Source: Sulfuricurvum sp.
GTDB lineage: Bacteria > Campylobacterota > Campylobacteria > Campylobacterales > Sulfurimonadaceae
Direction of reading: 5' to 3'
Length of the DNA stretch: 64,000 bases
NCBI RefSeq assembly: GCF_028713855.1
Contig: NZ_JAQTNN010000001.1
Span: forward strand, 274,696-338,695
A model generated the notes under the pieces. The model ran no database searches. It saw only the letters and a list, made by a program, of their open reading frames with translations, and was not told the origin of the DNA. The position numbers were made by a program, and so were the translations under genes. Below are positions 1-64,000 of this stretch, piece after piece (positions within the stretch are counted from its first letter, which is position 1; the number at the start of each line of letters is the position of its first letter).

Positions 1-321
1 GGTATGTTTGGTGATATTTCCAAAATCAGCCGGTAACGACGTAACCGTTGAGGGGAGGTTAAAAACAACCCAATGCCACCAGCCGCTTCCCGTAGGAGCA
101 TCGGGGTCATAGACCGTTACCGCGAAACTTTTTGTCCCTTTAGGGGCATCGCTCCAATGCAGTTCCGGAGAGATATTCTTCCCCTCACACCCGAATCCTG
201 AAAACTCTTGAGTTTTGGTGAGTTGACCGGAGAGATCGTTGCTATGAAGGGTAAACTCTCCCGCTAAAAGCGAGGTTGTAGTCGCCAAAAAGATACTTGT
301 TATCAAAGATATAAGATGCAT
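1..321 (-). CDS. YbhB/YbcL (PEBP) family protein, 3' end cut by window edge
   Basis: The reverse strand reads from an ATG at 321 to the window edge without a stop (107 codons), so the C-terminus is missing. An N-terminal hydrophobic stretch (about residues 3-20, ending in LLAG) looks like a signal peptide, suggesting a periplasmic protein. The mature part carries hallmarks of the phosphatidylethanolamine-binding / Raf-kinase-inhibitor-like family: NISPELHWSDAPKGTKSFAV, then YDPDAPTGSGWWHWVVFNLP, the ligand-pocket DPDAP and the WxHW segment. An AAAGGAGT ribosome site lies just upstream of the ATG. Bacterial members have no well-defined biochemical role. The family assignment is strong and the function is unknown. 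Confidence 0.85.
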   Translation of the reverse strand, partial: MHLISLITSIFLATTTSLLAGEFTLHSNDLSGQLTKTQEFSGFGCEGKNISPELHWSDAPKGTKSFAVTVYDPDAPTGSGWWHWVVFNLPSTVTSLPADFGNITKHT

Positions 322-444
322 ACGTGACTCCTTTGAGTATTATGACTATATTGTAGCATTATGAAATGTATGGTTAGTTTAATTTATCACATTAGAGAAC
401 GATTTTTGCTTGTCAAAGTTTGTACTTTATATCAGGAGTTCGTG

Positions 445-1002
445 ATGAATATAACCGCTGCATTAAATTCGGTAAATACCATTTCCTCTGTCATCTTGAA
501 AGATACAAGCGTTTCCCAAGACTATATTGATGTAATTAACAAACTTCATCCGGTTGTCCCCTATCAGACACGCGATGAGATCAATAGCAATGATGCGGCA
601 TTGGAACAATTTAAAAAAGATATATCTACAAAAGGGGCGGCTCAGTTTTTAAGTGATCTGAATGAAGAAAAAATCAAAACACTTGTCGAAGAATATCGCC
701 AAAAATTGTTGAAAGAGAAAGAGGCAAATCCTGAAAATCCGATGGATATTAACAAGATGGTCAGCGACTATCGAAAACTTTTGCTTAAAGAGATGATGGA
801 AGCGCAAAAGGCAGAACACGAGAAGCAAAAAGCTGAGCAGAATACCAATCCATTAGAATCGCAAACTCTTTCAACAGCGGATATTTTTGACAGTATTAAA
901 GAGAGTGAGGTTAAATCGTCTAATGAAAAGACGGTTGATCTTTTGGAATTGATGATTAATACTGTGTGTATTGAAACGGATAAAAAAGAGAATGAGGCTT
1001 AA
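445..1002 (+). CDS. hypothetical protein, charged and helical
   Basis: 185 aa from the ATG at 445, chosen because an AGGAG sits 6 bases upstream; an in-frame ATG at 361 has no ribosome site. The protein is soluble and rich in Lys/Glu, with a long predicted helical, possibly coiled-coil middle (about residues 75-140: repeated EEYRQKLLKEKE- and DYRKLLLKEMM-like stretches, then AQKAEHEKQKAEQ). No signal peptide, membrane segment or known motif is visible. It is convergent with the GNAT gene that follows, with no intergenic space. I do not recognise the family. Confidence 0.6.
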   Translation: MNITAALNSVNTISSVILKDTSVSQDYIDVINKLHPVVPYQTRDEINSNDAALEQFKKDISTKGAAQFLSDLNEEKIKTLVEEYRQKLLKEKEANPENPMDINKMVSDYRKLLLKEMMEAQKAEHEKQKAEQNTNPLESQTLSTADIFDSIKESEVKSSNEKTVDLLELMINTVCIETDKKENEA

Positions 1003-1521
1003 CTAAATTACAGCTAATTTTTTATGAAAAACAGCCAATTCCAGAGAATCGATTTTTTGATCCCATAAATCAGACTCAGGAAATGCGATCATCTCACCTG
1101 TACGAATATAGCCTCTTCTCTCATAATACTCGATCAATTCCGCGCGGTGAGTGATTACCTCCATGATCGCTGTACTAACTCCCCATTGTTGCATGGCTTC
1201 GGATTCGGCGTAGGCTAACAGCTCTTTACCGATTCCCCCACCTTGAAGTGAAGGCTCAACCGCAAATAATCCGAAATGGACGGTATCGGTTTCGCGATGG
1301 GCATGAATGGTGGCAAGGATCGTTTCGTCAGATCGGGCAATAAGAATCAGTGAATCAGGATTATTCAGCAGTTGGATCAACCCCGCCTCATCGATCCGTT
1401 TCCCATTTAACAGATCAGCCTCGGTCGTCCATCCCGCGCGGGAGCTATCACCGCGATAGGAGCGGTTTATGAGGGAGGTTAGGGCAGGGATGTCGTTGTG
1501 GGTGGCATGGGTGAAAATCAT
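1003..1521 (-). CDS. GNAT family N-acetyltransferase
   Basis: 172 aa from an ATG at 1521 (MIFTHATHNDIPAL); the longer frame upstream has no ribosome site and runs into the next gene. It has a typical GNAT layout: an N-terminal strand-helix (DIPALTSLINRSY), a central beta strand (HFGLFAVEPSLQGGGIGKELL) carrying the acetyl-CoA binding loop Q-G-G-G-I-G-K, and a C-terminal IEYYERRGYIRTGE motif. The substrate cannot be read from sequence. It is co-directional with the AhpD-like gene upstream (ending at 1544, 22 bases away) and may be its operon partner. Confidence 0.85.
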   Translation of the reverse strand: MIFTHATHNDIPALTSLINRSYRGDSSRAGWTTEADLLNGKRIDEAGLIQLLNNPDSLILIARSDETILATIHAHRETDTVHFGLFAVEPSLQGGGIGKELLAYAESEAMQQWGVSTAIMEVITHRAELIEYYERRGYIRTGEMIAFPESDLWDQKIDSLELAVFHKKLAVI

Positions 1522-1543
1522 AATAAGATTGTAGCATAGTAGA

Positions 1544-2074
1544 TTATGCAAGCTCAATTTTGAACGTATTAAAAATAATATCAGTTGCCAACATCCGTGT
1601 CGCATGACTCACTGCATCGAGAATATCGCTATCACTCCATCCCATTTCTCGCAAGGTATCCAAATCATCTGGGTTAACCGAGTGTGCAATGCGGACTGCT
1701 TTGATCGCCAGTAAGAGCATGGCTATTTCGCGTTGGGGAAGGTTTGCTGACTTTGGATCTTTACGCATTTCTGCCACCTGATCGAATGTCCATCCCGCTA
1801 GATTTATTAACATCCCCGTATTATAATCGATACAAAATTGGCATTCTTCCCCACTGGAAACCATGATTCGGATTGCGGCGAGCAGGGGCATCGAGAGAGT
1901 TGGGTGCTTCATATAGAATTTTATAAAATCCATCTGCTGGCGTAGCAACTCGGGGCTGATGCTAAGTAGCTGTGCATTGTTGCCGACGGTTCTTCCCATC
2001 GCTTCGATAACTTTATAGAGTTTGGCAACCTCACCGGTTGCTTCTTCGGGTGCTATGGTTTGAATGAGTGGCAT
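1544..2074 (-). CDS. carboxymuconolactone decarboxylase / AhpD-fold protein
   Basis: 176 aa from an ATG at 2074, preceded by AAGGATC. The fold is recognisable from EECQFCIDYNTG (C78, C81). AhpD-type alkylhydroperoxidases have CxxCxxxH; here the last position is Asn85, so the proton-relay His is missing while the redox-active Cys pair remains. Disulfide chemistry is therefore possible but classic AhpD activity is uncertain. It is divergent from a TetR regulator across a short region with a 14-bp inverted repeat, so regulation by that TetR is likely (inference). Confidence 0.8.
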   Translation of the reverse strand: MPLIQTIAPEEATGEVAKLYKVIEAMGRTVGNNAQLLSISPELLRQQMDFIKFYMKHPTLSMPLLAAIRIMVSSGEECQFCIDYNTGMLINLAGWTFDQVAEMRKDPKSANLPQREIAMLLLAIKAVRIAHSVNPDDLDTLREMGWSDSDILDAVSHATRMLATDIIFNTFKIELA

Positions 2075-2098
2075 GTGAGATCCTTTTTGGATGGTGTT

Positions 2099-2144
2099 GA
2101 CTGTTTGGTCAAGTGTCATTGTAATACGATTTGACCAAATAGTC
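2099..2144. promoter_or_regulatory. probable TetR operator, inverted repeat
   Basis: GACTGTTTGGTCAA (2099-2112) is mirrored by TTGACCAAATAGTC (2131-2144): 13 of 14 positions pair, with an 18-base spacer. It lies between the divergent AhpD-like gene and the TetR gene and overlaps the probable -35 region of tetR. This suits an autoregulatory operator controlling both directions. Confidence 0.65.
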
Positions 2145-2156
2145 AAGAGGGTATGC

Positions 2157-2168
2157 TATAATTTTGTC
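2157..2168 (+). promoter_or_regulatory. -10 element giving a probably leaderless tetR mRNA
   Basis: A perfect TATAAT at 2157-2162 is followed after only 6 bases by the ATG of the TetR gene at 2169. No Shine-Dalgarno sequence is present. With the usual -10 to start-site distance, transcription would begin at or next to the A of the ATG. Confidence 0.55.
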
Positions 2169-2744
2169 ATGAAAGAAAATACACGACAGAGATTAATCGA
2201 CGCTACCTATGAAGAGGTTTATTCGCACGGCTATCAAGGTGCGGCATTAGCCGATATACTCGCTAATGCGGGGGTACATAAAGGCTCTATGTACCACTTT
2301 TTCCCCAACAAAAAAGAGATGGCACTCTCCGCGATAAAAGAGAAAATAGCACAGCGATTTGCAACCCGTTATCAAGCAATCAAAGAGAGTGACGGAGATT
2401 ATCTAAAGCAGTTGTTTGTGATGCTTCGAGACGGCAATATCCGAGACTTTAAACGGGGTTGTCCTCTCGCCAATCTCGTCCAAGAGATGTCCAATATCGA
2501 TGAGGATTTTGATCGTACCCTCAAAGTGATCTATGCCCAATTTCGCAAAGTGTTCAAATCGATTTATGATGAGGCGGTGAGAGCAGGGGAGATGCGTGAG
2601 TGCGATACACGTCAACTCGCCCTTTTTTCGGTAGCATTACTGGAGGGGGCGATTCTCTCGGCAAAGGCTTCGGGAGATTCGCGGGATTATTTTGATTCGG
2701 TGGAGATGTTGATCAGTTACATTGAGAGTTACAAACATGGATAA
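2169..2744 (+). CDS. TetR/AcrR family transcriptional regulator
   Basis: 191 aa starting MKENTRQRLIDATYEEVYSHGYQG. The N-terminal helix-turn-helix is typical of TetR (ALADILANAGVHKGSMYHFFPNKKEM, about residues 25-50). The C-terminal part (ERGCPL-like RGCPLANLVQEMS, then FRKVFKSIYDEAVRAGEM) resembles the YcdC/TetR_C_16-type ligand domain. The ATG at 2169 is chosen because the longer frame would include the operator and promoter. It overlaps the following DMT transporter gene by 8 bases, and that transporter is probably part of its regulon. Confidence 0.88.
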   Translation: MKENTRQRLIDATYEEVYSHGYQGAALADILANAGVHKGSMYHFFPNKKEMALSAIKEKIAQRFATRYQAIKESDGDYLKQLFVMLRDGNIRDFKRGCPLANLVQEMSNIDEDFDRTLKVIYAQFRKVFKSIYDEAVRAGEMRECDTRQLALFSVALLEGAILSAKASGDSRDYFDSVEMLISYIESYKHG

Positions 2745-3630
2745 TACAAAGAATACGAACAAGTACATTATTTTAATGATTATCGCGATGCTCTTTTGGG
2801 GGTTTGCGTGGACGGCGGGGAAAGTCGCGGCGGAGCACTCCAATGCCCAAGTTGCCGCTTTTTGGCGTTATGCGATCTCATTTATCAGTATTATCCCCGT
2901 GATTTGGTACATGAAAATACCTCTCATTACCGATAGAGCTGGGTTAATCTATATGGTGATTGCGGGGGTGTTGACCTCGCTGTTTAACTATCTCTTTTTC
3001 GCGGGACTCTCACACGGCGATGCGGGTTATGGCGGGACGATGGTCACGTCGCTCGCTCCCATCATTACCTATGTCCTCTCGATATCGTTTTTGGGAACCA
3101 AAGTCTCATCCCGTCAAATCGGTGCCCTCTCCATCGGTATATTCGGAGCGCTGATACTGCTTCGTGTCCCGTTCGAGGGATTTGCGTTCTTGAATGTCGA
3201 TAGTGCCTATTTCCTCGGTTGTGCTGTTGTGTGGGCATTAGTGACGGTAGTCTCCCAAAAAGCGGCGGTACGTGCAGATTTGATGTTTTACACACTCGTC
3301 GTTTTCGGTATCACGACGTTTATCAATATGCTCTTTGCCCTGCCGCACCGACCGTTCGATTTTGTGGCGTATGACGCGGTATTTTGGTGGACGATCCTCT
3401 TTATCGGGGTGATTCCGGGGACGTTTAGCACGGCGCTTTATTTCGTCTCGGCGGGAAAGGTGGGGGCGCACCGTACGGGAGTATTTATGTTTATCGTCCC
3501 TGTGGGGGCTATCGTGTCGAGCTGGGTTGTGTACGGCGAGACGTTGGCGGTTTCTACTCTTATCGGGTGTTTGATGGCATTTGCGGCGGTGATGCTGTTT
3601 AATATGAGAAAAGCGAAAGGAGCTATGTGA
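2737..3630 (+). CDS. EamA/DMT-superfamily transporter
   Basis: 297 aa, almost entirely hydrophobic, with ten predicted membrane helices in two EamA repeats (about residues 10-140 and 150-290). Recognisable pieces are the N-terminal LFWGFAWTAGKVAAE and the second-repeat VFMFIVPVGAIVSSWVVYGE. This family exports metabolites and drugs in the inner membrane; the substrate is unknown. The ATG at 2737 overlaps the end of tetR by 8 bases, and a TTG at 2722 is a less likely alternative. The stop overlaps the GTG of the next gene, indicating translational coupling across the operon. Confidence 0.88.
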   Translation: MDNTKNTNKYIILMIIAMLFWGFAWTAGKVAAEHSNAQVAAFWRYAISFISIIPVIWYMKIPLITDRAGLIYMVIAGVLTSLFNYLFFAGLSHGDAGYGGTMVTSLAPIITYVLSISFLGTKVSSRQIGALSIGIFGALILLRVPFEGFAFLNVDSAYFLGCAVVWALVTVVSQKAAVRADLMFYTLVVFGITTFINMLFALPHRPFDFVAYDAVFWWTILFIGVIPGTFSTALYFVSAGKVGAHRTGVFMFIVPVGAIVSSWVVYGETLAVSTLIGCLMAFAAVMLFNMRKAKGAM

Positions 3631-4040
3631 GTATTTATGCTTTGCAATCTCCGGCAGGCGGGTTTTTGGATGAAGATCTGAATCATTTTAATAAAGTTTT
3701 TGATGATTGGTGCGTACAGTTTGATAATTTTGAGGATGCTGCCACCATTGCGAGTACATTGGATAAGAAAAGATATTCTGATGTCGTCGAAATCACTCCT
3801 TTGAGCTATCCTAAGTATTTTTTTCATAATTTACAAGGGATCATACATGCAACACGCGAAGTAGAGGGGAATATTGTCTGTATTGTGGAACCTTTTATGG
3901 GATCGAATTTTCGTATCGCGGTTTGTAATTTGGAAACAAAAGCGGTGAGATTAACGGCAACAAAGTATAAAAATACGATGAGCGTCGAAGGTGCATTTGC
4001 GAACTTTACGATCAAAGATGACAAAGATTCTGAAATCTAG
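3627..4040 (+). CDS. hypothetical protein coupled to DMT transporter
   Basis: 137 aa with a GTG start overlapping the transporter stop by 4 bases, so it is probably translationally coupled. It is soluble and mixed alpha/beta (for example CIVEPFMGSNFRIAVCNLETKAVRLTATKY). No domain, signal peptide or membrane segment was recognised. Position suggests it is the last gene of the tetR-transporter operon; a hairpin follows at 4046. Confidence 0.6.
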   Translation: MSIYALQSPAGGFLDEDLNHFNKVFDDWCVQFDNFEDAATIASTLDKKRYSDVVEITPLSYPKYFFHNLQGIIHATREVEGNIVCIVEPFMGSNFRIAVCNLETKAVRLTATKYKNTMSVEGAFANFTIKDDKDSEI

Positions 4041-4045
4041 GTCAA

Positions 4046-4075
4046 GATCGGGTCAACAACCTGATCTCTATTTTT
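4046..4075 (+). terminator. putative rho-independent terminator
   Basis: GATCGGGT (4046-4053) and ACCTGATC (4059-4066) pair at 7 of 8 positions around a 5-base loop. They are followed by a TCTATTTTT tract. It lies directly after the last gene of the tetR-transporter operon. Confidence 0.5.
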
Positions 4076-4152
4076 AAATTTAGTTATAGGTATCACCTGA
4101 CCCTTATTTTTCTATTTTTGCTAAGTTGGAACGAGAGAGTACTCATAATAGA

Positions 4153-4599
4153 TTAGTCAATTTTTGAATCGTAATCCACAAAGTAAATCTTCAATGTGTT
4201 CTTATGCACCAATATAAAGCAGGGTCGATCGTGATCAAACTCTACGACTACCAAATGATACTTACCCAATTCACTGACATACGAAAACCTTTGCGAATCG
4301 CCATCGTCTTTGCCTTTGTAAACGTAACTTTTTAAGCTTAAGTCAGGCTTTCCAGCAGCTTTAAAAATAAGTTTATCTGAGGACTTCTTAACGCCGTTTG
4401 GCAATATTGTCGTTTTGCTTTTCTTTAAGAATACATCACCAGCATTTTTGATTTTTAACAAAGCTGAAGCGTTGGACTCTGATATACGAGTAACGTAACT
4501 TTGATCGAAGATATAGCCATTTCGTCCATCAAAATCATGCGGGTACGCACGGCTAGAGATAATGAATAAAACAAGCACGATAGCAACAGTATATTTCAT
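4153..4599 (-). CDS. hypothetical exported protein
   Basis: 148 aa from the ATG at 4599 (MKYTVAIVLVLFIISSRAYPHD). The hydrophobic N-terminus with a polar cut region is a convincing signal peptide, and an AAGAGA precedes the ATG. The longer frame from 4632 would place extra charged residues before the signal peptide. The mature part is Lys-rich and beta-like (LLKIKNAGDVFLKKSK, YHLVVVEFDHDRPCFILVHKNTLKIYFVDYD). Family not recognised. It stands alone between oppositely oriented genes. Confidence 0.6.
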   Translation of the reverse strand: MKYTVAIVLVLFIISSRAYPHDFDGRNGYIFDQSYVTRISESNASALLKIKNAGDVFLKKSKTTILPNGVKKSSDKLIFKAAGKPDLSLKSYVYKGKDDGDSQRFSYVSELGKYHLVVVEFDHDRPCFILVHKNTLKIYFVDYDSKID

Positions 4600-4736
4600 G
4601 AAATTTCTCTTAGTTATATCGATATATTTCAAATATTTTACATCGTTTTTCTTAAAAGAATTTCCGCAAACGCTTTAACGGCAGGCAAAGCGAAAAAAGA
4701 GCAAAATTCCCAAATCATAAGATAATTGGAACCCCG

Positions 4737-5495
4737 ATGACAGCCGAAAATTTTAATCTCACAGACTACCTCTCCCGTATCGGCTTTGATGGGGAAGTGC
4801 ATCCCGATGTCGCAACACTCACTCAGTTAGTACAAAAGCAACTGCGAAGCATTCCGTTTGAAAATACCGAAGTGCAGGCGGGACGAATCCCCTCGATGGT
4901 TCCCGAAGAGATCGTCGATAAGGTGCTAGTGCATCAACGTGGCGGGTACTGCTACGAGATCAACGGCGTGTTTGCCATGGCACTCACCGCAATCGGATTC
5001 GAGTGGTATTTCGCGGGGGCGCGACCGATGTTTTATCCGATGAGACGACCCAAAACCCATATGGTGGTGATCGTACGTGTCGAGGGGAGAGATTATCTTT
5101 GCGATACGGGATTTGGCGGATATGCTTTACGCGCTCCGATGATGATAGAAGAGGGGGAAGCGGTGCAGGACGGTGATCGTTTCCGTATGGAGCTGATCGA
5201 TGGTGAATACGTTGTGAGTTCTCTCGTGCAAGATGAATGGCAACGTCAATACGGCTTTGCATTACAACCGCAAGAGTGGATCGAGTTTAGCCTCGCGAAC
5301 TACTTTAATGCCACTCATCCTGATACCATTTTCACGCAGAAAAAACTCGCGATTATGCAGACACCCAACGGACGTAAGATCCTTGTGGATAATGAGCTAA
5401 AACTGATCGAAGAGGGGAAACTCGAAAAACTCGAAGTGGAGTACACGAGTGCACTCAAAGAGTATTTTGGACTGGATCTTTTCAAAACGACATAA
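4737..5495 (+). CDS. nat: arylamine N-acetyltransferase
   Basis: 252 aa, the usual length for the NAT family. The complete Cys-His-Asp catalytic triad is visible: RGGYCYE (C72), KTHMVV (H108) and LCDTGFGG (D123). The conserved IPFENTEV at about residues 39-46 also fits. These cytosolic enzymes move an acetyl group from acetyl-CoA to arylamines or hydrazines. The ribosome site is weak (GGAAC before the ATG). It is followed after 60 bases by a VOC protein with its own strong ribosome site. Confidence 0.93.
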   Translation: MTAENFNLTDYLSRIGFDGEVHPDVATLTQLVQKQLRSIPFENTEVQAGRIPSMVPEEIVDKVLVHQRGGYCYEINGVFAMALTAIGFEWYFAGARPMFYPMRRPKTHMVVIVRVEGRDYLCDTGFGGYALRAPMMIEEGEAVQDGDRFRMELIDGEYVVSSLVQDEWQRQYGFALQPQEWIEFSLANYFNATHPDTIFTQKKLAIMQTPNGRKILVDNELKLIEEGKLEKLEVEYTSALKEYFGLDLFKTT

Positions 5496-5555
5496 TAGTT
5501 GAAACGTTTATAAAATGATGCTACGATAATCGAAAATATCCAGGAGGACTATAAA

Positions 5556-5945
5556 ATGAATCCATTTACAACGCACGGTGCATTTAGTTGGTTTGAACTG
5601 TTAACAGGTGATGTTGAAGGGGCAAAAAAGTTTTACGGCGACGTCTTTGGTTGGGAGTTTAAAAAAGCCGATAACGTCGATTTTGACTATCAGTTAGTAA
5701 CATTAAACGGTCAAGAGATGGCAGGTATTATGGATCTAAAACATTGTGATGATGAAAAAGTACCGCCGCATTGGGGCAATTACATAACCGTCACAGACAT
5801 AAAAGCCACGTTAGAGAAGGCAAAAGAATTAGGGGCAAATGTTATTGTCGAGATTACGCCGATACCGAAAGTCGGTGATTTCGCTATCATCCAAGATCCG
5901 CAAGGAGCGGTTATATCCATGATAGAGTATAAGATGGAGTGTTAA
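5556..5945 (+). CDS. VOC family (glyoxalase/bleomycin-resistance fold) protein
   Basis: 129 aa, one VOC unit. FSWFELLTGDVEGAKKFYGDVFGWEF is the family's first beta-alpha-beta element, and the C-terminus (DFAIIQDPQGAVISMIEYK) has the expected D-P-x-G-A and terminal Glu metal-ligand region. These proteins usually dimerise and bind a divalent metal; the substrate cannot be told from sequence. A strong AGGAGGA site precedes the ATG. The stop is 17 bases upstream of the next gene, so they may be co-transcribed. Confidence 0.85.
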   Translation: MNPFTTHGAFSWFELLTGDVEGAKKFYGDVFGWEFKKADNVDFDYQLVTLNGQEMAGIMDLKHCDDEKVPPHWGNYITVTDIKATLEKAKELGANVIVEITPIPKVGDFAIIQDPQGAVISMIEYKMEC

Positions 5946-5962
5946 ATACGCAAGGATCATCA

Positions 5963-6580
5963 ATGAATCTAAAAAAACTAAAAGAAGCTGAGGAAAATTT
6001 CTTCGCATTTTATCCCAAAGGATTCGAAGACGAAGCACTCCAACTGATCATCAAACGGCACAATACGGCAAAAATAGGTCAAAGTGTACGGGAAATGTTT
6101 GCACCTGATCGTTTCGCCCGCACCGAAGAAATCTGTGAGAATTTTGCAAAAGTCGTCTCCAAATCCTCACTGGTATCGCTCTTCGAAAAACCCAAAGTCA
6201 GAGATATGGTTAAGCAGATGAGTATGGAGCAGCAGGATATGCTTGCCATCGGACTGTTTGAGCTTTTACACGCTAATCCAGAGAAAGGTTTTGAAATCTT
6301 GGTTGATGTCTTGTCGACCTATAAGCTTGCGAAATGGTCGATCGTGACGCTGATTTCCTATTATTATGCAAGGGACAAAGAATTTTTTATCAAACCGACT
6401 ACGACGAAAGATATTATCAAATTTTTTGATCTTCAGGGATTGGTATACAAACCCCGTCCGACGTACGAGTTTTACTCGAAGTATACAAAGATACTCGAAG
6501 AGATGAAGTCGCACGTGAGTCCATTAATCGGCGAAGATAATGCCGGATTTACCGGATTTTTGATGATGGCGATGAAATAA
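5963..6580 (+). CDS. hypothetical protein, helical
   Basis: 205 aa from the ATG at 5963, with AAGGA 7 bases upstream; a GTG at 5939 overlapping the VOC gene is less likely. The protein looks all-alpha and soluble, beginning MNLKKLKEAEENFFAFYPKGF and ending in a short hydrophobic tail (AGFTGFLMMAMK). No catalytic motif was recognised. It follows the VOC gene closely, which suggests one transcript. Confidence 0.65.
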   Translation: MNLKKLKEAEENFFAFYPKGFEDEALQLIIKRHNTAKIGQSVREMFAPDRFARTEEICENFAKVVSKSSLVSLFEKPKVRDMVKQMSMEQQDMLAIGLFELLHANPEKGFEILVDVLSTYKLAKWSIVTLISYYYARDKEFFIKPTTTKDIIKFFDLQGLVYKPRPTYEFYSKYTKILEEMKSHVSPLIGEDNAGFTGFLMMAMK

Positions 6581-6749
6581 AAAGATTTATACTTAAATTG
6601 TAACTTGAAGTTACAAAAAAAACATACAATAGACATATTTATACATAGAATTTATTTTTTTTGATAAAATATTTTTACATCAATATTTTTATTTTATATT
6701 ATTACGTGTTATCTCTAAAGTAATACGAAAGTATTCAAGGATTAGGAGA

Positions 6750-8420
6750 ATGGCTAAAGATAAACATATTCTTCAAAATGATCTTCACGAAATCCACTCT
6801 GTCAGTAATACGACCAATATTAATTTGCTCCAAACTATTTTAGAAAGTTCACCAAACATTATGATCTTTGCTTTAGACAGAGAATATAAGTATATAGCAT
6901 TCAACCATGGGCACAAAGAGGTCATGCAGACCATTTGGGGCAAAGAGATTGAACTGGGTTTAAATATGCTGGAGATTATAGTTCGTGAAGATGATATCCG
7001 AAAGGCTAAAGCTCTTTTTGACAGAGCACTTAGAGGTGAATCATTTGTCGATGAGACGGAATACGGTGATGAAGTATTGTCTCGAAAATTTTGGCAAACT
7101 TTTTATTCACCGATCTACGATGATGCCCATAAAAAAGTGATCGCTCTAACCTGCTTTAATCTTGATATATCGGAACGGCGGAATATTGAAAATCAGCTTC
7201 AGCTAGCGGATTTAGCGTTAAATATGATCACCGATGCTGTTTATTTGTTCAATGAAAAAAGTGAAATCATCTATGTTAATCAAGCCGCTTGCGATTCACT
7301 GGGATATACTAAAGAGGAAATGATCGGTAAAACACCTTTTGATATTGATCCGGTTATTACTATAAATGAGTTAAAAAACATTAGAAAGACGATTCGTCTT
7401 AAAAAAGTAATCCATTTTGAAACTAAACATAAGCGACACGACGGCTTTGTATTTGATGTAGAAGTCACCACCTATCCATACAATGATGGTCAATACGGCT
7501 TACATATTGTCAAAAATATCACCGATCGGAAAAAAACCGAAGAGAAATTAAAACTTCTTGCAAGCGTCTTTACGAGTGCAAAAGAGGGGATTGTTATTAC
7601 CGATACAAAAGGAACCATTGTCGAAGCTAATGAGGCGTATAGTCTTATCACAGGATATTCAAACGATGAGGTTGTAGGGCAAAATGCGGGATTTCTAAAA
7701 TCCGATAAACACGATAATGCATTTTACAAAAATATGTGGAATGAACTCATCCGCAATAAGTATTGGATTGGTGAAATTTGGAATCGGAGAAAAAGCGGAG
7801 AAATTTTTGTAGAGAGACTGACCATTTCTGCCATTAGCGATTCAGAAGGGAAAACGTCAAGTTATGTTGGATTGTTGACGGATATAACGACAGGAAAAGA
7901 TTATGAATCGACGTTGGAGAGGATGGCATTTTACGACTCTTTGACAGGATTGCCGAATCGCTTGTTATTTGCTGAGAGAATCAATCAAGCCATGATGATT
8001 TCAAAACGTCTTAACAGCATGATGGCAGTCTGTTTTCTGGATTTGGATGAATTTAAACCTGTTAACGACGATTTCGGGCACAGTGTCGGCGATACATTGT
8101 TGGTAGAAATGGCGAGTCGGATGCAAAAGTGTGTCAGAGAAAGTGACACGGTTGCCAGAATGGGGGGAGATGAGTTCGCTATATTGCTTTTAAATCTAAA
8201 TACAGTAGAAGAATGCGAGACGACCATCACCAAAATTTTGGATAGCATTATTGAACCATTTATTGTCCCAAATAAAGAAGCTGTCAATGTATCCGCAAGT
8301 ATCGGTGTAACGTTGTATCCGCATGATAATGCCGCTTCCGATACATTGCTTCGACATGCGGATCAGGCTATGTATGTGGCAAAAGAAAGCGGTAAAAATC
8401 AATATGTTTTTCACAATTAA
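6750..8420 (+). CDS. diguanylate cyclase with three PAS domains
   Basis: 556 aa with no membrane segment, so cytosolic. Three PAS units occupy about residues 25-142, 150-262 and 265-382 (the last with the ITGYSNDEVVGQNAGFLKSD signature of Aer-like PAS). A GGDEF domain follows from about 388. The active-site motif GGDEF (472-476) is intact and the inhibitory I-site R463-E-S-D466 sits exactly five residues before it, so an active, product-inhibited c-di-GMP synthase is expected. The 168-base leader upstream is very AT-rich, and an AGGAG lies before the ATG. The ligand of the PAS domains is unknown. Confidence 0.92.
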   Translation: MAKDKHILQNDLHEIHSVSNTTNINLLQTILESSPNIMIFALDREYKYIAFNHGHKEVMQTIWGKEIELGLNMLEIIVREDDIRKAKALFDRALRGESFVDETEYGDEVLSRKFWQTFYSPIYDDAHKKVIALTCFNLDISERRNIENQLQLADLALNMITDAVYLFNEKSEIIYVNQAACDSLGYTKEEMIGKTPFDIDPVITINELKNIRKTIRLKKVIHFETKHKRHDGFVFDVEVTTYPYNDGQYGLHIVKNITDRKKTEEKLKLLASVFTSAKEGIVITDTKGTIVEANEAYSLITGYSNDEVVGQNAGFLKSDKHDNAFYKNMWNELIRNKYWIGEIWNRRKSGEIFVERLTISAISDSEGKTSSYVGLLTDITTGKDYESTLERMAFYDSLTGLPNRLLFAERINQAMMISKRLNSMMAVCFLDLDEFKPVNDDFGHSVGDTLLVEMASRMQKCVRESDTVARMGGDEFAILLLNLNTVEECETTITKILDSIIEPFIVPNKEAVNVSASIGVTLYPHDNAASDTLLRHADQAMYVAKESGKNQYVFHN

Positions 8421-8445
8421 TCTATACGTAGGATTATGTGTCGCT

Positions 8446-8457
8446 TGACATATGTCA
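8446..8457. repeat. 12-bp palindrome between convergent genes
   Basis: TGACATATGTCA is a perfect palindrome in the 91-base space between the convergent diguanylate cyclase and MerR genes. No T-tract follows, so it is not an obvious terminator. Its function is unknown. Confidence 0.3.
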
Positions 8458-8511
8458 GCCTCACATGATGATTATCTGTTTACTTCTTTTCAAGCAATAT
8501 TTTGAGGAGTA

Positions 8512-9198
8512 TCAGTCCTTTTTTTCTCTGATTTCTTCTTGCAGAACTTCCATTAGCTCTTTGTGGGTATAGCGGCTGAAAAGATACGATTTGGCATTAA
8601 AAAGAGTTTCAAACATAATTTTCCAAAGGGTCGAAAAATTCTCATCGGTGCGTCTTTTGCACAGCTGTTTTTGTAATTGGCACTCTAAATCAGCCATTGC
8701 TTTTGCTTGGTTGACATATGTTTTGAGCAGCGTGTAATCAAGGCCTATTTCGATGTAGTCTTCAATGAGACGTATGATCGATGCCTCTTTATCGGTAAAG
8801 TCATCTGTATTGGTCGGAACCAGGATATTGTCTTCCAGAAGTTGTTCCAATAAGACAGCCTCAACATCGAAATAATCGATAAACTCTTGTTTAGTGTAAT
8901 GTTTTGCCGTGGCCGGAATACCGCTTAGCGTCTCCATGAGAGGTGCAAGCATCGAAAAAGAACTCGCCATCGATTGATTTTTATGCTGCAAAATTCCTTT
9001 GATCTGTTCGATGGAACTTCCCATCTCTTGCTGCATGTATTTGATGTATTTAATGAGTTCAACGTGCTCTTCACTATAGCGGTGGACATTGGATTTGAGC
9101 TTTTGGGCTTCTGGAAGCAACCCTTCTTTGATGTAGTATAAAATAGTCGATTTCGGAACATGGGTGAGTTCTACGAGTTCTGATATTTTATAATCCAT
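8512..9198 (-). CDS. MerR family transcriptional regulator
   Basis: 228 aa. The N-terminus is a MerR winged helix: MDYKISELVELTHVPKSTI then LYYIKEGLLP, followed by NVHRYSEEHVELIKYIKYMQQEMGSSIEQIKGIL (the dimerisation-helix start). The C-terminal 150 residues are a longer helical effector region than in metal-type MerR proteins and contain no Cys cluster, so a small organic effector or a protein input is more likely (inference). AAGGG lies 6 bases before the ATG. It is divergent from the deformylase-like membrane protein and a palindrome overlaps its promoter. Confidence 0.87.
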   Translation of the reverse strand: MDYKISELVELTHVPKSTILYYIKEGLLPEAQKLKSNVHRYSEEHVELIKYIKYMQQEMGSSIEQIKGILQHKNQSMASSFSMLAPLMETLSGIPATAKHYTKQEFIDYFDVEAVLLEQLLEDNILVPTNTDDFTDKEASIIRLIEDYIEIGLDYTLLKTYVNQAKAMADLECQLQKQLCKRRTDENFSTLWKIMFETLFNAKSYLFSRYTHKELMEVLQEEIREKKD

Positions 9199-9225
9199 GA
9201 TTTCCCTTGATTAATACGTATATAA

Positions 9226-9244
9226 GAATTATACCCTATAATTC
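9226..9244. promoter_or_regulatory. 19-bp palindrome, probable MerR operator
   Basis: GAATTATA (9226-9233) and TATAATTC (9237-9244) are perfect inverted arms around CCC. The right arm supplies a TATAAT on the reverse strand, with a TTGACG 15 bases further upstream, so the palindrome covers the likely merR promoter. A 19-bp palindrome in the promoter spacer region is the usual MerR arrangement. Confidence 0.5.
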
Positions 9245-9318
9245 AAAACGTCAAGTGTTACTCAACGCTTTTTGTTTATTTGCTTTAATATTTATCTGTA
9301 ACTATCGAGGTTTTTCTA

Positions 9319-10125
9319 ATGGTTCAACCGCTGCTCAAATATCCGGATTCAAGAATTCGTCTTATCTCGGCTAACGTCCGCTTTTTTAATGATGAATTGC
9401 TTCAATGGATCACCGATATGGTCGATACGATGAAGGAAAACGATTTGGATGCGCTGAGTGCGATTATGATCGGTATCCAGTACAACGTTATTGTTATTAA
9501 AAATGCTGATACATATCTTCCGTATGTTAACGCACGTGTGATCAAATGTATCGGAAACGTGATACAAACGGAGCGAAGTACCTATTATGAGGGTTTTAGT
9601 GTAGACGTTGAGCGCTTTGAAAATGTAACCGTCATTTATGAAGATGAAAAAGGGGAACCGCATCATCAGGATCTTTCCGGTGATTCGGCACGTATTTTCC
9701 AACATCAGCTTGATTATTGTTTTGGAAGTACCTTTGTTGATCGGGTTGATCGGGAGATGAAACAACGAATTAATAATCATCTTGAATTCGGACTTGTAGC
9801 AAACGGCAGTTCCTGTCCGATGGTATTCGTCCGCGATTATTTCAAACGGGGAGCAAAATATGTGATGGCCCTTATTGCTCTGAGCTTCATCATCCCATTT
9901 TTCACTTCTGCCGGAGTGCGTGAGCTGATTTATCGGATCGATACCTATCTTCTCCTCGCCGTACCGGTATTGATGATCGCATACTTTTTCTATGCTTTGT
10001 ATGAGTCCCGACTTTATAAACAATGTACGAGCTGCCAGATAGGCAATATTATCGGCACGACCGCGATTATGGCAACACAGCTTCTGCTCGTCGGTCTCGG
10101 TGTATTTTTCTGGGTTGCGCCGTAA
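9319..10125 (+). CDS. membrane-anchored, catalytically dead peptide deformylase-like protein
   Basis: 268 aa. Residues 1-147 follow peptide deformylase closely in order: LLKYPDSRIRLIS, FNDELLQWITDMVDTM, then LSAIMIGIQYNVIVI (family: GLAAPQIG...VIVI), YYEGFSVDVERF (family: EGCLSVPG) and IFQHQLDYCFGSTFVDRV (family: QHEIDHLNG). All catalytic and metal positions are changed: the metal Cys is F93, and HExxH is H129-Q130-L-D-Y133. Deformylation is therefore very unlikely. The C-terminus adds about three membrane helices (roughly 181-198, 208-228, 244-266) with a CTSC pair at 236-239. A GAGG precedes the ATG. It is divergent from a MerR regulator and followed by an AhpD-fold gene. Confidence 0.8.
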   Translation: MVQPLLKYPDSRIRLISANVRFFNDELLQWITDMVDTMKENDLDALSAIMIGIQYNVIVIKNADTYLPYVNARVIKCIGNVIQTERSTYYEGFSVDVERFENVTVIYEDEKGEPHHQDLSGDSARIFQHQLDYCFGSTFVDRVDREMKQRINNHLEFGLVANGSSCPMVFVRDYFKRGAKYVMALIALSFIIPFFTSAGVRELIYRIDTYLLLAVPVLMIAYFFYALYESRLYKQCTSCQIGNIIGTTAIMATQLLLVGLGVFFWVAP

Positions 10126-10160
10126 CTCTGAAGTATTTAAATCGCATAAAAAGGAAAACA

Positions 10161-10691
10161 ATGGCACATATAGCATTACCCGAATTTGAAGAGATGAGCC
10201 CTGCTGTCCAGGAGAAAGCCCGCCCGATTTTAGAAAAAACGGGAAAACTGGGGGAGATATTCAAACTGTTGGCATTGGATGAAAAGATCTATTTTGCAAC
10301 GGATGGGATGATTCAACGCTTTTTACTTGATGAGACGACACTCTCTTATGATATTAAAGAGTCTATTGCCCTTTTGATCTCAAAAGAGAACGGCTGTAAG
10401 ATGTGTGTCGATGTCCATAAATCGATTGCAAAGATGTTGGGACTCTCGGAACAGCGGATCGAAGAGGTGTTAGAGGGTGTAGATGCTATCTCGACTAGTG
10501 ATGCCGAAAAAGCACTGCTTAATTTCTGTATCAAAGCGTCTAAAAAAGAGAACTATAAAATTCTCAAAGAAGAGATCGATGCTCTAAAAGTGTTAGGATA
10601 CACGGATGTTCAGATCGTAGAAGCGGTCGCGATCACCGGCTATTTTAACTATATTAATACCCTGTCCAACGTCTTCGCTCTGGGGCAATAG
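10161..10691 (+). CDS. carboxymuconolactone decarboxylase / AhpD-like protein
   Basis: 176 aa from the ATG at 10161, preceded by AAAGGAAA. It carries the complete AhpD-type redox motif CKMCVDVH (C79, C82, H86), unlike the related protein at 1544-2074 where the His is Asn. A peroxidase-linked disulfide reductase or alkylhydroperoxidase role is likely; the true substrate is unknown. It follows the deformylase-like membrane protein by 35 bases and is probably co-transcribed with it. Confidence 0.87.
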   Translation: MAHIALPEFEEMSPAVQEKARPILEKTGKLGEIFKLLALDEKIYFATDGMIQRFLLDETTLSYDIKESIALLISKENGCKMCVDVHKSIAKMLGLSEQRIEEVLEGVDAISTSDAEKALLNFCIKASKKENYKILKEEIDALKVLGYTDVQIVEAVAITGYFNYINTLSNVFALGQ

Positions 10692-10693
10692 TC

Positions 10694-11155
10694 CTAGTGC
10701 GAGCTTTTTTCGCTCTCCAGCCGTAATAAAAACTCTTTTTTCTCTATCCCTCCGCTGTATCCTCCCAGTCCGCCGCCTGTAGCAATGACACGATGGCAGG
10801 GGATGAGGATTGCTATGGGGTTACGACCGTTGGCATTAGCGACGGCACGGGTTGCTTTGGGATTTCCGAACCGTTTTGCCTCCTCAGCGTAGGTGATCGT
10901 TTGGCCGTAAGCGATTGTGATCAGTGTATTCCAAACGCTCTTTTGAAACGGTGTTCCTGTCGGATTTAAGGGGAGGCTAAAAGAGGCTCTTTTGCCAACG
11001 AAATATTCTCCCAGTTCCTTTTCCAGTTGTAGCAACAGCGGATGATCGCTATGATCGTTCATAGATACCTCATCGGTAAAATCAAGCGAGATAATTGCTT
11101 CGCCGTCGGTTACTGCGATCATAGTGCCAAGCGGGGTATTGATGTAGCGTATCAC
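10694..11155 (-). CDS. ogt: methylated-DNA--[protein]-cysteine S-methyltransferase
   Basis: 153 aa. This suicide enzyme transfers the alkyl group of O6-alkylguanine to its own Cys. The active-site PCHRV lies in LIPCHRVIATGGGLGGYSGG, and the DNA-binding helix region (FGNPKATRAVANANGRNP) is intact. The start is a GTG that overlaps the stop of the upstream nucleotidase (GTGA), indicating translational coupling. It is convergent with the AhpD-like gene, with 2 bases between. Confidence 0.95.
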   Translation of the reverse strand: MIRYINTPLGTMIAVTDGEAIISLDFTDEVSMNDHSDHPLLLQLEKELGEYFVGKRASFSLPLNPTGTPFQKSVWNTLITIAYGQTITYAEEAKRFGNPKATRAVANANGRNPIAILIPCHRVIATGGGLGGYSGGIEKKEFLLRLESEKSSH

Positions 11156-12111
11156 GAGTTAGATGTGTGGAGTGGCGAATCGCTGTGATAGGGGACTTTT
11201 CCGGAAGGGACGGCATGCGCGGCAGTATCGAGATGGACATCCTGATCGTCGAAAAAGATGTGGGGTTTGAAGGCCTTTAGAACGCGGCTCTTTTCAACCC
11301 CTCCCAGAAAAAATGCTTCATCCACATAAACTCCCCACTCTCGAAGTGTTTTAATGACTCTCATTTCAGCCGGTGAACTGCGTGCGGTGACGATGGCGAT
11401 GCGAATAGGGGAGTATTCGACGCGAATCGGCAGACGGTCTTGGAGTCGGGAGAGTTTTTTTAGCAGAGTCGCGTAAGGCCCTTCACCCAAAGGGGTGTCC
11501 TGAGCGGCATCTTCGGCGGCATGGAACGCTTTTAGCCCGTGTTGTTTGTAGAGGAGCTCACTGCTGTCATCAAAAAGTACTGCATCACCGTCGAAGGCGA
11601 TCCGAACCTGTCCTTCAGGAGTTGAACCTATCTCCTTCGGAGGTGCTTTGACGACGGCGGCGGCACAGATACGGCTGTCTATTACCTGCTGTGCATCGGG
11701 AATATCGGTTGTGAGGAAGAGATCGACGTCAAAAGCATCCAGATAATCGACGACCGTCTCTCCGGCGGTAAAGGCTGAACGTGAAATCGGCAGTCCCATT
11801 TTACGGATTGTATTAAGGACACGCAGACCCGTTTCTGGACTATTTCGCGACATGATGACCACTTCGACGAGAGGAGTCTCTCCCTCTTTTTGATATCGGT
11901 TTAGTTCGAGAAGTGCTTTGACGAGTGGAAAACCGGTTCCTTGGTCGAGGATATCGTTTTCCCGTTCGGACATATATTGACGGTACACTTCGATCGCACT
12001 ATCGGGATCGTTTTGATACTGTTCTTTAAAGACGCGGTCGGATTCGGATAGGTCAAACAGCGCCGTAGCGGTGATACCGACGACGAGCGTATCGGAGAGA
12101 TCGAGTGCCAT
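11152..12111 (-). CDS. 5'-nucleotidase, NT5C1-like family
   Basis: 319 aa from the ATG at 12111 (MALDLSDTLVVGITATALFDL), preceded by AAAGGAA; the frame extends 18 codons further but without a ribosome site. It matches the cytosolic 5'-nucleotidase type-1 family: VVIMSRNSPETGLRVLNTI, RIAFDGDAVLFDDSSELLY (HAD-like D-x-D nucleophile region), RIAIVTARSSPAEMRVIKTLREWGV and PHIFFDDQDVHLD. It should hydrolyse nucleoside monophosphates. It forms a two-gene operon with ogt, so it may serve nucleotide salvage or damage clean-up (inference). Confidence 0.85.
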   Translation of the reverse strand: MALDLSDTLVVGITATALFDLSESDRVFKEQYQNDPDSAIEVYRQYMSERENDILDQGTGFPLVKALLELNRYQKEGETPLVEVVIMSRNSPETGLRVLNTIRKMGLPISRSAFTAGETVVDYLDAFDVDLFLTTDIPDAQQVIDSRICAAAVVKAPPKEIGSTPEGQVRIAFDGDAVLFDDSSELLYKQHGLKAFHAAEDAAQDTPLGEGPYATLLKKLSRLQDRLPIRVEYSPIRIAIVTARSSPAEMRVIKTLREWGVYVDEAFFLGGVEKSRVLKAFKPHIFFDDQDVHLDTAAHAVPSGKVPYHSDSPLHTSNS

Positions 12112-12227
12112 CGTATTCCTTTGGAAAAATTGGCTCATTATAGAACAAAATATGGCATGAAGCAATTAAATTTCTCTGTTGAATGACTTATGCTATTATA
12201 TTTATGATATAAAAAGCGGAGGGTATT

Positions 12228-12797
12228 ATGCCGGTTTCACGCTGCGGATGGGTCAAACTGAGTGATCCTGTCTATGTCGCTTATCATGATGAAGAGTGGG
12301 GGAAGCCTTTACACGATGATCGAACCCTTTTTGAACTCTTTAGTTTAGAGACCCAATCGGCAGGTTTGAGCTGGCTGACGATCCTCAAAAAACGTGAAGG
12401 GTATCGCGAAGCATTTGAGGAATTTGATCTGAATAAGGTGGCACACTATGGGGAGGCAGACATAGATTGCATACTCAACAGCGGACTTGTGGTAAAAAGC
12501 CGTCCCAAAATTGAAGCGATTATCACGAATGCACGAGGGTTTTTAGAGATTCAAAAAGAGTACGGTTCCTTGGATACGTATTTTTGGGGAAAAGTGGGCG
12601 GAAGAGCAATTATTAATGATGTTTCTGATTACAAAGAAGCGGCGTGTACCTCAGATATTTCCGATACTATTACAAAAGAGCTCAAAACACGGGGATTTAA
12701 ATTTATCGGAACGACTACCATGTACGCGTTTATGCAAGCATGTGGGATGATCGACGATCATGAAAATAGCTGTATGTGCAAACAAATAAGGAAATGA
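12228..12797 (+). CDS. tag: DNA-3-methyladenine glycosylase I
   Basis: 189 aa, the normal length. It excises 3-methyladenine from DNA. Diagnostic features are SRCGWVKLSDPVYVAYHDEEWG with the zinc ligands Cys6 and a His in YHDEEWG, the QSAGLSWLTILKKREGYREAFEEFD block, and the C-terminal DDHENSCMCK supplying the remaining His/Cys zinc ligands. A GGAGGG site is 6 bases before the ATG. The ABC ATPase gene follows after 6 bases, giving an operon. Confidence 0.95.
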   Translation: MPVSRCGWVKLSDPVYVAYHDEEWGKPLHDDRTLFELFSLETQSAGLSWLTILKKREGYREAFEEFDLNKVAHYGEADIDCILNSGLVVKSRPKIEAIITNARGFLEIQKEYGSLDTYFWGKVGGRAIINDVSDYKEAACTSDISDTITKELKTRGFKFIGTTTMYAFMQACGMIDDHENSCMCKQIRK

Positions 12798-12803
12798 TTT
12801 TAA

Positions 12804-13601
12804 ATGAATTCGATAGTATTATTCGACAATGTCCAACTCACGTACACCCAATCTCCGGTCCTAAAAAATATTTCGCTTCAAATCGATCAAGGGGAGCACT
12901 GTGTTATCCTTGGGGCAAACGGTTCTGGGAAATCGAGCCTTATCAAACTGATTAATTGCGAACTGTATCCGTCTTATATCGATGAGCCGTTTAGAAGAGA
13001 GATATTGGGTAATGAACGATGGGTTATCACTGAATTACGTAAGCATTTAGGGGTTGTTACGAACGATCTGCATACCCGTTTCGCATTTGAGAGCGGCTAT
13101 CTCAGCGGGTTTGAGACGGTACTGAGCGGTTTTAACGGAACGATAGGGTTGTTTGATCATTTAGAGGTGACTAGTGAGCAGATCGAAGCGGCTGAACGCG
13201 CCATGATGCGGTTGGGAATCGAACACCTGAGAGAAAAACATTTGAGTGAGATGTCGACGGGAGAGCTTCGAAAATGTATCGTAGCTCGTGCGCTTGTTCA
13301 TCCGGTAAAAGCGATTTTGCTTGACGAACCGACGGTAGGACTGGATATTAAATCGCAGCTTGATTTTATAGAGATGATGCGCTCTTTGGCTAATAGCGGT
13401 ACGACGGTTATTTTGGTGACACATCATATCGAAGAGGTATTTGAAGAGATCACTAAAGCGGTATTGTTAAAAGAGGGAGTAATCTATGCAGCAGGAAAGA
13501 AAGAAGAGGTGTTAAACAGTGACAACCTATCAACTATATTCAACACGTCGCTAGAAGTAGATAAAAGATATGGACGTTATTCGATACATCCTAAAACGTA
13601 A
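12804..13601 (+). CDS. orphan ABC ATPase, ModF/YlmA-like
   Basis: 265 aa, a single nucleotide-binding domain: Walker A GANGSGKSS, signature STGEL in LSEMSTGELRKCIVARALVHP, Walker B AILLDEP, and the switch His in VILVTHHIEE. The sequence resembles the ModF/YlmA-type group (COG1119 style). No permease or binding-protein gene is adjacent, so either its membrane partner is elsewhere or it acts as a soluble ATPase. It sits between tag and a Cdd1-like gene. Confidence 0.85.
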   Translation: MNSIVLFDNVQLTYTQSPVLKNISLQIDQGEHCVILGANGSGKSSLIKLINCELYPSYIDEPFRREILGNERWVITELRKHLGVVTNDLHTRFAFESGYLSGFETVLSGFNGTIGLFDHLEVTSEQIEAAERAMMRLGIEHLREKHLSEMSTGELRKCIVARALVHPVKAILLDEPTVGLDIKSQLDFIEMMRSLANSGTTVILVTHHIEEVFEEITKAVLLKEGVIYAAGKKEEVLNSDNLSTIFNTSLEVDKRYGRYSIHPKT

Positions 13602-13612
13602 AGGTTATACTC

Positions 13613-13915
13613 ATGAACCCTGCGAAAGTCATTCGTGAAAAAGTCGAAAAACTGACTGATCTTCCCAATGTCGGTAAAACGGTTGCCGCTGATTTTACCC
13701 GAATCGGTATTACTCACCCAAATCAGCTTCGCGGAGAGGACCCGTATGATTTGTATGTTCGATTTTGCAAAGCGTTTGGGGAGAAACAAGACCCGTGCAT
13801 GCTCGATGTGCTGATGTCGATCACCGATTTTATGAACGGAGGAGAGGCTCGTGTATGGTGGGCTTATACCACCGAGCGTAAAAAGCGCTACGGAGAGAAG
13901 ATTATTGTCTGTTAA
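13613..13915 (+). CDS. helix-hairpin-helix protein (Cdd1 / 'pathogenicity locus' family)
   Basis: 100 aa. The LPNVGKTVAADFTRIGITHPNQLRGEDPYDLY stretch is a helix-hairpin-helix element like that in the TfoX C-terminal domain and Cdd1 proteins. The C-terminal WWAYTTERKKRYG is typical of the Cdd1 family. Family members have no firm function; non-specific DNA or RNA contact is plausible. It starts 11 bases after the ABC ATPase with AAAGG upstream, and is probably the last gene of the tag operon. Confidence 0.82.
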   Translation: MNPAKVIREKVEKLTDLPNVGKTVAADFTRIGITHPNQLRGEDPYDLYVRFCKAFGEKQDPCMLDVLMSITDFMNGGEARVWWAYTTERKKRYGEKIIVC

Positions 13916-13942
13916 ATAATACGTTACACGTCTTGTGTGAAT

Positions 13943-15088
13943 TTAAGCATTTTGAAGGATAGTGGCGATTGTCTGGGAAGAATATTCTTCTCCCATACCC
14001 CACAATAGTGCTAACCCATGAGCATTTTCTGCAATTTCACCAATACGCTCTTGCGGAATATTTGCAGCTGAGAGGGTAACCGGTGCACCGATAGAGTTAA
14101 ACCAATTTTCCAATGCACTGATTCCTTCATCTGCTGTTTCGAGTCCGAAAACCTCTTTGGCAAAGCGTTCAAACTGAGCCGGATTTTGCCCTTTGTACCA
14201 TTTCATCCATGCCGGTATTACAATGGCTAAACCTGCACCGTGAGCGATATTAAAGAGGGCAGAGAGGGCGTGTTCGATCATGTGATTTGGAAAACTTCCA
14301 CCGCCAGTTCCTGAGTTTGTCAAACCGTTGAGTGCTTGTGTAGAAGCCCACGCAAACTCGGAACGCGCATTGTAATTTTGCGGATCTTTGAGAAGGATTT
14401 CAGTTGTTTCAATAACTGTTTTGACAATTGATTCGACGAGTCTGGACTGAAAGTGGGGATGATCGTCGGCGGTAAAATAGACTTCAATGGTATGTGCAAT
14501 AATATCGGTTGCCGAATAAGCCAGATATTCCGGTGTAACGCTCATCATCAGTTCGGGATTGATAATCGAAATTTTAGGGTTAACGAATACGGACGCAATG
14601 GAGTATTTTTGTTTGGTCGTATCGTTCATTACGACTGAGTTGCCGTTCATTTCACTGGCAGTTGCTGCAAGGGTCATGACTGCATAGACAGGAAGAGCAG
14701 CCGTGATAGATGCTTTTTGGATGAAAAAATCCCATACGTCTCCATCGTATACTGCTCCTGCAGCGATCGCTTTAGCCGAATCGACGACTGAGCCTCCGCC
14801 GACTCCGAGAACGGCTTGTAGATTATGTGATTTTACTATTTCGATTCCATCATGAACGCGGGAGAGCAGGGGATTGCTTACGACTCCATCAAGTTCTTCA
14901 AATGTGATTCCTGCTGTTGTGAGACTCTGAACAATTCTGTCGTATAAGCCGTTTTTTTTGATCGAACCCGTTCCGTAGACGAGGAGGAGACGTTTGATCC
15001 CCTGCTCGGCGATCATTTCTCCGATGTTGTTTTCTTTTCCGCGTCCGAATTCGATTCGGGTAGGGTTGTAGTAGGTAAATGCGTTCAT
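13943..15088 (-). CDS. iron-containing alcohol dehydrogenase
   Basis: 381 aa, full length for group III Fe-ADHs (YqhD/BdhA type). NAD(P) binding is shown by GVGGGSVVDSAKAIAAGA. The metal-binding region has D and H residues in YSATDIIAHTIEVYF, NHMIEHALSALFNIAHGAGLAIVIPAW. It should reduce aldehydes or ketones to alcohols using NAD(P)H. It is the first of a group of reductases on this strand; AAGGAA precedes the ATG. The nitroreductase gene upstream ends 11 bases before its start. Confidence 0.92.
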   Translation of the reverse strand: MNAFTYYNPTRIEFGRGKENNIGEMIAEQGIKRLLLVYGTGSIKKNGLYDRIVQSLTTAGITFEELDGVVSNPLLSRVHDGIEIVKSHNLQAVLGVGGGSVVDSAKAIAAGAVYDGDVWDFFIQKASITAALPVYAVMTLAATASEMNGNSVVMNDTTKQKYSIASVFVNPKISIINPELMMSVTPEYLAYSATDIIAHTIEVYFTADDHPHFQSRLVESIVKTVIETTEILLKDPQNYNARSEFAWASTQALNGLTNSGTGGGSFPNHMIEHALSALFNIAHGAGLAIVIPAWMKWYKGQNPAQFERFAKEVFGLETADEGISALENWFNSIGAPVTLSAANIPQERIGEIAENAHGLALLWGMGEEYSSQTIATILQNA

Positions 15089-15099
15089 TAGTTTCCTTG

Positions 15100-15705
15100 T
15101 TAAATATACGTTACGAGTTCACTTAATTCAGATCTGTGTATAGGGGGCTGTTCATTGACACGGTATCCAAATGGAATGAGTAAGGGAACTCCATAAACCT
15201 CCGTATCAATCCCCATGATTTTCTCTACCGCATCACGATCAAATCCCTCCATCGGACACGAATCGATCCCGATCGATGCAGCGGCTGTCATCATGTTTGC
15301 CGCCGCGATATACACTTGGCGCGACGACCAGCACTCCAACACTTCATCACTGCGAGGATCGACGAATCCTGCGTACATTCCGAGCAGTCCATCAGGATAG
15401 TGGAATTTTGCAAATTCGTCTTGGATATAGGCATCGGTACTACGGACATTCTTTTTATAGGCAATCGCGATCAGTTCAGAGGCTGTCGTGATTTGAGGCT
15501 GATTCCATGATGCAGCTTGAATTTCTTCACGCATCGCGCTGTCGCGGATAACGAAAAACTGCCATTGCTCCATCCCGAACGAGCTGGGGCTGAGGCGTCC
15601 CGCTTCGAGGATAAAGGTTAGATCCTCACTACTCATTGTTTTAGTGTTATCAAACAGTTTGCACGCATGACGGAAGTGCATCGCATTTTCAAAATCGTTT
15701 CTCAT
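15100..15705 (-). CDS. NAD(P)H-dependent nitroreductase family oxidoreductase
   Basis: 201 aa, NfsB-like FMN enzyme. The N-terminal FRHACKLFDNTKTMSSEDL and the RLSPSSFGMEQWQFFVI block are the usual FMN-contact region; the C-terminal MEGFDRDAVEKIMGID with VPLLIPFGYR completes the fold. Substrates of the family include nitroaromatics and quinones. It lies between the mdaB-like and Fe-ADH genes with spacings of about 10 bases, so the three form one operon controlled from the HxlR-linked promoter. Confidence 0.9.
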   Translation of the reverse strand: MRNDFENAMHFRHACKLFDNTKTMSSEDLTFILEAGRLSPSSFGMEQWQFFVIRDSAMREEIQAASWNQPQITTASELIAIAYKKNVRSTDAYIQDEFAKFHYPDGLLGMYAGFVDPRSDEVLECWSSRQVYIAAANMMTAAASIGIDSCPMEGFDRDAVEKIMGIDTEVYGVPLLIPFGYRVNEQPPIHRSELSELVTYI

Positions 15706-15714
15706 GGAAAATCC

Positions 15715-16305
15715 TTATTGTATTGTTTGGTTTAAATGGTGATTTAATCCGTGTAGGACACTGTTTATATCAAATTCTGATTTATAGACATCATGCACGG
15801 AGAAACTTGCATACGGTTTAACGCCGCAAAATTGGAAAGTTTTATGAAGCCCTACATTAGCTTCATCCAAACTCAATCCATTAAAAAAACCTTGCGGATT
15901 ATCAAATTCACTTTTCGGGCAGTTATAGGTAAAACTGAGCATGTATCGTTTTTCACTCATTAAACCGCCGCTTCCATAGGTTTTGGATGGATCACTTTGG
16001 CTTCGACCGTCATTGATATAGGTGACCGTATTTACCCCAGCTGAGAAAATCTCATCAATGTACTTTTTACCCAGCCACGGTAATCCCATCCAATAGACAG
16101 GGGATTGTACAAAAAAGAGATCAGCCCATTTGAATTTTTCCACCTCTTCAGTTACATTATATCCACTATCAATATTAGTTTCCTTGACTTCATAACCGTT
16201 TTCTAGAAAGAAAGTTTTTGCCTCATTTAGAAGATCTTTTGTTAAATTGCCATTGGCAATTCCTTCATATTTTTGATGCAGATTTAATAACAATACGCGT
16301 TTCAT
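15715..16305 (-). CDS. mdaB: MdaB-like NAD(P)H quinone reductase (flavodoxin fold)
   Basis: 196 aa. The flavodoxin-like fold and the MdaB signatures are visible: KRVLLLNLHQKYEGIANGNLT, WADLFFVQSPVYWMGLPWLGKKYIDEIF, TYGSGGLMSEKRYMLSFTYNCP and QGFFNGLSLDEA. MdaB reduces quinones by two electrons and protects against oxidative stress in Helicobacter and E. coli. AAGGG lies upstream of the ATG. It is divergent from an HxlR regulator, and its sigma-70 promoter at 16336-16364 abuts paired operator-like repeats. Confidence 0.9.
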   Translation of the reverse strand: MKRVLLLNLHQKYEGIANGNLTKDLLNEAKTFFLENGYEVKETNIDSGYNVTEEVEKFKWADLFFVQSPVYWMGLPWLGKKYIDEIFSAGVNTVTYINDGRSQSDPSKTYGSGGLMSEKRYMLSFTYNCPKSEFDNPQGFFNGLSLDEANVGLHKTFQFCGVKPYASFSVHDVYKSEFDINSVLHGLNHHLNQTIQ

Positions 16306-16335
16306 AGCTAACCCTTCAAAGTTATATCAGGTGAG

Positions 16336-16364
16336 ATTTTATATAATACAGTATTTTAAGTCAA
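16336..16364 (-). promoter_or_regulatory. sigma-70 promoter of the mdaB operon
   Basis: On the reverse strand TTGACT (16364-16359) is separated by 17 bases from TAAAAT (16341-16336). It lies about 30 bases before the mdaB start, and the operator-like repeats lie immediately upstream of the -35. Confidence 0.6.
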
Positions 16365-16368
16365 GAAC

Positions 16369-16400
16369 GTACTAAAAAGTACTGTACATACTAAAAGGTA
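16369..16400. promoter_or_regulatory. paired HxlR operator-like repeats
   Basis: GTACT-AAAA-AGTAC (16369-16382) is a perfect 14-bp inverted repeat. A related TACT-AAAA-GGTA follows at 16389-16400. The AAAA centres lie 19 bases apart, in the space between the divergent mdaB and hxlR genes. HxlR/YodB-type regulators bind such short dyads (family knowledge), so autoregulation plus control of mdaB is inferred. Confidence 0.55.
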
Positions 16401-16404
16401 ACTA

Positions 16405-16758
16405 GTGAAGAAAGACGAAATACGTTTTAATTGCCCATTTGAACTTACTATCGAGCTTATCGGCGGGAAATGGAAGGGGCTGATCCTATGGCACTTACTT
16501 GAACAAAAGGTACTTCGTAACGGCGAAATGCTCCGTCTAATGCCACGTATAACCCAAAAGATGCTCACTCAGCAGCTTCGTGAGATGGAAGACAATGGAC
16601 TAGTTAGTCGTGTGATCTATGAACAGATACCGCCGAAAGTTGAGTACAGTCTTACCCCGCACGGTGAAGCACTACGTCCGATTCTCGACATGATGATCGA
16701 GTGGGGTGTTATTTATGCGCATGATAACAATATTACAATCGCGTGCAGCAGTAAATAA
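16405..16758 (+). CDS. HxlR family transcriptional regulator
   Basis: 117 aa with a GTG start and AAAGG upstream. The winged helix is characteristic: CPFELTIELIGGKWKGLILWHLLEQKVLRNGEMLRLMPRITQKMLTQQLREMEDNGLVSR. The N-terminal Cys (in FNCPFE) is the conserved thiol used for quinone or electrophile sensing in the YodB/HypR branch. That sense fits its divergent neighbours mdaB, nitroreductase and Fe-ADH and the downstream Old Yellow Enzyme. Electrophile sensing is an inference. Confidence 0.9.
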   Translation: MKKDEIRFNCPFELTIELIGGKWKGLILWHLLEQKVLRNGEMLRLMPRITQKMLTQQLREMEDNGLVSRVIYEQIPPKVEYSLTPHGEALRPILDMMIEWGVIYAHDNNITIACSSK

Positions 16759-16768
16759 AGGGAAAAAT

Positions 16769-16996
16769 ATGGTTTCAGTTAAATATCTTCATCAAGTACA
16801 AGCGGCATTGCTCTCTGGTTTTATGAGTTTTATCATGTCGGGGGCGATCACATTCATCAATCTAGGATTTGTTCACGGGTTTGTCGGAATATGGATTCAT
16901 GCTTGGCTAGTTGCCTATGCTATCGCGTTTCCGACGATTCTACTCGTATTTCCATTTGCCCGTAAATTGGCGATGAAGATTGCGGCGAAGCCTTAA
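16769..16996 (+). CDS. DUF2798-like small membrane protein
   Basis: 75 aa from the ATG at 16769 with AAAGGGA upstream; the longer overlapping frame is not needed. Two hydrophobic helices (about residues 12-35 and 40-65) carry the family pattern SGFMSFIMSGAITFINLG and WLVAYAIAFPTILLVFPFARKL. The function of the family is unknown. It starts 10 bases after hxlR and is probably co-transcribed. Confidence 0.8.
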   Translation: MVSVKYLHQVQAALLSGFMSFIMSGAITFINLGFVHGFVGIWIHAWLVAYAIAFPTILLVFPFARKLAMKIAAKP

Positions 16997-17098
16997 AAGA
17001 GTATTATTTCATTTCATAGTAAAATTACTAAATATTATTCATTATTGTTTAAATCCTATTGTGAAATAATGACCTTCATATCTTATGAGGAGTTGGTT

Positions 17099-18175
17099 AT
17101 GAATTTACTTGCACCTATAAAAATCGGTAATTACCATTTGCGAAATCGAATATTTATGGCACCGATGACACGGTGCCGAAGTGTTTATAACAATGTTCCA
17201 AACGATATGATGGCTCGCTATTATGCCCAAAGAGCATCAGCCGGACTCATCATCACCGAAGCGACTCAGATTTCGACAAAGGGTATCGGATATCCTTATA
17301 CGCCCGGTATTCATACCTCTGAGCAAATAGAAGGATGGAAACAAGTAACCAAGGCGGTACATGAGAAAGGGGGGATAATATTCTTGCAGCTTTGGCATGT
17401 CGGGCGAATCTCTCATCCTGCATTTCATAACGGTGAACTCCCCGTTGCTCCATCTGCCATTAAACCTGCCGGCAGTATCTATACCTATGATGGGATGAAA
17501 GAGTTTGTTACACCGCATGCTCTTAGCATTGATGAGATTAAAAGTGTTGTACAAGACTATGTAACAGGTGCGAAAAATGCGATAGAAGCAGGATTCGACG
17601 GTGTGGAAATCCATGGGGCTAACGGTTATCTGATCGATCAGTTTTTGCGTGACGGAACCAATGATAGAGAAGATGCCTATGGGGGTTGTGTCGAAAACAG
17701 AGCTCGGTTCCTTTTTGAAATTGTAGAAGGGATTTGTGCCGCTATCGGTTCAGACAAAACAGGTGTGCGACTCTCTCCCAGCGGCACATTTAACGATATG
17801 AAAGATTCCGATCCTCAGAGTCATTTTTCTTACATCTGTGAAAAACTCAATTCGTTTAATTTAGCGTATCTGCATATTATTGATGCACTCGAAGGTGACA
17901 TCCGACACGGTGCAAATGTTGTTGAACTGAGTGTTCTTAGAGAGGCATATAACGGTATTTTGATTGCGAATGGCGGTTACACTCTGGAGAGGGGTAATAT
18001 GTCAATTCAAAACGGCCTAGCCGATGCAGTTGCTTTTGCCGTACTCTTTTTAGCTAATCCGGATCTTCCGGAACGGTTTAAAAGCAATTCTGAATTAAAT
18101 ACCCCTGACCCGGCCAGTTTTTATACGCAGGATGAAAAAGGGTATTTGGATTATCCTGCTTTGCAATGCGATTGA
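17099..18175 (+). CDS. nemA: Old Yellow Enzyme family alkene reductase
   Basis: 358 aa from the ATG at 17099, chosen for the GAGGAG just upstream. It is an FMN TIM-barrel enzyme: APMTRCRS, the RISHPAFHNGELPVAPSAI loop, and the diagnostic HGANGYLIDQFLRDGTNDREDAYGG. It reduces activated C=C bonds and some nitro esters with NAD(P)H. The context (HxlR, MdaB, nitroreductase) supports a role in detoxifying electrophiles. It may be read with hxlR and the DUF2798 gene, although a 102-base gap could hold its own promoter. Confidence 0.9.
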   Translation: MNLLAPIKIGNYHLRNRIFMAPMTRCRSVYNNVPNDMMARYYAQRASAGLIITEATQISTKGIGYPYTPGIHTSEQIEGWKQVTKAVHEKGGIIFLQLWHVGRISHPAFHNGELPVAPSAIKPAGSIYTYDGMKEFVTPHALSIDEIKSVVQDYVTGAKNAIEAGFDGVEIHGANGYLIDQFLRDGTNDREDAYGGCVENRARFLFEIVEGICAAIGSDKTGVRLSPSGTFNDMKDSDPQSHFSYICEKLNSFNLAYLHIIDALEGDIRHGANVVELSVLREAYNGILIANGGYTLERGNMSIQNGLADAVAFAVLFLANPDLPERFKSNSELNTPDPASFYTQDEKGYLDYPALQCD

Positions 18176-18184
18176 AGATCAATC

Positions 18185-19099
18185 TTAGAGACTTTTTCTA
18201 AAAATTAGATTTTTCAGACTTCGTTCTTCCTCTATTTCGGGAAAGCTCTCCCTATTTTGTAATCGTTCGATGTATTGAAAATCAGGGGCATTTTCACGGA
18301 AAAGAGCCTTGATAAACTCACTCTCTAACTCGGGAGCGTTGAGCGCTGACAAAACGATACACTCCTGCGCGGCGAACTCATGGAGTCTGCGGATAATCTT
18401 CTCATAATCACTTGTGGCGGCGAATGAGCCTTTTTGGAAGCTAGGGGGATCGATGATGATCAGATCATACGGTCCCGCTTTTCGGATTCGGCTCCATGAT
18501 TTGAGGATATTGTAGGGCATGAATGCTGCTTTTTTCGTATCGAGTCCATTAAGGCGGTGGTTTTCCCGACCAATAGTGAGAACATTTTTGTTCATATCGA
18601 CGTTAACAACCGAGTGCGCTCCCGCTTCGATTGCGACAACCGAGAACGAGCAGGTGTAGGAGAAGAGGTTTAAAACTTTTTTCTCTTTTGCATGTATTCG
18701 AATGAAGTCCCGTCCGATTTTCATATCAGGGAAAAATCCGATGTTTTGGGCACTTTGAAAATTGACGTGATATTTGAGTCCGTTTTCGATGGCATAAGTC
18801 TCTAAGGGTAATTCACCCTCTATAACGGTTGTTGGAGATGAGGGAAGATAACGCTGTTGTACAGCGAGAGCTTTCCATTTGCCCTCAGAGGCATAGAAAT
18901 CACGTAGCATTGACATCATTGCTTCTTCCTCATCGTTTGTGTCAAACAAGACGGCAAAGAGAACTTTATCTACGCTGTCCACGGTGAGAAAACGGTATCC
19001 ACTATAGGTATTTCCCCGTCCGTGAAACAGACGGGTGTATTCTTCGGTTACAGTACTAGCATTGGTACGTAAGAGGCGGTGTAAATCGTCTAAGGTCAT
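18185..19099 (-). CDS. RlmI/RlmK-like SAM-dependent methyltransferase
   Basis: 304 aa. The Rossmann methyltransferase core is clear: KVLNLFSYTCSFSVVAIEAGAHSVVNVDMN (SAM binding motif I) and DLIIIDPPSFQKGSF (catalytic NPP/DPPSF motif). The upstream NGLKYHVNFQSAQNIGFFPDMK is typical of rRNA large-subunit methyltransferases, but the N-terminal PUA domain of RlmI is absent. An rRNA m5C target is plausible, not shown. There is no Shine-Dalgarno before its ATG, which lies 9 bases after the higA stop, so translation may be coupled. Confidence 0.82.
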   Translation of the reverse strand: MTLDDLHRLLRTNASTVTEEYTRLFHGRGNTYSGYRFLTVDSVDKVLFAVLFDTNDEEEAMMSMLRDFYASEGKWKALAVQQRYLPSSPTTVIEGELPLETYAIENGLKYHVNFQSAQNIGFFPDMKIGRDFIRIHAKEKKVLNLFSYTCSFSVVAIEAGAHSVVNVDMNKNVLTIGRENHRLNGLDTKKAAFMPYNILKSWSRIRKAGPYDLIIIDPPSFQKGSFAATSDYEKIIRRLHEFAAQECIVLSALNAPELESEFIKALFRENAPDFQYIERLQNRESFPEIEEERSLKNLIFRKSL

Positions 19100-19108
19100 G
19101 TAAATTTG

Positions 19109-19462
19109 TTACGCGCCGATCAAAGATTCATAAGGGAGATTCAACCGAGCGTGTAAATTACGAATCATCGAGATAGAGAGTTGACGTTTATGGTTTAGTA
19201 CTTCAGAAACTTTGGAACGTGAACCGATAATCGGGGTCAAATCTTTAGCCTCTAATCCCATCTGCTCCATTCGAAAGCGAATTGCCTCTATAGGGTCACA
19301 TTGGGGAATTGGGAAATGTTTGGCTTCGTAATTCTCGACAAGTGTTGTCAAAATATCGAGTTCATCCCCTTCGGGTGTGTTGAACTCAGCATCCATCAGC
19401 ATTTCGATACGCGACAGTGCTTTTTCATAATCGGCTTCAGTTCGGATTGGAAAAATATTCAT
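19109..19462 (-). CDS. higA: HigA-type antitoxin
   Basis: 117 aa from the ATG at 19462, one base after the higB stop, with a GGAGG lying inside the end of higB. The C-terminal half is an XRE helix-turn-helix (IEAIRFRMEQMGLEAKDLTPIIGSRSKVSEVLNHKRQLSISMIRNLHARL), the layout used by HigA antitoxins encoded after their toxin. The N-terminal half (TEADYEKALSRIEMLMDAE) matches the antitoxin family. It should neutralise HigB and repress the operon through the dyad at 19779-19793. Confidence 0.9.
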   Translation of the reverse strand: MNIFPIRTEADYEKALSRIEMLMDAEFNTPEGDELDILTTLVENYEAKHFPIPQCDPIEAIRFRMEQMGLEAKDLTPIIGSRSKVSEVLNHKRQLSISMIRNLHARLNLPYESLIGA

Positions 19463-19463
19463 C

Positions 19464-19757
19464 TTAAATCTCCTCTGCTTTAATTTTGTCATATTCGGCA
19501 TGCGTACCGATAAAACGGATATAGACGGTTCCATAGGGATAGTTAATCTTTACGATCAAACGATATTTATTTCCGCCGATGTTAAAAACGACACGGTTAT
19601 CCCCTAAAAAACTCGCCGTTTTATACTGGGCTTTTATATCCTGCGGTATTGACCACTGTGCTTTTACCGCTTCGGCGTACCATGCGCTGAGTGGACTCAG
19701 TGCGTCAGGGTGTTTTTCCCAGAAATCGAGTAATGTCCGTTTTGTGATGACTCTCAT
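19464..19757 (-). CDS. higB: HigB-type mRNA interferase toxin
   Basis: 97 aa, RelE-superfamily HigB branch. Characteristic are RVITKRTLLDFWEKHPDALSPLSAWY, NKYRLIVKINYPYGTVYIRFIGTHAEYDKI and the C-terminal basic/His residues used for ribosome-dependent mRNA cleavage. It precedes its antitoxin, as is normal for higBA. No Shine-Dalgarno precedes the ATG; a TATACT -10-like box ends 7 bases before it, so the mRNA is probably leaderless. Confidence 0.9.
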   Translation of the reverse strand: MRVITKRTLLDFWEKHPDALSPLSAWYAEAVKAQWSIPQDIKAQYKTASFLGDNRVVFNIGGNKYRLIVKINYPYGTVYIRFIGTHAEYDKIKAEEI

Positions 19758-19764
19758 GGGAAGA

Positions 19765-19793
19765 AGTATAACGTATATTTCCCAAAATGGGAA
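19765..19793 (-). promoter_or_regulatory. higBA promoter and probable HigA operator
   Basis: TTCCCA-AAA-TGGGAA (19779-19793) is a perfect dyad upstream of higB, and a TATACT -10 box (reverse strand, 19770-19765) ends 7 bases before the higB ATG. The dyad sits where a -35 would be, fitting autorepression by HigA. There is no room for a ribosome site if transcription starts at the usual distance. Confidence 0.5.
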
Positions 19794-19822
19794 TAATTTT
19801 GAAAATAATGTATAGAAGCTGG

Positions 19823-19842
19823 ATTCCCGCCTTCGCGGGAAT
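19823..19842. repeat. ATTCCC-N8-GGGAAT hairpin repeat
   Basis: ATTCCCGC-CTTC-GCGGGAAT is a perfect 8-bp stem with a 4-base loop, 10 bases after the RND pump gene on the reverse strand. The pattern ATTCCC-N8-GGGAAT matches the dRS3-type short repeats known from Neisseria and similar dispersed hairpins elsewhere. No U-tract follows in the direction of the pump operon, although it could still end or protect that transcript. Confidence 0.5.
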
Positions 19843-19852
19843 GACGAGAGAA

Positions 19853-22800
19853 CTATTTTTTAATCGTATAAAGCTTACGAATTTTCGCATCCAACGGTGC
19901 AAGGGCTTTGTAGAGTGCCGGTACAACGAGGAGACTGGTCAGTGTTGATAGCAATAGTCCACAGATGACGGCAACCCCCATCGGCCCTTTGACTCCTGAG
20001 CCTTCACCGACGGAGAGGGCTAGGGGGAGCATCCCGAAACACATGGCCGTCGTCGTCATCAAAATAGGGCGTAGACGTGAGAGTCCTGCTTCCACGATCG
20101 CTTCATCGAGAGGTTTCCCTGACTCCAAGAGGCGGTTTGCGGCATCGACGACGAGGGTGGAGTTTTTCCCTACCAGTCCGAGCAGGAGCATCAATCCCAT
20201 CATACTAAAGAGCGACATATTCATCCCTGCCGCCCACAGACCGATAAATGCCCCTGTAAAGCTCAGTGGCAATGCACTCATGATGATGAGCGGCTGAAGA
20301 GGTGATTCGTACAATGCGGCGAGGATGAGATAGATCATCACGAGGGCTGCACCGATAGCCACGCCGAACGCTTCGTTACTCTCTTGCATATGTTTGGCAT
20401 CGCCGTCGAGTTCATAGGCTACTCCTTTGCCTAACCACTCGTTTTGACGCTCATTGACGATTTTGACGAGTTTATCGAGCGGGAGGGCTTTGGTAATATC
20501 GGAACCGACGATCACTTTTTTGAGACGGTCGAACCGTTTGATCGTGGTTGGTGCGTAACTCTGGGTGATTGATACCACTGCCGAGAGCGGCACGGTAATC
20601 CCTGAAGAGGTACGGACATTCAAAGTGTTAAGTGCTTCGATATTTTCGCGTTTGGTATCATCTAGACGCATTACCACATCGTACTCTTTACCCCGTTCAC
20701 GGATAAAGGTGATGGTTCCATCCCCAGAATAGGCGCTGGCAACGATACGGGCGATATCATCGACGTTGACTCCCAGACGTGTGGCGTTTTGGGTGAGGAC
20801 GGTGATGCTTAGCTGTGGTGCTTTAGGCTGAATGTTGCTTTGAACATCCGTTGTCCCCTCAATACTTTTGAGCAGTTTCATCAGTTTTTGAGCTGATGCT
20901 TCCGCATCGTCCATATTTTGGGCTTTGAGGATCACTTGATACGGAGTGTTGATCTCATAGCCTCCGATGTCGTTTACTTCAGTAACACTGGTCATCGTGA
21001 ATCCTTTTAAACTATTCAACATCGAGCGGATCTCTTTCATCACGTCGCTTTGGCTCCGTTCACGCTGATGAAGTGGTTTGAGACGGACGTAAAGTGCCGA
21101 TTCGTTCGCTTTTTGATCATTTCCCCGTCCGACGTAGAGGGTACAGTATTCCACTTCGGCAATTTTTGCGATACGGTGCTGAACGTCGAGAGAGAGCTGT
21201 TTCATACCGCCGATGCTGGTTCCGACAGGAGCTTTTAGGGTGATGTCGAACTGGCTTTTGTCCTCTTTAGGCATGAATACCATCCCTAGTGTTCCTGATA
21301 GGATGATGGAGACGATGAAAATACCTAATGCACTAAAGAGAGTGGTCTTTTTGTGTTTCAAAACGCTCAGGATGAGAGAACGGTAGATCTCTTCCATGCG
21401 GACAAAGAAAAACTCTGTTCTGTGATAAAAGCGGCTGTGTTCTCCTTTGGCGATTTGGGAAGCGATCATCGGGATGAGAGTCACGGCGATGACGAATGAT
21501 ACTCCAATAGCGGCGATGATTGTTACCCCGAAACTGGTAAAGAAACGTCCTACTATCCCACTCATTTTAGCGACGGGTACGAAAACAGCGAGGAGCATGG
21601 AGGAGATCGCGACGATGGAGAATATGATCTCATTTACCCCTTCGATGGCGGCATTAATACGATCGCGTCCCGCTTCGAGCCGTTTGAAGATGTTTTCGAT
21701 CACGACGATAGCATCATCAATGATGATTCCGATGGCGAGGGTGAGGGCGGTGAGGGTGAGGAGGTTGAAGGTTTGACCGCTCCATCCCATGATTGCGAAT
21801 ACCCCGAAAATGGATACTGGAAGCGAAACAGCGGCAATTAGAGTGAGGGTGAAGTTGCGTAAGAACAAAAAGATGACGAGTGAGGCGAGAATGGAACCTA
21901 ATATAAGGTCGAACTGAACACCATCGAGGGTATCACGGATATATCCTGTCGTATCTTGCAAGGGAGTAAGTGTCATCGTCGGCTCTAACGCTGAGAGGGC
22001 AGGGAGCCCAGAACGTACGGCATCGGCGATGGCGATATCATTGGCACCGGTCATCTTTTTGACCATCAGTAAAACGCCCGATTTTCCATCCAATGACGCA
22101 AAACTACGCTCTTCGGCTAGCGTATCACTGACCGTAGCCACATCGCCTAAATTCAATCCTTCGCGTATCCGAAGTCCAGATAAAGCTTCTACTGTTTTGC
22201 TGTCGTTATCGATTAGAATTTGGAACTCGTGCTTGGGATCAACCGTTTTTCCTCCATCCATACGGATGTTTTGTGTACGGATAAGGTTGGTTAGATCGCT
22301 CATTGTGAGAGAATATTTGGCAAGAAGTGCCGGATCAGGTGTGATTCGGATCTGCTTTTTGCGTAAACCGGCGACCGTTACACCTCCTACGCCTTCGATG
22401 CGCTGTAAGCGGGGTTTGAGAATCTCATCAGCGTGTTTCATCACCTTCTGGGTGTCGCTACCTGCTAAAAATAGGGTAATAACAGGAGAAGAGGTGATCG
22501 AATATTTATCGACGGAGGGTTTATCGACTTCATTGGGCAGTTGAATACTGGAGACTTTATCGCGGACGTCATTGACCGCTTCATCGAGGTCTTTGGAAAG
22601 TTTAAACTGGGCGACGACGACACTGATACCTTTAGAACTGTCGGAGCTGAGGGTATCGAGTCCTGATATACCGCTCACTGCTTCTTCGATCTTGTCACTT
22701 ACCTTACTCTCTACGATATCGGCATTTGCCCCTTTGTAGGTAGTGGTGACGATGACAATCGGAAAATCGACGTTGGGGTAGAGCGCGGATGGCATATCAC

Positions 22801-22882
22801 CACGTTCGACCAGCCCGAAAAAGATCAGGGTGAGGGCGAACATGATGGTTGTGATAGGGCGGGTAATGGCGATTTTATGCAT
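19853..22882 (-). CDS. RND efflux transporter, AcrB/MdtB-type inner membrane pump
   Basis: 1009 aa, full length for hydrophobe/amphiphile RND pumps. There are twelve membrane helices with two large periplasmic loops. The proton-relay pair D389-D390 lies in LAIGIIIDDAIVVIENIFKR (TM4), and the C-terminal repeat has LMLLLGLVGKNSTLVVDAANRLLESG. Substrate unknown; it exports drugs or other toxicants with the MFP and TolC encoded upstream. The operon order is tolC-mfp-rnd, an inverted order compared with acrAB. AGGGATC precedes its ATG. Confidence 0.95.
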   Translation of the reverse strand: MHKIAITRPITTIMFALTLIFFGLVERGDMPSALYPNVDFPIVIVTTTYKGANADIVESKVSDKIEEAVSGISGLDTLSSDSSKGISVVVAQFKLSKDLDEAVNDVRDKVSSIQLPNEVDKPSVDKYSITSSPVITLFLAGSDTQKVMKHADEILKPRLQRIEGVGGVTVAGLRKKQIRITPDPALLAKYSLTMSDLTNLIRTQNIRMDGGKTVDPKHEFQILIDNDSKTVEALSGLRIREGLNLGDVATVSDTLAEERSFASLDGKSGVLLMVKKMTGANDIAIADAVRSGLPALSALEPTMTLTPLQDTTGYIRDTLDGVQFDLILGSILASLVIFLFLRNFTLTLIAAVSLPVSIFGVFAIMGWSGQTFNLLTLTALTLAIGIIIDDAIVVIENIFKRLEAGRDRINAAIEGVNEIIFSIVAISSMLLAVFVPVAKMSGIVGRFFTSFGVTIIAAIGVSFVIAVTLIPMIASQIAKGEHSRFYHRTEFFFVRMEEIYRSLILSVLKHKKTTLFSALGIFIVSIILSGTLGMVFMPKEDKSQFDITLKAPVGTSIGGMKQLSLDVQHRIAKIAEVEYCTLYVGRGNDQKANESALYVRLKPLHQRERSQSDVMKEIRSMLNSLKGFTMTSVTEVNDIGGYEINTPYQVILKAQNMDDAEASAQKLMKLLKSIEGTTDVQSNIQPKAPQLSITVLTQNATRLGVNVDDIARIVASAYSGDGTITFIRERGKEYDVVMRLDDTKRENIEALNTLNVRTSSGITVPLSAVVSITQSYAPTTIKRFDRLKKVIVGSDITKALPLDKLVKIVNERQNEWLGKGVAYELDGDAKHMQESNEAFGVAIGAALVMIYLILAALYESPLQPLIIMSALPLSFTGAFIGLWAAGMNMSLFSMMGLMLLLGLVGKNSTLVVDAANRLLESGKPLDEAIVEAGLSRLRPILMTTTAMCFGMLPLALSVGEGSGVKGPMGVAVICGLLLSTLTSLLVVPALYKALAPLDAKIRKLYTIKK

Positions 22883-22890
22883 AATGATCC

Positions 22891-23625
22891 CTATTTCGCC
22901 ATGATTATGCCGTCGCCGAACGTACCGGGACGGAGACCCAACGCATCAGCTTCAGCAGTCATTTGACGGTTTTTAGTATTAATTGTGGGATAAATTTTTA
23001 CGATTTTTGAACATTTACCCGTTGATTTACCATCGATAGAACTGCAAAAATGATCCCCTACCTTCACTTGTGAGCCGAATTTGGAATCGTACTGGATAAG
23101 GAGTTTGGTTTGATCGCTGATGAGTTTAAACAGCGGCGTTCCTCCCATGGAAGAGACCATATCCCCTATCTCTATATTTTTTTCAGAAATACTTCCTGCA
23201 AACGGAGCGGTAAGGCGCATTTTGGAGAGTTTTTGTTCGGCATAAGCGACCGATAATCGGGTTCGTTCTTTTTGTGAAAGTTTTGCGTCCAATTCGGATT
23301 TGAGTTTATCGAGGGTATTTTTATCGAATACTTGTGCACTTTTTTCATATCGTACGTATTGATCACTCAAAAATTTACACTCTTTGGTGAGTGATTCTAA
23401 ATCAGCTTTAGCCATTTTCAGCGAGAGCTGTTCTTCGGTGCTGTCAAGTTCAAGAAGGAATGAGCCTTTTTTGACGTGATCACCTGTTTGAACGGAGAGA
23501 TTTTTAACAATCCCCGACGCGTTCATCCCCAGTGACGCTTCACGATAGGCTTGGGCCTCAAATGTGGCGTAAACATCGCCCCATAGAGAGAGTGCGGTTA
23601 GTGTTGATATCAAAATAATTTTCAT
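22891..23625 (-). CDS. periplasmic membrane-fusion (adaptor) protein, short form
   Basis: 244 aa with a signal peptide (MKIILISTLTALSLWGDVYA). The lipoyl half-motifs VKNLSVQTGDHVKKGSFLLELDS and LTAPFAGSISEKNIEIGDMVSS flank a helical hairpin, followed by a beta-barrel part (LLIQYDSKFGSQVKVGDHF). At 244 aa it is about 100 residues shorter than AcrA, and the membrane-proximal domain appears reduced or absent. It overlaps the tolC-like gene end by 4 bases (ATGA). It links the RND pump to the outer membrane channel. Confidence 0.88.
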   Translation of the reverse strand: MKIILISTLTALSLWGDVYATFEAQAYREASLGMNASGIVKNLSVQTGDHVKKGSFLLELDSTEEQLSLKMAKADLESLTKECKFLSDQYVRYEKSAQVFDKNTLDKLKSELDAKLSQKERTRLSVAYAEQKLSKMRLTAPFAGSISEKNIEIGDMVSSMGGTPLFKLISDQTKLLIQYDSKFGSQVKVGDHFCSSIDGKSTGKCSKIVKIYPTINTKNRQMTAEADALGLRPGTFGDGIIMAK

Positions 23626-24857
23626 TTTTTCTCCTTGATTAGTGTTATAAGGTCAATTCCATAGGCATACGCGGCACTGGCTTTTGCTACTTGGAGGGTA
23701 TTGAGTGCATTATGCACTTTTGCACGCGAATAGGTAAGGTTGGTGAGTTCACTGAGATAGGTCGTTGTATTGACCAATCCCGCTTCAAAACGTTTCTTGA
23801 TAAAACCGAATGCTTCACTGCGCGCTTCTTCTTCGGCAATGGCCGCTTCATAGGCATGTTGAGAAGTTTGAATCGACATGAGGGCGATATCGGCATCATT
23901 GTTCAGACTTTGGGTTTTGTAATCGAGTAGATTTTTGGCTTTTAGGGTATCGATACGGGCTTGTTCACGCTCTTTTGCGATTCGTCCCATATCGAACAGG
24001 GTCATGGTAAGGGAGGCGGTTATTTCGTTTTGGTTGAGGGGTTGGAGATTGGTCCCCCCCATAGTATCGTAGCCGCTGTATTCCATGTATTTGTGTTTTG
24101 CTTCAAGAGTGATTGAGGGAAGATAGGTATAACGATCTTCGGTATTACGTAAAATATCGATATTTGCTTGATCACTTTGCAGATCATGGCGCTCTAACGT
24201 CGTCAATGTTGGCATGGCAAGCTCTTGGTACTGAAGCGGCTCATGGATCGGTGTTGCACTGAGGAGTTCGAGATGTTTACGATGTTTTTCAAGCAGCATT
24301 TTGAGATTTTGTTCGTCATAATCGGCTTCCAGTTTCGATGCGATCAGCGATTTGAGAATATCGGTCGTGGCAAGATCATTTTGTACGAGTATCTTGTACC
24401 GTTGCACTTCGGAGAGAAGTTCCTTTTTTTTATCTTGATTAACGCTCAAGCGGTCTTGGGTATCGAGATAGTCATAATAGGCCGCAATGGTTTCCATAAG
24501 GACATTTTGCTCTTCTTGTGCCATCGAATGGGTTGCTGAAGCCATTGATGCATGAAGTGCATCGAGAAGCGCCTCACGGCGAAATCCATCAAAGATGCTG
24601 ATTTGAGCGCCTAGTTCTGCACCTTGGATTTTATTGGGTTCGAAGGCGGGTGCTTTATCTTTTTTCTTATAGAGTGCCGTTGCAGTAACCGTTGGGAAAT
24701 AGGCTGTTTTAGCCTCATCAAGCTGTTCTTGAGATTTCTTGATCTCCAGACGTGCGGATTCAACGCGTAAATTTGTTTTGGCACTCGGGAGCAAAGATGT
24801 GAGGTCAGAGGCTATCAATGGCAAAAGGGTGAAGGAAAGGAGAACAAAATGTCTCAT
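23622..24857 (-). CDS. TolC family outer membrane efflux protein
   Basis: 411 aa from the ATG at 24857 (MRHFVLLSFTLLPLIASDL, signal peptide) preceded by AAGGAT; the frame extends further upstream into the operator region and that start is unlikely. Two outer-membrane-efflux repeats are visible: SARLEIKKSQEQLDEAKTAYFPTV and, in the second half, the coiled-coil segment around ITASLTMTLFDMGRIAKE. It is the first gene of the efflux operon. Confidence 0.9.
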   Translation of the reverse strand: MRHFVLLSFTLLPLIASDLTSLLPSAKTNLRVESARLEIKKSQEQLDEAKTAYFPTVTATALYKKKDKAPAFEPNKIQGAELGAQISIFDGFRREALLDALHASMASATHSMAQEEQNVLMETIAAYYDYLDTQDRLSVNQDKKKELLSEVQRYKILVQNDLATTDILKSLIASKLEADYDEQNLKMLLEKHRKHLELLSATPIHEPLQYQELAMPTLTTLERHDLQSDQANIDILRNTEDRYTYLPSITLEAKHKYMEYSGYDTMGGTNLQPLNQNEITASLTMTLFDMGRIAKEREQARIDTLKAKNLLDYKTQSLNNDADIALMSIQTSQHAYEAAIAEEEARSEAFGFIKKRFEAGLVNTTTYLSELTNLTYSRAKVHNALNTLQVAKASAAYAYGIDLITLIKEKK

Positions 24858-24877
24858 GATTATCCTTGGTAAAATAT

Positions 24878-24918
24878 ATGTTGACAATGTTAACATTAAA
24901 TGTGGACAATGTCAACAT
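24878..24918. promoter_or_regulatory. two tandem 19-bp TetR operators
   Basis: Two similar palindromes lie between the tolC-like gene and tetR. The first is ATGTTGACA-A-TGTTAACAT (24878-24896) and the second ATGTGGACA-A-TGTCAACAT (24900-24918). Each pairs at 8 of 9 positions around one central base, and their centres are 22 bp (two helical turns) apart. They are probable sites for the divergent TetR, controlling both directions. Confidence 0.7.
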
Positions 24919-24947
24919 AAAATGTGCACTATTTGTATTATGCATGT

Positions 24948-24959
24948 TACAATGTCGTT
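24948..24959 (+). promoter_or_regulatory. -10 element of probably leaderless tetR
   Basis: TACAAT at 24948-24953 is followed after 6 bases by the ATG at 24960. No ribosome site is present. The start of transcription would coincide with the start codon. Confidence 0.5.
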
Positions 24960-25568
24960 ATGAAAGAGAAAAAGACCTCCCCCTACCATCATGGAAACCT
25001 CAAAGAAGAGCTCTTACAGACGGCTTTGGAGATGATTGACAAGGAGGGGCTTGATACGATTACACTCCGAGAATTGACTCAGCGATTGGGCACCTCTCGA
25101 ACAGCAGTGTATCGTCATTTTGCAAGCAAAGAAGCGTTAATACTCGGAGTAATCGAAAAAGGGTATGAGCACCTTAATTTGCTCTTTACCCCTATATTTC
25201 AAGATCGTACACATAGTGTTGCAGTGCGGTTTGAAGCGATGGGGAGAGCCTATCTCGATTTTGCAATAGAACATCCGAATCTTTATCGATTATTGTTCGG
25301 AGAAAATTTTCGTCAAGAACGCGAAGAGATATGCGATTATAAAGATGAGAATCAGGCAACAGGGTTGTATGCTCTGATCGGTTTGCTTACTGAAGCCCAG
25401 GAAGAGGGAATCATCGCTCAGGTCAATCCTATGGTTCAGGCGGCTATGGTGTGGGCATCGATTCACGGCCTCGCATCGCTGTTGATCGACGGACATTTGA
25501 TTATGAGTGATAATATGGAAGCGATTTATGAGTACAGCATAGGAGTACTTCTAAAAGGGCTGCAATAA
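24960..25568 (+). CDS. TetR/AcrR family regulator of the efflux operon
   Basis: 202 aa from the ATG at 24960. The N-terminal TetR DNA-binding domain is clear (ALEMIDKEGLDTITLRELTQRLGTSRTAVYRHFASKEALILGV). The C-terminal domain (FEAMGRAYLDFAIEHPNLYRLLFGE, then VWASIHGLASLLIDG) is of the WHG type found in many efflux repressors. It is divergent from the TolC-MFP-RND operon with two operators between, so it is most likely the repressor of that operon. The HemN-like gene starts 2 bases after its stop. Confidence 0.9.
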   Translation: MKEKKTSPYHHGNLKEELLQTALEMIDKEGLDTITLRELTQRLGTSRTAVYRHFASKEALILGVIEKGYEHLNLLFTPIFQDRTHSVAVRFEAMGRAYLDFAIEHPNLYRLLFGENFRQEREEICDYKDENQATGLYALIGLLTEAQEEGIIAQVNPMVQAAMVWASIHGLASLLIDGHLIMSDNMEAIYEYSIGVLLKGLQ

Positions 25569-25570
25569 TC

Positions 25571-26794
25571 ATGGGTATTATTGAAAAAACCGCTTCTACT
25601 CTCATGAAACGAGCGGTGAAAAAGTATCTTCATCTAAAACCTACCCAAAAATCATTGCCTACTGCACCCAACGAAAGAGCATTGCTACTTTATATTCATA
25701 TCCCTTTTTGTCTAACATTGTGTCCGTATTGTTCCTTTCATAAATTTCGCTTTGACGAATCGAGTGCCAAGCGCTACTTTGAATTGCTGCATCAAGAGAT
25801 GCGTATGGTTCATGCTTTGGGATATCGGTTTGATTCGATCTATTTCGGCGGGGGAACGACAACGATACTCCCCCATCAGCTGGGAGAGACGATCGATTTG
25901 GCAAAATCGCTTTTTGCAATTCGTGAGGTTTCGTGCGAGAGCGATCCCGCGCATCTGAACGATTTGGAAAATGCCGATTTGCACGGAAAGATTGACCGTC
26001 TGTCGATAGGGATACAAAGTTTTAATGACCGCCACCTTCAAAAGATCGGACGCTACAAAAAATTCGGTTCCGGTGATGAACAGTATGAGAAGGTATCGGC
26101 CGTAATGGGAGATTTCCCGATCGTCAATATCGATATGATCTACAATTATCCCGACCAGAGCGAAGAAGAGCTACATCGTGAAATCGATACGATATTGAAA
26201 CTTCGTCCGCCGCAAGTGACTTTCTATCCTTTAATGTATGCTCCGGGGATACGGGATAATCTTAGCAAACGTTGGGGAGCCCTCAGTGATGCTAAAGAAG
26301 TGAAACTCTACCGTATCATTATGGAGCGGATGAGAGAGGTATATACACAACGCTCTGCATGGGCATGGTCTTTGGAACGTGAGGGAATTATCGATGAGTA
26401 TGTAATTGAACGGAGCGAATATGTCGGTATTGGGAGCGGGGCATTTAGCTTTATCGACGATACTCTTTATGCCAATACCTTTTCACTTCCAATCTATGCC
26501 AAACGGATATCTAAAGGGCAATTGCCTATCACCCATGCAACGACTTTTCCAGAGCGTGCAATACGCCAATATCGGATGATGGTAGAACTTTTCGGATTGC
26601 GTTCATCGAATGAGCATTTATGGATTGAAAGTACTTTACTGAGAATATGCGGGATGTACAATCAAGAACATTTGAATGAGAGGGGAATCCATCTCTTTTC
26701 CGTCATGATGCGCGAGTTTTACAACGGGATGGATTATGTCCGTGAAACGATGCGTACCAATCTTACTAAAGAAGATGGTCTGATCAGGGATTGA
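25571..26794 (+). CDS. HemN/HemW-like radical SAM protein
   Basis: 407 aa. The radical SAM cluster motif is CLTLCPYC (C-x3-C-x2-C) in LLLYIHIPFCLTLCPYCSFHKF. YFGGGTTTILP, RLSIGIQSFNDRHLQKIGR and NIDMIYNYPDQSEEEL are the family's further blocks. This resembles coproporphyrinogen III oxidase-like proteins (HemN/HemW/HutW) and not the housekeeping HemN specifically, since the N-terminus lacks the HemN tail. Heme handling or another radical methyl/oxidase chemistry is possible. It is in an operon with tetR and convergent with the next gene (11-base overlap). Confidence 0.85.
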   Translation: MGIIEKTASTLMKRAVKKYLHLKPTQKSLPTAPNERALLLYIHIPFCLTLCPYCSFHKFRFDESSAKRYFELLHQEMRMVHALGYRFDSIYFGGGTTTILPHQLGETIDLAKSLFAIREVSCESDPAHLNDLENADLHGKIDRLSIGIQSFNDRHLQKIGRYKKFGSGDEQYEKVSAVMGDFPIVNIDMIYNYPDQSEEELHREIDTILKLRPPQVTFYPLMYAPGIRDNLSKRWGALSDAKEVKLYRIIMERMREVYTQRSAWAWSLEREGIIDEYVIERSEYVGIGSGAFSFIDDTLYANTFSLPIYAKRISKGQLPITHATTFPERAIRQYRMMVELFGLRSSNEHLWIESTLLRICGMYNQEHLNERGIHLFSVMMREFYNGMDYVRETMRTNLTKEDGLIRD

Positions 26795-27101
26795 TTAGAT
26801 AAAGCTGTCCGTAACAATCACAAAACTTTTTACATCCACAAGAGTAATAGATATTTTTGCCCGTTTCGAGTGAATAGCTTCCGAAATTGGTTTTGATAAC
26901 GTCACCTTGGATTCTCTCTATCGTGATTGCTTTAACAAGACATGAATCCATAGGATCGAGACGGTGATACTTTTCGCGCGTGGAGTGAACCCATAAAATA
27001 GGTGCTGGTACACAAAGGGAACGGACATGTTCACAATCCCATTCGCGGGTTGCACCTAATGCCTCTAGTTCTGAATCGCTGATATTGCGATAAGGACGCA
27101 T
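26784..27101 (-). CDS. hypothetical Cys-rich small protein
   Basis: 105 aa from the ATG at 27101 with GGGAG upstream. It contains several Cys residues (EWDCEHVRSLCVP; DSCLV; and a cluster YYSCGCKKFCDCYG near the C-terminus) that could bind a metal such as zinc. No family was recognised. It overlaps the end of the HemN-like gene by 11 bases in convergent orientation. Confidence 0.6.
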   Translation of the reverse strand: MRPYRNISDSELEALGATREWDCEHVRSLCVPAPILWVHSTREKYHRLDPMDSCLVKAITIERIQGDVIKTNFGSYSLETGKNIYYSCGCKKFCDCYGQLYLINP

Positions 27102-27153
27102 AATGACTCCCAATAGCTTTTAGGAACTGATATGCATATTTAATTCATGAAAT

Positions 27154-28035
27154 TTATAAAACGGTTATACACGAATCATTGCTTTGTTGAAGAGCTTTAT
27201 GCGCACGTGAGATGATGCTGGATATATCATCATTTTCGCTTTGTACACTGGTACCAATACGCATACTGATATTTGTAAGAGTTTGAAAAGGTTCTTCACG
27301 CATTACCGTAAGTAATTTACGGCTGAATTTCATAGCATTATCGGAAGAATCAATGAGATAGGCTAATAAAAATACTTGTTTACCCCAACGTACAAGCATA
27401 TCACTTTGACGTATATTGGATTTGATACTAAAACAAAAATCATGCAAATAGTGTACGGCTTCATTATCAGAGGACATGAGCTCGATCATGGTGATACCGA
27501 TCAGTTTTTTATTAAAGATTGCCGCTTCAAAAAAACTTTTTGATGTGTGATTAAAATACTCTTTATCGTAGGCGCCGCTCTCTTTGTCGATACTGACGTC
27601 ATTTTCGATCATAATCCGCTTTATTAGGTCTTGGGAAATATCGGTAAAGGTGACAATACTGTAGTTAGGTACAGGTGATTCAACGGATACGGAAAACGCA
27701 TGAGGTTCGATACGATAGCTGAGCATACTGATGATTCGATCATGTTTAGGGAGTTGCATAAGGGCTGTTGTCCAATCCTCAGGATTATCGCTTTTACCGG
27801 CATGGAAATAACTGTCATGAGGGACAAAACGGTTCAGAAGTGAACCAAATTCTCGCAAAAACCCTTTTGCACATGAAACATTGGAAAAATCAAGAAAAGC
27901 TTTATTAAAAAGAATGGGAATACTATCACGCATTAAGACAATAAGATTTTTTTGGGTGTTAATGGCTGAGAGAAAAAGGTGACTGCAAACGTGATCTTCC
28001 TCTATCATATATACTTCATCTTGAGAAATTTCCAT
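27154..28035 (-). CDS. degenerate GGDEF protein with intact I-site (putative c-di-GMP receptor)
   Basis: 293 aa, cytosolic. Residues about 1-135 are a possible sensory (PAS-like) part; about 145-290 align with a GGDEF domain (ITMIELMSSDNEAVHYLHDFC matches the substrate-binding stretch, and MRIGTSVQSENDD the later strand). The catalytic motif is G218-K-Q-V-F222 in place of GGDEF, so cyclase activity is not expected. Five residues before it stands R209-Q-S-D212, the RxxD I-site that binds c-di-GMP dimers. A receptor or effector role is inferred. The partner is unknown. AAGG precedes the ATG. Confidence 0.75.
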   Translation of the reverse strand: MEISQDEVYMIEEDHVCSHLFLSAINTQKNLIVLMRDSIPILFNKAFLDFSNVSCAKGFLREFGSLLNRFVPHDSYFHAGKSDNPEDWTTALMQLPKHDRIISMLSYRIEPHAFSVSVESPVPNYSIVTFTDISQDLIKRIMIENDVSIDKESGAYDKEYFNHTSKSFFEAAIFNKKLIGITMIELMSSDNEAVHYLHDFCFSIKSNIRQSDMLVRWGKQVFLLAYLIDSSDNAMKFSRKLLTVMREEPFQTLTNISMRIGTSVQSENDDISSIISRAHKALQQSNDSCITVL

Positions 28036-28113
28036 ACATCTACCTTCGCCTTATTTGAGCTAATAATAACATATAGAAAGGGTAAATGGGGAATATTTGT
28101 GAGAAAAATGGTC

Positions 28114-29336
<1,223 letters not shown>

Positions 29337-29372
29337 AGAGATTGCAAGATTTGTTCGAGATGGAAACAAATG

Positions 29373-30344
29373 TTATATTTTACTTGCAGTTATTGGATGT
29401 GAAAGATCATAGGTGAATATTCTAATTTTATCGGAAATAGGATTTTGCCACTTTCTAAGTTTTAACTCTAATTCATGTAAAGTTTCTTTTGGTTCATTAA
29501 AGAGGTTACCTTTAAAACTAAAAATACCAAAAGCCCCATATTCAGCATTAAGATTTTCCATATAAGCAGGTAATTGTACTTTAAGTCCATGTTCTAAATC
29601 AGACGCATGTGCACGTTTAAATTCTATACACATTTTCACATTTTTGTGATTTTTTAACTGCCCTATAAATACGAAATCTACATTTCCAACACCAGTAGTG
29701 TATTCTGGAACAACTTCTATATTTGCTGTAATTGCCGCATCGTAAACAATATAATGTATTGCTGCATGTAAATCTGTCTCATCTTTTGGTTTTTTATCAA
29801 TTATTTTTTTACCTTTTTTTATTACATTCCAAAAAATATCTTTGGAGGGATGTTGGCTGATTTTTGCTTGAATTTTTTGAAGGACTTCATAACATTGTTG
29901 TCTAAATAATTCAACGGTTTCATATTCTTGTCTTGGAATTAAGCTTTGTATATAGGCCTCTTTTATTGTATTGTATGGTGTTGTAAAATAATCAATATCT
30001 AATGATTCTTCTAGTAAATAAGCCTTAGGGCTTCCAGTTAGTTCTCTCAAAAATATTTGAAGTTTTGTTGGACTCCAACTACAAAAGACTACTAAATTAT
30101 CTCCATAGGTGTCAAAATCAAATCTGTCAACATCAAATACACAAACATTGCTATTTCTACTCAAATAAATATGCATATTATTGATTTCTAGTGAGAGATT
30201 ATAATTTTCATCTAACACAGAGAAAATGATTCCACCAGTATTTAATGCTTGACTATTCGTTTCAAATTTAATAGTAGCTTCTGATTTTAGTAGATCAGAG
30301 TTTGTCAAATATCCATTTATTGTATCTGTAATGGTTATGTTCAA
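29373..30344 (-). CDS. predicted PD-(D/E)XK nuclease-like protein
   Basis: 323 aa, AT-rich compared with neighbours, with a TTG start (30344) preceded by AAAGG 7 bases upstream. The C-terminal half has a nuclease-like pattern: GVGNVDFVFIG (Asp), then 13-15 residues later CIEFKRA (E-x-K), followed by LEHGLKVQLPAYMENLNAEYGAFGIFSF. This resembles the core of PD-(D/E)XK enzymes. The N-terminal half is of unknown type. It sits next to the MntA/HepT pair, so a defence role is possible. The family is a motif-based inference. Confidence 0.55.
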   Translation of the reverse strand: MNITITDTINGYLTNSDLLKSEATIKFETNSQALNTGGIIFSVLDENYNLSLEINNMHIYLSRNSNVCVFDVDRFDFDTYGDNLVVFCSWSPTKLQIFLRELTGSPKAYLLEESLDIDYFTTPYNTIKEAYIQSLIPRQEYETVELFRQQCYEVLQKIQAKISQHPSKDIFWNVIKKGKKIIDKKPKDETDLHAAIHYIVYDAAITANIEVVPEYTTGVGNVDFVFIGQLKNHKNVKMCIEFKRAHASDLEHGLKVQLPAYMENLNAEYGAFGIFSFKGNLFNEPKETLHELELKLRKWQNPISDKIRIFTYDLSHPITASKI

Positions 30345-30358
30345 TAGAAAACCTTTAA

Positions 30359-30730
30359 CTACTTATTGTCGTTAATCATCTGCTCGACAGTCTCTTTTAA
30401 CGTATGAATATCGTTTTTGCATACATCATAGACCGCTTCGGCATTGAGATCGAAATAGTGATGGCTGATGATGTCGCGCATCCCTTTGACCGATTTCCAA
30501 TCCACCGCAGGATAATTGGGTAGCAGTTTTTTGTCGGTGATTTTGTCGATATTTTTGAGACTTTCACCGATGGCGATCAACTGCATACAGATGGCATCGA
30601 GTTTTTCATGACCTGCTTCATTTTCTAAAAAATCATCGGGGGATTGGATCGGTTCAAAGCGTTTGATGATGCGCTCGGTCGCGCCGTGAATCTGAGTGAG
30701 GGTTTCGATCAGCAGAGCCTTTTCAGGCAT
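30359..30730 (-). CDS. HepT-like HEPN toxin (DUF86)
   Basis: 123 aa. The HEPN RNase motif R-x4-H-x-Y is present as RDIISHHY, and the overall alpha-helical pattern (LDAICMQLIAIGESLKNIDK, WKSVKGMRDIISHHYFDLN) matches DUF86/HepT. It overlaps the upstream nucleotidyltransferase gene by 8 bases, the standard MntA-HepT order. In characterised pairs the nucleotidyltransferase AMPylates HepT near the motif Tyr to silence it. The protein is probably a growth inhibitor controlled by MntA. Confidence 0.9.
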   Translation of the reverse strand: MPEKALLIETLTQIHGATERIIKRFEPIQSPDDFLENEAGHEKLDAICMQLIAIGESLKNIDKITDKKLLPNYPAVDWKSVKGMRDIISHHYFDLNAEAVYDVCKNDIHTLKETVEQMINDNK

Positions 30731-31013
30731 AGATCGCTTCTTTTTGGATACGTTCTTTTAAAAACGTGTTCATGCTCTCACGGTAGCTGATGAGGTCGAC
30801 ATGGGTGTGCATCAGTTCTTCAAGATCAAGACGGATACGGGAGAGTTTAAAAAGGTTCGGTTGTTTGGTTTCGATGACAACATCGACATCGCTCTCATCG
30901 GTCGCTTCATCGCGTGCGACAGAGCCGAATACTCCGATTCGGAGTATTCCGAACTCATCAGCATGATGCTGTTTGTACGATTCTAATACTTTGAGTGCTT
31001 CTTGTCGTTTCAT
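30723..31013 (-). CDS. MntA-like minimal nucleotidyltransferase antitoxin
   Basis: 96 aa from the ATG at 31013. The nucleotidyltransferase signature GS-x10-DxD is complete: GSVARDEATDESDVDVVIE. It should transfer nucleotides to HepT as the antitoxin. No Shine-Dalgarno is present; TATAAT (31025-31020, reverse strand) ends 6 bases before the ATG, with a TTGAAA 18 bases further upstream. The mRNA is therefore probably leaderless. A longer frame from 31049 would overlap this promoter. Confidence 0.9.
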   Translation of the reverse strand: MKRQEALKVLESYKQHHADEFGILRIGVFGSVARDEATDESDVDVVIETKQPNLFKLSRIRLDLEELMHTHVDLISYRESMNTFLKERIQKEAIYA

Positions 31014-31019
31014 GCAATG

Positions 31020-31049
31020 ATTATAACCTATCTGTAGGGCGTATTTCAA
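31020..31049 (-). promoter_or_regulatory. promoter of mntA-hepT, leaderless configuration
   Basis: On the reverse strand TTGAAA (31049-31044), an 18-base spacer and TATAAT (31025-31020) form a good sigma-70 promoter. The ATG of mntA follows after 6 bases (CATTGC). Confidence 0.65.
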
Positions 31050-31191
31050 TTAGCCTTTCTTTTGTATGGTTTTGATGAGATTTTAGCCATATTATCGGGA
31101 GAATTAATCCTTGAATATCGTTATAATTGAACTTATTCGATAAAATACGGGTTTTATTTAGTACAGCATTACGATTGAGAAGGTTTTTTAT

Positions 31192-33453
31192 ATGAACGAG
31201 AGCAAAGATTTTTTACGAACCATCGTCGAAGAGGATTTACACGCGGGCAAATACAGCGAAGTTGTAACCCGTTTCCCCCCTGAGCCAAACGGCTTTCCCC
31301 ACATCGGACACGCCAAATCGATCGCGATCAATTTCGGAATCGCGCGGGACTATAAAGGGCATTGTAATCTTCGGATGGACGATACCAACCCGACGACGGA
31401 AGACACCCGCTACGTTGAAGCGCTCAAAGATGCCGTAGAGTGGCTCGGATTCCAGTGGGAAGGGAATGTCCGCTATACGTCGGATTATTTCCCTGAACTC
31501 TATCAATACGCTATTGAGCTTGTCAAAATGGGAAAAGCCTACGTCGACAGCCTCACTGAAGAGGAGATCCGAGAGTATCGCGGGACGGTGACCGAAGCGG
31601 GACGCCGCAGCAAGTACTCTGAGCGCAGTGTCGAAGAGAATCTCGATCTCTTGGAGCGGATGAAAAACGGTGAGTTCAAAGACGGTGAACACGTCCTCCG
31701 TGCCAAGATCGACATGAGCGCGGCGAATATGAAGATGCGCGATCCGCTGCTGTACCGTATCCGACACGCCCACCACTACCGCACAGGCGATGCGTGGAAT
31801 ATCTACCCGATGTACGATTACGGTCACTGCCTCTCGGATTATCTCGAAGGGGTTACCCACTCTATCTGTACGCTGGAGTTTGAAAACAACCGCGACATCT
31901 ATGATTGGGTACTCGATACGCTGGGGCTGACATCACCGCGTCCGTATCAGCACGAGTTCGCACGTCTGGGGATCAACTACACCGTCATGAGCAAACGAAA
32001 GCTCCTTGAACTGGTCAACGAAGGGTATGTGAACGGTTGGGACGATCCGCGCATGTCGACCATCGCAGGACTTCGCAGACGCGGGTATACCCCTGAGTCA
32101 ATCTTGAACTTCTGTCATCAGATCGGTATCGCAAAAGCCAACTCGATGGTCGATGTGGCACAGCTCGAGTTCTGTATCCGAGATGATCTCAATACCAAAG
32201 TACCCCGCGTGATGTGTGTCCTAGACCCGCTCAAAGTGACGATCGAAAATTACGAAGGGAGCGAAGAGCTTGATGCCTCGTATTACCCTGAGGATGTACC
32301 GAAAGAGGGGAATCGAAAACTGCCGTTCTCCCGCGAGATATACATCGAACGTGAGGATTTCAGTGAGAATCCCCCTTCGGGCTTTTATCGTCTCACACCT
32401 GAACAACCCGTGCGCCTCAAACACGCCTACATCATCACCTGCAAAGAGGTAATAAAAGACGCCTCAGGCAACATCACGGAGATCATCGCAACATATCATC
32501 CCGACTCCAAAAGCGGTTCCGATACGAGCGGTATCAAGGTCAAAAGTGCAATCCAATGGGTCGAAGCGAGTACGGCTAAAACGGTCGAGGTGCGACTCTA
32601 TGATCGTCTCTACACCTGCGAAGCACCGGAGGGGGTCGAAGATCTCAATCCCGATTCGCTCAAAATCATCAAAAACGCTCTGGTCGAACCCGCTCTCATC
32701 ACCGAAAAACCGGATGTCCGCTTCCAGTTCGAACGTCAGGGGTATTTTTATGCCGATCCGATCGACTATACCGACGAAGCACCGGTATTCAACAGAATCG
32801 TAGGGCTGAAAGACTCGTGGAACAAAAAGAACAAAGCGGACGAGAGCACAGCCAAGCTAGAGCGCAAAGCGCCTGAGAAAAAGGTACAGATCGACGGTGA
32901 AGTAGCACCGATGAGTGAAGCCGAGCAGGCGTGTTATGCGAAGTATACAAACGAGTTCAAGCTTAACAGTGAAGTGTCGAATATCCTTGCGCGTGATGAG
33001 AAACTCGCCGTATTCTTCGAAGCGGCTCTTTCAGTCCATAACAGCCCAATAACCATTGCCAACATTGTGGCTAATGAGGTCGCCAGAGAGCTAAAAGAGA
33101 AAGACGCAAGTGAGCTGAAATTCACCGCCGCGCAGATCGCCGAGCTGGTCAAAATGATTGATGATGAGATCATCTCGAACAAAATTGCCAAACAAGTCTT
33201 TGAAGAGATGGCGCAAAGCGGTGAGAATCCATCCAAAATCGTCGAAGCGCAGGGATTGGTACAGATCAGTGATCCGGCGGTGATTGTGCCGATCATCGAT
33301 GACGTGATGGCGAAAAATCCCGATAATGTCGAAAAGTACAAAGCGGGCAATACGAAACTGTTCGGGTTCTTTGTCGGGCAGGTGCTTAAAGCGACGGGAG
33401 GAAAAGCAAATCCTCAGGTCGTCAATGATCTGGTGGCGCAGAAGTTACAATAA
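31192..33453 (+). CDS. glnS: glutaminyl-tRNA synthetase with C-terminal YqeY domain
   Basis: 753 aa; a normal bacterial GlnRS is about 550. Class I signatures are FPPEPNGFPHIGHAKS (HIGH 37-40) and TVMSKRK (265-270). The extra ~180 residues (about 574-753; VSNILARDEKLAVFFEAALS, ANIVANEVARELKE, IAKQVFEEMAQSGENPSKIVEAQGL) match the YqeY/GatB-tail tRNA-binding fold, as in the Deinococcus GlnRS. It charges tRNA-Gln directly. Many Campylobacterota lack GlnRS and use the GatCAB amidation route, so acquisition by transfer is plausible. It is convergent with clpX with 13 bases between. Confidence 0.94.
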   Translation: MNESKDFLRTIVEEDLHAGKYSEVVTRFPPEPNGFPHIGHAKSIAINFGIARDYKGHCNLRMDDTNPTTEDTRYVEALKDAVEWLGFQWEGNVRYTSDYFPELYQYAIELVKMGKAYVDSLTEEEIREYRGTVTEAGRRSKYSERSVEENLDLLERMKNGEFKDGEHVLRAKIDMSAANMKMRDPLLYRIRHAHHYRTGDAWNIYPMYDYGHCLSDYLEGVTHSICTLEFENNRDIYDWVLDTLGLTSPRPYQHEFARLGINYTVMSKRKLLELVNEGYVNGWDDPRMSTIAGLRRRGYTPESILNFCHQIGIAKANSMVDVAQLEFCIRDDLNTKVPRVMCVLDPLKVTIENYEGSEELDASYYPEDVPKEGNRKLPFSREIYIEREDFSENPPSGFYRLTPEQPVRLKHAYIITCKEVIKDASGNITEIIATYHPDSKSGSDTSGIKVKSAIQWVEASTAKTVEVRLYDRLYTCEAPEGVEDLNPDSLKIIKNALVEPALITEKPDVRFQFERQGYFYADPIDYTDEAPVFNRIVGLKDSWNKKNKADESTAKLERKAPEKKVQIDGEVAPMSEAEQACYAKYTNEFKLNSEVSNILARDEKLAVFFEAALSVHNSPITIANIVANEVARELKEKDASELKFTAAQIAELVKMIDDEIISNKIAKQVFEEMAQSGENPSKIVEAQGLVQISDPAVIVPIIDDVMAKNPDNVEKYKAGNTKLFGFFVGQVLKATGGKANPQVVNDLVAQKLQ

Positions 33454-33466
33454 AGTAGGAAGAAGT

Positions 33467-34690
33467 TCACGCTTCCGCGTGATCTTCTTTTGTTTTATAG
33501 ACGTAGATTGGTTCATTTGTTGGGTCTTCGATCACTGCTTCGGTAATCGTAAGACTTTGCAGATTCTTTTTTGACGGGCAGCTAAATTGCAATGGCAACA
33601 TCGCTTCTTCGATGATACTGCGTAACCCGCGTGCACCGACACCGCGATCGATCGCTTTTTGAGCGACCGCATCGAGGGCTTTCGGCTCGAAATTCAGCTC
33701 GATACCGTCCATATCAAACAACGCTTGGAACTGTTTGATGAGGGCATTGTCCGGCTCTTGGAGGATTTGAACCATTTGTTCTTTAGTAAGTTCACGCAGT
33801 TGGGCGACTACGGGGATACGTCCGATAAACTCCGGGATAATTCCATAATGAACCAATGCTTTCGCATCTATTTTTTTCTCTTTGACTTCGCCTTTTTCAG
33901 CGGTTTTGCTGAATCCTACTTTGTTCGACTTTTTCGTATGGGAATCGGGAACGAGACCGACGAAAGCACCTCCGCAGACGAAGAGAACATGAGAGGTGTT
34001 AAAGAGGACGGTTTCGGTCGTAGAATTTTTGCGGCTACCTTTGACTGGGACATAGACTTCGGCACCTTCGAGGATTTTGAGCAAACCTTGTTGTACCCCT
34101 TCACCGGAAACGTCACGTCCCATCGTCGAACTCTCACCTTTACGGGCGATTTTATCGATCTCATCGATGTAGATGATTCCCCGTTGTGCCAACTCGATAT
34201 CGTAGTTTGCCGCAGCGAGAAGGCGTGAGAGGATGCTCTCGACGTCTTCACCCACATATCCGGCTTCGGTCAATGCTGTCGCATCGGCGACGGCAAACGG
34301 CACCTGCATGATCTTGGAGAGTGATTTGGCGAGCAAGGTTTTACCGCTTCCCGTAGGACCCACGAGGAGGATATTGCTTTTTTCCAATTCTACGTTGTTA
34401 TAGACCGGATTTTCGATCCGTTTGTAATGGTTGTAGAGGGCAACGGCAAGGACTTTTTTTGCGTCTAATTGTCCGATAATATACTTGTCCAAAAACTCAA
34501 CAATCTTTTCCGGTGTCGGAAGCTGTTGCTGCATTGCGGAGCGCTGTTCAAAACGGACCTCTTTTTGCAAAATACTGGAGCAGGTAGTGATACACTCATT
34601 ACAGATATGAGTTGTCTCCGAAGAGAACATTTTTTTCACTTCACTTTGTTTACGACCGCAAAATGAGCAGGTTTTTTCTGGTGTACTCAT
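33467..34690 (-). CDS. clpX: ATP-dependent Clp protease ATPase subunit ClpX
   Basis: 407 aa from the ATG at 34690, one base into the clpP stop (TGATG) with AAAGGA at a suitable distance; an in-frame GTG at 34693 is too close to that site. The zinc-binding domain has C8, C11, C30, C33. Walker A is GPTGSGKT (111-118) and the pore/IGF-like loop region includes [10 protein letters not shown]. It unfolds substrates and passes them to ClpP. The gene is in an operon with clpP and the SIR2-like gene, which starts from a nif-type promoter element. Confidence 0.95.
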
Positions 34691-35286
34691 CACACATCCT
34701 TTGCACTGAATTTTGTGAGAATTTCATCCGCAAGACCGAATTCGATCGCTTCTTTGGCTTCCATATAGTTGTCACGGTCGGATTCTTTTTCGATCACTTT
34801 GGCACTTTTCCCTGTTGCTTCAGCGAGGATGACATACAAACGGCGTTTGAGGTTGAGGATATGTTTGGTATGAATCTCGATATCGCTCGCTTGCCCTGAA
34901 TAACCTCCGAGAGGTTGATGAATCATCACTTCAGCATTTGGGAGCATGTATCGATGACCCTTGTCACCGCAGGTAAAGAGTACGGCTGCCATCGAAGCAA
35001 CCATCCCCATGGCATAAGTATAAACCGGAGCGTTGATAAGATTCATAGTATCTAATATGGCTAATCCTGACATCACTGATCCGCCCGGTGAGCTGATGTA
35101 CATGTGTATCGGCTCTTCGGAGTCCATCGCCTCCAGATAGAGCAACTGGGAGACGATAACTCCCATCATATGATCATCGATCGCTTCGGTGATAACGATC
35201 ACCCGATCCCCTAAAAGTTTGGAAAACAGATCGAAATAACGCTCTCCGCGAGGCGAAATATCTTTAACCGTAGGTATCATAGGCAT
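34690..35286 (-). CDS. clpP: ATP-dependent Clp protease proteolytic subunit
   Basis: 198 aa, full length. The catalytic triad is S98 (in YAMGMVASMAAVL), H123 (MIHQPLGG) and D172 (ESDRDNYM). The Ser protease tetradecamer degrades proteins delivered by ClpX, whose gene overlaps its stop. AAGGAGC precedes the ATG. It starts 10 bases after the SIR2-like gene, so this copy is read with that gene. Confidence 0.96.
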   Translation of the reverse strand: MPMIPTVKDISPRGERYFDLFSKLLGDRVIVITEAIDDHMMGVIVSQLLYLEAMDSEEPIHMYISSPGGSVMSGLAILDTMNLINAPVYTYAMGMVASMAAVLFTCGDKGHRYMLPNAEVMIHQPLGGYSGQASDIEIHTKHILNLKRRLYVILAEATGKSAKVIEKESDRDNYMEAKEAIEFGLADEILTKFSAKDV

Positions 35287-35296
35287 ATTTAGCTCC

Positions 35297-36127
35297 TTAA
35301 ATAAATGCTTTAATGAATTCAGGAAGTGACATAGGAATCACTTCGAGGTTATGTTTGTCGATGAACTTTTTCTCTTTTTTACCTAACTCTTTGTCGGTGA
35401 TGACGTAACCGCCTTCCAAATCCAGAGTCAACTCATTGGCAACCATGCGATCGGTATCTCGGTCGAAGGATGTCCCTAAAAAGAGGTATTTTTTCGTTTT
35501 ACGGTAGGTTTTTAATACTTTTGGAACCGCAAACCCTCCCATCGCTTCGGTGAGCCAATCGACGTAATCGGCATCGGAAATGACAAAGGTCGGATTTGGC
35601 AGCGGTGAACCCATCGGTTTAAAGAGGATTTTTTCAGCATTGTCGAGAACTTCATCGTCTACGAGAAAATATTTTTGGTTTTCGACATCGTATTCGTATA
35701 CTTCATAGCGGTTTAAATCACCCATGATACGTGATTTTCCGATGATAAGACAATGCGGTGTGAATGCCAAAAGTTCTTGGAACTTGGTGTCGCGGTTTGT
35801 ATCGACGATATAGCGAGGCAACATATCGACTGTCGCTTTGTGTAATGGTGTCGGCTCGTATGGTTTGGTATAGATGTGGTTGATAAGCTGAGTCATGTAC
35901 TCAACACCGCGACGTTGTTCGAGGTGCATCGCAGCACGGGAATATTCGAACATCAGACGCGGTGTCATCGCTCGTCCATTGTTCATTGCCAAAATGAGTG
36001 AATCACTATCGAAGGGTACGATCTCTCCCTCTTTGGTAGTCATCCCCTCAAATACCCCTAAACCGAAGTAGGGGATGGTAGTCTGGTTCCGTAACTCTTT
36101 TTTAATCGTTTCAAATAGTGTATCCAT
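35297..36127 (-). CDS. SIR2-like domain protein
   Basis: 276 aa, cytosolic. YLFLGTSFDRDTDRMVANEL is close to the C-terminal NAD-pocket segment of the SIR2_2 family (FIGYSLDD-type), and FVISDADYVDWLTEAM and TPHCLIIGKSRIMGD also fit. Enzymatic deacylase activity is not assured, since this branch is often used as an NAD-binding or NADase module. The upstream region at 36159-36175 carries the AGAAC-N6-TGC element shared with nif genes, so expression with nitrogen fixation is likely. It leads the operon with clpP-clpX. Confidence 0.65.
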   Translation of the reverse strand: MDTLFETIKKELRNQTTIPYFGLGVFEGMTTKEGEIVPFDSDSLILAMNNGRAMTPRLMFEYSRAAMHLEQRRGVEYMTQLINHIYTKPYEPTPLHKATVDMLPRYIVDTNRDTKFQELLAFTPHCLIIGKSRIMGDLNRYEVYEYDVENQKYFLVDDEVLDNAEKILFKPMGSPLPNPTFVISDADYVDWLTEAMGGFAVPKVLKTYRKTKKYLFLGTSFDRDTDRMVANELTLDLEGGYVITDKELGKKEKKFIDKHNLEVIPMSLPEFIKAFI

Positions 36128-36158
36128 CGTAATCCCTTTTGGAGCTTTTGATAAACGA

Positions 36159-36175
36159 TTGCATTTAGTGTTCTT
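36159..36175 (-). promoter_or_regulatory. sigma-54-type -24/-12 element before SIR2-like-clpP-clpX
   Basis: Reverse strand: AAGAAC (36175-36170), six bases (ACTAAA), TGCAA (36163-36159). Spacing equals the sigma-54 -24/-12 layout. It is 31 bases before the SIR2-like start. It closely resembles the element before the redoxin-like gene (GCTAAA spacer). Confidence 0.6.
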
Positions 36176-36256
36176 GTTCTAAATAGGAGTAAAATTATCT
36201 TATTTGTAGGTTTTTGGTTTGAGAAGAAAAAAGAGGGACAAAAATGTCACCTCAAT

Positions 36257-36763
36257 TTACCCGTGACACCCTTTTCCCGTATAACAGCTGTTGGCCGCTA
36301 CAATTTTTGCAAGAGTTTTATCGATATTAAATGGATTATTTAGATCATTTAGAATTTCGTGATAGAACACTGCACCGTCTTTTGAAATGATAAAGAGCGA
36401 TTTTGCAAGTTCTTTGTTTGAAAGACGGACACCGTAATAATCTCCGTACGCTTCATCATAATCATAGCCGCTCAGCCACTCTTCAAGAGAGGGTATTTCA
36501 TGTTTGTCATTTGCGAGAATAAGCGCTTTAGTGATTCCGCCCAATGCGTTGAGCGAGAGGAGGGTGTCAATATCTTGTAGTTGTGAAATGAGTGTATCAT
36601 CGACAAAGGGGGCGCTAATGAGGAGCTGTGTCGCACCGTTTTGTCCGCCGATAGAAAAAATTTCTCCCGCACGGTTTTTCAGATCGACTTTTTCCGACGC
36701 GTAACCGACGTCGAGAGGCATATCTTCGAGAGTGAGGATGGAATTATTATGATTGATTTGCAC
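36257..36763 (-). CDS. thiol-peroxidase-like (redoxin) protein lacking the peroxidatic Cys
   Basis: 168 aa with a GTG start and AAAGGG upstream. The thioredoxin/AhpC-TSA fold pattern resembles Tpx: LKNRAGEIFSIGGQNGATQLLISAPFVDDTLISQLQDIDTLLS, then SLFIISKDGAVFYHEIL. At the position of the Tpx peroxidatic Cys (SLDTPVC-type) the protein reads APFVDD, so classic peroxidase activity is unlikely. Its only Cys are C160 and C166 in SCYTGKGCHG at the C-terminus, which could form a redox or metal site. It has the nif-type element at 36799-36815. Confidence 0.65.
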   Translation of the reverse strand: MQINHNNSILTLEDMPLDVGYASEKVDLKNRAGEIFSIGGQNGATQLLISAPFVDDTLISQLQDIDTLLSLNALGGITKALILANDKHEIPSLEEWLSGYDYDEAYGDYYGVRLSNKELAKSLFIISKDGAVFYHEILNDLNNPFNIDKTLAKIVAANSCYTGKGCHG

Positions 36764-36798
36764 GATGAACCCTTTTGAACACTATTATAATGATAAAA

Positions 36799-36815
36799 AT
36801 GCATTTAGCGTTCTT
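36799..36815 (-). promoter_or_regulatory. sigma-54-type element before redoxin-like gene
   Basis: Reverse strand: AAGAAC (36815-36810), spacer GCTAAA, TGCAT (36803-36799). Same spacing as the other nif-linked copies; 36 bases before the GTG. Confidence 0.6.
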
Positions 36816-36828
36816 ATAGACTAAAAAC

Positions 36829-37272
36829 TTAGGCTACAGGGTGAATATATTGAAGACTATTGGTGATTTCGGTACCGATGAGAAAGTGATTGATGGCTTC
36901 TTCGGCTGTTTTTACAAATGGGGGTAACTTGTGGATTTTGATCCCGACATTTTTCATAGCGAAGAGGGTATTGAGACAGTATTGATCTACCAGTAAATAA
37001 TCACACTTTCCGATCACTTCAAGCAGAGCATAATGCTCACTGATATGGTGAGGATCTTGAGCGATATCACATTCGCACTCACACGCTTTCATCTTCGGGT
37101 CTCGTACCATCTGTCCTTCGTATTTTTCCCACGGATTGAGGCGTGTTGCATGATGGCGGTAACGTATGTCTTTGCGTTCACCCAAAACCTCATAAACGGC
37201 AAACATAGTTGCACTGCAGGGATTTTGGTGATAAACACGTTTCATCGCGTCCATCGGAATGGCTACCATCAT
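36829..37272 (-). CDS. NifX/NifB-type dinitrogenase cofactor domain protein
   Basis: 147 aa from the ATG at 37272 (MMVAIPMDAMKRVYHQNPCSATMF), with AAGGAG 6 bases upstream; the longer frame is untranslated leader. The single domain matches the dinitrogenase iron-molybdenum cofactor biosynthesis family (NifX, NafY, C-terminal NifB): YHQNPCSATMFAVYEVLGE, CDYLLVDQYCLNTLFAMKNVGIKIHKLP. Such proteins carry FeMo-co precursors. The CECECD cluster (about 67-72) is an extra feature. Its promoter region has the nif-type element at 37301-37317. Assigned by context as a nif accessory protein. Confidence 0.82.
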   Translation of the reverse strand: MMVAIPMDAMKRVYHQNPCSATMFAVYEVLGERKDIRYRHHATRLNPWEKYEGQMVRDPKMKACECECDIAQDPHHISEHYALLEVIGKCDYLLVDQYCLNTLFAMKNVGIKIHKLPPFVKTAEEAINHFLIGTEITNSLQYIHPVA

Positions 37273-37300
37273 TATAAAACTCCTTATATTAATTATTAAA

Positions 37301-37317
37301 ATGCAAGTTCTGTTCTT
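37301..37317 (-). promoter_or_regulatory. sigma-54-type element before nifX-like gene
   Basis: Reverse strand: AAGAAC (37317-37312), spacer AGAACT, TGCAT (37305-37301), 29 bases before the ATG. Confidence 0.6.
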
Positions 37318-37410
37318 AATGATTTGAATAAGGAATAAAAATTTATTCATGTATATTCAGTTAATATCTTATAAAATAGGGGCAATTATTTTGAGGATGC
37401 TGGAGTTTGA

Positions 37411-40200
37411 ATGCAGTTGTTTAATCATCAATATGAAACTGTTGAGAAGCTCGAACTTTTTGTGGACACTATCCTCTTACACAAAGGTGCTATGTTTATT
37501 CAACTCTTTAGCGGAGTCATGGATAAAACGCGGATTCAACCGATTCTTGATAGTTTAACATCAAAACTTCCCTCTGCCGTATTGATCGGTGCAACAACCG
37601 CCGGAGAGATTATCAATGGGACTATGACGTCAGGGGAGATTATTGTCTCTGTTTCTCTTTTTGATTCTACCGTCATTAAAACTTATTATTTCCCGAAATC
37701 GGATTTCTCTCACGGAGTACGTGCCGCGCAAGAGATTTTGAGTGATCGTACCAAGGTATGTATTGTTTTAAGCGAAGGGCTTAAAAGTGATTCGGAATCA
37801 TTTTTGAACGGGTTTACGTCGATACGTAATGACGTGGTAGTTGCAGGAGGAAATGCAGGGGATGATTTGACATTTACCCGCACGTATATTATAAAAGAAA
37901 ACACTATTTATGACGAAGGTGTTGTTATTGCCGTGTTAGAGAGCGATGTATTAGAGGTGCATCCTACCTATTCGCTTAATTGGACGATGATCGGCAAAGA
38001 GATGACGATAACTCGTGCTGAAAATAATATCGTTTACGAGATTGACGGCAGAGGAGTTAGGGAACTGTATACCCACTATTTAGGAGAAGAGACCATTGAG
38101 CAGATTCCAGCCAGTGCGGTCGAATTTCCGCTGGTAAAAGTCGAGGATGGGGTAGAAATTGCTCGCTCCATGATTGCGCAAACTGGCGATGGAGGGTTTG
38201 TTTATGCCGGACATTTTCATAACGGGGAAAAAGTACGTTTTGCGATAGGAAATGTTGAAGAGATCATGGATAATGCTGTTGATATACGCGAAGCGGTTGC
38301 TACGTATTCTGTTGAAGCAACGTATATTTACTCCTGTTCGGTTCGAAAGCTATTTTTAAAAGAGCAGCTTAATTATGAGTTTGGATTGATTGAAGAAGTT
38401 GCTCCTACGGCAGGATTTTTTACGTACGGTGAATTTTTTCATTCCCCTTCCGGCAATCAGTTACTTAATATTACGACAACGACCCTCTCTCTGAGTGAAT
38501 CACATGAGAGTAATATCCCTAAAACTAGTGTACTGAAGCATCATAACCGTCATACGATGCTTAAATCCCTCACCAACTTGGTCAATGAAACACAAAGTGA
38601 ACTTGATGACAGCATCAAAATTCTCGATCAATACAAAATGGTGCTGGATGAGAGTTCAATCGTATCAAAAACAGACGTGGAAGGAGTTATCACCTACGTT
38701 AATGATGCTTTCTGTAAAATTTCGGGCTATACGCGTGACGAACTGATCGGACAAAAACATAATATTATCCGTCATCCGGATAATGATGCGGAACTTTTCA
38801 AAAACCTTTGGAAAACGATCAAAGAGGGTAGGATTTGGAAAGATACATTTAAAAATCTCTCTAAAAACGGAGAAGAATATTACGTAAAAACAGTCATTGC
38901 TCCTATATTTGACGATCGGGGTGACGTTGTCGAGTTTATTGCTGCCCGGGCTGATGTGACAGAGCTGATCGTCAAAGATCAAATTATCCGCCGACAATTG
39001 ATCGATACGCTCAGCGGGTTAAAAAATCGTACGGCATTGCTTAGTGATTTGGAAAACGAAGACGATGATGTTGTATTGATCTTATTGAATATTGACAGGT
39101 TTTCAACGATTAACGACTATTTCGGCTACGAAATTGGAGATCAATTACTCAAAGCCTTTGCAGCTCGGCTCGAAACAACGATGGGACACGGATATTTTTA
39201 CCGGATTAGCGGAGATGAATTTGCCATCATCTGTATAGACCATAAATTTGACGATACATTAAGGGATCAAGTTATCGAGTATATCAATAAGCTTGAAAAT
39301 TTTAAATATCAGATATCAGGGCATGAACTTTCTATAAATGTTTCCGGCGGAATTGCACATGCCCCGTATTCGGATGTGTACAATCTCGCCCATATGGCAC
39401 TTAAAGAGGCAAAAGAACAACGGGCAAAATTGATTTTTTTCAACGATAATACAGCGTTGACTGAAAAAACACGGAATAATATTTGGATGTTCGATAAAAT
39501 TAAATCGGCGATCGAAGAGGATCGGATCGTCCCCTATTTTCAAGGGATTGTCGATAATAAAACCCGAAAAATTGTAAAATATGAGTCTTTAATCCGTCTA
39601 ATCGAACCAAATGGGACAGTACTAAGTCCGTATTGGTTTTTGGAACATGCCAAAAAATCAAAACTCTACGATAAATTGACCCGAATTATGATTGCTAAAA
39701 CATTTGCCGTTTTCGAAAATCTAGACTATGAGTTCTCTTTGAATTTAACAATGAACGATATCGTATCGGATGAAACACGTCCGTATATATATAAGATACT
39801 CGAACACTCGTCTGCAGCAAAGCGGGTGGTTTTTGAGATTGTTGAGTCTGAGGGGATTGTTAATTATCAGGAAGTGATTGATTTTATTAAAGCGGTCAAA
39901 CAATTCGGTTGCAAAATCGCGATAGACGATTTCGGTACGGGATATTCGAATTTTAGCTATTTGAGCAAACTCGATGTTGATTACATCAAAATTGATGGAT
40001 CGCTGATTAAAAATATTAACCTTGACAACGACCACCTCTACACTGTCGAGAGTATCCTCTTTTTTGCTAACAAGAAAGGGATTGAGACGATTGCTGAATT
40101 TGTCGAAGATGAATCTATCTTTAATAAAGTTTTAGAATTGGGGATTGACTACTCTCAAGGTTACCTCTTCTCCACTCCACAACCGACAATCGAAACATAA
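37411..40200 (+). CDS. FIST-PAS-GGDEF-EAL signalling protein
   Basis: 929 aa, cytosolic. The FIST sensor (about 1-360; VLIGATTAGEIINGTM, SEGLKSDSESFLNGF, AGGNAGDD, PTAGFFTYGE) binds small molecules. PAS spans about 408-520 (Aer-like KISGYTRDELIGQKHNIIRHPD). GGDEF has S600-GDEF in place of GGDEF, and EAL has E725-S-L with the Mg/Asp pair in AIDDFGTGYS (839-846) intact. Phosphodiesterase activity is thus more likely than cyclase activity. It lies between the nifX-like gene and nifB, reading the same way as nifB, but has no nif-type element before it. Confidence 0.9.
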   Translation: MQLFNHQYETVEKLELFVDTILLHKGAMFIQLFSGVMDKTRIQPILDSLTSKLPSAVLIGATTAGEIINGTMTSGEIIVSVSLFDSTVIKTYYFPKSDFSHGVRAAQEILSDRTKVCIVLSEGLKSDSESFLNGFTSIRNDVVVAGGNAGDDLTFTRTYIIKENTIYDEGVVIAVLESDVLEVHPTYSLNWTMIGKEMTITRAENNIVYEIDGRGVRELYTHYLGEETIEQIPASAVEFPLVKVEDGVEIARSMIAQTGDGGFVYAGHFHNGEKVRFAIGNVEEIMDNAVDIREAVATYSVEATYIYSCSVRKLFLKEQLNYEFGLIEEVAPTAGFFTYGEFFHSPSGNQLLNITTTTLSLSESHESNIPKTSVLKHHNRHTMLKSLTNLVNETQSELDDSIKILDQYKMVLDESSIVSKTDVEGVITYVNDAFCKISGYTRDELIGQKHNIIRHPDNDAELFKNLWKTIKEGRIWKDTFKNLSKNGEEYYVKTVIAPIFDDRGDVVEFIAARADVTELIVKDQIIRRQLIDTLSGLKNRTALLSDLENEDDDVVLILLNIDRFSTINDYFGYEIGDQLLKAFAARLETTMGHGYFYRISGDEFAIICIDHKFDDTLRDQVIEYINKLENFKYQISGHELSINVSGGIAHAPYSDVYNLAHMALKEAKEQRAKLIFFNDNTALTEKTRNNIWMFDKIKSAIEEDRIVPYFQGIVDNKTRKIVKYESLIRLIEPNGTVLSPYWFLEHAKKSKLYDKLTRIMIAKTFAVFENLDYEFSLNLTMNDIVSDETRPYIYKILEHSSAAKRVVFEIVESEGIVNYQEVIDFIKAVKQFGCKIAIDDFGTGYSNFSYLSKLDVDYIKIDGSLIKNINLDNDHLYTVESILFFANKKGIETIAEFVEDESIFNKVLELGIDYSQGYLFSTPQPTIET

Positions 40201-40216
40201 TCTCTGTACGCTTCGG

Positions 40217-40247
40217 TTGTACCTCCTACAAAAACGTCACATTTTGT
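40217..40247. promoter_or_regulatory. inverted repeats upstream of nifB promoter
   Basis: TTGTA-CCTCC-TACAA (40217-40231) and an overlapping ACAAAA-N8-TTTTGT (40228-40247) lie 20-50 bases upstream of the nifB -24 box. They could be activator sites or part of the end of the preceding transcript. The NifA consensus TGT-N10-ACA is not matched exactly. Confidence 0.3.
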
Positions 40248-40269
40248 TGAACTCTCCTTTTTAAACCCA

Positions 40270-40286
40270 TAGAACATTCATTGCAT
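40270..40286 (+). promoter_or_regulatory. sigma-54-type element before nifB
   Basis: TAGAAC (40270-40275), spacer ATTCAT, TGCAT (40282-40286); preceded by CCA and followed by TAAC, as at nifH. About 72 bases before the nifB ATG. Confidence 0.65.
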
Positions 40287-40358
40287 TAACTCTTTTTAGA
40301 AAATGGTTGCCGCCGGATGAGGTTGAGAATCATTGAATGACACTTAAAAGGAGTTATT

Positions 40359-41774
40359 ATGAGTTGTTCCTCAAGCGGAAATGAATCTTTTATGCCCGAA
40401 GATATTCAAGCGAAGATACACAATCATCCATGTTATTCAGAGGGTGCACACCATCACTATGCACGTATTCACGTCGCGGTAGCACCGGCATGTAATATCC
40501 AGTGCAATTACTGTAACCGTAAATATGACTGTTCCAATGAATCTCGACCGGGGGTAACCTCTGAGCGTTTAAGTCCGGAAGAAGCAGCGAAAAAAGTACT
40601 TCTCGTCGGCGGTGAAGTCCAACGTATGAGTGTACTCGGGATCGCAGGTCCGGGAGATGCTCTCGCAAATCCGAAGAAAACATTTGAGACATTCGGAATG
40701 GTTCGCCAATTTGCACCGGATTTGAAACTTTGTCTCTCGACTAACGGTTTGGAATTGCCGAACTTTATCGATGAGATGGTGGAATACAACATCGATCACA
40801 TCACCGTTACGATTAATAGTGTTGATGAAACCGGTGAGATCGGAAGTCAAATCTATCCGTGGATTTTCCATAACAACAAACGTATCTATGGAAAAGAAGC
40901 GGCACAAATCCTCCTCGAAAACCAACTCGAAGGGATGAAGAAATGTGTCGAAAAGGGGATTTTGATCAAAGCTAACTCGGTTCTTATCCCGGGTATCAAT
41001 GACAAACATCTTCCGGAAGTTTCTAAAAAACTAAAAGAGATCGGCGTGTTCCTCCACAACATTATGCCGATCCTATCTGAGCCGGAATTCGGTACAGCGT
41101 TTGCCCTTGCAGGAGTACCGAGTGCTACCGATCAAGAACAAATGGCAGTCCAGGAAGCGTGCGGTATGGATATGAAACTCATGCAGCACTGTCGCCAATG
41201 CCGCGCGGATGCAGTAGGACTCATCGGTGAAGACCGTGGAGCGGAGTTCACCAAAGATACCTTTGCAGGACTCAGTTTCGATGAACTTCAAATCAAATAT
41301 GATCTTGAAGCACGTCAAGCAGCCCAAGCGAAAATCGAAGAGTTTAGATTCTTCCTCGATCAGGCTAATGATCGTGTCCGTAAAGAGAAAGAAGAACTTA
41401 GTTCAATGGGTGTCACTATCCTTGTAGCCGTTACGACTGCGGGTGAGGGGATGATTAACCAACACTTCGGAAGCGTTAAAGAATTCTTAATTTACGAAGC
41501 AGGTGATAAAGGTATCCGATTTATCCATCACCGTAAAGTGGACGCAGAATATTGCGCAGGACCGGACGGTACTAACCCTCTCGCTCCGATTCTAGAAAAA
41601 CTTAAAGATGTACAGCTGATCCTTACCGCAAAAATCGGCGGATGTCCGCAGGATGATCTAAAAGCGGCCGGTATCATCGCCGATCAAAGCTACGCGTATG
41701 AGCCGATCGAGATTTCGGTACTCAAAGCATCCCGTAAATACTTCGGTATGGATGAAAACGCGGAAGTGAATTAA
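40359..41774 (+). CDS. nifB: nitrogenase cofactor biosynthesis radical SAM protein NifB
   Basis: 471 aa. It builds NifB-co (Fe8S9C), the FeMo-co precursor. The radical SAM cluster is C45-x3-C49-x2-C52 in VAPACNIQCNYC. Further NifB blocks are GPGDALANP, ITVTINSVDETGEIGSQIYPWI and AGPDG. A NifX-like domain occupies about 350-465 (TAGEGMINQHFGSVKEFLIYEAG), as in the two-domain NifB type. AAGGAG precedes the ATG. It heads an operon with nifV and accessory genes. Confidence 0.97.
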   Translation: MSCSSSGNESFMPEDIQAKIHNHPCYSEGAHHHYARIHVAVAPACNIQCNYCNRKYDCSNESRPGVTSERLSPEEAAKKVLLVGGEVQRMSVLGIAGPGDALANPKKTFETFGMVRQFAPDLKLCLSTNGLELPNFIDEMVEYNIDHITVTINSVDETGEIGSQIYPWIFHNNKRIYGKEAAQILLENQLEGMKKCVEKGILIKANSVLIPGINDKHLPEVSKKLKEIGVFLHNIMPILSEPEFGTAFALAGVPSATDQEQMAVQEACGMDMKLMQHCRQCRADAVGLIGEDRGAEFTKDTFAGLSFDELQIKYDLEARQAAQAKIEEFRFFLDQANDRVRKEKEELSSMGVTILVAVTTAGEGMINQHFGSVKEFLIYEAGDKGIRFIHHRKVDAEYCAGPDGTNPLAPILEKLKDVQLILTAKIGGCPQDDLKAAGIIADQSYAYEPIEISVLKASRKYFGMDENAEVN

Positions 41775-41784
41775 GGAGCCTATC

Positions 41785-42900
41785 ATGGCACTCATCAACG
41801 ATACCACTTTACGCGACGGGGAGCAGGCTCCTTATGTCGCGTTCAATACCGAAGAAAAACTCCGTATTGCTACATTGTTAGATGCCTGCGGTGCGGATGA
41901 ACTTGAAATCGGTATAGCGGCAATGGGTGTCAAAGAACGCGAAGATATTAAAGAACTTTTGGCTCTCGGGCTAAAAGCTCGAATGATGACGTGGAACCGG
42001 ATGAAGATGGAAGATCTCGATGCTTCACTCTCGTGCGGTATTAAAGCGGTCGATCTCTCTATCCCTATTTCAGATATTCTTATCGATGTTAAATTCGGAG
42101 GCAGTAAAGCCAAAGTCTTATCGGAGCTTGAACGTGTCGTTACGGCAGCAACCAAAGAGGGTTTATTTGTCTGCATCGGCGGTGAAGACAGCTCACGTGG
42201 AAGTCATGAATTCATCCGCGACGTGATGGGGTTAGCCCGTGAGTGCGGAGCAGGACGTTTTCGCTATTGCGATACAATCGGTATTATGACACCGACACAA
42301 ACATATCAAACGATTAAATCATTGTGTGATCTTAACCTCCTCCCGATTGAAATGCACACACACAATGATTTTGGTCTGGCGAATGCGAATGCCCTCAGCG
42401 GTATTGACGCGGGTGCTATCAGTATGAATACAACCGTCATCGGATTGGGTGAGCGAGCGGGTAATGCTTCGTTTGAACAGATTCTCATGACACTCAAACA
42501 TCTCTACGGTGAGGCACGCTCCATCGACCCTCTCCTGATTCGAAATTTGGTTCATACCGTGGCAAGCGCGGCAAATATGTCGCTTGCCACCAATGCACCT
42601 GTCGTGGGTGAACGGATATTTGCCCACGAGAGCGGCATACATGCCGATGGGATGATGAAAGATTCCCATGCGTATGAACCATACGAAGCCGAAGAGGTAG
42701 GATTGCAGAGTTCTTTTCCGATCGGAAAACATTCAGGCAGTGCAACCATCCGTTATCATTTGGCGCGTATGGGAATTAGTGCTGAGAATAGTATTCTTCG
42801 GGATATGCTTCCCAAAATCCGTGAAATCGTCACCTCACGTAAACGGGTGCTTGATATCAGTGAACTTAAATCCCTCTATCAGGAAGCAGCATGTATATAG
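41785..42900 (+). CDS. nifV: homocitrate synthase NifV
   Basis: 371 aa. It condenses acetyl-CoA and 2-oxoglutarate to homocitrate, the organic ligand of FeMo-co. The signature INDTTLRDGEQAPYVAF at the start, EMHTHNDFGLANANALSG (metal-binding HxH) and GLGERAGNASFEQILM match the HCS/IPMS family, and the nif context supports NifV over leucine or lysine enzymes. Starts 10 bases after nifB with AAGGAG. Its end overlaps the GNAT gene by 10 bases. Confidence 0.94.
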   Translation: MALINDTTLRDGEQAPYVAFNTEEKLRIATLLDACGADELEIGIAAMGVKEREDIKELLALGLKARMMTWNRMKMEDLDASLSCGIKAVDLSIPISDILIDVKFGGSKAKVLSELERVVTAATKEGLFVCIGGEDSSRGSHEFIRDVMGLARECGAGRFRYCDTIGIMTPTQTYQTIKSLCDLNLLPIEMHTHNDFGLANANALSGIDAGAISMNTTVIGLGERAGNASFEQILMTLKHLYGEARSIDPLLIRNLVHTVASAANMSLATNAPVVGERIFAHESGIHADGMMKDSHAYEPYEAEEVGLQSSFPIGKHSGSATIRYHLARMGISAENSILRDMLPKIREIVTSRKRVLDISELKSLYQEAACI

Positions 42901-43718
42901 GGTGGCTTAAATTTGTCGATGTTCCCGAACTCATTAAAATAGCCGAAGAGACGGGCTGGTTGCTGGATGGGTATCACGTCAAACTTATAATGATGCATGC
43001 ACCCCATTTATGTTACGGTGCTTATGAAGAGGGTGTTCTTGTCGGAGCAGTGATGGCAATAGAGTTCGAGACCTCGGCGATGATCAAATACTTTATGGTG
43101 AAACCGAGTCACCAAAAACAGGGGATCGGACGACGGCTGTTCAATACCCTATTCGGTGTCCTTAAAGATGAACACCCCTCTCTCTATCTGCATGCGAATC
43201 CTCAGCTCAAAAGCTTTTTTGAGCAAAGCGGCTTTAAGGCTGTTATGGAAGTAGGGCGCTTTCTCAATGTCGGAAAAGTACCGCCGTTTAGTTTTACCAA
43301 TGCTCAGGCCAAAGAACTCGACGGCGGAAATTTCGATGCGACTATTCGTAAAATCGATTTTGAAACCTTCGGTGAAGATCGAATGGCGTTTATGCTTGAC
43401 GAGATGGAGCGCAACAGTTCACTCAAATTTGCCTTACCAAACTCGTTTCAGCACTCCAGTGTCATCAATGCACGCGGAGTATATTTAGGGCCATGGCAAT
43501 GCAGACCGGGATTTGAAGACGAAGCGGAAAAAATGATGCAGGGAGTCTTGTATTTCAGAGGGCTAAAAAAAGTCTTAGCCGATGTTCCTCTGGGGAATGC
43601 GAATGCGGTTGCATTGTTTGAGAAATACCATTTTCAGCAAAAAGGGACATTTGTCCATATGTGTTACGGTGAACCGCGTAATGTTAAGTTTGAAAACATT
43701 TACGCATTTTCATTGTGA
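42891..43718 (+). CDS. two-part GNAT acetyltransferase in the nif operon
   Basis: 275 aa starting inside the end of nifV. The N-terminal half is a GNAT fold with the acetyl-CoA loop KPSHQKQGIGRRLFNTLFG. The C-terminal half (RFLNVGKVPPFSF, GPWQCRPGFEDEAEKMMQGVL, NANAVALFEKYHFQQKGTFVHMCYG) is a second GNAT-like unit of the Acetyltransf_18/YitH type. Substrate unknown; position between nifV and feoA suggests a nif-linked role, possibly modifying a small metabolite or protein. It is not part of the standard nif gene set. Confidence 0.78.
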   Translation: MYIGWLKFVDVPELIKIAEETGWLLDGYHVKLIMMHAPHLCYGAYEEGVLVGAVMAIEFETSAMIKYFMVKPSHQKQGIGRRLFNTLFGVLKDEHPSLYLHANPQLKSFFEQSGFKAVMEVGRFLNVGKVPPFSFTNAQAKELDGGNFDATIRKIDFETFGEDRMAFMLDEMERNSSLKFALPNSFQHSSVINARGVYLGPWQCRPGFEDEAEKMMQGVLYFRGLKKVLADVPLGNANAVALFEKYHFQQKGTFVHMCYGEPRNVKFENIYAFSL

Positions 43719-43728
43719 GGAATAAACG

Positions 43729-43953
43729 ATGAATCTTCTTGAAACCTGTGTGAATGAAAAATGCAGAGTCTTATCCATAGCACTGGATGAAACGTTAAAA
43801 GGTCATCTCTGCGCTATGGGGATTTGTCCGAATGCAACGTTGTGTGTGAAGCGGTACGGGCTTTTTAAAAGCAGTGTGCAGGTTCAGATCGGTGAACGCG
43901 TTGTTGCGCTGGGAAAAGAACAGGCACGTCATATCGAGATACGTGTTGCCTAA
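43729..43953 (+). CDS. FeoA-domain protein
   Basis: 74 aa, SH3-like FeoA domain: MGICPNATLCVKRYGLFKSSVQVQIGERVVALGKEQARHIEI. Free-standing FeoA proteins assist FeoB ferrous-iron transport or act as adaptors; here, with no feoB adjacent, it may serve iron supply or sensing for nitrogenase. A GAGG lies upstream of the ATG. Confidence 0.85.
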   Translation: MNLLETCVNEKCRVLSIALDETLKGHLCAMGICPNATLCVKRYGLFKSSVQVQIGERVVALGKEQARHIEIRVA

Positions 43954-43968
43954 CTTTAGGGGATTGCA

Positions 43969-44012
43969 AAGGACAAATTTGTCCTTGCCACTTAAACGGG
44001 CTTTGCTCGTTT
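43969..44012 (+). terminator. two hairpins after feoA, possible attenuator or processing site
   Basis: An 18-bp perfect palindrome AAGGACAAATTTGTCCTT (43969-43986) is followed by AAACGGGC-TTT-GCTCGTTT (43994-44012, 7 of 8 pairs). The second has only a short T run, so this is more likely partial termination or mRNA processing within the nif operon than a full stop. Confidence 0.45.
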
Positions 44013-44047
44013 TGGTGTGTAACATTAAATAAACAAAAGGATTCATT

Positions 44048-44245
44048 ATGTCGGAAATGACTGAACAAGATCATAAAAAAGAGTTGGCGAAGCTCAAACG
44101 TTTGGCGGTTGAAGTAGCATCAGAGATTCACGATATCGTCGAAGATACGGTTTGGACGAATCATGTCAAAATGCCCGAATTGGCTGCAAAATTGTATGAT
44201 GCAGTCGAAAAAGCTAACAGCTATAAGGTAGAACACTCCCTTTAA
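44048..44245 (+). CDS. CCE_0567/Rop-like small protein (nif-associated)
   Basis: 65 aa, two-helix protein: KELAKLKRLAVEVASEIHDIVEDTVWTNHVKMPELAAKLYDAVEKAN. This matches the small Rop-like family (CCE_0567 type) regularly encoded in nif operons. The family has a conserved His pair region and a helical hairpin; function unknown. AAAGGA precedes the ATG and two hairpins lie upstream. Confidence 0.82.
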   Translation: MSEMTEQDHKKELAKLKRLAVEVASEIHDIVEDTVWTNHVKMPELAAKLYDAVEKANSYKVEHSL

Positions 44246-44255
44246 GGGGTGGGTT

Positions 44256-44534
44256 ATGGCTACGAAAGAAGAAATCCTTGCTTTGGAGATTTGTGAATGC
44301 GGCTGTAAGAGTGTAGCCGATGCAATCAAGCTTTTTCAAGAGACCGATTTACCGTATAAAAAAGCGAAAAAACTCGTCACAGAGTGTGACAAGAGCTGCT
44401 GCCGTGCAGCCCTTCTCAGACTTTTTGATATGACGTATTTCGGTAAATTTGATTATGATGAGATTGAACGGCTGATTCAATTGCGCCACGATAAATTGGG
44501 AGAACTATTGGAACGGATGAAAAATGGACGATAA
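44256..44534 (+). CDS. Cys-rich small protein in nif operon
   Basis: 92 aa. The N-terminus has C13-x-C15-x-C17 (EICECGCKS) and further on C44, C48, C49 (ECDKSCCRA), then a helical C-terminus (FDYDEIERLIQLRHDKLGELLERM). Six Cys in this spacing could hold an Fe-S cluster or other metal. Family not recognised; the position between the CCE_0567-like gene and a GNAT gene suggests a nif accessory role. It overlaps the GNAT gene by 11 bases. Confidence 0.72.
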   Translation: MATKEEILALEICECGCKSVADAIKLFQETDLPYKKAKKLVTECDKSCCRAALLRLFDMTYFGKFDYDEIERLIQLRHDKLGELLERMKNGR

Positions 44535-44976
44535 TCTGATAATTCGTTTGGCCTATAGTGATGATGTTCCTGCTATGGCAAAGCTGTTAAGCGAACTTTT
44601 TGCCATTGAAGATGATTTTACGATTGATGGGGAGAAACAATCCCATGGTTTGGAATTACTCCTCCAATCTCCTCAAAGTGTTATTCTAGTAGCTGAAATG
44701 CAAAACGGTGTGGTTGGGATGCTTTCACTTCAGAGGATGATTTCCACAGCAATAGGTGAATATGTCGGCATCATCGAAGATGTCGTTGTAAGTGAATTTC
44801 ATCGAGGGTACGGCATCGGAACTAAACTGTTAGAAACGGCAATCGATGAAGCGGAGCGTAGAGAATGGGGACGATTGGCACTCGGTGTCGATTTACGGAA
44901 TACCAAAGCGATTGCTTTTTATCAAAAATATGGTTTTGAAACCAGTAACATGGGATTGATGTATCGGATAGCGTGA
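44524..44976 (+). CDS. GNAT family N-acetyltransferase, last gene of nifB operon
   Basis: 150 aa, single GNAT domain: IIEDVVVSEFHRGYGIGTKLLETAIDEAERREWGRLALGVDLRNTKAIAFYQKYGFE, with the acetyl-CoA loop H-R-G-Y-G-I-G. It overlaps the Cys-rich gene by 11 bases, so it is translated from the same mRNA. Convergent with the next gene (8-base gap). Substrate unknown. Confidence 0.83.
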   Translation: MDDNLIIRLAYSDDVPAMAKLLSELFAIEDDFTIDGEKQSHGLELLLQSPQSVILVAEMQNGVVGMLSLQRMISTAIGEYVGIIEDVVVSEFHRGYGIGTKLLETAIDEAERREWGRLALGVDLRNTKAIAFYQKYGFETSNMGLMYRIA

Positions 44977-44984
44977 AGGATTGA

Positions 44985-46550
44985 TTATCTTTTGCTCACG
45001 ACAACCTTATTTTTTCCTTCCTCTTTTGCCTGATACATGGCATCATCTGCTTTTTTGACAAACGATTCGATGCTCTCAGCACCATTGTATTGAGCTACAC
45101 CGATGCTAACGGTTATATGACCGACCTCTTTAAACGTAGAGTGCTCGATCTCTTTTTTGAGCCGTTCGGCAAGGGCTATAGTTCCCTCAAAAGGTGTATC
45201 TATTTGCAGAATGACAAACTCTTCACCGCCCCAGCGCGCGAACATCTCATTGCTCCTTACTATGGTACGGACGACTTCGGCAATTTGGATCAGGACATCA
45301 TCCCCCGCATTGTGTCCGAAGGTATCATTTACTTTTTTAAAATCATCGATATCAAAAAGGATCAAGGAAACTGAAATAGTGGAGTCTTGGGCATGTTCAG
45401 TTGCTAATGTGAGCCATCGATTACACTGCAATCGGTTTGCCGCATTGGTCAGCGGATCGGTAGATGCAGCTTTTTCAAGCTCATGTTCAAAGATGACTCG
45501 TGATGTGATGTCTTTACCGGTTGAGATAAAATTGGTGAGTTCCTGACGCTTGTTTTTTAACGGGACGATGGTTTTGAATTCATGATAAAGGGTTGCATCT
45601 TTTCGTTTATTTGTCAGGACTCCGCGATAAGTTTCCCCTGAAAGGATCGTATCCCATAGATGCTGATAAAAGGAGGTTTGGTGTTCTCCGGATCGGAGGA
45701 TATTGGGTGTATTGCCGATGACTTCATGCGCTAAATATCCCGATTGCTGCTCAAAAGTACGGTTGACATATTCTATTTTTCCCTCCAGATCGGTAATGAC
45801 TACGGTATCTCCGCTCTCTTCGAGTGCTTTTGAGAGTCTGAGAAGATGAAAGTCGGTTTGGTGTTTAAAGACACGCAGTATCTGTGTGATCGCATAGCTT
45901 GCCACAATTGCGCACAAAGCGCGGAACAGCTCGATCGGTAAAGTGGTGAGTGCTTCAAAAGAGTCTTTGTTCACTACGGATGAGGGGAAAAACGATCCAG
46001 TGGGGACAATGAGTCCTGCAAAGATTCCATAGAGAAAAAAAGTGCTTGCAAGGAGATAAGCGCATCGTTTCATAGAATCATATACCGATCCTTGGACAAG
46101 GTAAAAGGGGTGAAAAAATATGTATGCGGTCATGAAAATTCCCGGAGCACCGAGGAAGTAGCGAATCAGAATATTGACATTTACAGAAGAAATATGATGA
46201 AAACCTATCAAAAATACAGCCGAACCTAAAATAATAAAGAGAAGAGTAATCATCGAAAATGTTTTATTCGAAACAACTCGTAAAGAAAAATAGAAAAGGA
46301 TAGCATACGAGAGGCTCATCATTATCAAACTGGCTAGCTCAAAGACCTCTTTAGTCTCTTCAGCGCCCAATGATTTGAACATGACGAGCCATTCGGATAT
46401 ACCGTGGATAATTCCAAATGCACCCAAATATTTTAACTCACGGGTAAATTTGAAAATAGAATTTTCCATCGGGTAGTGGAGGATACTAAAGCCAAACATG
46501 AAAAATGCAAGGCCGTAGATAAAGTAGATATAGTCAATGAAATGGAGCAT
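44985..46550 (-). CDS. membrane-bound PAS-GGDEF diguanylate cyclase
   Basis: 521 aa. About seven membrane helices (residues 5-225) form an N-terminal sensor of MASE type. A PAS domain spans about 240-352 and a GGDEF domain about 360-520. The active site is GGEEF (441-445), which is catalytically competent. The I-site position reads RSNE (432-435), so product inhibition through RxxD is probably reduced. The Shine-Dalgarno is weak (GAGAA). It separates the nifB operon from the nifH operon. Confidence 0.9.
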   Translation of the reverse strand: MLHFIDYIYFIYGLAFFMFGFSILHYPMENSIFKFTRELKYLGAFGIIHGISEWLVMFKSLGAEETKEVFELASLIMMSLSYAILFYFSLRVVSNKTFSMITLLFIILGSAVFLIGFHHISSVNVNILIRYFLGAPGIFMTAYIFFHPFYLVQGSVYDSMKRCAYLLASTFFLYGIFAGLIVPTGSFFPSSVVNKDSFEALTTLPIELFRALCAIVASYAITQILRVFKHQTDFHLLRLSKALEESGDTVVITDLEGKIEYVNRTFEQQSGYLAHEVIGNTPNILRSGEHQTSFYQHLWDTILSGETYRGVLTNKRKDATLYHEFKTIVPLKNKRQELTNFISTGKDITSRVIFEHELEKAASTDPLTNAANRLQCNRWLTLATEHAQDSTISVSLILFDIDDFKKVNDTFGHNAGDDVLIQIAEVVRTIVRSNEMFARWGGEEFVILQIDTPFEGTIALAERLKKEIEHSTFKEVGHITVSIGVAQYNGAESIESFVKKADDAMYQAKEEGKNKVVVSKR

Positions 46551-46669
46551 GAATTCTCATTTAGTGAAAGTATGATTAGGTATTCTTATGCAATTATAGC
46601 AGAGGAGAACTTTGAGGGTTATGGCTTATATGGTATGAAAGTGGACGGGGAGTGCTAAAGAGAGAATAA

Positions 46670-47233
46670 TTAGCCTCTCCCTCGCGTTCCATAATAATAC
46701 ACTTCTTCTTCATTATTGACCGATTCAGGAATTTTGAGTTCTAAGGGCGCTGAAATTTCTACGTTTGTAAACCCGGCAATGACATCAAATTTATCTTCTC
46801 CTAAACTGAGGAGTTGACTCTCTAAAATACGAAGCTTGTGTTTGAGTTTATCCGATAAAGTGATGATCTCTTCATAATAGCGAACTGAGAGCTCGATTTC
46901 ATGTTCGCTTGCTTTACTCTTGCTTCCTAATAGACCACCTAAAATATTTTTCTTCTTTTGTCCAAAATAGATAGGATATATCTTCATGTATTTATCATGC
47001 AATGTAAGTAGTAATTCTTCTATCTCTTCGATAACCATTCGAGAAGTCCCTAGACTAAAGAGCATCGCTTCATCATAAAACCATTTTCCAAAGAGTGAAT
47101 CGGTAGAACTGAGTTGAATCGAATCAGAGGGAACATCTATACCGGACACGAGCAGTTTTATCGTGTTGACCCAGCGAATATGAGCTGTACGGGCTTGATG
47201 GAGATTGTGGATGGATTTTTCTTTATTGGACAT
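46670..47233 (-). CDS. CZB-like (chemoreceptor zinc-binding) domain protein
   Basis: 187 aa, helical. The N-terminal 100 residues fit the CZB layout: ARTAHIRWVNTIKLLV (first His, W), SLFGKWFYDEAM (the LFGKWFYD signature), and LLLTLHDKYMKIY (later His). The conserved Cys of the CxFGKW motif is replaced (TDSLFGKW), so zinc binding may be altered. The C-terminal helical part carries YYEEIITLSDKLKHKLRILESQL. CZB domains sense zinc or hypochlorite and often regulate diguanylate cyclases; the neighbouring DGC at 44985-46550 is a possible partner. It is divergent from nifH. Confidence 0.7.
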   Translation of the reverse strand: MSNKEKSIHNLHQARTAHIRWVNTIKLLVSGIDVPSDSIQLSSTDSLFGKWFYDEAMLFSLGTSRMVIEEIEELLLTLHDKYMKIYPIYFGQKKKNILGGLLGSKSKASEHEIELSVRYYEEIITLSDKLKHKLRILESQLLSLGEDKFDVIAGFTNVEISAPLELKIPESVNNEEEVYYYGTRGRG

Positions 47234-47379
47234 AGCCGCCCCTTTTTAGTAGAAGTGTAACGGCTTGAAATAATTTTTACTCAGAATGATCGCTTATTTT
47301 TTAATCAAAAGAGCCAAAAAGGTGTTTGTCATACCCCTGCAAAACCTATTCCTACAAATTTGTACACAAAGTGCTGTTT

Positions 47380-47407
47380 TGTCGTAACGTTTTAGAAAAT
47401 GTCGTAA
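47380..47407 (+). promoter_or_regulatory. direct repeat upstream of nifH promoter
   Basis: TGTCGTAA occurs twice (47380-47387 and 47400-47407), 20 bases apart, ending 8 bases before the nifH -24 box. An activator-binding role is possible; the element was not found before nifB. Confidence 0.3.
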
Positions 47408-47414
47408 AAAACCA

Positions 47415-47431
47415 TAGAACGACGCATGCAT
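47415..47431 (+). promoter_or_regulatory. sigma-54-type element before nifH
   Basis: TAGAAC (47415-47420), spacer GACGCA, TGCAT (47427-47431), preceded by CCA and followed by CAAC, nearly as at nifB. The nifH ATG is 34 bases downstream. Confidence 0.65.
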
Positions 47432-47456
47432 CAACCTAAGTGAAGTTCAAAAATAA

Positions 47457-48383
<927 letters not shown>

Positions 48384-48393
48384 GGTACCGAAC

Positions 48394-48442
48394 GATTCCT
48401 CTTTTGAGGAATCTTCAATGGCTGTCATAGAAGTTCTATGAC
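48394..48442 (+). other. tandem hairpins between nifH and downstream genes
   Basis: GATTCCTC-TTTT-GAGGAATC (48394-48413) and GTCATAGAA-G-TTCTATGAC (48424-48442) are perfect inverted repeats. Neither ends in a T-tract, so they probably stabilise the nifH mRNA or mark a processing site, giving more NifH than NifDK, as is common in nif operons. Confidence 0.55.
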
Positions 48443-48493
48443 GTTTAACATCTTGTTAATAATGAAAAGAAAACAACAGAAAAAGGAGATTAG

Positions 48494-48853
48494 ATGTTTG
48501 TATTAGGTTTTCACTTCCCAGCTTCAATGGGGAATCAAATTCCAGACGAATTAGTTGCAGAAAAAATTGCCGATGTTGATATCAGTGACGTTAAAGAGAT
48601 CAAACTTTTGATGGGTACTAAAGATAAAGATAAAGAGTGGATCAGCTACACAAACAAAGATACTTTCTTGTTCCGTGCAATGGTTCATTACTTCAAAGAA
48701 GAGAACCCTGATAAAGCACAAAAATACATGATCTACATGAACCGTTACCAAATGTCTGCAATCTCTAAAAGAGTTGATGCAGCGGATGATGAAACAATGA
48801 AATTGTGTCATAACTTAGATTCGATGGAACAATTCCGTATCGAAGTCGCGTAA
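48494..48853 (+). CDS. unknown protein encoded between nifH and nifD
   Basis: 119 aa with a strong ribosome site (AAAGGAG), 14 bases before nifD. Beginning [24 protein letters not shown], it is soluble and mixed alpha/beta with a helical C-terminus ([39 protein letters not shown]). It is not a PII/NifI protein (no T-loop or PII pattern), which are the proteins usually found at this position in archaea and clostridia. Codon use is like the highly expressed nif genes around it. Its position implies a direct role with nitrogenase. Family not recognised. Confidence 0.75.
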
Positions 48854-48867
48854 GGAAGGGGTGTATT

Positions 48868-50334
48868 ATGGGTCCAGAAACACTAGAAGCTAAACAAAAA
48901 GCGGCCATTGAAGAGATCTTAAAAGCGTATCCTGAGAAAGCGGCGAAAAACCGTGAAAAACATCTCGGTGTCGGATCTCCAAATGATGAAAATCAAAAAA
49001 CGTGCGGAGATGTCCGCTCAAACAAAAAAACCGTTCCGGGTGTCATGAGTCAACGTGGTTGTGCTTATGCAGGGTCTAAAGGGGTTGTATGGGGTCCGGT
49101 CAAAGACATGATCCATATTTCTCACGGTCCTATCGGATGCGGTCAATACAGCCGTGCTGGTCGTCGTAACTATTATATCGGTGTAACCGGTGTTGATACG
49201 TTCGTTACTATGAACTTTAGCTCGGATTTCCAAGAAAACAACATCGTTTTCGGTGGAGACAAAAAATTGGGTAAATGTATCGATGAAATCGAAGAACTTT
49301 TCCCATTGAATAACGGTATCACTGTTCAATCAGAGTGTCCGATCGGTTTGATCGGTGATGATATCGGTGCTGTTGCAAAAACAAAAGCAAAAGAACTCGA
49401 CAAAACTATCGTACCGGTTAACTGTGAAGGTTTCCGTGGGGTTTCGCAAAGCTTGGGTCACCACATTGCAAACGACACCGTTCGTGACTATATTTTTGAT
49501 GCAAAAGTAAACGTAAACACAAGCGATGTTGAAGTAACAGAATATGACGTTGCAATCATCGGTGACTATAACATCGGTGGTGACGCTTGGTCAAGCCGTA
49601 TCCTTTTGGAAGAGATGGGCCTTCGTGTTGTTGCACAATGGTCAGGAGATGCTACTATTAAAGAGATGGCGTTGACACCAAAAGTAAAATTGAACTTGCT
49701 TCACTGCTACCGTTCAATGAACTATATCAGCCGTCACATGGAAAAAGAGTACGGGATTCCTTGGATCGAGTACAACTTCTTCGGACCGTCACAAACCATC
49801 AAATCTCTCCGCAAAATCGCGGCGTTCTTTGACGAAAGTGTACAAGCTAAATGTGAAGAAGTTATCGCTAAATATCAACCGATGATCGATGCGGTTATCG
49901 CGAAATATAAACCTCGTCTCGAAGGTAAAACGGTTATGTTGTTCGTCGGTGGTCTCCGCCCTCGTCACGTTATCGGTGCTTACGAAGATTTGGGTATGGA
50001 AGTAATCGGAACCGGTTATGAGTTCGCTCATGATGATGACTACAAACGTACTAAAGAAGAGATTTTCCGCTCAACCGTTATCTACGATGACGTCAACGAG
50101 TATGAGCTTGAAGCATTTGTTAAAAAACTTCAACCTGACCTTGTAGCTTCAGGGATCAAAGAGAAGTATGTATTCCAAAAAATGGGTCTTCCATATCGCC
50201 AAATGCACTCATGGGATTATAGCGGACCTTACCACGGGTACGACGGATTCGCGATCTTCGCACAAGATATGGATTTAGCAATTAATTCACCGGTATGGGC
50301 GCACTCAAAAGCACCATGGGAAATGGAAGGATAA
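48868..50334 (+). CDS. nifD: nitrogenase MoFe protein alpha chain
   Basis: 488 aa. FeMo-co ligands are C280 ([11 protein letters not shown]) and H447 ([14 protein letters not shown]). P-cluster Cys are C65 (SQRGCAY), C91 (GPIGCGQYS) and C157 ([11 protein letters not shown]). These match Mo-nitrogenase NifD, not VnfD/AnfD. With NifK it forms the alpha2-beta2 enzyme reducing N2. AAGGAAGG precedes the ATG; nifK starts 4 bases after the stop. Confidence 0.98.
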
Positions 50335-50338
50335 TACG

Positions 50339-51883
50339 ATGCAAGAAGTAGAAAAAATCGTAAACGGGAAAGACCTGTTTAAACGCCCTGAGTACCAAGA
50401 GGTACTCGCTAACAAAAAACAATTCGAATCCTCTATGCTCGCAATTAACCCTGCGAAAGTAGAAGAAATCGCTGAGTGGACTAAAACATGGGATTACCGT
50501 GAGAAAAATCTTGCTCGTGAAGCGATTACTGTTAACCCGGCAAAAGCATGTCAACCTCTCGGGGCTGTTATGGTTGCACTCGGGTTTGAAGGTACTATGC
50601 CTTACGTTCACGGTTCTCATGGATGTGTTGCGTATTTCCGTTCATACTTTACCCGTCACTTCAAAGAGCCGACTCCTTGTGTTTCTGACTCTATGACTGA
50701 AGATGCTGCGGTATTTGGTGGATTGGTGAACATGAAAGAGGGTCTTAAAAACTGTGCGGCAGTTTATAAACCTAAAATGATCGCTGTTTCTACTACTTGT
50801 ATGGCAGAAGTTATCGGTGATGACTTGATGGCGTTTATCCTTGCGGCAAAAGAAGAAGACGGCGGAGAATATCTCCCTGCTGAATATCCGATCCCTTTTG
50901 CACATACACCTTCATTCGTAGGTAGCCATATCACTGGTTATGACAACATGATGCACGGTATCATGTCTCAGCTTACTGAAGGAAACAAAGGCGAAACGAA
51001 ACAACGTATCAACATCATCCCTGGTTTTGAAACGTATATCGGAAGCCTTCGTTCAGTAAAAAGCATCGTAGAAGCATTCGGCACAGACTATATCATGTTG
51101 GGCGACCACTCTGATCAATGGGATATGCCTGCCGGTAACTACGAAATGTTCCAAGGCGGAACAAAAATTGAAGACGCAAAAGATTGTATCAATTCATCTG
51201 CTACTATCTCTCTTCAAAAATATGCAACGTCTAAAACCATGAAAATGGTCGATAAACGTTGGAAACACGCTGGTGGATTCTCTAACCCGATCGGTCTCAA
51301 AGGGACTGATGAGTTCGTAATGAAACTTGCAGAATTAACAGGAACAGAAGTTCCACAAAAACTCAAAGTAGAGCGCGGCCGTTTGGTTGATGCTATGCAA
51401 GATAGCTATCCGTACATGCACGGTAAAAAATTCGCTATCTGGGGTGATCCTGACTTCCTAATCGGTGCAGTATCATTCCTTCTTGAGATGGGTGCAGAAC
51501 CTACTCACGTTCTTTGTCACAATGCACCAAACGGTTGGGAAGCAGAGATGAGAGCAATGCTCGATACTTCTCCGGCTAAAGACAGTTTGAATGTATGGGC
51601 TGGTAAAGACTTGTGGGCTATGCGTTCACTCTTGTTCACTGAGCCTGTCGATTTCATGATCGGTAACAGCTATGGTAAAGAGTTGATGCGCGACACTGGT
51701 ACTCCGTTGATCTACATCGGATTCCCAATCTTCGACCGTCATCACCTACACCGCTATTCTATCAGCGGATACGACGGAGCGTTGAACCTTCTTACTTGGA
51801 TCACGAACAAAGTTCTTGACCAATTGGATGAAGATACCAAAGGTATCGCAACCACTGACTACTTCTTCGACCTCGTTCGCTAA
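50339..51883 (+). CDS. nifK: nitrogenase MoFe protein beta chain
   Basis: 514 aa. P-cluster Cys are C71 (AKACQPLGA), C96 (GSHGCVAYF) and C154 (VSTTCMAEVIGDD). The GFPIFDRHHLHR stretch near the C-terminus is typical of NifK. It pairs with NifD. A rho-independent terminator follows at 51932. Confidence 0.98.
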   Translation: MQEVEKIVNGKDLFKRPEYQEVLANKKQFESSMLAINPAKVEEIAEWTKTWDYREKNLAREAITVNPAKACQPLGAVMVALGFEGTMPYVHGSHGCVAYFRSYFTRHFKEPTPCVSDSMTEDAAVFGGLVNMKEGLKNCAAVYKPKMIAVSTTCMAEVIGDDLMAFILAAKEEDGGEYLPAEYPIPFAHTPSFVGSHITGYDNMMHGIMSQLTEGNKGETKQRINIIPGFETYIGSLRSVKSIVEAFGTDYIMLGDHSDQWDMPAGNYEMFQGGTKIEDAKDCINSSATISLQKYATSKTMKMVDKRWKHAGGFSNPIGLKGTDEFVMKLAELTGTEVPQKLKVERGRLVDAMQDSYPYMHGKKFAIWGDPDFLIGAVSFLLEMGAEPTHVLCHNAPNGWEAEMRAMLDTSPAKDSLNVWAGKDLWAMRSLLFTEPVDFMIGNSYGKELMRDTGTPLIYIGFPIFDRHHLHRYSISGYDGALNLLTWITNKVLDQLDEDTKGIATTDYFFDLVR

Positions 51884-51886
51884 ACC

Positions 51887-51908
51887 TTTGTCCCCTCTGC
51901 GGGACAAA
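51887..51908 (+). other. hairpin after nifK
   Basis: TTTGTCCC-CTCTGC-GGGACAAA is a perfect 8-bp stem-loop starting 4 bases after the nifK stop. It has no T-tract, so it probably protects the 3' end of the nif mRNA or works with the terminator downstream. Confidence 0.5.
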
Positions 51909-51931
51909 ACTTCATTGTTTCTCGTCATTTT

Positions 51932-51952
51932 CCCGCTTTGCGGGATTTTTTT
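51932..51952 (+). terminator. rho-independent terminator of nifHDK
   Basis: CCCGC-TTT-GCGGG is followed by ATTTTTTT, a standard intrinsic terminator. Confidence 0.8.
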
Positions 51953-51998
51953 GGTTGAATCTTTTTCGAAATATTCAGTCAAACAAATAGGATGATTT

Positions 51999-52187
51999 AT
52001 GGCCGGTGTACAAGATAAACTAAAAGCAGAACTTATGGTCGAAATCTATGCCAGTATCGATCGTATTTACGATTCGATCGAGCAGCATTTCGATCTCGAT
52101 GATACGCGCCGAAATAACGTCATTAAAAGTCTCAATACTCTAAAAGATGAACTCTATTTCGTCGTTCAGACCACTGCGTTATCATGA
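51999..52187 (+). CDS. small hypothetical helical protein after nifHDK
   Basis: 62 aa: MAGVQDKLKAELMVEIYASIDRI, ending near FVVQTTALS. It is probably two helices, acidic, without Cys. AGGATG precedes the ATG. It lies beyond the nifK terminator, so it is read through or has its own promoter; no nif-type element is seen. It is convergent with the HD-GYP gene, 1 base apart. Family not recognised. Confidence 0.6.
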   Translation: MAGVQDKLKAELMVEIYASIDRIYDSIEQHFDLDDTRRNNVIKSLNTLKDELYFVVQTTALS

Positions 52188-52188
52188 T

Positions 52189-54867
52189 CTAATGTGCAGT
52201 GCTGAATTCAAAGTTTTTTTCTTCAAACAGTTTCAAGCATGCATCAACAACTGAGGGTTCATACCAGTTTCCCCGTCCTCGTCTGATCTCCTCTAATGCC
52301 GGTTCGATTCCTAATGACGCGCGATAAGGACGATGGGATGACATTGCTTCCACAACATCGGCAACGCAAATAATTTTAGCTTCGAGCAGTATTTCACCGT
52401 CCTTGAGCCCTTGCGGGTAGCCAGATCCATCGAGCTTTTCATGGTGCTGTAAGATGATGTCGGCAATCGGCCATGGAAATTTTACATTTTTGAGAATATT
52501 GTATCCTTCCTCGGGATGAGTTTGTATTAGCATGAACTCTATTTTGTTGAGTTTTCCGGGTTTGGAGAGGATCTCTGCAGGGATATGAATTTTACCCAAA
52601 TCGTGGATGATAGCGGCGAGATGTATCCCCTGAATCTGTTCTTCACTTAATTCCATTTCACGGGCAATTGCAGTCGCCAGTTCACTGACTCGATGCTGAT
52701 GCCCTGCAGTATAGGGATCGCGTGCCTCGACTGTAGCAGCGATGGTTTGAATGGACTGTTCCAAACTTTGCCGAAGGAGTGTTGTGTGTTGTTCATGAAG
52801 AGCACGGGTACGGAGATTGAAGATACCGTAGGCCATATCGTTGGCGAGTTCTTCAAGCAGTTTGATTTCTTCATCATCGAATGCATTTTCTTCGGAAGAA
52901 TAGATGCAAACAGCCCCGAATGTTTTATTTTGATCTGTTAGAGGGAGGGCTATATTTGAAATATATCCTTTTGATAGGGCAGTATCTTTCCATTGTTTGA
53001 AACCGATTGCACAGGCGATATTGTGACAGACCTGTGTTGTACCGGTCCGTATGGCAAGCGAAACGGGTAATTGACCTTTTGGGGTATCTGCCCATGTAAG
53101 ATCGCTTGCCCAATCATAATTATCGACTTTTATTCCGGAACCGGCTATGAGTGTAATACTTTTTTGTGGGTTTTCTTCAGCATAGACAACGGCAGCAAGG
53201 TTGTAGCCTGCCTGTTCAACGATCACGTTTGTAACTGTATGAAGTAATTCGAATTCATTTTTAGCTCGTACCAAGGCCATATTGCACGATGAAAGGGTTT
53301 TGAGTGCACGATTAGCACGACTGAGAGTGACTTCTGCGTGTTTTCGTTCTGTAATGTCCCGATCGATTCCTCGATAACCGGCAAATTCCTCTTGTTCGTT
53401 AAAAAATGGGAGACCGCTCGTTTCCAATATTTTGATGCTGCCGTCTTTACACACATTAGTATTTTCTAAGCTCGTAAGCGCACTATGATCAGCAACCAGT
53501 TGTTTAAATCCGGAACCTAGACGTTGAGCCTCTTCGGGAGGCATAAAATCAAAAGGAGATTTGCCCACGACTTCTTGAGGGGTGTAGCCAAGCAGTGTTT
53601 CTACACTTGGGCTGGCGTAGGTGTAGTTCCCATTTTGGTCAACTTCCCAAATCCAGTCACTGGTTGATTCGACAAGTGCACGGAATTTTTCTTCGCTTTG
53701 TCGCAATAATTCCTGGTTTTTTTTACGCTCAGTGACATCTAATCCTACGGAAAGTAGTCCAATTGTAATGCCCTGTGTATTTTTTAGTGTCTTGTCATAC
53801 CATTCGATTAGCCGTTGTTCATTATTTTTTGTAAGAATGATGGAGATATTTCCATACGTTCGTATATCATCCATTGCTTTAAGAAATAATTTTTTGGTTG
53901 GTTCTCTCTCCGGTTCAGGGAGAAAAGTGTTGAACCAATCTTCTCCTTTGACTTCACCCAGTGTATAGCCGCTTAGGGTTTCCATGTAATTATTGAAACG
54001 GACGATTTGACCTAGCGGATTGAGGATTAGAATGATGACAGGAGCCGTATCCACCAGCCGTTCAGAGAAATCTCGTTCTTCTTTCAATAAAGTTTCGGCT
54101 TGTTTTCGTTCTGTGATATCGCGGATCATTCCGATAGCATGTTGTTTCCCCTCTCTCCTAACGATCGAAAGCGATAATTCTATTGGAAATTCACTCCCGT
54201 CTTTTTTGAGGGCAGCGAGTTCAAGGGTTTTGCCGATAGCTGGACCTTCTCCCGTTTGTTTGAAATGTTCAAACCCTTTGTAATGGGAGGCGAGAAATCG
54301 TTCGGGTGCGAGCAGTGTATGCAATGATTGCCCCATTACTTCTTTTTCGGTGTAACCGAAAATTTTTACGGCTGCTTCATTCCAATAGGAAATTTTCCCT
54401 TCATCATCCATCATTAAAATAGCATCTTGGGCAGAAGCTGTGATACTGCGAAATTTTTCTTCGCTTTCGCGCAGGGCTTGTTCAATTTGTCGTTGTTCGG
54501 TAATATCTTCAAGAATATGCAAAGAGTAAAGATAATTGCCTTGGTTATCTTTGATGATGAAACCTTTTGAATGAAAAAGTTTATCGTCAATCTGAACATC
54601 TTCCTCGCTTCCCTCACTTAGAGGATCTTCGAGTGCTTCGGTGCAGTGGGGAAGGGGACCGTCGTTTTTAGGGAAGAGCTCATAATAGCGTCGGCCGATA
54701 ATCTCGGTATAGGGAATGCCTGTATACTGACTGTAGGCTTTGTTACAGCGGAGGATGCGGAAATCTTTATCATGCAGAAATATCGGAGATGAAACAGCAT
54801 CCAGAGCACATAACCATTCTTGATGAGCAGACTCTATTTTTTCGTTGATCGATATTTCCATTTCCAT
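52189..54867 (-). CDS. four-PAS, GAF, HD-GYP phosphodiesterase
   Basis: 892 aa, no membrane segment. PAS domains occupy about 15-125, 135-256, 265-382 and 392-510; GAF about 530-690; HD-GYP about 700-885. Catalytic H755-D756 (IIHDLGKIHIP) and G816-Y817-P818 (DGSGYPQG) are intact, so it should hydrolyse c-di-GMP. Each PAS may sense a different input. A weak TAGGG lies before the ATG. It begins the c-di-GMP run after the nif genes. Confidence 0.92.
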   Translation of the reverse strand: MEMEISINEKIESAHQEWLCALDAVSSPIFLHDKDFRILRCNKAYSQYTGIPYTEIIGRRYYELFPKNDGPLPHCTEALEDPLSEGSEEDVQIDDKLFHSKGFIIKDNQGNYLYSLHILEDITEQRQIEQALRESEEKFRSITASAQDAILMMDDEGKISYWNEAAVKIFGYTEKEVMGQSLHTLLAPERFLASHYKGFEHFKQTGEGPAIGKTLELAALKKDGSEFPIELSLSIVRREGKQHAIGMIRDITERKQAETLLKEERDFSERLVDTAPVIILILNPLGQIVRFNNYMETLSGYTLGEVKGEDWFNTFLPEPEREPTKKLFLKAMDDIRTYGNISIILTKNNEQRLIEWYDKTLKNTQGITIGLLSVGLDVTERKKNQELLRQSEEKFRALVESTSDWIWEVDQNGNYTYASPSVETLLGYTPQEVVGKSPFDFMPPEEAQRLGSGFKQLVADHSALTSLENTNVCKDGSIKILETSGLPFFNEQEEFAGYRGIDRDITERKHAEVTLSRANRALKTLSSCNMALVRAKNEFELLHTVTNVIVEQAGYNLAAVVYAEENPQKSITLIAGSGIKVDNYDWASDLTWADTPKGQLPVSLAIRTGTTQVCHNIACAIGFKQWKDTALSKGYISNIALPLTDQNKTFGAVCIYSSEENAFDDEEIKLLEELANDMAYGIFNLRTRALHEQHTTLLRQSLEQSIQTIAATVEARDPYTAGHQHRVSELATAIAREMELSEEQIQGIHLAAIIHDLGKIHIPAEILSKPGKLNKIEFMLIQTHPEEGYNILKNVKFPWPIADIILQHHEKLDGSGYPQGLKDGEILLEAKIICVADVVEAMSSHRPYRASLGIEPALEEIRRGRGNWYEPSVVDACLKLFEEKNFEFSTAH

Positions 54868-55098
54868 GCGCCCTATAATCTGACTTTGCCTTATCCGTAT
54901 TGGCGGATATTATAGCACTTTCTAATTGCATAATCTAATTATTCCGTTACCGTAAATATCTTCCCCTTTCCTCACTTTTGTATTATTTGTTTCAATTATA
55001 CACATTACAGAAGTCTTTTTTTGATTTTGCTCAAAAAGTGTCATGATTCATTGTATAAAGTTCTATCATAAATCAGATATTAATTAAAGGTTTATTTT

Positions 55099-56436
55099 GT
55101 GCCTTTTATAAAAAAAATGACGGTATTGCAGCGAACAGTAGTCTGGTTGATCGCAATTGCTATTATCTTTTTTATGCTTCTGCTCTCTATAATATGGGAG
55201 TTAAAACAAAGTATTCTACAAGGACATGATCCTACAACCTCCTTGATCGTTTTATATTTTATAGGTGTTTCGATTGTTATCGGGCTGATTATAAAAGTAT
55301 TTCGTTCGTTTGAAAGACCGATTATCGAATTGACCGAAAATGCTATGAAAATAGCTGAGGGAAATTATAATGTCCATTTCAATATCGATCAATACGATGT
55401 TGAATGGCAACTTCTGATGGGAATATTTAACGATATGTCCTCGGAAACCCGTCGTAAAATTGAGCAGCTTAATTCTCAAAATGAGGTATTGTTTACTTAT
55501 AAAGAGCAGATTGAAGAACTCAATCAGCGTCTCTCAAAAAAGATCCAAATCAAATCAAAACAGCTTGAAGGGTATGTTGAGATTATAGATCAATATGTTA
55601 TCACTTCTCAAACAGATCTATATGGCAATATTACCTATGCTTCAGAGGCATTTTGCAAGATAAGCGGTTATACAAAAGAGGAACTTATCGGTAAAAACCA
55701 TCGGCTTATCCGACACCCTGATATGCCTAAAGAGTTGTTTGAAGAGTTGTGGCGTACGATCAGTTCCGGACAAATGTGGCATGGTGAAATCAAAAATCGT
55801 AAATCAGATGGTGGTGATTATTGGGTAGATACTACCATTACACCCAATGTAGAAGAGGGTGTAATTATCGGCTATACGGCCATACGGCATGATATCAGTG
55901 ATAAAAAAATGATCGAAGAGATGGCCATTACCGATTCTATGACCGGTCTTTATAACCGCCGTTTTTATGTTCAAATAATCAGTGAAGAGATGAATCGGAT
56001 CAAACGTCACCGTTCAAGTTTGGTTTTGATGATGCTGGATGTTGATAATTTTAAACTTTACAATGATAATTATGGCCACCAAGCGGGGGATATCGTTTTA
56101 AATCAAGTGGCTAATGTTTTAAAATTCTATACGTCGAGAAGCGGTGAATATGCATTTCGGCTGGGCGGTGAAGAGTTTGCTGTTTTGGTCAGTGATATGA
56201 ATGAAGAGGGATATTTGGCTTTGGCAGAACGTATTCGCCGTGCGATCGAAATGCTGGAAATTCACCATAAAAAGAATGATGCTTCAGCGTTTGTTACCGT
56301 ATCGATAGGGGTTGCAATCTATTACCATGATTCTATGATTACCTGTGAAGAACTGTATAAAGAATCAGATAATCAGCTATATCGTGCAAAAGATAACGGC
56401 CGAAATCAAGTGGCAATACAGAGTGAGAGAACCTGA
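55099..56436 (+). CDS. membrane HAMP-PAS-GGDEF diguanylate cyclase
   Basis: 445 aa with a GTG start (AAAGG 8 bases upstream). TM helices at about 12-33 and 48-68 enclose only a short periplasmic loop; a HAMP-like stretch (69-120) and coiled coil (120-155) lead to an Aer-like PAS (160-270) and GGDEF (275-440). The motif is GGEEF (356-360), catalytically competent. The I-site position is RSGE, so RxxD inhibition is probably lost. The PAS is close in sequence to that in the FIST protein at 37411. Confidence 0.9.
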   Translation: MPFIKKMTVLQRTVVWLIAIAIIFFMLLLSIIWELKQSILQGHDPTTSLIVLYFIGVSIVIGLIIKVFRSFERPIIELTENAMKIAEGNYNVHFNIDQYDVEWQLLMGIFNDMSSETRRKIEQLNSQNEVLFTYKEQIEELNQRLSKKIQIKSKQLEGYVEIIDQYVITSQTDLYGNITYASEAFCKISGYTKEELIGKNHRLIRHPDMPKELFEELWRTISSGQMWHGEIKNRKSDGGDYWVDTTITPNVEEGVIIGYTAIRHDISDKKMIEEMAITDSMTGLYNRRFYVQIISEEMNRIKRHRSSLVLMMLDVDNFKLYNDNYGHQAGDIVLNQVANVLKFYTSRSGEYAFRLGGEEFAVLVSDMNEEGYLALAERIRRAIEMLEIHHKKNDASAFVTVSIGVAIYYHDSMITCEELYKESDNQLYRAKDNGRNQVAIQSERT

Positions 56437-56437
56437 T

Positions 56438-57208
56438 TTAATTTACGTTTTTATGCTTATACATTGATTTGTCCGCTGCTTCAATAACACTCGCTGCATC
56501 TGCACCACGGGTAAAGGGAGCTATTCCATAGGAAAAGCTGATTTTAAACGATTGATCTTCGACTTTGAAGTGGATTTTGTCAAAATAGGCGAGAAGGGAT
56601 TCCATCTTTTCTTTGATTTGTAATGAATTGATATTTGAATCGAATATGACTATGAATTCATCTCCTCCATATCGAACGACTCGACCGCCGCACTCTTTGA
56701 GTTTGATAGTCACATGGATTAGGACTTTGTCTCCGACGACATGACCGAAGGTGTCATTGATATCTTTGAATTTATTCAAATCAATGAGTACGATGGTTCC
56801 ATTTTCACGTAAAGTGAGGTGATCATGATCCAAAATGGTATCGTCGAACCATTTGCGATTATAACTTTTGGTGAGGCTGTCTTCGTAGACGATTTTTTGG
56901 AGTTCTTGGATCTCTTTTTGGAGCTTTTTGGTTTCTAATAAAATGGAGGCTAAAATTGTTTTGTTTTTGGTTTCTATGGCATTAATCGCTTGATCGGCAC
57001 ACTCGGCAAGAGTGATGACATGACGTACTATTTTCTCATCCAGCATTTCTCGTGTCAAGAATTCATTGGGTTTAAGTTCAATATCACGTACATGTGCAGC
57101 TTCTTGATAAAGTTTTCCATATAAAGCGGGGAATACTATTTTTAGACTTTTTATAGTTTGTTTGACTTCATCGGTAATTTCTATATGCTCTTGGTGTAAA
57201 TCTTTCAT
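56438..57208 (-). CDS. diguanylate cyclase with N-terminal helical region
   Basis: 256 aa. The N-terminal ~105 residues are helical without a recognised domain. The GGDEF domain starts near YEDSLTKSYNRKWFDD; the motif is GGDEF at 181-185 (VVRYGGDEFIVIF). No RxxD I-site is present (GGRVVRY precedes). It should be an active, non-feedback-inhibited cyclase. It is convergent with the gene at 55099-56436, 1 base apart. Confidence 0.9.
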   Translation of the reverse strand: MKDLHQEHIEITDEVKQTIKSLKIVFPALYGKLYQEAAHVRDIELKPNEFLTREMLDEKIVRHVITLAECADQAINAIETKNKTILASILLETKKLQKEIQELQKIVYEDSLTKSYNRKWFDDTILDHDHLTLRENGTIVLIDLNKFKDINDTFGHVVGDKVLIHVTIKLKECGGRVVRYGGDEFIVIFDSNINSLQIKEKMESLLAYFDKIHFKVEDQSFKISFSYGIAPFTRGADAASVIEAADKSMYKHKNVN

Positions 57209-57306
57209 ATTATCCCATCAGCGTTATATTATTTAGTATTTTTCAATAATTATACTCTGTTTAGCAGCGTTTGATTTTTTTAAATACTGAATAATATAAA
57301 TTAATT

Positions 57307-59265
57307 TTAATGTTTTAAAAACAATTCTTCTGCTTTTTCAAAGGACATAGGTTTATAATAATAATAGCCTTGAATTGAATCGATATTGTTAGCGCGTAAA
57401 AAGTTCAGTTCTTCAAATGTTTCGACCCCTTCGGCAAGGGCTGTCATCCCCAACCCCTTTGCCAAAGCGATAATCGTTTTAACGATGCTTTGGTTTTTTG
57501 CTTCATGCGTGATATTCCGGACAAAGGAGATATCGATTTTTAGTTTGTCAATCGGAAGATTTTTGAGGTAAGAAAGGGAAGAATAACCCGTACCGAAATC
57601 ATCAATAGAAATACTAAACCCTTTTGCTTGGATAATATCCAAAAGCGCGATCATTTGTTCAGGATTTTCGAGGATGGAACTTTCAGTGATTTCAAGCTCG
57701 ATGAAGGTGGGATCGCATTGTGTTTCTTGAATAATACGATCCAGTGTCATTAAAAAATCGATATGGGTAAGCTGACGTGCCGAAACATTGATTGCAAGAC
57801 GTCCATAAGAAAATCCTTTTTTTGCCCATTGGGCAGCAGTTTTACACCCTTGCATCAGAACAAATTCACCCACTTGCAGAATCAGTCCGCTCTCTTCGGC
57901 GATCGGAATAAATACTGCGGGTGAAATCATCTCTTCGAAGCTAGTCCATCGCAACAGTGCTTCCATTCCAATAATATTTTCTGTCTGAATATCAATTTGA
58001 GGTTGAAAATAGAGTTCTAATTCGTGATTTTGTATCGCTTTTTTTAATTGTGTGGCGATGGTAGTACGGTGGAGTGCTTTTTCAGTGAATTGTAAATCGT
58101 AGAAGCTGTACGTATTTCTCCCCATATTTTTGGCGTTATACATGGCGGCATCCGCTTTTTGGAGGAGTTCTTCGGCACTGCTGGCATCACTTGGATACAT
58201 AGTGATACCGATACTTGCTGTAATGTAGACATCTATTTCATCGATGTGAAAAGGGTTGTTGAGGGTATTGATGAGATGGAACATGGTGTTATGTATGATA
58301 TTCTTATCTTTATGACATGATAATAGAATGACAAATTCATCTCCTCCGCTTCGTGAGATAAAGGTATCGGGGGGGAAGAGTTCTTGCAGCAATTGTGTAA
58401 TACGAACTAAAAGTTCATCTCCGAATCGATGACCGTAGGAATCATTGATCTCTTTAAAACCATCCAAATCAAGGAAGAGGAGGGCGAACGGGTGATTTTC
58501 AATGTCTGATGTTTGATGTTGAAGCTTTTCAATTAAACTTGTCCGATTAGGAAGTTCGGTGAGCAGATCATGGTGTGCCATATAGTCGAAATGTTCTTTC
58601 GCCTTGATTATTGCTTGTTCATTTTCTTTGATGGTAGTAATATCGCGTGAAATACCGAATATTCCAAATGTCTTTCCGGTTTCAGACAACAGTGGTCCTT
58701 TGGTGACCCAAAAGTATTTTTGTTTTCCGCTCGCGGTTATTACATCTTCTTCGTGATTTTGGATCACACCGCCGGCGAGAATTAAACGATCTATCTCTTG
58801 GATTTTTTTTGCCGCTTCAGAGGAAAATAGGAGTTTATCGGTATGCCCAATGACATTTTCAGGGGATATATTGACAAGTTCTCCGGCACCTGAGTTAAAT
58901 AACATATATCTGCCTTCCATATCTTTTGCAAATATGGCATCAGGAGAACTGTTGACAATGGTACGAAGAAGGGTGTCTTGTTGGGCAAGTCGGTCGTGAG
59001 AAGCTTTTTGCTCGCTGATTCGTTGCGTGTATTCGATAAAACCCTTATGTAAAAATCGATGCATTAAAAGAAATAACAAAAAGGTGGTAATGAGAATAAA
59101 AAACCAGCCTTTATAATGTTGCAAAAGGGTAAGTTGATGAGGATTTCCTGATGAGAAGAGCTCTACAACACTATCAGAGAAGTAGATCCATACGAATCCG
59201 AAAATAAGATATAAAGCGGAGATTTTCAAAGCACTCTTTACACTTTGTGAATCTTTTGATTCCAT
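57307..59265 (-). CDS. membrane PAS-GGDEF-EAL protein
   Basis: 652 aa. TM helices at about 15-36 and 52-70 anchor a PAS (95-215), GGDEF (225-385; motif GGDEF 307-311) and EAL (about 400-645; GMEALLRW, IDDFGTGYSSLSYLK, DKLKIDISF, AEGVET). Both output domains look intact, so the protein could make or break c-di-GMP. The C-terminal two-thirds is nearly identical in pattern to the next upstream gene (59339), indicating a tandem duplication. GGGAG precedes the ATG. Confidence 0.93.
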   Translation of the reverse strand: MESKDSQSVKSALKISALYLIFGFVWIYFSDSVVELFSSGNPHQLTLLQHYKGWFFILITTFLLFLLMHRFLHKGFIEYTQRISEQKASHDRLAQQDTLLRTIVNSSPDAIFAKDMEGRYMLFNSGAGELVNISPENVIGHTDKLLFSSEAAKKIQEIDRLILAGGVIQNHEEDVITASGKQKYFWVTKGPLLSETGKTFGIFGISRDITTIKENEQAIIKAKEHFDYMAHHDLLTELPNRTSLIEKLQHQTSDIENHPFALLFLDLDGFKEINDSYGHRFGDELLVRITQLLQELFPPDTFISRSGGDEFVILLSCHKDKNIIHNTMFHLINTLNNPFHIDEIDVYITASIGITMYPSDASSAEELLQKADAAMYNAKNMGRNTYSFYDLQFTEKALHRTTIATQLKKAIQNHELELYFQPQIDIQTENIIGMEALLRWTSFEEMISPAVFIPIAEESGLILQVGEFVLMQGCKTAAQWAKKGFSYGRLAINVSARQLTHIDFLMTLDRIIQETQCDPTFIELEITESSILENPEQMIALLDIIQAKGFSISIDDFGTGYSSLSYLKNLPIDKLKIDISFVRNITHEAKNQSIVKTIIALAKGLGMTALAEGVETFEELNFLRANNIDSIQGYYYYKPMSFEKAEELFLKH

Positions 59266-59338
59266 CTCTGTCTCCCTCTTTAGCTCTCAAGTGTAAAATA
59301 TTATACCATAGAAAAAAAAGGGTTTTTGTCCATGTTGC

Positions 59339-62047
59339 TTATAGCTTCAAGAGGGCTTCTACTTCTGCTTGCGAAATGGGTTTATAGTAATAGTATCCTT
59401 GTACTGAATCTATGCCATGCTCTTGCAAAAATGTGAGCTCTTCAGCGGTTTCCACCCCTTCGGCGAGGGATGACATTCCCAGCCCTTTTGCCAACGCGAT
59501 AATGGTTTTTACAATGGTTTGATTCTTAGATTCATGCGTGATATTTCGGATAAAGGATATATCTATTTTGAGCTTGTCTATCGGAAGATTTTTTAAATAG
59601 GAAAGAGAGGAATACCCTGTTCCGAAATCGTCGATAGAAATGGTAAATCCTTTGTTCTTGATGGTTCTAAGGAGAAGAATGATTTTTTCAGGGTTTTCGA
59701 GGATAGAGCTTTCGGTTATCTCAAGCTCAATCCATGAAGGGTTACAGTTAGTTTCTTGAATAATGTGTTCTAGCGTCGAAAGAAAATTAGGGTGGACAAG
59801 TTGACGTGCTGAAACATTGATAGCGATGCGTCCGTTTAACAGTCCGGATTGCGCCCATTGTGCAGCGATTTGACATCCTTGGCGAAGGACAAAGTCTCCT
59901 ATTTCTTGTATAAGACCTGTTTCTTCGGCAATAGGGATAAAGATTGCTGGTGAAATTTGTCCATTTGGTGTAAACCAGCGAAGTAATGTTTCAACACCTA
60001 TTATTATATTTGTGTAGGCATTGACTTGTGGTTGAAAATAAAGCTGCAGCTTGCCTGCTGCAAGTGCTTTTTTGAGGTTCGTAGCAATAGTGGTTCGGTA
60101 GAGTGCATTTTCGGTCAGATGAGCACTGTAAAAACTATAGGTATTTTTACCCATTTTTTTAGCATTGTACATTGCAGCATCGGCCCGCTGTAATAAATCT
60201 TCGGTTGTGAGGGCATCGTTTGGATACATGGCGATACCGACACTGGCCGTAATATAAATATCTGTTTCTTCAATATGAAAAGGGTGATTTAGAATATCGA
60301 TCAGTTTATTCATGGTTGATTGAATAAGTTCCTGATCTTTTTGACATCCTAATACAATGACAAATTCATCTCCACCGGTACGGACAATAAATGATTCTGG
60401 CGGGAATATCTCTTTGATTAATGAAGAAAAATGGATTAAAAGAGTATCTCCGAATCGGTGCCCATAGGAATCGTTGACCTCTTTAAAACCATCGAGATCA
60501 AGGAAGAAAAGGGCGAAAGGATGATCTTCCATCCCCGATGTTTTATGTTGAAGTTTTTCAATAAGACTGAGACGGTTGGGAAGGGCGGTTAGCGGATCAT
60601 GATGGGCTAACCGATCAAATCGCTCTTTGGCTTCAAGAATGTTTTGTTCTACGCGTTTGCGCTCGGTAATATCTCGGGCAGAGGCATAGATATAGTGTAC
60701 TCCTTTGATCACAATTCCTCTGGAATTGATTTCTACATCCATCAGTGTCCCGTCTTTGCGGGTATGTACGGTTTCAAAAGAGATTTTTTGATCTTTTAGG
60801 GTGTGCATCATTTCATGGATTATGGTAGGGTCAAAATGGTGATCCCAATCATATATATGCAGTTGTGCCGTCTCTTTTCGCGTATATCCGAGCATTTCCG
60901 CAAAGGAATCGCTAAAAAGAATGAGGTTTCCCTCATCATCATGTACATGAATGCCGTCCGTGGAGGTGGAAAGGATAGATTCGATCTGTTTGGTATGGAT
61001 TGCGGCCTGACGTGATGAGAAGATGTAATAGAGGGTAAAAGATGCTCCGCCGATTGTCAGAAAAATAAAAAATATAATTAGGGTGAGACTGTATTTGTCG
61101 AGAACGTCTTGAAACGTAAACGTAGCCGTGTCAAAGGGATAAATATGATAGTTTTGCATCATATCCCGTGTCGATTTGTAAGAGAGAGGGTTTGCGAATG
61201 CGTGAAAGTCTTGATTGTCTGTAGCGTTGATTTGATAGAGGGCTATTGTCGTCTCTTTAATCATATCCGTATCGGGACGAGTGGTGGATGCAACAGACCA
61301 TTCCGGATAAAGCGGTGTTGAACGAAGGTAGTGGAATGCGTTGTTTATTGGTTGCGGATTGATAATCTTGAGCTCGCCGGAGTTAAGTTTGCCTTTGGCT
61401 ATCAGCTCTTCGATGTATCCGGTACGAAAAAAAGCAACATCGGCTTTACCGGAACGTAAAGCGTTCAATACCCGTTCTTGGGGTTGACCGGTAAAAAGCA
61501 TACGGCACTCTTTGCGCATATCTACACCGGCGTGCATTAATGTATCGAGGGGCATCAGATAGACGGCAAATCCCTCTTTATGTGTCGTCGCAATCATTTT
61601 ACCACGAATATCACTGAGTGTTTTAATATCAGATCGATTCGCTTTAACGGCGATGACACCGCCGTAATGGGTTAAATGATTGTGGTTTACATCCTGACGT
61701 ATCAGCGAAGCGATGTTTTGAGCATCGTATTTGGTCTCCATAGTGATGAAAGAGAGCGAATGCACAATAATAAAATCGAGTTTGTTGTGTGCCACAGCTT
61801 TTTCAAGATCGGATTCGCTGTAGGAATGAATGCGGTAATCATAATGTTTTGAAAAGCGGTTTAGTTCATCTGCAAGCGGTTGCCAAACGTGTTGATTTTC
61901 TTGGATAGGCCGAAAAGCAATAATACCTATTTCAACCGGTTTTTTTGAAGAGGGGAGAGCCGCGAATAATGATGTTATAAGCAGGAATAGAATGATAAAA
62001 GATTTAAACAAAGAATTCCCACTTTTTATAAATATGTTCATTAACAT
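59339..62047 (-). CDS. PhnD-like sensor, PAS-GGDEF-EAL protein
   Basis: 902 aa with signal peptide or anchor (about 14-30), a periplasmic PhnD/SsuA-type substrate-binding domain (about 35-300: VEIGIIAFRPIQENQHVWQPLADEL, LDFIIVHS, LNALRSGKADVAFFRTG), a TM helix (about 322-346), PAS (about 352-470), GGDEF (GGDEF in FIVRTGGDEFVIV) and EAL (GVETLLRW; IDDFGTGYSSLSYL; AEGVET). The extracytoplasmic domain may bind phosphonate, sulfonate or a similar ligand. No ribosome site is seen; TATAAT lies over the first ATG (MLMNIF), so MNIF at 62041 or a leaderless start is possible. Confidence 0.9.
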   Translation of the reverse strand: MLMNIFIKSGNSLFKSFIILFLLITSLFAALPSSKKPVEIGIIAFRPIQENQHVWQPLADELNRFSKHYDYRIHSYSESDLEKAVAHNKLDFIIVHSLSFITMETKYDAQNIASLIRQDVNHNHLTHYGGVIAVKANRSDIKTLSDIRGKMIATTHKEGFAVYLMPLDTLMHAGVDMRKECRMLFTGQPQERVLNALRSGKADVAFFRTGYIEELIAKGKLNSGELKIINPQPINNAFHYLRSTPLYPEWSVASTTRPDTDMIKETTIALYQINATDNQDFHAFANPLSYKSTRDMMQNYHIYPFDTATFTFQDVLDKYSLTLIIFFIFLTIGGASFTLYYIFSSRQAAIHTKQIESILSTSTDGIHVHDDEGNLILFSDSFAEMLGYTRKETAQLHIYDWDHHFDPTIIHEMMHTLKDQKISFETVHTRKDGTLMDVEINSRGIVIKGVHYIYASARDITERKRVEQNILEAKERFDRLAHHDPLTALPNRLSLIEKLQHKTSGMEDHPFALFFLDLDGFKEVNDSYGHRFGDTLLIHFSSLIKEIFPPESFIVRTGGDEFVIVLGCQKDQELIQSTMNKLIDILNHPFHIEETDIYITASVGIAMYPNDALTTEDLLQRADAAMYNAKKMGKNTYSFYSAHLTENALYRTTIATNLKKALAAGKLQLYFQPQVNAYTNIIIGVETLLRWFTPNGQISPAIFIPIAEETGLIQEIGDFVLRQGCQIAAQWAQSGLLNGRIAINVSARQLVHPNFLSTLEHIIQETNCNPSWIELEITESSILENPEKIILLLRTIKNKGFTISIDDFGTGYSSLSYLKNLPIDKLKIDISFIRNITHESKNQTIVKTIIALAKGLGMSSLAEGVETAEELTFLQEHGIDSVQGYYYYKPISQAEVEALLKL

Positions 62048-62074
62048 TATAACACAAAGTAAAAAGATGCCATC

Positions 62075-62090
62075 TGGAACACTCTATGCA
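62075..62090 (+). promoter_or_regulatory. sigma-54 -24/-12 promoter before tandem small genes
   Basis: TGGAAC (62075-62080), spacer ACTCTA, TGCA (62087-62090): the standard TGG-N10-TGC sigma-54 spacing. It is 35 bases before the ATG of the first small Cys/His protein and has the same core as the nif-linked elements. Confidence 0.65.
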
Positions 62091-62124
62091 GATGTTTTAC
62101 CAATCAACTTAGAAGGATTATCAG

Positions 62125-62355
62125 ATGGAACATCACGTCGTTATAGAAAAATTGTGCAGCTGTGCAAAAAAAGAGGGATTATCCCAAATCGCTACTTTTG
62201 ATGCCAAAGATGCTGCATTTGAAGCGGCTGAAACACAACTTGCCCACATGAATGGAAACTTTTGCGGTAAACATACGTTTCAGCTGGTTGAAGTGAATGA
62301 CAATTTTGTCATTGGTATGGTCGGTGGCGGCTGCGGCTGTAAATCCGATCACTAA
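62125..62355 (+). CDS. small Cys/His protein, first of tandem pair
   Basis: 76 aa. EHHVVIEKLCSCAKKEG at the start and NGNFCGKHTFQLVEVNDNFVIGM later are shared with the next gene; the C-terminus adds VGGGCGCKSDH. Cys and His residues could bind a metal. It is not recognised as a named family. AAGGA precedes the ATG, and a sigma-54-type promoter lies upstream. It is followed by its paralogue and then by the convergent MocA-XdhC genes. Confidence 0.7.
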   Translation: MEHHVVIEKLCSCAKKEGLSQIATFDAKDAAFEAAETQLAHMNGNFCGKHTFQLVEVNDNFVIGMVGGGCGCKSDH

Positions 62356-62368
62356 AGAAGGAGAAATT

Positions 62369-62581
62369 ATGGAACATCATGTCGTTGTTGAGAAGTTGTG
62401 CAAATGCGCAATTCGGAAAAAAATGCCTCAAATTAAAACATTGGATGATAAAGAAAATGCAATGCGAATAGCCCGTGCATGGGCACAGGAGATGAATGAA
62501 AGCTTTTGCGGGCAGCATTCCTTCGGTGTGGTGGAAGTGGATGACAACTATGTCATAACCGTAGGGGAAGGGAGTTATTAA
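62369..62581 (+). CDS. small Cys/His protein, second of tandem pair
   Basis: 70 aa from the ATG at 62369 with AAGGAG upstream (13 bases after the first copy). EHHVVVEKLCKCAIRKK and ESFCGQHSFGVVEVDDNYVIT align with the first protein (about 45% identity by eye) but the GGGCGC tail is missing. It is a tandem duplicate. Function unknown; probably the same operon as the first copy. Confidence 0.7.
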   Translation: MEHHVVVEKLCKCAIRKKMPQIKTLDDKENAMRIARAWAQEMNESFCGQHSFGVVEVDDNYVITVGEGSY

Positions 62582-62590
62582 CCCTTCGCC

Positions 62591-63187
62591 TCAGATATGA
62601 GAGGAAAAGAGAGTTACTATGTTGTCCCAATCTTCTAGGGTATCGATATCTCTTGAGTCATCTTTGCTTAAAGGAATATATTGATAGATATTTGTTTCAA
62701 GTAAGGCTTTGGCTCCTTTATCTCCTTTTAATTCGCGCAGGGCAGGGAGATACTGTTTTGGAAAGACAGCGGGGACACCTGATTTTTTATCATAGTGTGA
62801 TGCAATGATCAACTCCGGAAATTCTTTAGACGTTTCTATCAATCTTTTATAATGCATTCGCGGGACTAAGGGTTGGTCACAGAGCATAATCAAAACGCAA
62901 TCGCACGCATCCAATGTCGAAACTCCATAGGCGATTGAACTGCCAAGCCCCTCTTCATAGCGTGAATTAATGACTGTTTTTACAGGGAGATCTTTGATAG
63001 ATTCACTGCATTGTTCATGTTTATTCCCTAATACAACAGTGACGTTGGGTGTCAATTCCAATGCCTGAGCCGCTGCGTACCATAACAGTGTATGGTTGTT
63101 CAGTTCTAAAAGTTGCTTAGGCTGACCTAAGCGACTCGACATTCCTGCTGCCATAACAAGAACCTCAAGCTTATGGTTAGTTAGCAT
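62591..63187 (-). CDS. mocA: MocA-like molybdenum cofactor nucleotidyltransferase
   Basis: 198 aa. The nucleotide-binding start LVMAAGMSSRLGQPKQLLEL and DQPLVPRMHYKRLI, ASHYDKKSGVPAVFPKQYLP blocks match MobA/MocA-type NTP transferases that attach CMP to Mo-molybdopterin. The upstream XdhC gene overlaps by 11 bases, a common pairing for maturation of molybdenum hydroxylases. It is convergent with the small Cys/His genes. Confidence 0.85.
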   Translation of the reverse strand: MLTNHKLEVLVMAAGMSSRLGQPKQLLELNNHTLLWYAAAQALELTPNVTVVLGNKHEQCSESIKDLPVKTVINSRYEEGLGSSIAYGVSTLDACDCVLIMLCDQPLVPRMHYKRLIETSKEFPELIIASHYDKKSGVPAVFPKQYLPALRELKGDKGAKALLETNIYQYIPLSKDDSRDIDTLEDWDNIVTLFSSHI

Positions 63188-64000
63188 GGATTGCTACCCT
63201 TTTTTTTTCTCTTAGTGACATCGGAGTAGCTCGGTTTCGATGGGATTCGATTTCTGCACAAATAGATAAGGCGATTGATTCAGGGGACTCTCCTCCCAAA
63301 TCCAATCCGATAGGATTATGCAATCTCGGATCCATAAAAACTGTTTCACCCATTGTACTGAAAGAGTCGATGATAGTTCTCGTTCGCTTCTGCGGACCCA
63401 TAATACCGATGTAGGAAACCTCTGAATCAAGCAATGCTTTTAAATAAACGGCATCGCTGTTAAAATTGTGGCTCATAACGACAGCAGCATCGAAATCTCG
63501 TTCTAAAATCTTAGTAACCTCTTCACAGTCGTTTAACAAATGTGTTTCATCGGCGGAATGGATATGGGTAAGATTGGATGTTCTTGTATCACAGATTGAG
63601 GTTTGCCACCCAAGAGCATTTGCCATGGAGAGTAACGGTTCACTCCCCGGTCCTGCTCCTAAAATCAATAACCGATAAGGGGAATTGATCTTTTGATAAA
63701 TAAGGCGAAGGTGCGATTCTTCATCATAAAAGATCTCTTCTTTCCGCTCTTCGGATGAAAACCCATAAAAACCCTTTTGCTCCGTGGAACGGATCAGTGT
63801 TTTCTTGGTTCTCTTTAAAGCATACTCAAGCGCGATACCGATCGCACCGTAGTTTTGATTGTAATAAAACGGCTCCATCCAAAGTTTTATCAGTCCGTTG
63901 CATCCAACCCCTTTGCCCCAACTGTCCAATGTGTCATCTTTCATTCGCAAGTCATGGACAACATACTTTCCTTCGTGTTTTGAGAGGATATCTTGGGCGC
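63177..64000 (-). CDS. XdhC/CoxI family molybdoenzyme maturation factor, N-terminus cut
   Basis: The frame is open to the window end (at least 274 codons), so the true start is outside. It matches XdhC: VHDLRMKDD and GKGVGCNG (the family's GxGGC block), then the Rossmann part LLILGAGPGSEPLLSMANALGWQTSICD, DFDAAVVMSHNFNSDAVYLKALLDSEVSYIGIMGP and HNPIGLDLGGESPESIALSICAEI. XdhC binds Mo cofactor and inserts it, sulfurated, into xanthine dehydrogenase-type enzymes. It overlaps the mocA start. Confidence 0.9.
   Translation of the reverse strand, partial: AQDILSKHEGKYVVHDLRMKDDTLDSWGKGVGCNGLIKLWMEPFYYNQNYGAIGIALEYALKRTKKTLIRSTEQKGFYGFSSEERKEEIFYDEESHLRLIYQKINSPYRLLILGAGPGSEPLLSMANALGWQTSICDTRTSNLTHIHSADETHLLNDCEEVTKILERDFDAAVVMSHNFNSDAVYLKALLDSEVSYIGIMGPQKRTRTIIDSFSTMGETVFMDPRLHNPIGLDLGGESPESIALSICAEIESHRNRATPMSLREKKRVAIHAN

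Follow-up and report, generated by a model that had tools for sequence, protein, structure and literature searches.

A conserved family of pseudo-deformylases with a predicted membrane tail, associated with sulfide:quinone oxidoreductase genes in Campylobacterota

Results

Gene and domain layout

The window, i.e. the whole analysed stretch of 64,000 nucleotides from Sulfuricurvum sp., carries on its forward strand a gene for a protein of 268 aa (9319..10125, stop included; 9319-10122 coding), indicated here as membrane pseudo-deformylase; its reality is supported by the open reading frame, by a family of 114 members and by a dN/dS of about 0.07. It is flanked by a divergent gene for a MerR-family regulator (8512..9198, reverse strand; MerR_1, 64.4 bits) and, downstream on the same strand, by one for a CMD/AhpD-fold protein of 176 aa with a CxxC...H motif (10161..10691, stop included; PF02627, 39.2 bits; ahpD core domain, 51.4 bits). 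The pairing with these two proteins, proposed in the initial annotation, is borne out by the domain matches of both flanking genes. An antisense open frame of 275 aa (9349-10176, reverse strand), which spans the entire gene and exceeds it in length, is very likely spurious; it masks the pseudo-deformylase gene when the longest-ORF rule is followed. Further upstream, the 213-aa protein encoded at 5939-6577 (forward strand) has no Pfam match at E 0.1 and adjoins a PAS-GGDEF protein; an 80% relative is found in the equivalent place at another locus (L041). Contigs C1 and C9 of the assembly each carry one copy of the pseudo-deformylase gene, its DNA being identical on both: positions 47000-57900 of C9 (G000, L021) correspond to window 4260-15160, at least 10.9 kb at 100% identity, probably an assembly duplicate and not a genuine repeat.

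Residues 3-147 (9325..9759, forward strand) form a non-catalytic peptide deformylase (PDF) fold. Pfam PF01327 scores 95.8 bits on the protein, versus a cut-off of 22.8, and the top PDB matches are deformylases (best E 1.8e-14 by phmmer). The full-length AlphaFold model, built with 28 homologues as input (mean pLDDT 77.9, residues 1-20 poor), superposes on E. coli PDF 1bsj within its residues 21-163 (Z 15.1; rmsd 2.7 A for 140 residues). The complete deformylase fold order, originally read from the sequence, is therefore confirmed by both the profile and the structural superposition.

The C-terminal tail is predicted to contain three transmembrane helices, approximately at residues 177-195, 207-227 and 243-266 (9847..10122, forward strand). 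Three hydrophobic segments are found by hydropathy, the flanking charges follow a positive-inside pattern, and the tail, when modelled separately by AlphaFold, gives three long helices with pLDDT 87. Cys166-Pro167 (9814..9819, forward strand) is located directly ahead of helix 1, while the helix 2-3 loop carries a CTSC motif (Cys236, Cys239; 10024..10035, forward strand). This is the three-helix tail with CTSC already noticed from the sequence, and both CTSC cysteines are present in 114 of 114 relatives. Mean K+R content is 2.7 for the helix 1 flanks, 2.1 for the helix 2-3 loop, both positive, and 0.9 for the acidic helix 1-2 loop. Judging from this charge bias, the PDF domain, Cys166 and CTSC would share one side of the membrane, most simply the cytoplasm.

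Assignment of the tail to a known family was tried and dropped: Pfam gave no credible match, the tail profile reached at best E 5.5 against PDB, and a PDB fold search with the tail-only model returned nothing below E 0.001. The three-helix bundle fold is too generic for further assignment. In 150 Campylobacterota genomes, no tail was seen detached from a PDF domain.

Loss of the catalytic residues

Residue equivalences were taken from an alignment of the window protein, its homologues and the genome's own catalytic PDF (L040), which features EGCLS and QHEIDH. None of the three deformylase motifs is intact in the window copy. In motif 1 (GxGxAAxQ), E. coli Gly43, Gly45 and Gln50 are replaced by Leu43, Ala45 and Met50. 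The former motif 2 (EGCLS in PDF) reads ERSTY, residues E85-R86-S87-T88-Y89 (9571..9585, forward strand); the alignment runs ungapped from invariant Glu85 to invariant Arg99, which places the metal ligand Cys90 of E. coli at Ser87. The initial annotation had placed Phe93 at this site, having matched EGCLS to EGFSV, six residues too late. The former motif 3 (QHExxH in PDF) reads Q128-H129-Q130-L131-D132-Y133 (9700..9717, forward strand), with HQLDY in place of HExxH; here the proposed exchanges, Gln130 for E. coli Glu133 and Tyr133 for His136, agree with the alignment to the genome's own PDF. The claim that all active-site residues had been replaced holds for Cys, Glu and the second His, and fails for the first one: E. 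coli His132 is retained as His129.

The losses are shared throughout the family. The position of the metal Cys is occupied by Thr in 67 of the 114 relatives, Ser in 43, Asn in 3 and Asp in 1, never by Cys, and HExxH is found in none of them; Gln128 and Asp132 are invariant. His129 is kept in 11 out of 114, the others having Arg, Gln, Glu or Val. Of the motif 1 residues, Gln50 is present in 88; Gly43 gives way to a bulkier side chain in 108 and to Ala in the remaining 6. Nor does the window protein reach the NCBIfam cut-offs for PDF equivalogs (TIGR00079, 65.6 versus 103.95 bits; PRK00150, 65.8 versus 125). The possibility of an additional catalytic PDF is ruled out by the lost catalytic residues, together with the presence of a full PDF elsewhere in the genome (G000:C13).

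Conservation and distribution of the family

The family was counted as 114 distinct full-length relatives, all from Campylobacterota; a divergent sequence (L169), featuring CTGC and devoid of Cys166, was left out. Homologues sharing both the substitutions and the membrane tail were thus found in number, all of them without the metal Cys or HExxH. Cys166, Cys236 and Cys239 are identical in all 114 and fall within two motifs, SCP-x-x-F-x-R-D-Y, whose Pro is kept in 113, and YKQCTSCQxGN(I)IG. Invariant residues of the PDF part, such as E85, R99, Q128, D132 and G136, also occur in the genome's intact PDF, and no specially conserved residue of the PDF pocket was seen in the alignment of the 114 relatives; beyond the PDF core, the strictly conserved polar residues are mainly the three cysteines. 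The window protein carries the family hallmark, namely a dead PDF domain and, behind it, Cys166, CTSC and three membrane helices.

Values of dN/dS versus close relatives range between 0.07 and 0.10 and are alike for the PDF part and the tail. A pattern shared by 114 intact relatives at such low dN/dS is neither chance nor decay, which rules out a pseudogene and is in line with the original view of a non-catalytic deformylase domain maintained by selection on a membrane anchor.

A profile search of 299 genomes sampled from the order gave 102 family copies, spread over 94 genomes. A scan of 84,980 species gave 152 loci; the best 80 all belong to Campylobacterota, or to unclassified MAG records among them, and include the genera Sulfuricurvum, Sulfurimonas, Sulfurovum, Hydrogenimonas and Sulfurospirillum, along with other relatives. 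In a tree of PDF domains, the family is split from 19 housekeeping PDFs by a single branch (support 100/100, length 1.13). The host genome contains exactly one catalytic PDF, one further member of the family, linked to a sulfide:quinone oxidoreductase (SQR) gene, and the window gene.

Association with SQR and a mini-protein

When neighbourhoods were clustered, the same gene was repeatedly found just upstream of the pseudo-deformylase. It encodes a 489-aa flavoprotein resembling sulfide-quinone reductases (3hyv, E 7.9e-38; PF07992; weak match to the type III SQR model). An SQR profile detects it in 155 of the 299 genomes of the order, including 93 of the 94 that contain a pseudo-deformylase, the exception being a genome 57% complete (Fisher's exact p 7e-34, uncorrected for phylogeny). 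Most copies (74 out of 102, in 73 genomes) are located downstream of SQR, on the same strand, at a distance of 206-571 bp (median 267). As 62 further genomes have SQR alone, the pseudo-deformylase is not required for SQR.

Among the 80 loci of named genomes, at least 60 feature SQR adjacency, and in 57 of these 60 a third gene fills the gap, coding for a membrane mini-protein of about 50-58 aa with the motif RTCKIWQFIRFVIINLKMxxVVSKSH. The mini-protein has no credible match in Pfam, and it is also present behind SQR in 11 of 20 loci without pseudo-deformylase. The SQR-trailing mini-protein (RTCxxWQxxRFxxINxKM...KSH) is unannotated in many Campylobacterota (L022, L123, L125 and others). In the host genome, a 69% paralogue of the window protein occupies such a module, with SQR and mini-protein (L022).

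The same gene order is found in a public Sulfurovum mangrovi record, where it is annotated as 'FAD-dependent oxidoreductase, hypothetical protein, peptide deformylase'. On a plasmid of this species (NZ_CP087125.1; L202, 5497-6312), a family member is split into two adjacent pieces, both named 'peptide deformylase'; the gene may be broken, or a sequencing error may be present, and the naming is misleading in either case.

Other genes recur around the module. Behind it, most loci of Sulfuricurvum and many of Sulfurimonas carry a hybrid histidine kinase gene with a response regulator opposing it, and PepN (aminopeptidase N) is found just upstream of SQR in many relatives. The kinase pair is counted among the general neighbours, as are the downstream HemN and GlcF genes, because such genes are also found behind SQR where the pseudo-deformylase is absent, or are located elsewhere. 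One family of genomes keeps the pseudo-deformylase among housekeeping genes such as recR.

The MerR/AhpD locus

The window copy, located between MerR and AhpD, has no SQR or mini-protein next to it. This arrangement recurs: its closest Sulfuricurvum relatives retain MerR, pseudo-deformylase and mostly AhpD, and MerR and AhpD neighbours are found independently in Sulfurimonas, in the order MerR, AhpD, DsrE, pseudo-deformylase. In two of these Sulfuricurvum relatives (L008, L010) the mini-protein is still present between MerR and pseudo-deformylase and is a relic of the SQR module. A single clade for all MerR-linked copies is rejected (p-AU 1.8e-6, in a test performed after an earlier tree had been viewed), so that the gene was acquired on two or more occasions, or exchanged.

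AhpD is a conserved partner of MerR, with or without the pseudo-deformylase, and the pair often occurs without it; where it is missing, the locus can include DsrE, and in relatives two PF04143 sulfur-transport genes lie between MerR and AhpD. In some genomes of Sulfurimonas type, such YeeE/YedE (PF04143) pairs belong to the MerR/AhpD locus (L199, 3762-4867; L197, 3781-4876), which suggests a MerR-controlled sulfur uptake locus. In two other loci (L161, L163; genomes G138 and G194) the SQR module is composed of SQR, mini-protein and kinase, while the pseudo-deformylase lies about 8 kb off beside MerR/AhpD, as if it had moved.

The two main homes of the family, the SQR module and the MerR/AhpD locus, both point to sulfur chemistry, and its genomic link to sulfide and sulfur genes is strong.

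Discussion

Proposed role in sulfur chemistry

As a housekeeping enzyme, peptide deformylase is essential, and it serves as an antibiotic target. The family described here, so far specific to sulfur-metabolising Campylobacterota, is a new, misannotated pseudoenzyme lineage of this well-known fold. Since the gene nearly always accompanies SQR, these conserved Campylobacterota proteins probably help to handle sulfur, rather than trimming new proteins.

We favor, with a probability of about one half, a membrane accessory protein of sulfide and sulfane-sulfur chemistry, in which the dead PDF domain docks and the cysteines accept or relay sulfur, or bind a metal. The home of the family is the three-gene module formed by SQR, the mini membrane protein of about 55 aa and the pseudo-deformylase; the latter would act at the cytoplasmic membrane. 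The PDF domain may serve as docking module or scaffold; Cys166, together with Cys236 and Cys239 on the same predicted membrane face, would make a thiol site, able to take or relay sulfane sulfur from SQR, or to hold a metal. Both the binding of sulfur or metal by the cysteines and the interaction with SQR are putative. The window copy would be a duplicate which departed from SQR and came under a divergent MerR, beside an AhpD-fold protein, probably with the same job under regulated reactive-sulfur conditions. Against this role stand the position of the window copy, away from SQR and mini-protein, the recR-type context of one family of genomes, the 62 genomes with SQR and no pseudo-deformylase, the divergent L169 with CTGC and no Cys166, and the frequent MerR/AhpD pairs devoid of the gene.

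A more specific version can be advanced tentatively, as possible rather than probable: the PDF fold would have become a membrane sulfur relay or SQR partner, whose cysteines take sulfane sulfur and whose dead domain presents it to cytosolic acceptors, while a paralogue twice joined a MerR/AhpD/DsrE/YeeE-type locus.

Alternative explanations

The same adjacency data would also fit an assembly factor or membrane anchor of SQR, involved for example in FAD insertion or in positioning, where the cysteines are structural or zinc-binding and not sulfur carriers; three invariant cysteines could form a metal site, and the PDF domain resembles a pure scaffold. Many SQR genes of the same type, however, lack a pseudo-deformylase, and copies distant from SQR persist under purifying selection; this explanation, the one to be taken most seriously beside a sulfur-handling role, is doubtful. 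A redox or sulfide sensor is unlikely: the cysteine cluster would detect persulfide or oxidant, and the PDF domain would signal, for example to the kinase/regulator pair found so often behind the module, or to the MerR flanking the gene in its second context; yet the kinase also trails SQR where the pseudo-deformylase is absent (L123, L124), the pair is missing from several lineages, and the protein itself features no signalling domain.

Two further explanations look to the deformylase domain itself. According to the initial annotation, it might still recognize formyl-Met or other N-termini at the membrane; as a reader of nascent N-termini, it would serve quality control or signalling. The intact fold, the retention of Gln50 in 88 of 114 relatives and the presence of PepN just upstream of SQR in many of them may be seen as indications in this sense, but PepN is a general housekeeping gene, the metal site is lost, no conserved signature was seen in the pocket and the neighbours are sulfur genes. 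Moreover, Leu or some other residue larger than Gly takes the place of Gly43 in 108 of 114 members: in Arabidopsis PDF1B, replacement of the matching Gly41 by Gln or Met lowers kcat/Km about 1000-fold and weakens ligand binding, including that of actinonin, bulky residues at this site destabilizing the ligand-bound state (PMC3101196). N-terminus recognition is accordingly held to be very unlikely, and that part of the initial annotation is not upheld. It is extremely improbable that the domain is still active, as a hydrolase or deformylase whose active site was remodelled. Ser or Thr is found at the Cys position in 110 of 114 relatives, and Glu85, Arg99 and Gln128 are conserved; against this, the window copy lacks the general base as well as two of the three metal ligands, its relatives usually lack all three ligands, and a full catalytic PDF is present in the same genome.

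Significance and comparison with known systems

At vents and redoxclines, Campylobacterota play a major part as sulfur oxidisers. For the genes described here the label 'peptide deformylase', as given by Pfam and RefSeq, is wrong. Their tie to SQR points to two unrecognised parts of sulfide oxidation in this phylum, the pseudo-deformylase and the mini-protein, and the family makes a question directly testable, namely the fate of the sulfur leaving SQR. If a sulfur relay or SQR partner is indeed involved, bacterial sulfide oxidation would gain a component not described before. In the literature, no paper was found describing the pseudo-deformylase gene or its mini-protein, nor one on deformylase together with Sulfurimonas, nor any report of a conserved, catalytically dead, membrane-fused deformylase lineage.

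Compared with bacterial PDF (Def; PF01327), the family shares the fold and its complete order, and keeps Glu85, Arg99, Gln128, Asp132 and Gly136. It differs in the absence of the Cys/HExxH set in 114 out of 114 members and in the membrane tail with three invariant cysteines; in addition, it forms a separate clade (100/100), falls below the NCBIfam cut-offs and co-exists with a true PDF. With respect to Campylobacterota SQR loci, where type IV and VI SQRs, among others, have been reported in a symbiont and in Sulfurovum indicum (PMC6702916, PMC10045233), the pseudo-deformylase is a frequent third member, after SQR and the mini-protein. In the YeeE/YeeD system, a membrane protein with conserved cysteines passes sulfur species to its partner (PMC11073785). 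No sequence or fold relation to YeeE was found for the pseudo-deformylase tail (nothing below E 0.001 in the fold search); YeeE/YedE-type PF04143 genes sit in the MerR-AhpD locus of relatives, and the relay of sulfur by cysteines of a membrane protein has a precedent in thiosulfate uptake by YeeE/YeeD (TsuA/TsuB).

Follow-up and report, generated by a model that had tools for sequence, protein, structure and literature searches.

In Sulfuricurvum sp., a gene of 323 codons behind an mntA-hepT toxin-antitoxin pair probably encodes a single-gene anti-phage (anti-invader) DNase, which would be an exchangeable passenger of a small, core-flanked defence slot whose borders are hepT and nifS. This reading is based on the PD-(D/E)XK model of the protein's C-terminus, the AT-rich composition of the gene, the differing cargo in relatives (mostly of defence or toxin-antitoxin kind) and the lack of linkage to MntA-HepT. 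The three reading frames (mntA, hepT and the third gene) are present on the minus strand of the window, i.e. the whole stretch of 64 kb that was analysed, in which no tRNA was found; the features of the locus are the following:

28114..29304, minus strand: presumed nifS-like cysteine desulfurase gene, core flank
29343..29359, minus strand: CTCGAACAAATCTTGCA, fixed slot edge and beginning of the nifS leader (from the comparison of arrays)
29373..30344, minus strand: third gene, 323 aa, TTG start, C-terminal PD-(D/E)XK domain; putative single-gene cargo
29373..29981, minus strand: PD-(D/E)XK domain, codons 122-323 of the third gene (from alignment and structure model), with E189, E214, D223, E241-x-K243, Q257, Y261 and an S-A-S-K-like tail (TASKI)
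29982..30344, minus strand: orphan N-terminal region, codons 1-121 of the third gene, beta-rich only in a low-confidence model (pLDDT 38)
30345..30358, minus strand: 14-base gap from the hepT stop to the TTG of the third gene, with AAAGG 7 bases ahead of the TTG as putative ribosome-binding site
30359..30730, minus strand: hepT, HEPN RNase toxin, RX4HXY (from Pfam and motif)
30723..31013, minus strand: mntA, minimal nucleotidyltransferase antitoxin, GSX10DXD, start ATG 31013 (from Pfam and motif)
31020..31049, minus strand: mntA promoter TTGAAA-18-TATAAT, 11 of 12 consensus bases, probably giving a leaderless transcript
31192..33453, plus strand: presumed glutaminyl-tRNA-synthetase-like gene, present or absent in the interval of relatives
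33467..34693, minus strand: presumed clpX-like gene, far core flank

The names of nifS, clpX and the synthetase gene, as well as tgt and hemL below, are presumed from the look of the sequences. Positions 7160-50322 of the window, the third gene included, recur on contig C9 of the assembly (G000): 43 kb are common to both at 99.7% identity. For that reason, we do not take the second copy of all three genes as a sign of mobility; C9 represents either a redundant contig or another strain within the assembly.

The mntA-hepT pair and the gene behind it

By its motifs, the pair at 30359-31013 is an ordinary MntA-HepT pair (type VII toxin-antitoxin), as first described: an MNT protein with GSX10DXD (GSVARDEATDESDVD, from residue 30) adjoins a HEPN protein with RX4HXY (RDIISHHY, from residue 85), the motifs given as defining for the HepT/MntA adenylylation-type toxin-antitoxin in PMC7641770. 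Matches to PF01909 (E=1.7e-13) and PF01934 (E=8e-21) passed the domain cut-offs; the NCBIfam equivalog cut-off of 60 bits was missed by the pair (42.7 and 33.4 bits), whose members are divergent by this measure. The start of mntA had been placed at TTG 31049; the −35 hexamer opens at this position, and the start is ATG 31013. The TATAAT ends 6 bases before this ATG, a spacing kept in 10 of 10 mntA copies of relatives compared, which makes a leaderless start credible: the mntA transcript from TTGAAA-18-TATAAT apparently lacks a leader, so that the earlier description of the gene as leaderless was a fair reading. In two relatives (L063, L068), only the first codons of hepT are left downstream of a retained mntA, and other genes take up its place; here, the antitoxin outlives the toxin.

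The third gene opens with TTG 14 bases past the hepT stop and has an intact frame. Its GC content is 0.291 and its GC3 0.167, compared with 0.46-0.55 in hepT, mntA, nifS and clpX, and its AT-richness, remarked upon already at the outset, is equalled by none of the 61,086 other 972-base stretches in the window; by this measure, the composition of the gene is shown to be foreign. Among 228 genomes of the family searched, it was found in its own genome and was absent from the other 227. Candidate matches in G092 and G259 were rejected: L006, the one weak match of the family search, encodes an unrelated protein according to its reading frame, and the match in G259 contains three stops. Scans of genome contigs and viral contigs with the whole protein gave no match.

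The nuclease domain and the orphan N-terminal region

The third protein reaches no family cut-off; Pfam PDDEXK_9 was matched at E=3.2e-4 with 21.1 bits (cut-off 25.5), residues 126-275 at E=1.2e-4 with 20.4 bits by positions 1128-1270 of the EruA model (NF058535), and the protein at E=2.9e-6 by phrog_30194. The latter was followed through 397 genomes of the phylum, which led to three full-length members; further carriers of the domain were a Bradyrhizobium plasmid protein and, from alignment-based scans, one Halobacillus locus and 19 viral-contig loci. An alignment of 21 sequences was assembled from the window protein, the Halobacillus sequence and the 19 viral-contig sequences. Identity in the nuclease domain amounts to 16-26% between the window protein and its relatives, and twelve residues are invariant in all 21 sequences: E189, E214, G218, G220, V222, D223, F224, E241, K243, Q257, Y261 and S321. 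These include the catalytic D and E-x-K as well as the helix-1 E and the Q (E189, D223, E241, K243, Q257), so that the D...ExK pattern pointed out in the preliminary description is not due to chance. The C-terminal tail reads S-A-S-K in most relatives and TASKI in the window protein.

On the same alignment, AlphaFold2 modelled residues 122-323 with a pLDDT of 83.2 and a pTM of 0.80. The elements of the model (H68-85, E89-92, E103-109, E114-123, H129-143, E148-155) follow the PD-(D/E)XK order with its alpha-beta-beta-beta-alpha-beta core; a structure prediction of the C-terminus lacking such a core had been named as the outcome that would speak against the nuclease, and it did not occur. The best VIA-align match to the domain model was BamHI (Z 10.3, rmsd 3.5, 145 aligned residues, 8% identity), followed by BstYI, OkrAI and BglII and then by Can2 at 7.4; Foldseek listed no match to the model at E 0.001 or below, the best being restriction enzyme PaqCI at 1.1e-3. 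Within the reach of alignment and model, the C-terminus of the third protein is thus shown to be a PD-(D/E)XK nuclease domain, with a predicted complete set of catalytic-type residues.

A single-sequence prediction of the whole protein gave a pLDDT of 38, with strands dominating the N-terminal part. For the N-terminal 123 residues, plasmids and phages searched at E 10 yielded no relative, and neither did viral contigs; in solved structures a match to ATP synthase OSCP was rejected as stray (E=0.028, no stretch passing alone). The earlier description of this half as unknown was borne out by these searches. The shared nuclease domain sits C-terminally behind quite different N-terminal parts in the Bradyrhizobium protein, the PDC-M36A type and open frames of 1275 and 1369 aa.

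The gene product is probably, as far as the model goes, a DNase for which invading DNA is the trigger or the target: its N-terminal part would sense infection or bind a target and its C-terminal part would then cut DNA, while the cell's own DNA would be spared by the need for a trigger or by the modified or foreign nature of the target, rather than by a type II methylase, none of which adjoins. A modification-dependent (type IV-like) enzyme, with an N-terminal part that recognises modified bases in phage DNA and a PD-(D/E)XK domain that cuts, would be a special case overlapping with this explanation. The single protein, the slot free of a methylase and the order of an N-terminal part and a C-terminal nuclease, known also from MspJI-type enzymes, would suit such an enzyme, but the N-terminal part bears no detectable relation to any modified-base reader, and we regard this version as unlikely. 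Still less probable is a type II-like endonuclease with BamHI-type fold whose methylase is located elsewhere or lost, be it an orphan enzyme or a decaying remnant: BamHI, BstYI, OkrAI and BglII are indeed the best structural matches, but the neighbours of the nuclease are nifS-like, hepT, mntA and tRNA-synthetase-like genes with no methyltransferase gene beside it or in the slot, the intact frame speaks against decay, and a domain that recurs as C-terminal module behind different N-terminal parts suits an effector more than a sequence-specific enzyme.

The hepT-nifS slot and the wider interval up to clpX

The search for hepT in 41 genomes of the genus (own genome included) revealed orthologues of 85-92% identity in nine others. 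In eight of these, the pair adjoins nifS as in the window; the ninth (G048) had no nifS match on the fetched stretch. The resulting nine hepT-nifS arrays (window and eight relatives) comprise three empty slots, in which 24-30 bases separate hepT from the nifS leader (measured from the aligned ends; L061, L075, L083), one 226-base remnant (L079) and five slots filled with five different genes: the nuclease of the window, an HNH gene (L067), PD-T7-4 (L074, E=4.7e-90), Abi_alpha (L076, E=2.6e-16) and a gene for an unknown 318-aa protein (L077). The far edge is formed by the start of the nifS leader, CTCGAACAAATCTTGCA, in all nine arrays. Judged by these arrays, the gene that gets exchanged is the third one; the slot behind mntA-hepT holds unrelated single genes. 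New genes would enter the slot by homologous recombination within its conserved flanks, mntA-hepT on one side and nifS on the other, and MntA-HepT would act alone as type VII toxin-antitoxin; transfer by recombination in the flanks is also proposed for the Pseudomonas core defense hotspots in PMC10250203.

A CCTGTCC-like stretch was seen at the cargo edge just behind hepT or its stump in L076, L077, L074, L079 and L063, several of them with unrelated fillings; it does not recur as a repeat across the genome. The sequence GCAACCTGTCC, found next to hepT in some relatives, was considered as the mark of a mobile repeat and rejected, a 15-base form of it occurring once in 41 genomes; the 11-base form is absent from the window with one mismatch allowed, and the slot edges held no telling repeat.

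The slot lies inside a wider interval between nifS and clpX. Stretches upstream of nifS were fetched for 28 loci, of which 22 contain clpX too (left out of this count: L071, L072, L082 and L085, with no clpX in the stretch, and L065 and L076, which end before clpX; not fetched: G054 and G065, with nifS at the contig end, and genomes whose sole nifS match is a paralogue of 53-59%). Four of the 22 intervals are empty (L060, L069, L070, L081): clpX abuts nifS, and the nifS leader is missing. In filled loci, nifS is preceded by the leader CTCGAACAAATCTTGCA...ATGAGGAC, as though nifS had a promoter of its own wherever the interval is filled. Of the 18 filled intervals, 16 contain one or more genes of toxin-antitoxin or defence families, which is in line with the defence-like neighbourhood assumed beforehand; different defence genes thus lie between the same core genes, as in a core-flanked defence hotspot. 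The genes include MntA/HepT-type and RelB/YafQ genes, DarTG (DarG E=4.5e-63), Mrr_cat, HEPN-like and HNH genes, PD-T7-4, an AAA ATPase related to HEC-02A and AriA, and a TIR-like gene with 24.6 bits in Pfam (cut-off 24.7). The assignment to toxin-antitoxin genes was made in L064 and L078 by eye from likeness to the scanned L058 genes, and in L062 and L066 by tblastn to the MntA of the window (38%; in L062 also to HepT, 30%). The two filled loci lacking such genes are L059 (synthetase only) and L084 (unknown 314-aa protein). Some of the cargo is not defence-like, namely the synthetase and the ordinary lipoprotein-like genes of L058 and L064.

In a gap comparison of the window with nine relatives (based on main-chain alignments with at least 150 bases and at least 70% identity), the interval from 29.36 kb onwards differs in all nine. 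Other places, such as 36.1-40.3 kb and 44.6-47.3 kb, are also variable in several of the nine, and the window's own genes there look ordinary when read by eye. Since other intervals vary too, variability alone is not special; the specialisation of the nifS-clpX interval lies in its content.

The preliminary description had united the three genes in one mobile defence module and had suggested a search for conserved co-occurrence; in such a module, MntA-HepT would control the nuclease or be controlled by it. We consider this very improbable: the genes share a strand, with a 14-base gap and no terminator-like site found between hepT and the third gene, only 156 bases separate a PDC-M36A-type nuclease relative from another MNT-HEPN pair elsewhere in this genus (G045, L098), and a 2013 HEPN survey (PMC3710099) reports operons that combine HEPN genes with MNT and REase genes, but the third gene occurs in none of the nine other genomes with orthologous hepT, the eight other nifS-linked arrays are empty (three), hold a remnant (one) or carry other genes (four), an MNT or HEPN gene was found near only one of 26 loci of nuclease-domain relatives (L098; tblastn with four queries, of limited sensitivity), and the GC and GC3 of the third gene differ strongly from those of the pair. 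Going by these loci, the nuclease domain has no conserved MNT-HEPN association, and at nifS the pair stands in other species without the third gene, its slot holding unrelated genes. In L098 (630-2898), the PDC-M36A-type gene precedes its MNT-HEPN pair between tgt-like and hemL-like genes; this is perhaps a second small defence slot.

In place of the module, the reading as single-gene cargo offers a testable location: a short slot with fixed edges, which has PD-T7-4 and Abi_alpha among its contents in sister species and is part of an interval that accommodates DarTG and toxin-antitoxin pairs too. The window gene, the 318-aa gene (L077) and the 314-aa gene (L084) are candidate novel anti-phage genes, and a new trigger may be found where an orphan N-terminus is joined to a recognisable effector. 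A further-reaching proposal appears possible to us, if rather doubtful: the gene would found a compact single-protein system in which an unseen N-terminal infection sensor is fused to the SASK-tailed PD-(D/E)XK effector of larger systems (PDC-M36A, NACHT EruA-type), and the hepT-nifS slot would be a one-gene exchange site whose contents the genus swaps by homologous recombination.

Comparison with known systems

Neither the fold nor the toxin-antitoxin nor the concept of core-flanked hotspots is new; the combination of an orphan N-terminus with a SASK-tailed PD-(D/E)XK domain, and the hepT-nifS slot, were not met in the open-licence literature searched. Both signature motifs of the type VII toxin-antitoxin MntA-HepT are found in 30359-31013 as well, and the third gene stands outside that system.

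The closest likeness of the nuclease is to PDC-M36A, a PADLOC candidate (phrog_30194): model PDLC04597 matches six of seven full-length relatives (best E 5.8e-35), and a second PDC-M36A model matches one member among them. Like the window protein, these proteins have a C-terminal PD-(D/E)XK domain with G-x-G-[P/N]-V-D-F ... E-x-K ... Q-x-x-x-Y and an S-A-S-K-like tail; unlike it, they are about 465-490 aa long and possess another N-terminal domain. The window protein itself matched none of the PADLOC PDC-M36A models, only CARF3 at E=0.023 being listed. To judge from the shared residues, the nuclease domain is not new but common to the PDC-M36A candidates; of the novelty first claimed for the third gene, the N-terminal half without relatives stands and the nuclease half does not. 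In Halobacillus (L093, 16-5396), the PDC-M36A-type gene ends a run of three large same-strand frames (595, 282, 374 aa), which may represent a multi-gene defence system.

EruA and HyoA (NCBIfam NF058535 and NF058534) are NACHT antiphage proteins for which no paper was found in the open-licence literature. The EruA model, annotated as a NACHT protein, is 1318 positions long, whereas the window protein is 323 residues long and gave no match to NACHT; the two weakly share the C-terminal stretch matched above, and the 20.4 bits from this part compare with a whole-protein cut-off of 1000 bits. The SASK-tailed domain links PADLOC's uncharacterised PDC-M36A to NACHT effectors. With the BamHI-type type II endonucleases, the window domain has the fold in common over 145 residues; it differs by the low identity of 8%, the missing adjacent methylase and the extra N-terminal region.

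The slots resemble the core defense hotspots cDHS1 and cDHS2 of Pseudomonas aeruginosa, for which PMC10250203 describes varied defence genes between fixed core genes, a low GC content, no single mobile element seen, and median sizes of 26 and 6 kb. Compared with these, the slots described here are small and hold none to a few genes; their length is 0-1 kb behind hepT and reaches about 4.7 kb from nifS to clpX.
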